From positions 1 through 5,320 of the forward strand of contig JALVZS010000006.1 of NCBI GenBank assembly GCA_027022065.1: 5,320 bases of DNA. Direction: 5' to 3'. The DNA is from a bacterium (lineage in GTDB: Bacteria; Thermosulfidibacterota; Thermosulfidibacteria; Thermosulfidibacterales; Thermosulfidibacteraceae). A program made the translations under genes and the position numbers. Within the stretch, counting starts at the first letter, position 1. The number at the start of each line of letters is the position of its first letter. The notes beneath the pieces were generated by a model. It ran no database searches. It was not told where the DNA came from and saw only the letters and a list, made by a program, of their open reading frames with translations. Shown here piece by piece: positions 1 to 5,320 of the stretch.

Positions 1-261
1 GTTTTCAGAGCAGCCTGGTTAAAGGATCAGTTTCTTGCAGGTAAGGGCGGAAGGTTTACCAAAGAAGCCTCCATGGCAAAGCTTTTTGCCACTGAGGCTG
101 CCAACAGAGCTGCCTACAGAGCAGTTCAGGTCCATGGTGGATACGGCTACTCCAGGGAGTTTCCCGTGGAGCGCTTCTACAGGGACATAAGGGTTACCAC
201 GATTTACGAGGGCACTTCTGAAATACAGAGGTTGGTTATCGCCAGAAACATACTGTCATGA
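1..261 (+). CDS. acyl-CoA dehydrogenase, C-terminal end (5' partial)
   Basis: The reading frame is open from the first base, so this is the last 86 residues of a gene starting upstream; the ATG at 73 is an internal Met. The piece is the C-terminal helical domain of the FAD-dependent acyl-CoA dehydrogenase family, which introduces a trans-2 double bond into acyl-CoA and passes electrons to electron-transfer flavoprotein. Visible motifs are [28 protein letters not shown] and [15 protein letters not shown]. The Glu of YEG (codon 208-210) is the catalytic base position used by butyryl-CoA and medium-chain dehydrogenases; isovaleryl-CoA and long-chain enzymes place it elsewhere. Next to an isobutyryl-CoA mutase-like enzyme, a butyryl-CoA or short branched-chain substrate is plausible but cannot be read from this fragment. 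The stop TGA shares bases with the ATG of the next gene. The family call is secure; the substrate is inferred. Confidence 0.93.
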
Positions 262-794
262 AAAAGCTGAAAAAGGGTTACATACAGGTTTACACTGGAG
301 ACGGGAAAGGAAAAACTACCGCTGCTTTAGGGCTTGCCTTCAGGGCGGCGGGTCACGGCATGAAAACTTTTATAATCCAGTTTATGAAGGGTTCCATTTT
401 CTACGGGGAGTTGAAGAGCGCGCAGATGCTAAAAGACTACATAACCATCGTTCAGATGGGAAGGGAAGAGTTTGTGGACAGAAACAATCCTGATCCTAAG
501 GATGTGGAGCTTGCCCAAAAAGGGATAGAGCTTGCAAGGGAAGTGATGGAGAAGAACGAGCACGATATACTCATTTTAGACGAGATTAATGTGGCACTGG
601 ACTTTGGGCTTGTTTCCCTAGATCAGGTTTTGTCCCTTATGGAGGAAAAGCCCAAAGATATGGAGCTTGTCCTTACAGGAAGATACGCCCATCCTGAGGT
701 TGTGAGAAGGGCGGATCTTGTAACGGAAATGCTGGAGATAAAGCATTACTACGCAGAAAAGGGCGTTGATGCCCGAGATGGAATAGAAAGATAA
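258..794 (+). CDS. cobO: cob(I)alamin / cob(I)yrinate a,c-diamide adenosyltransferase, CobA/CobO type
   Basis: This cytosolic enzyme transfers the 5'-deoxyadenosyl group of ATP to reduced cobalt corrinoid, giving adenosylcobalamin. The 178 residues are close to the usual family length. The P-loop [11 protein letters not shown] is at residues 12-22, followed by the FRAAGHG and IIQFMKG segments (28-45). A Walker B-like ILILDEIN lies at 104-111, TGR at 140-142, RADLVTEM at 151-158, and the family-typical C-terminal [10 protein letters not shown] at 168-177. It is the CobA/CobO fold, not the unrelated PduO/MMAB type often found with methylmalonyl-CoA mutase. The ATG overlaps the dehydrogenase stop as ATGA, implying translational coupling, and a 13-base gap separates it from the mutase large subunit. 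I infer that it supplies cofactor to the mutase encoded on both sides of the transferase-fold pair, although it could also serve general corrinoid salvage. Confidence 0.93.
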
Positions 795-802
795 GGGGAG
801 GG
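795..802 (+). promoter_or_regulatory. ribosome binding site of the mutase large subunit
   Basis: GGGGAGGG lies directly after the adenosyltransferase stop (792-794) and five bases before the ATG at 808. It fixes the mutase start and fills most of the 13-base gap, leaving no room for a separate promoter. Confidence 0.7.
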
Positions 803-807
803 TAGCC

Positions 808-2523
808 ATGGGAGAGATAAAGACCAAAAGTGGGCTTTTTAATGAGGAGGCTATTGAGCAGATAGCAAGTGAGAAGGAGCGTTGGGAGAGGGAGAGCTTG
901 GCAAAGGAGATTGCCAGGCATCCCGAAAGAAAGGAAAAGTTCTTGTCCCTTTCTGATCTTGAAATAAAGCGTGTTTACACTCCAGAGGATATCAAAGACT
1001 TTGACTACATGAGGGATCTTGGCTTCCCAGGTGAGTATCCCTTTACCCGCGGTGTTCACACCACCATGTACAGGGGAAGAATATGGACCATCAGGCAGTT
1101 TGCCGGATTCGGCACGCCTGAGCAGACCAACAAGCGTTACAAGTATCTACTGTCCATAGGCCAAACCGGGCTTTCCATGGCCTTTGACTTTCCCACCCTT
1201 TACGGCAGAGACTCCGACGACCCCATGTCTAGGGGAGAGGTTGGAAAGTGCGGTGTTGCGGTGGACACCCTTAAGGACTTTGAGATTATCTTTGACGGCA
1301 TTCCCATGGACAAGATTAGTACCTCCATGACCATCAATCCCCCTGCCATTGTGCTATTGGCCATGTACATCGCCTGTGCCGAAAAGCAGGGTGTTCCCCA
1401 GGAAAAGCTTATGGGAACCGTTCAAAACGACATGCTAAAGGAATTTATCGCTCAGAAAACCTGGATTTATCCTCCTGAGCCTTCCTTAAGGCTTGTGAGG
1501 GACATAGTGGTTTACTGTACCCACCATGTTCCCAAGTGGAACACTATTTCCATCTCCGGTTACCACATAAGGGAGGCTGGAGCCACCGCTGTTCAGGAGC
1601 TCGCCTTTACCCTTGCCGATGGAATTGAGTATGTGAGGATGGGAATAAACGCAGGCCTTGATGTGGATCAGTTCGCTCCTAGGTACTCCTTCTTCTTTGA
1701 CAGCCACATGGACTTCTTTGAGGAGATCGCCAAGTTCCGTGCCGCCCGCCGTATGTGGGCCAAGATCATGAGGGAGTGGTTTGGTGCTAAAAACCCCAGG
1801 AGCTGGTGGATGAGGTTCCACACACAAACCGCTGGATGCTCACTAACAGCCCAGCAGCCTTTGAACAACATAGTTAGGACCACCATTGAGGCCCTGGCAG
1901 CTGTGCTTGGTGGAACGCAGTCTCTCCATACCAACTCCATGGATGAAACCTGGGCCCTGCCAACTGAAGAAGCCGTTACCGTTGCCACAAGGACCCAGCA
2001 GATCATCGCCTATGAATCCGGTGTTACCAACACAATAGATCCCCTTGCAGGTTCCTACTTTGTTGAGGCCCTTACGAATCAGATTGAAGAGAAGGCCTGG
2101 GAGTACATAAACAAGATTGAAGAGATGGGCGGCATGCTTGAGGCCATAAAGAAGGGCTATCCTCAGAGGGAGATTACGGAGTCTGCTTTCAGGTTCCAGC
2201 AGGCGGTGGAAAGGAAGGAGAAGATCATAGTCGGCGTGAACGAGTTTGTCATGGGTGAGGAGCACGACCTTCCCATTGAGATACTGAAGATAGACCCTGA
2301 GGTTGAGAGGGTGCAGATAGAGAGACTCAACGAGGTCAGAAGAAAGAGGAACAACGCCAAGGTGAAGAGCCTCCTTGATGACCTTAGGGACGCCTGCAAG
2401 GATGAAAAGACCAACGTTATGCCCATAATAATAGACCTTGTGAGGGAGTATGCGTCCATCGGAGAGATATGCAACGCCATGAAGGATGTATTTGGAGAGT
2501 ACAAAGATCCTGCCTTCTTCTAA
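808..2523 (+). CDS. icmA: isobutyryl-CoA mutase-like large (catalytic) subunit; would commonly be annotated methylmalonyl-CoA mutase
   Basis: This is the TIM-barrel substrate subunit of an AdoCbl-dependent acyl-CoA mutase, which moves a CoA-thioester group between adjacent carbons by a radical mechanism. At 571 residues it matches separate large subunits (Streptomyces IcmA is about the same length) and lacks a fused B12 domain. Family landmarks include [11 protein letters not shown] (81-91), [11 protein letters not shown] (93-103), [15 protein letters not shown] (125-139), GTVQND (203-208), [14 protein letters not shown] (248-261) and the FHTQTAG region. Against my recalled Propionibacterium methylmalonyl-CoA mutase numbering, a constant offset of 9 fits: Arg82=Arg91, Gln197=Gln206, His244=His253. 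Tyr89 becomes Phe98 and Arg207 becomes Gln216. Those two residues bind the carboxylate of methylmalonyl-CoA, and Phe/Gln is the isobutyryl-CoA mutase pair. Ala125 sits where 2-hydroxyisobutyryl-CoA mutase has Asp, arguing against that enzyme. Reaction: likely isobutyryl-CoA to butyryl-CoA; related branched substrates (for example isovaleryl/pivalyl-CoA) remain possible. Confidence 0.85.
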
Positions 2524-2535
2524 GGAGGGCTGAAG

Positions 2536-3345
2536 ATGGAAAAGAAGCTAATGCCTCTTAAGGAGGCCATAGAGAGGTTTGTGAGCGACGGAGACAAAGT
2601 GGCCCTTGGGGGTGTGGGCAGAAACCGTTGCCCCATGGATGCCGTGAGGGAAATTATCAGACAGGGCAAGAAGAACCTGCATCTGATAGGTAGGGAGAAG
2701 GGCTTAGACTTTGACATGCTCATAGGTGCAGGGTGCGTCTCCAAGGTTTCCTTTGCCCTTATATCCCTTGAAGAGTTTGGCCTCGCTCCTAACTTCAGAA
2801 GATATGCACAGGAAGGAAAAATTGAGATAGATGAGCATGCCTGCGGAAGCATAATAAACTCCATCAGGGCTTCTGCCATGGGCATTCCCTGTATTCCCGT
2901 AAAAGGCTTTATCGGCTCCGATGTTCTGAGGCACAGCAAAACCATAAAGGAGTTTATATGCCCGTTCACCGGAGAAAAGCTGGTTTTGGTTAAGGCCCTC
3001 AATCCCGATGTGGCTATCATCCACGCCCATAAGGCTGATGAGTATGGGAATGTGCAGCTTTTCGGCTCCCCCTGGGAAGACATTTACATGGCCAAAGCGG
3101 CAAAGAAGGTTATAGTTACGGTGGAGGAGATAGTACCTCATGAAGAGGTGAAGAAGAACCCCCATCTTACGGCCATTCCTTACTTCTATGTAAGTGCCGT
3201 GGTTCACGCGCCAAGAGGCGCCTATCCAACATCTTGTGACAGCTACTACAACTACGACGACGAGCACATAAAGGAGTATGTCCAGCTCGCCAAAACCCCT
3301 GAGGGCTTCCAGGAGTATTTGAAGAAATATGTTTATAAGGAGTGA
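2536..3345 (+). CDS. class I CoA-transferase-fold subunit A (GctA/IpdA-like)
   Basis: The 269-residue protein is the alpha subunit of a two-chain class I CoA-transferase-fold enzyme. Supporting motifs are the N-terminal Gly-rich GGVGRNRCPMD (25-35), LIGREKG (50-56), the block from GKIEIDEH (94-101) to SAMGIPCIPVKGFIGSDV (113-130), and IIHAHKADEYGNVQLFG (161-177), which matches the H-x-x-x-A-D-x-Y-G-N signature of glutaconate CoA-transferase A. Related pairs include glutaconate CoA-transferase (GctAB), the steroid ring hydrolase IpdAB and the decarboxylase AibAB. Glu98 and Glu100 lie roughly where IpdA carries its catalytic Glu, but the exact match is uncertain from memory. The start is supported by AAGGAGGG (2522-2529) six bases upstream. 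Its partner begins three bases after its stop. The fold is secure; whether the complex transfers CoA is doubtful because of subunit B. Confidence 0.85.
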   Translation: MEKKLMPLKEAIERFVSDGDKVALGGVGRNRCPMDAVREIIRQGKKNLHLIGREKGLDFDMLIGAGCVSKVSFALISLEEFGLAPNFRRYAQEGKIEIDEHACGSIINSIRASAMGIPCIPVKGFIGSDVLRHSKTIKEFICPFTGEKLVLVKALNPDVAIIHAHKADEYGNVQLFGSPWEDIYMAKAAKKVIVTVEEIVPHEEVKKNPHLTAIPYFYVSAVVHAPRGAYPTSCDSYYNYDDEHIKEYVQLAKTPEGFQEYLKKYVYKE

Positions 3346-3348
3346 GCC

Positions 3349-4119
3349 ATGGAGTACAAGGTAAGCGAGCTAATGATAAGCCTTATGGCCCGTGAGATAA
3401 AGGACGGCGATAAAGTACTTCAGGGCCTGTACTCCCCTATGCCCATGATAGCATGCCTTCTCGCCAAGCACTTCCACGCTCCCAACATGGTTTTCTTCAA
3501 TACTGCGGATGCCGTTGATCCCGATCCCTCGGAGGTGCCCTTCTCAACGGCTGGTCCTAAACTTCAGGAAAACTGCGTTGCCTATCTGCCTCTGGCAGAG
3601 GTATTTGACCTTGCGCAAAGAGGAGAGCTTTCCCTGATCTTTCTGGGTGCCGCCCAGGTGGACATGTACGGAAATACGAACCTGAGCGTCATCGGCGACT
3701 TCAGCAGGCCCAAGGTGAGACTTCCCGGTGGTGCGGCAAGTGCCTTCTTGTGCGGCTTCATGGACACGGTTATATGGGTGCCCAGGCACAACTCTAAGGT
3801 TTTTGTTGAGAAGGTTTCCTTTATAACCGGCCAGGGATACATAAACGGCTGGGACACAAGGGAAAGATTGGGCATTCCTAAAGGAGGTCCCAGAAAGGTT
3901 ATAACAAATCTCTGCGTCATGGACTTTGAGCCCAAAACCAAGAAGATGAGGCTGGTTTCCGTGCATCCTGGCGTTACCGTTGATGATGTGGTGAACAATA
4001 CGGGATTTGATCTTATAATACCCGATGAAGTGCCCACAACAGAGCCTCCCACGAAGGAGGAGCTGGAGTTCATAAGAAGCATAGATCCCAACAATGTAAG
4101 AGAACTTGAATTCAAGTAG
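3349..4119 (+). CDS. class I CoA-transferase-fold subunit B (GctB/IpdB-like) lacking the catalytic Glu
   Basis: This 256-residue beta partner of the preceding gene has the family motifs [14 protein letters not shown] (98-111), [14 protein letters not shown] (115-128) with the glycine loop, VSFITGQGY, and the C-terminal [17 protein letters not shown]. In true class I transferases this subunit holds a Glu that forms the glutamyl-CoA intermediate (VESG in Acidaminococcus GctB). The gapless match between the flanking AP and EVP blocks puts Thr52 there ([14 protein letters not shown], 43-56), and no Glu occurs from residue 47 to 61. IpdB also lacks this Glu, and the C-terminal part resembles IpdB more than GctB as I remember them. 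I therefore expect a hydrolase, decarboxylase or other acyl-CoA lyase rather than an ordinary transferase. The AAGGAG ribosome site (3337-3342) is inside the end of subunit A, so the pair is probably co-translated. Confidence 0.85.
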
Positions 4120-4130
4120 GAGGGAGCGGG

Positions 4131-4544
4131 ATGAGCGAGAGAAAGGTAAAGATCATGATTGCCAAGCCCGGACTTGATGGACACGACAGAGGCGCAAAGG
4201 TTGTGGCAAGAGCTTTGAGGGATGCGGGCTTTGAGGTGATTTACACTGGACTTCACCAGTCAATAGACCAGATAGTGCAGGCTGCACTTGAAGAAGACGT
4301 TGACGCCATCGGTATAAGCATACTTTCAGGAGCACACATGTATGTGTTCCCTACACTTATGCAGAAGCTTAAAGAGGCGGGACTTGATGATATAGTGGTC
4401 TTTGGAGGTGGTATAATACCCCTTGACGACATCCCCAAGCTGAAGGAGGTGGGTGTTAAGGAGATCTTCCTGCCCGGAACCCCCCTTGAGGAGATCGTTG
4501 AATGGGTCAGGAACAACGTGAAGCCGCGTCCGGTGAAGCTTTAA
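4131..4544 (+). CDS. icmB: AdoCbl-binding small subunit of the acyl-CoA mutase
   Basis: The 137-residue protein is a stand-alone B12-binding Rossmann-like domain, about the size of Streptomyces IcmB. The base-off/His-on motif is complete: DGHDRG at 16-21, with Asp16 and His18, the lower cobalt ligand. Lys12 matches the third member of the Lys-Asp-His triad of methylmalonyl-CoA mutase, at the same spacing. The SxL motif that cradles the nucleotide tail is SIL at 63-65 (GISILSGAH), and GGG at 92-94 (VVFGGGIIP) completes the site. It should pair with the large subunit at 808-2523, from which it is separated by the two transferase-fold genes. GGAGGG (4119-4124), overlapping the stop of subunit B, is its ribosome site, six bases from the ATG. 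The end overlaps the crotonase gene. The domain does not reveal the substrate; the icm name follows the large subunit. Confidence 0.92.
4488..4493 (+). promoter_or_regulatory. ribosome binding site supporting the early crotonase start
   Basis: GAGGAG lies eight bases before the ATG at 4502, inside the end of the B12-subunit gene. It favours 4502 as the true start although this gives a 43-base overlap. No other ATG, GTG or TTG occurs in frame before the conserved core except GTG at 4580, which would remove the first conserved strand. Confidence 0.5.
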
Positions 4545-5269
4545 GTTTTAAAAACTTAGAAATTAAGATAGAGGGGGCGGTGGCCCATCTTTTCATCAAC
4601 CGCCCCCGTCAGATGAACACCTTAAGCGTTGAAACCCTTAAGGAGTTGAGAAGGGCTTTTGGGTTTTTTCTATACAGGAGGGACGTTAAAGTTATTCTGG
4701 TTACCTCTGCAGGGGATAAGGTATTTGTGGCAGGTGCCGACATAAACGAGCTTGATGCCTTTGACAGGTTTGATGCCCTCTGGTTCTGCGATCTCGGACA
4801 TAGCTTGTTTAACCTTATGGAGAAGATTCCTCAGGTTATCGTGGCGGTTATAGACGGCTACTGCATGGGTGGAGGGTTTGACTTCTCAATGGCCTGCGAT
4901 ATAAGGGTGGCTTCTGAAAGGGCAAAGATCGCCCACACGGCCTGTAAAATGGGAATAATAACGGGCTTTGGGGGAACGCAAAGATTAAAAAGGCTTGTGG
5001 GGATAAGAAGGGCAAAGGAGCTTTTCTTTACGGCGAGGATTCTGGATGCCTGGGAGGCTTTGAGATACAGAATTGTGCATGCGGTTTTTCCCGATGAAGT
5101 GGTTTGTGAAAAGGCGAACGAGCTGGCTTTAAAAATGGCAAAAAAGCCATTTTGGCAGCTTTCTGTGCTAAAGGCTTTACTTAATAAAAGCTTGGACATG
5201 GATAGGAAGGCCTTTTGCTGGTATGAAACCTATACGAGTCTAGCGAGGTGGGAAGATGGGATTGATTGA
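4502..5269 (+). CDS. crotonase (enoyl-CoA hydratase/isomerase) family protein with altered catalytic residues
   Basis: The crotonase fold is clear: [12 protein letters not shown] (31-42), the oxyanion segment [10 protein letters not shown] (76-85), [20 protein letters not shown] (119-138) and [13 protein letters not shown] (155-167). The two oxyanion-hole positions are kept (Ala79 and Gly124, matching rat mitochondrial Ala98 and Gly141). The acid/base pair is not: Glu144 corresponds to Asp127 and Glu164 to Ala147, with the 20-residue spacing preserved. A classical hydratase needs both Glu, so plain 2-enoyl-CoA hydration is doubtful. Isomerase, decarboxylase (ECHDC1-like proteins also lack the second Glu) or hydrolase chemistry are alternatives. 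The protein stops at WEDGID, about where the family continues with EG..AF.EKR.P.F, so some 20 C-terminal residues are missing. The N-terminus has about 13 extra residues before LSFKNL, encoded within the B12-subunit gene. Fold is certain, reaction unknown. Confidence 0.85.
4542..4558. repeat. 17-bp perfect dyad at the small subunit/crotonase junction
   Basis: TAAGTTTT and AAAACTTA are exact inverted arms around one central A. The dyad begins with the stop codon of the B12-subunit gene and lies 40 bases inside the crotonase frame. It is A/T-only except for two G/C pairs. It has the form of a protein-binding dyad but no function can be shown; no T-tract follows it, so it is not a terminator. 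Confidence 0.4.
5132..5153 (+). repeat. 8-bp inverted repeat with an A6 loop inside the crotonase gene
   Basis: AAAATGGC and GCCATTTT pair perfectly around six A residues. The segment encodes the residues around KMAKKPFW, a normal part of the crotonase C-terminal half, so coding constraint and chance are possible. It resembles a weak hairpin with only three G-C pairs. Confidence 0.3.
5245..5250 (+). promoter_or_regulatory. ribosome binding site of the MeaB-type gene
   Basis: GAGGTG sits five bases before the ATG at 5256, within the last codons of the crotonase gene. It supports the overlapping start rather than a later one. Confidence 0.55.
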
Positions 5270-5320
5270 TGAGCTTTTGAAGGGCAACAGAAAAGCGGCT
5301 GCTAGGGCCATGCGCCTTGT
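5256..5320 (+). CDS. meaB: MeaB/ArgK-type GTPase chaperone of the B12-dependent mutase, N-terminus only (3' partial)
   Basis: Only 21 full codons are present. The predicted start [21 protein letters not shown] has the pattern of the N-terminal helix of MeaB-family P-loop GTPases (leucine-rich helix, GN/DR, then ARA...L before a usual VE). These proteins gate AdoCbl delivery from the adenosyltransferase and protect acyl-CoA mutases from inactivation. The GTPase motifs lie beyond the window, so the call rests on this short match plus the strong context: mutase subunits and an adenosyltransferase in the same operon. The ATG overlaps the crotonase stop by 14 bases in another frame. A separate MeaB also means the mutase is the split type, not the fused IcmF type. 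Confidence 0.75.
   Translation, partial: MGLIDELLKGNRKAAARAMRL

Follow-up and report, generated by a model that had tools for sequence, protein, structure and literature searches.

The gene at positions 808 to 2523 of the window, by which we mean the whole 5320-base stretch of DNA analyzed here, encodes a 571-residue acyl-CoA mutase large subunit whose sequence supports its assignment to the isobutyryl-CoA mutase type, with isobutyryl-CoA as the predicted substrate, and not to the methylmalonyl-CoA mutases (MCMs). The window probably represents the core of an operon that would oxidize isobutyryl-CoA, derived from isobutyrate or valine, via n-butyryl-CoA. The substrate and direction of this pathway are predictions that draw on a conserved gene order, an adjoining acyl-CoA dehydrogenase (ACAD) of the short-chain (SCAD-like) type, the isobutyryl-CoA mutase cluster of Syntrophothermus lipocalidus, and published specificity sites. 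The mutase is a further example of an already described kind, as the two-site rule used to recognize it has been published; PMC7238569 applies both sites in the same way, citing Jost et al. 2015. Such genes are still often labeled as MCM, so that a propionate pathway is written where an isobutyrate/valine pathway stands. The genome that contains the window has both mutase types, which are distinguished by two residues.

In the alignment to solved chains, Phe98 (codon 1099-1101) is found opposite a Tyr in human and P. shermanii MCM (Tyr89 in the latter) and opposite an Ile in the 2-hydroxyisobutyryl-CoA mutase HcmA (4r3u). Gln216 (codon 1453-1455, in the motif KEFIAQKTW) is found opposite an Arg in MCM (Arg207 in P. 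shermanii) and a Gln in HcmA. This agrees with an earlier note on this DNA, which had placed the two residues at these codons in exchange for the Tyr/Arg pair of MCM. The register of the specificity sites in the alignment is unambiguous. The single offset of 9 that the note had proposed from Arg82, Gln197, and His244 holds at six positions (R82/R91, Y89/F98, A116/A125, Q197/Q206, R207/Q216, and H244/H253, P. shermanii numbering first). Together with Ala125 (codon 1180-1182), the three sites read Phe/Ala/Gln in the window and in IcmF, Tyr/Ala/Arg in MCM, and Ile/Asp/Gln in 2-hydroxyisobutyryl-CoA mutase.

The complete alignment comprises 138 rows, including the window, the second copy from its genome, and three reference chains, with relatives drawn from 80 named genome contigs, related genomes, and named plasmid records. 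The residue pair is Phe/Gln in 93 rows, Tyr/Arg in 36, Ile/Gln in three, Val/Gln in one, Leu/Ser in two, Leu/Asn in one, and Val/Val in one, and a single row covers the Arg column only. Among the 129 rows with either main pair (93 Phe/Gln and 36 Tyr/Arg), no Phe/Arg or Tyr/Gln hybrids occur. A second class marker is located at P. shermanii position 122, which is Leu or Ile in 93/93 Phe/Gln rows (Leu131 in the window, codon 1198-1200) and Gln or His in 36/36 Tyr/Arg rows. The Ile/Gln and Val/Gln rows constitute the hydroxyisobutyryl group and carry Asp at the Ala125 position in 4/4 cases. Ala125, which had been read as an argument against this group, indeed sets the window apart from it, but the residue does not discriminate between isobutyryl-CoA mutase and MCM, both of which have Ala.

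IcmF (L122, which NCBI annotates as a fused isobutyryl-CoA mutase/GTPase) serves as the Phe/Gln reference. Streptomyces IcmA, which we take to carry the Phe/Gln pair as well, was sought among the plasmid records, and the records examined were of the Tyr/Arg type or IcmF. Cracan and Banerjee are said to have reported in 2012 that IcmF also accepts isovaleryl- and pivalyl-CoA weakly. Given these side substrates, the two-site specificity rule is imperfect. Isobutyryl-CoA, 2-methylbutyryl-CoA, and other short acyl-CoAs that lack a second carboxylate are indistinguishable from the sequences of Phe/Gln enzymes.

The residue classes are mirrored in a quick tree of 66 rows with SH-aLRT support, from which the two trait columns (98 and 216) were removed. 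A branch with an SH-aLRT of 84 separates the Tyr/Arg enzymes from the rest, and the window is nested within the Phe/Gln part, whose deep order is resolved only in part, in a starred clade (100) of six members of its order. The four main residue classes need three changes on the tree, the minimum possible, compared to a mean of 22 when the classes are shuffled. The 2-hydroxyisobutyryl-CoA mutases form a separate starred clade. An IcmA sequence that is also included, only as a lead (MEM_IcmA), sits on a long branch and matched no close record, and its placement is to be disregarded. The alignment and tree that the note had proposed thus place no Arg at the carboxylate-binding position of the window protein and group it with the Phe/Gln enzymes, outside of the Tyr/Arg enzymes.

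At the family level, the large subunit scores 842 bits against TIGR00641 and matches the PDB entries 4r3u, 2xij, 1req, and 4xc6. Its score against the MCM equivalog NF006944 (697.6 bits) stays below the cut-off of 876, although this model describes a fused enzyme and a lower score is to be expected for a split subunit. The score against the IcmF equivalog (369.7) is far under the cut-off of 1500.

The window is one entire contig (C6) of a 1.57-Mb assembly in 251 contigs, and the view of its own operon is bounded by the contig ends. According to open reading frame and profile analysis, its genes are tightly packed on one strand (+), and the mutase large-subunit frame is intact. The left end (1-261) holds the C-terminal part of a short-chain ACAD (PF00441), a gene truncated by the contig's left end in which the catalytic-Glu motif YEGTSE is present. 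The nearest PDB chains of its full-length ortholog (L004:8220-9362) are SCAD/butyryl-CoA dehydrogenases, and isovaleryl-CoA dehydrogenases rank lower. It is followed by a cob(I)yrinic acid a,c-diamide adenosyltransferase of the CobO/CobA type (258-794; PF02572, 2.1e-64; TIGR00708 above cut-off), an enzyme that makes adenosylcobalamin. Downstream of the mutase large subunit lie the alpha subunit (2536-3345; PF01144) and beta subunit (3349-4119) of a CoA-transferase-family protein. The cobalamin-binding small subunit of the mutase (4131-4544; TIGR00640, 173 bits; PDB 2yxb and 4r3u_C) contains DGHDRG as its DxHxxG motif. A short-chain enoyl-CoA hydratase of the crotonase family completes the window (4502-5269; PF00378, best match NF004475), and an ortholog (L007:5311-6078) occupies the same place in a relative. 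The first listed start of the hydratase overlaps the small-subunit gene by 43 bases (4502-4544), so the true start may be located downstream.

The gene order ACAD-CobO-MUT-CTA-CTB-B12-(ECH)-MeaB is conserved across the order to which the window belongs, with MeaB directly downstream of the operon in relatives. In L004/L128, genes for a thiolase, 3-hydroxybutyryl-CoA dehydrogenase, ACAD, EtfB, EtfA, and an Fe-S reductase are found directly upstream of the mutase operon. A comparable setting is known from S. lipocalidus, which degrades isobutyrate via isomerization to butyrate and whose isobutyryl-CoA mutase cluster also encodes CobO and a MeaB-like protein and is related to genes of sulfate reducers (PMC5017805). 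The window resembles the split isobutyryl-CoA mutases (Streptomyces IcmA/IcmB and S. lipocalidus Slip_0757-0760) in its separate large and small subunits, and the S. lipocalidus cluster also in its CobO and MeaB partners. It differs from both in the transferase-like pair between the two subunit genes and in the adjoining ACAD. IcmF (L122, L152) has the same Phe/Ala/Gln residues but is a single polypeptide with a G-protein domain, whereas the window mutase is split and MeaB is a separate protein in relatives.

In the proposed pathway, isobutyrate or valine would be the source of isobutyryl-CoA. The mutase, a complex of the large (808-2523) and the cobalamin-binding small (4131-4544) subunits, would shift the thioester carbonyl in a radical reaction that interconverts isobutyryl-CoA and n-butyryl-CoA. 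Phe98 and Gln216 are predicted to line the pocket where the Tyr/Arg pair of MCM would grip the free carboxylate of the substrate. CobO would supply adenosylcobalamin, and MeaB would load the cofactor. Subsequently, butyryl-CoA could be converted to acetyl-CoA by the ACAD and the enoyl-CoA hydratase together with Etf, 3-hydroxybutyryl-CoA dehydrogenase, and thiolase, the last three being encoded in a relative.

The CoA-transferase-like pair (2536-4119) has no assigned step in a plain isobutyrate pathway. Both subunits align over most of their length with family I-fold proteins (glutaconate CoA-transferase, AibAB, and IpdAB), and the best PDB match of the alpha subunit is 1poi_A, followed by AibA (5mzw) and IpdA (6coj). 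In the alignments of the beta subunit to 1poi_B and AibB, Thr52 (codon 3502-3504) takes the position of the catalytic Glu54 of GctB. A Thr is found there in 7/7 members of the order that were checked, and a second beta-subunit family (L172 and L173, 56% identical), which G004 and G007 carry in another operon, has a Val. The absence of the catalytic Glu makes the CoA-transferase label doubtful, and the pair is probably not a classical CoA-transferase. Precedents are AibB with a Cys (PMC7756340) and IpdB with a Gly (PMC5380842) at this position, neither of which is a CoA-transferase. The insertion of such a pair between the mutase subunit genes was seen only in the order of the window.

With no catalytic Glu in the pair and no step assigned to it in the plain pathway, the operon may serve a more elaborate route. 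The mutase could then act on another substrate that has no second carboxylate (2-methylbutyryl- or valeryl-CoA, isovaleryl- or pivalyl-CoA, or a larger branched acyl-CoA), with an AibAB- or IpdAB-like decarboxylase or hydrolase in the same route. We consider this unlikely, although several observations are compatible with it: the Phe/Gln pair signals only that a free carboxylate is not bound, AibAB (PMC7756340) and IpdAB (PMC5380842) likewise lack the Glu and act on unusual substrates, and Tyr132, Arg134, and Tyr293, which lie close to the specificity sites, are unusual features of the clade of the window. It is opposed by the SCAD-like character of the adjoining ACAD and by the C4 β-oxidation set in L004, which includes a 3-hydroxybutyryl-CoA dehydrogenase, an acetyl-CoA C-acetyltransferase-like thiolase, and Etf. 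A specificity for isovaleryl- or pivalyl-CoA is disfavored.

The mutase reaction is reversible, and anaerobes that form isobutyrate from butyrate are known (PMC7764203). The enzyme might thus work from butyryl-CoA toward isobutyryl-CoA, for isobutyrate excretion or for starters of branched-chain fatty acids. This direction appears quite improbable, however, because many genes of the cluster are oxidative, Etf and an Fe-S electron acceptor being present as well, and because a cluster with CobO and MeaB has been reported in an isobutyrate oxidizer (PMC5017805). Oxidation of isobutyryl-CoA remains the preferred reading.

There is very little to be said for the gene being the genome's MCM with atypical residues. 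It shares the family and the CoA-binding and catalytic residues (R91, Q206, and H253) with MCM, has about 50% identity to human MCM, and is assigned an MCM N-terminal domain by family-level models. In contrast, it carries Phe/Gln with no mixed rows among the 129, scores below the MCM equivalog cut-off, and coexists with a copy of the Tyr/Arg type elsewhere in the genome. This second large subunit (contig C65, G000:C65:3175-4894, L085) has an Arg at the Gln216 position. Its Tyr position falls in an assembly gap or another frame, and intact orthologs of the same family and order are Tyr/Arg. The C65 gene lies in two frames; a frameshift was rejected because the translation has a run of X at the break, which is treated as an assembly gap and not as a broken gene. 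The C65 mutase adjoins genes for a biotin carboxylase, a biotin-carrier protein, and a carboxyltransferase; the last of these matches the methylmalonyl-CoA decarboxylase alpha model best but does not reach its cut-off. Beyond one further gene lies a methylmalonyl-CoA epimerase that scores above the curated cut-off. In Ilyobacter polytropus, used as an outside control, a Tyr/Arg split mutase similarly adjoins genes for its small subunit, for MeaB, for an epimerase, and for a subunit of a carboxylase. Since carboxylase and epimerase genes accompany the Tyr/Arg paralog, the MCM of this genome is that paralog and not the window gene. The residues, the tree, and the paralog together lead us to reject the assignment and support the note's view that an MCM label would be wrong and that the substrate has no free carboxylate.

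A 2-hydroxyisobutyryl-CoA mutase is hardly credible and is rejected on the basis of residues and tree: HcmA/HcmB is the closest solved structure (best PDB match 4r3u_A) and shares the split architecture and the Gln, but the window has Phe98 and Ala125 in place of the Ile and Asp of HcmA (Ile/Val and Asp in 4/4 rows of that group), lies outside its separate clade, and has no adjacent CoA ligase, unlike the Methylibium and Xanthobacter clusters.

The genome of the window encodes two large subunits, and a single mutase-type small subunit (4131-4544) exceeds the cut-off of TIGR00640; the genome's only other match to this model is part of an 804-residue frame and scores below the cut-off. The same pattern recurs in many bacterial families that have both split enzymes. 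Of 60 genomes searched, 19 carry both Phe/Gln and Tyr/Arg split large subunits (G002, G003, G004, and G007 among them). Exactly one separate small subunit is present in 17/19 of these, and in 12/12 with a completeness of at least 95%, with the proviso that most of the counted genomes are draft assemblies and that a diverged second small subunit could score below the cut-off. In the remaining two, a second small subunit is located beside a third, Leu/Ser-type mutase. When adjacency is defined by a 4-kb rule, the small subunit adjoins the Phe/Gln gene in 15 of the 19 genomes and the Tyr/Arg gene in none; G007 is a sixteenth case, in which contig ends split two pieces of the same Phe/Gln operon. 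Where a Tyr/Arg mutase is alone in a genome, the small subunit can adjoin it (G037, G043, G057, and Ilyobacter). MeaB occurs above the cut-off once in each of six order members, and a search at the model cut-off did not find it in the fragmented window genome.

Since a single small subunit is the rule and never lies beside the Tyr/Arg gene in genomes with both types, that of the window probably serves both mutases. On balance, we lean toward an arrangement in which one small subunit and one MeaB serve the Phe/Gln isobutyryl-CoA mutase and the Tyr/Arg MCM, the large subunits competing for a common B12 module. A search of the open-licence literature found no published description of such sharing. 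If true, the common module would link isobutyrate and propionate metabolism, and loss of the single small-subunit gene is predicted to stop both pathways. To judge from the small-subunit counts, two B12 mutases may depend on a single shared cobalamin module in many microbes, and the function of a mutase would then be poorly predicted by the small subunit next to it.

Further mutases were encountered in the survey. A third type with Leu/Leu/Ser at the three sites (in the motif EELVRSGSEY) and its own small subunit is found in L133 (G006:C40, 7582-9348) and L134 (G005:C62, 8578-10350); by sequence, the neighboring genes seem to encode a TRAP-type transporter, FAD-linked oxidase, Fe-S subunit, and CoA ligase. 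The Xanthobacter autotrophicus Py2 plasmid pXAUT01 carries, in addition to a mutase of the hydroxyisobutyryl type, a diverged mutase whose three sites read Leu/Leu/Asn (L150, 262194-263741), an unconfirmed candidate for a pivalyl-CoA mutase. An unusual expansion is seen in G039, a genome of about 2.5 Mb from the same domain, in which the mutase large-subunit family is matched 19 times and several separate small subunits exceed the cut-off.
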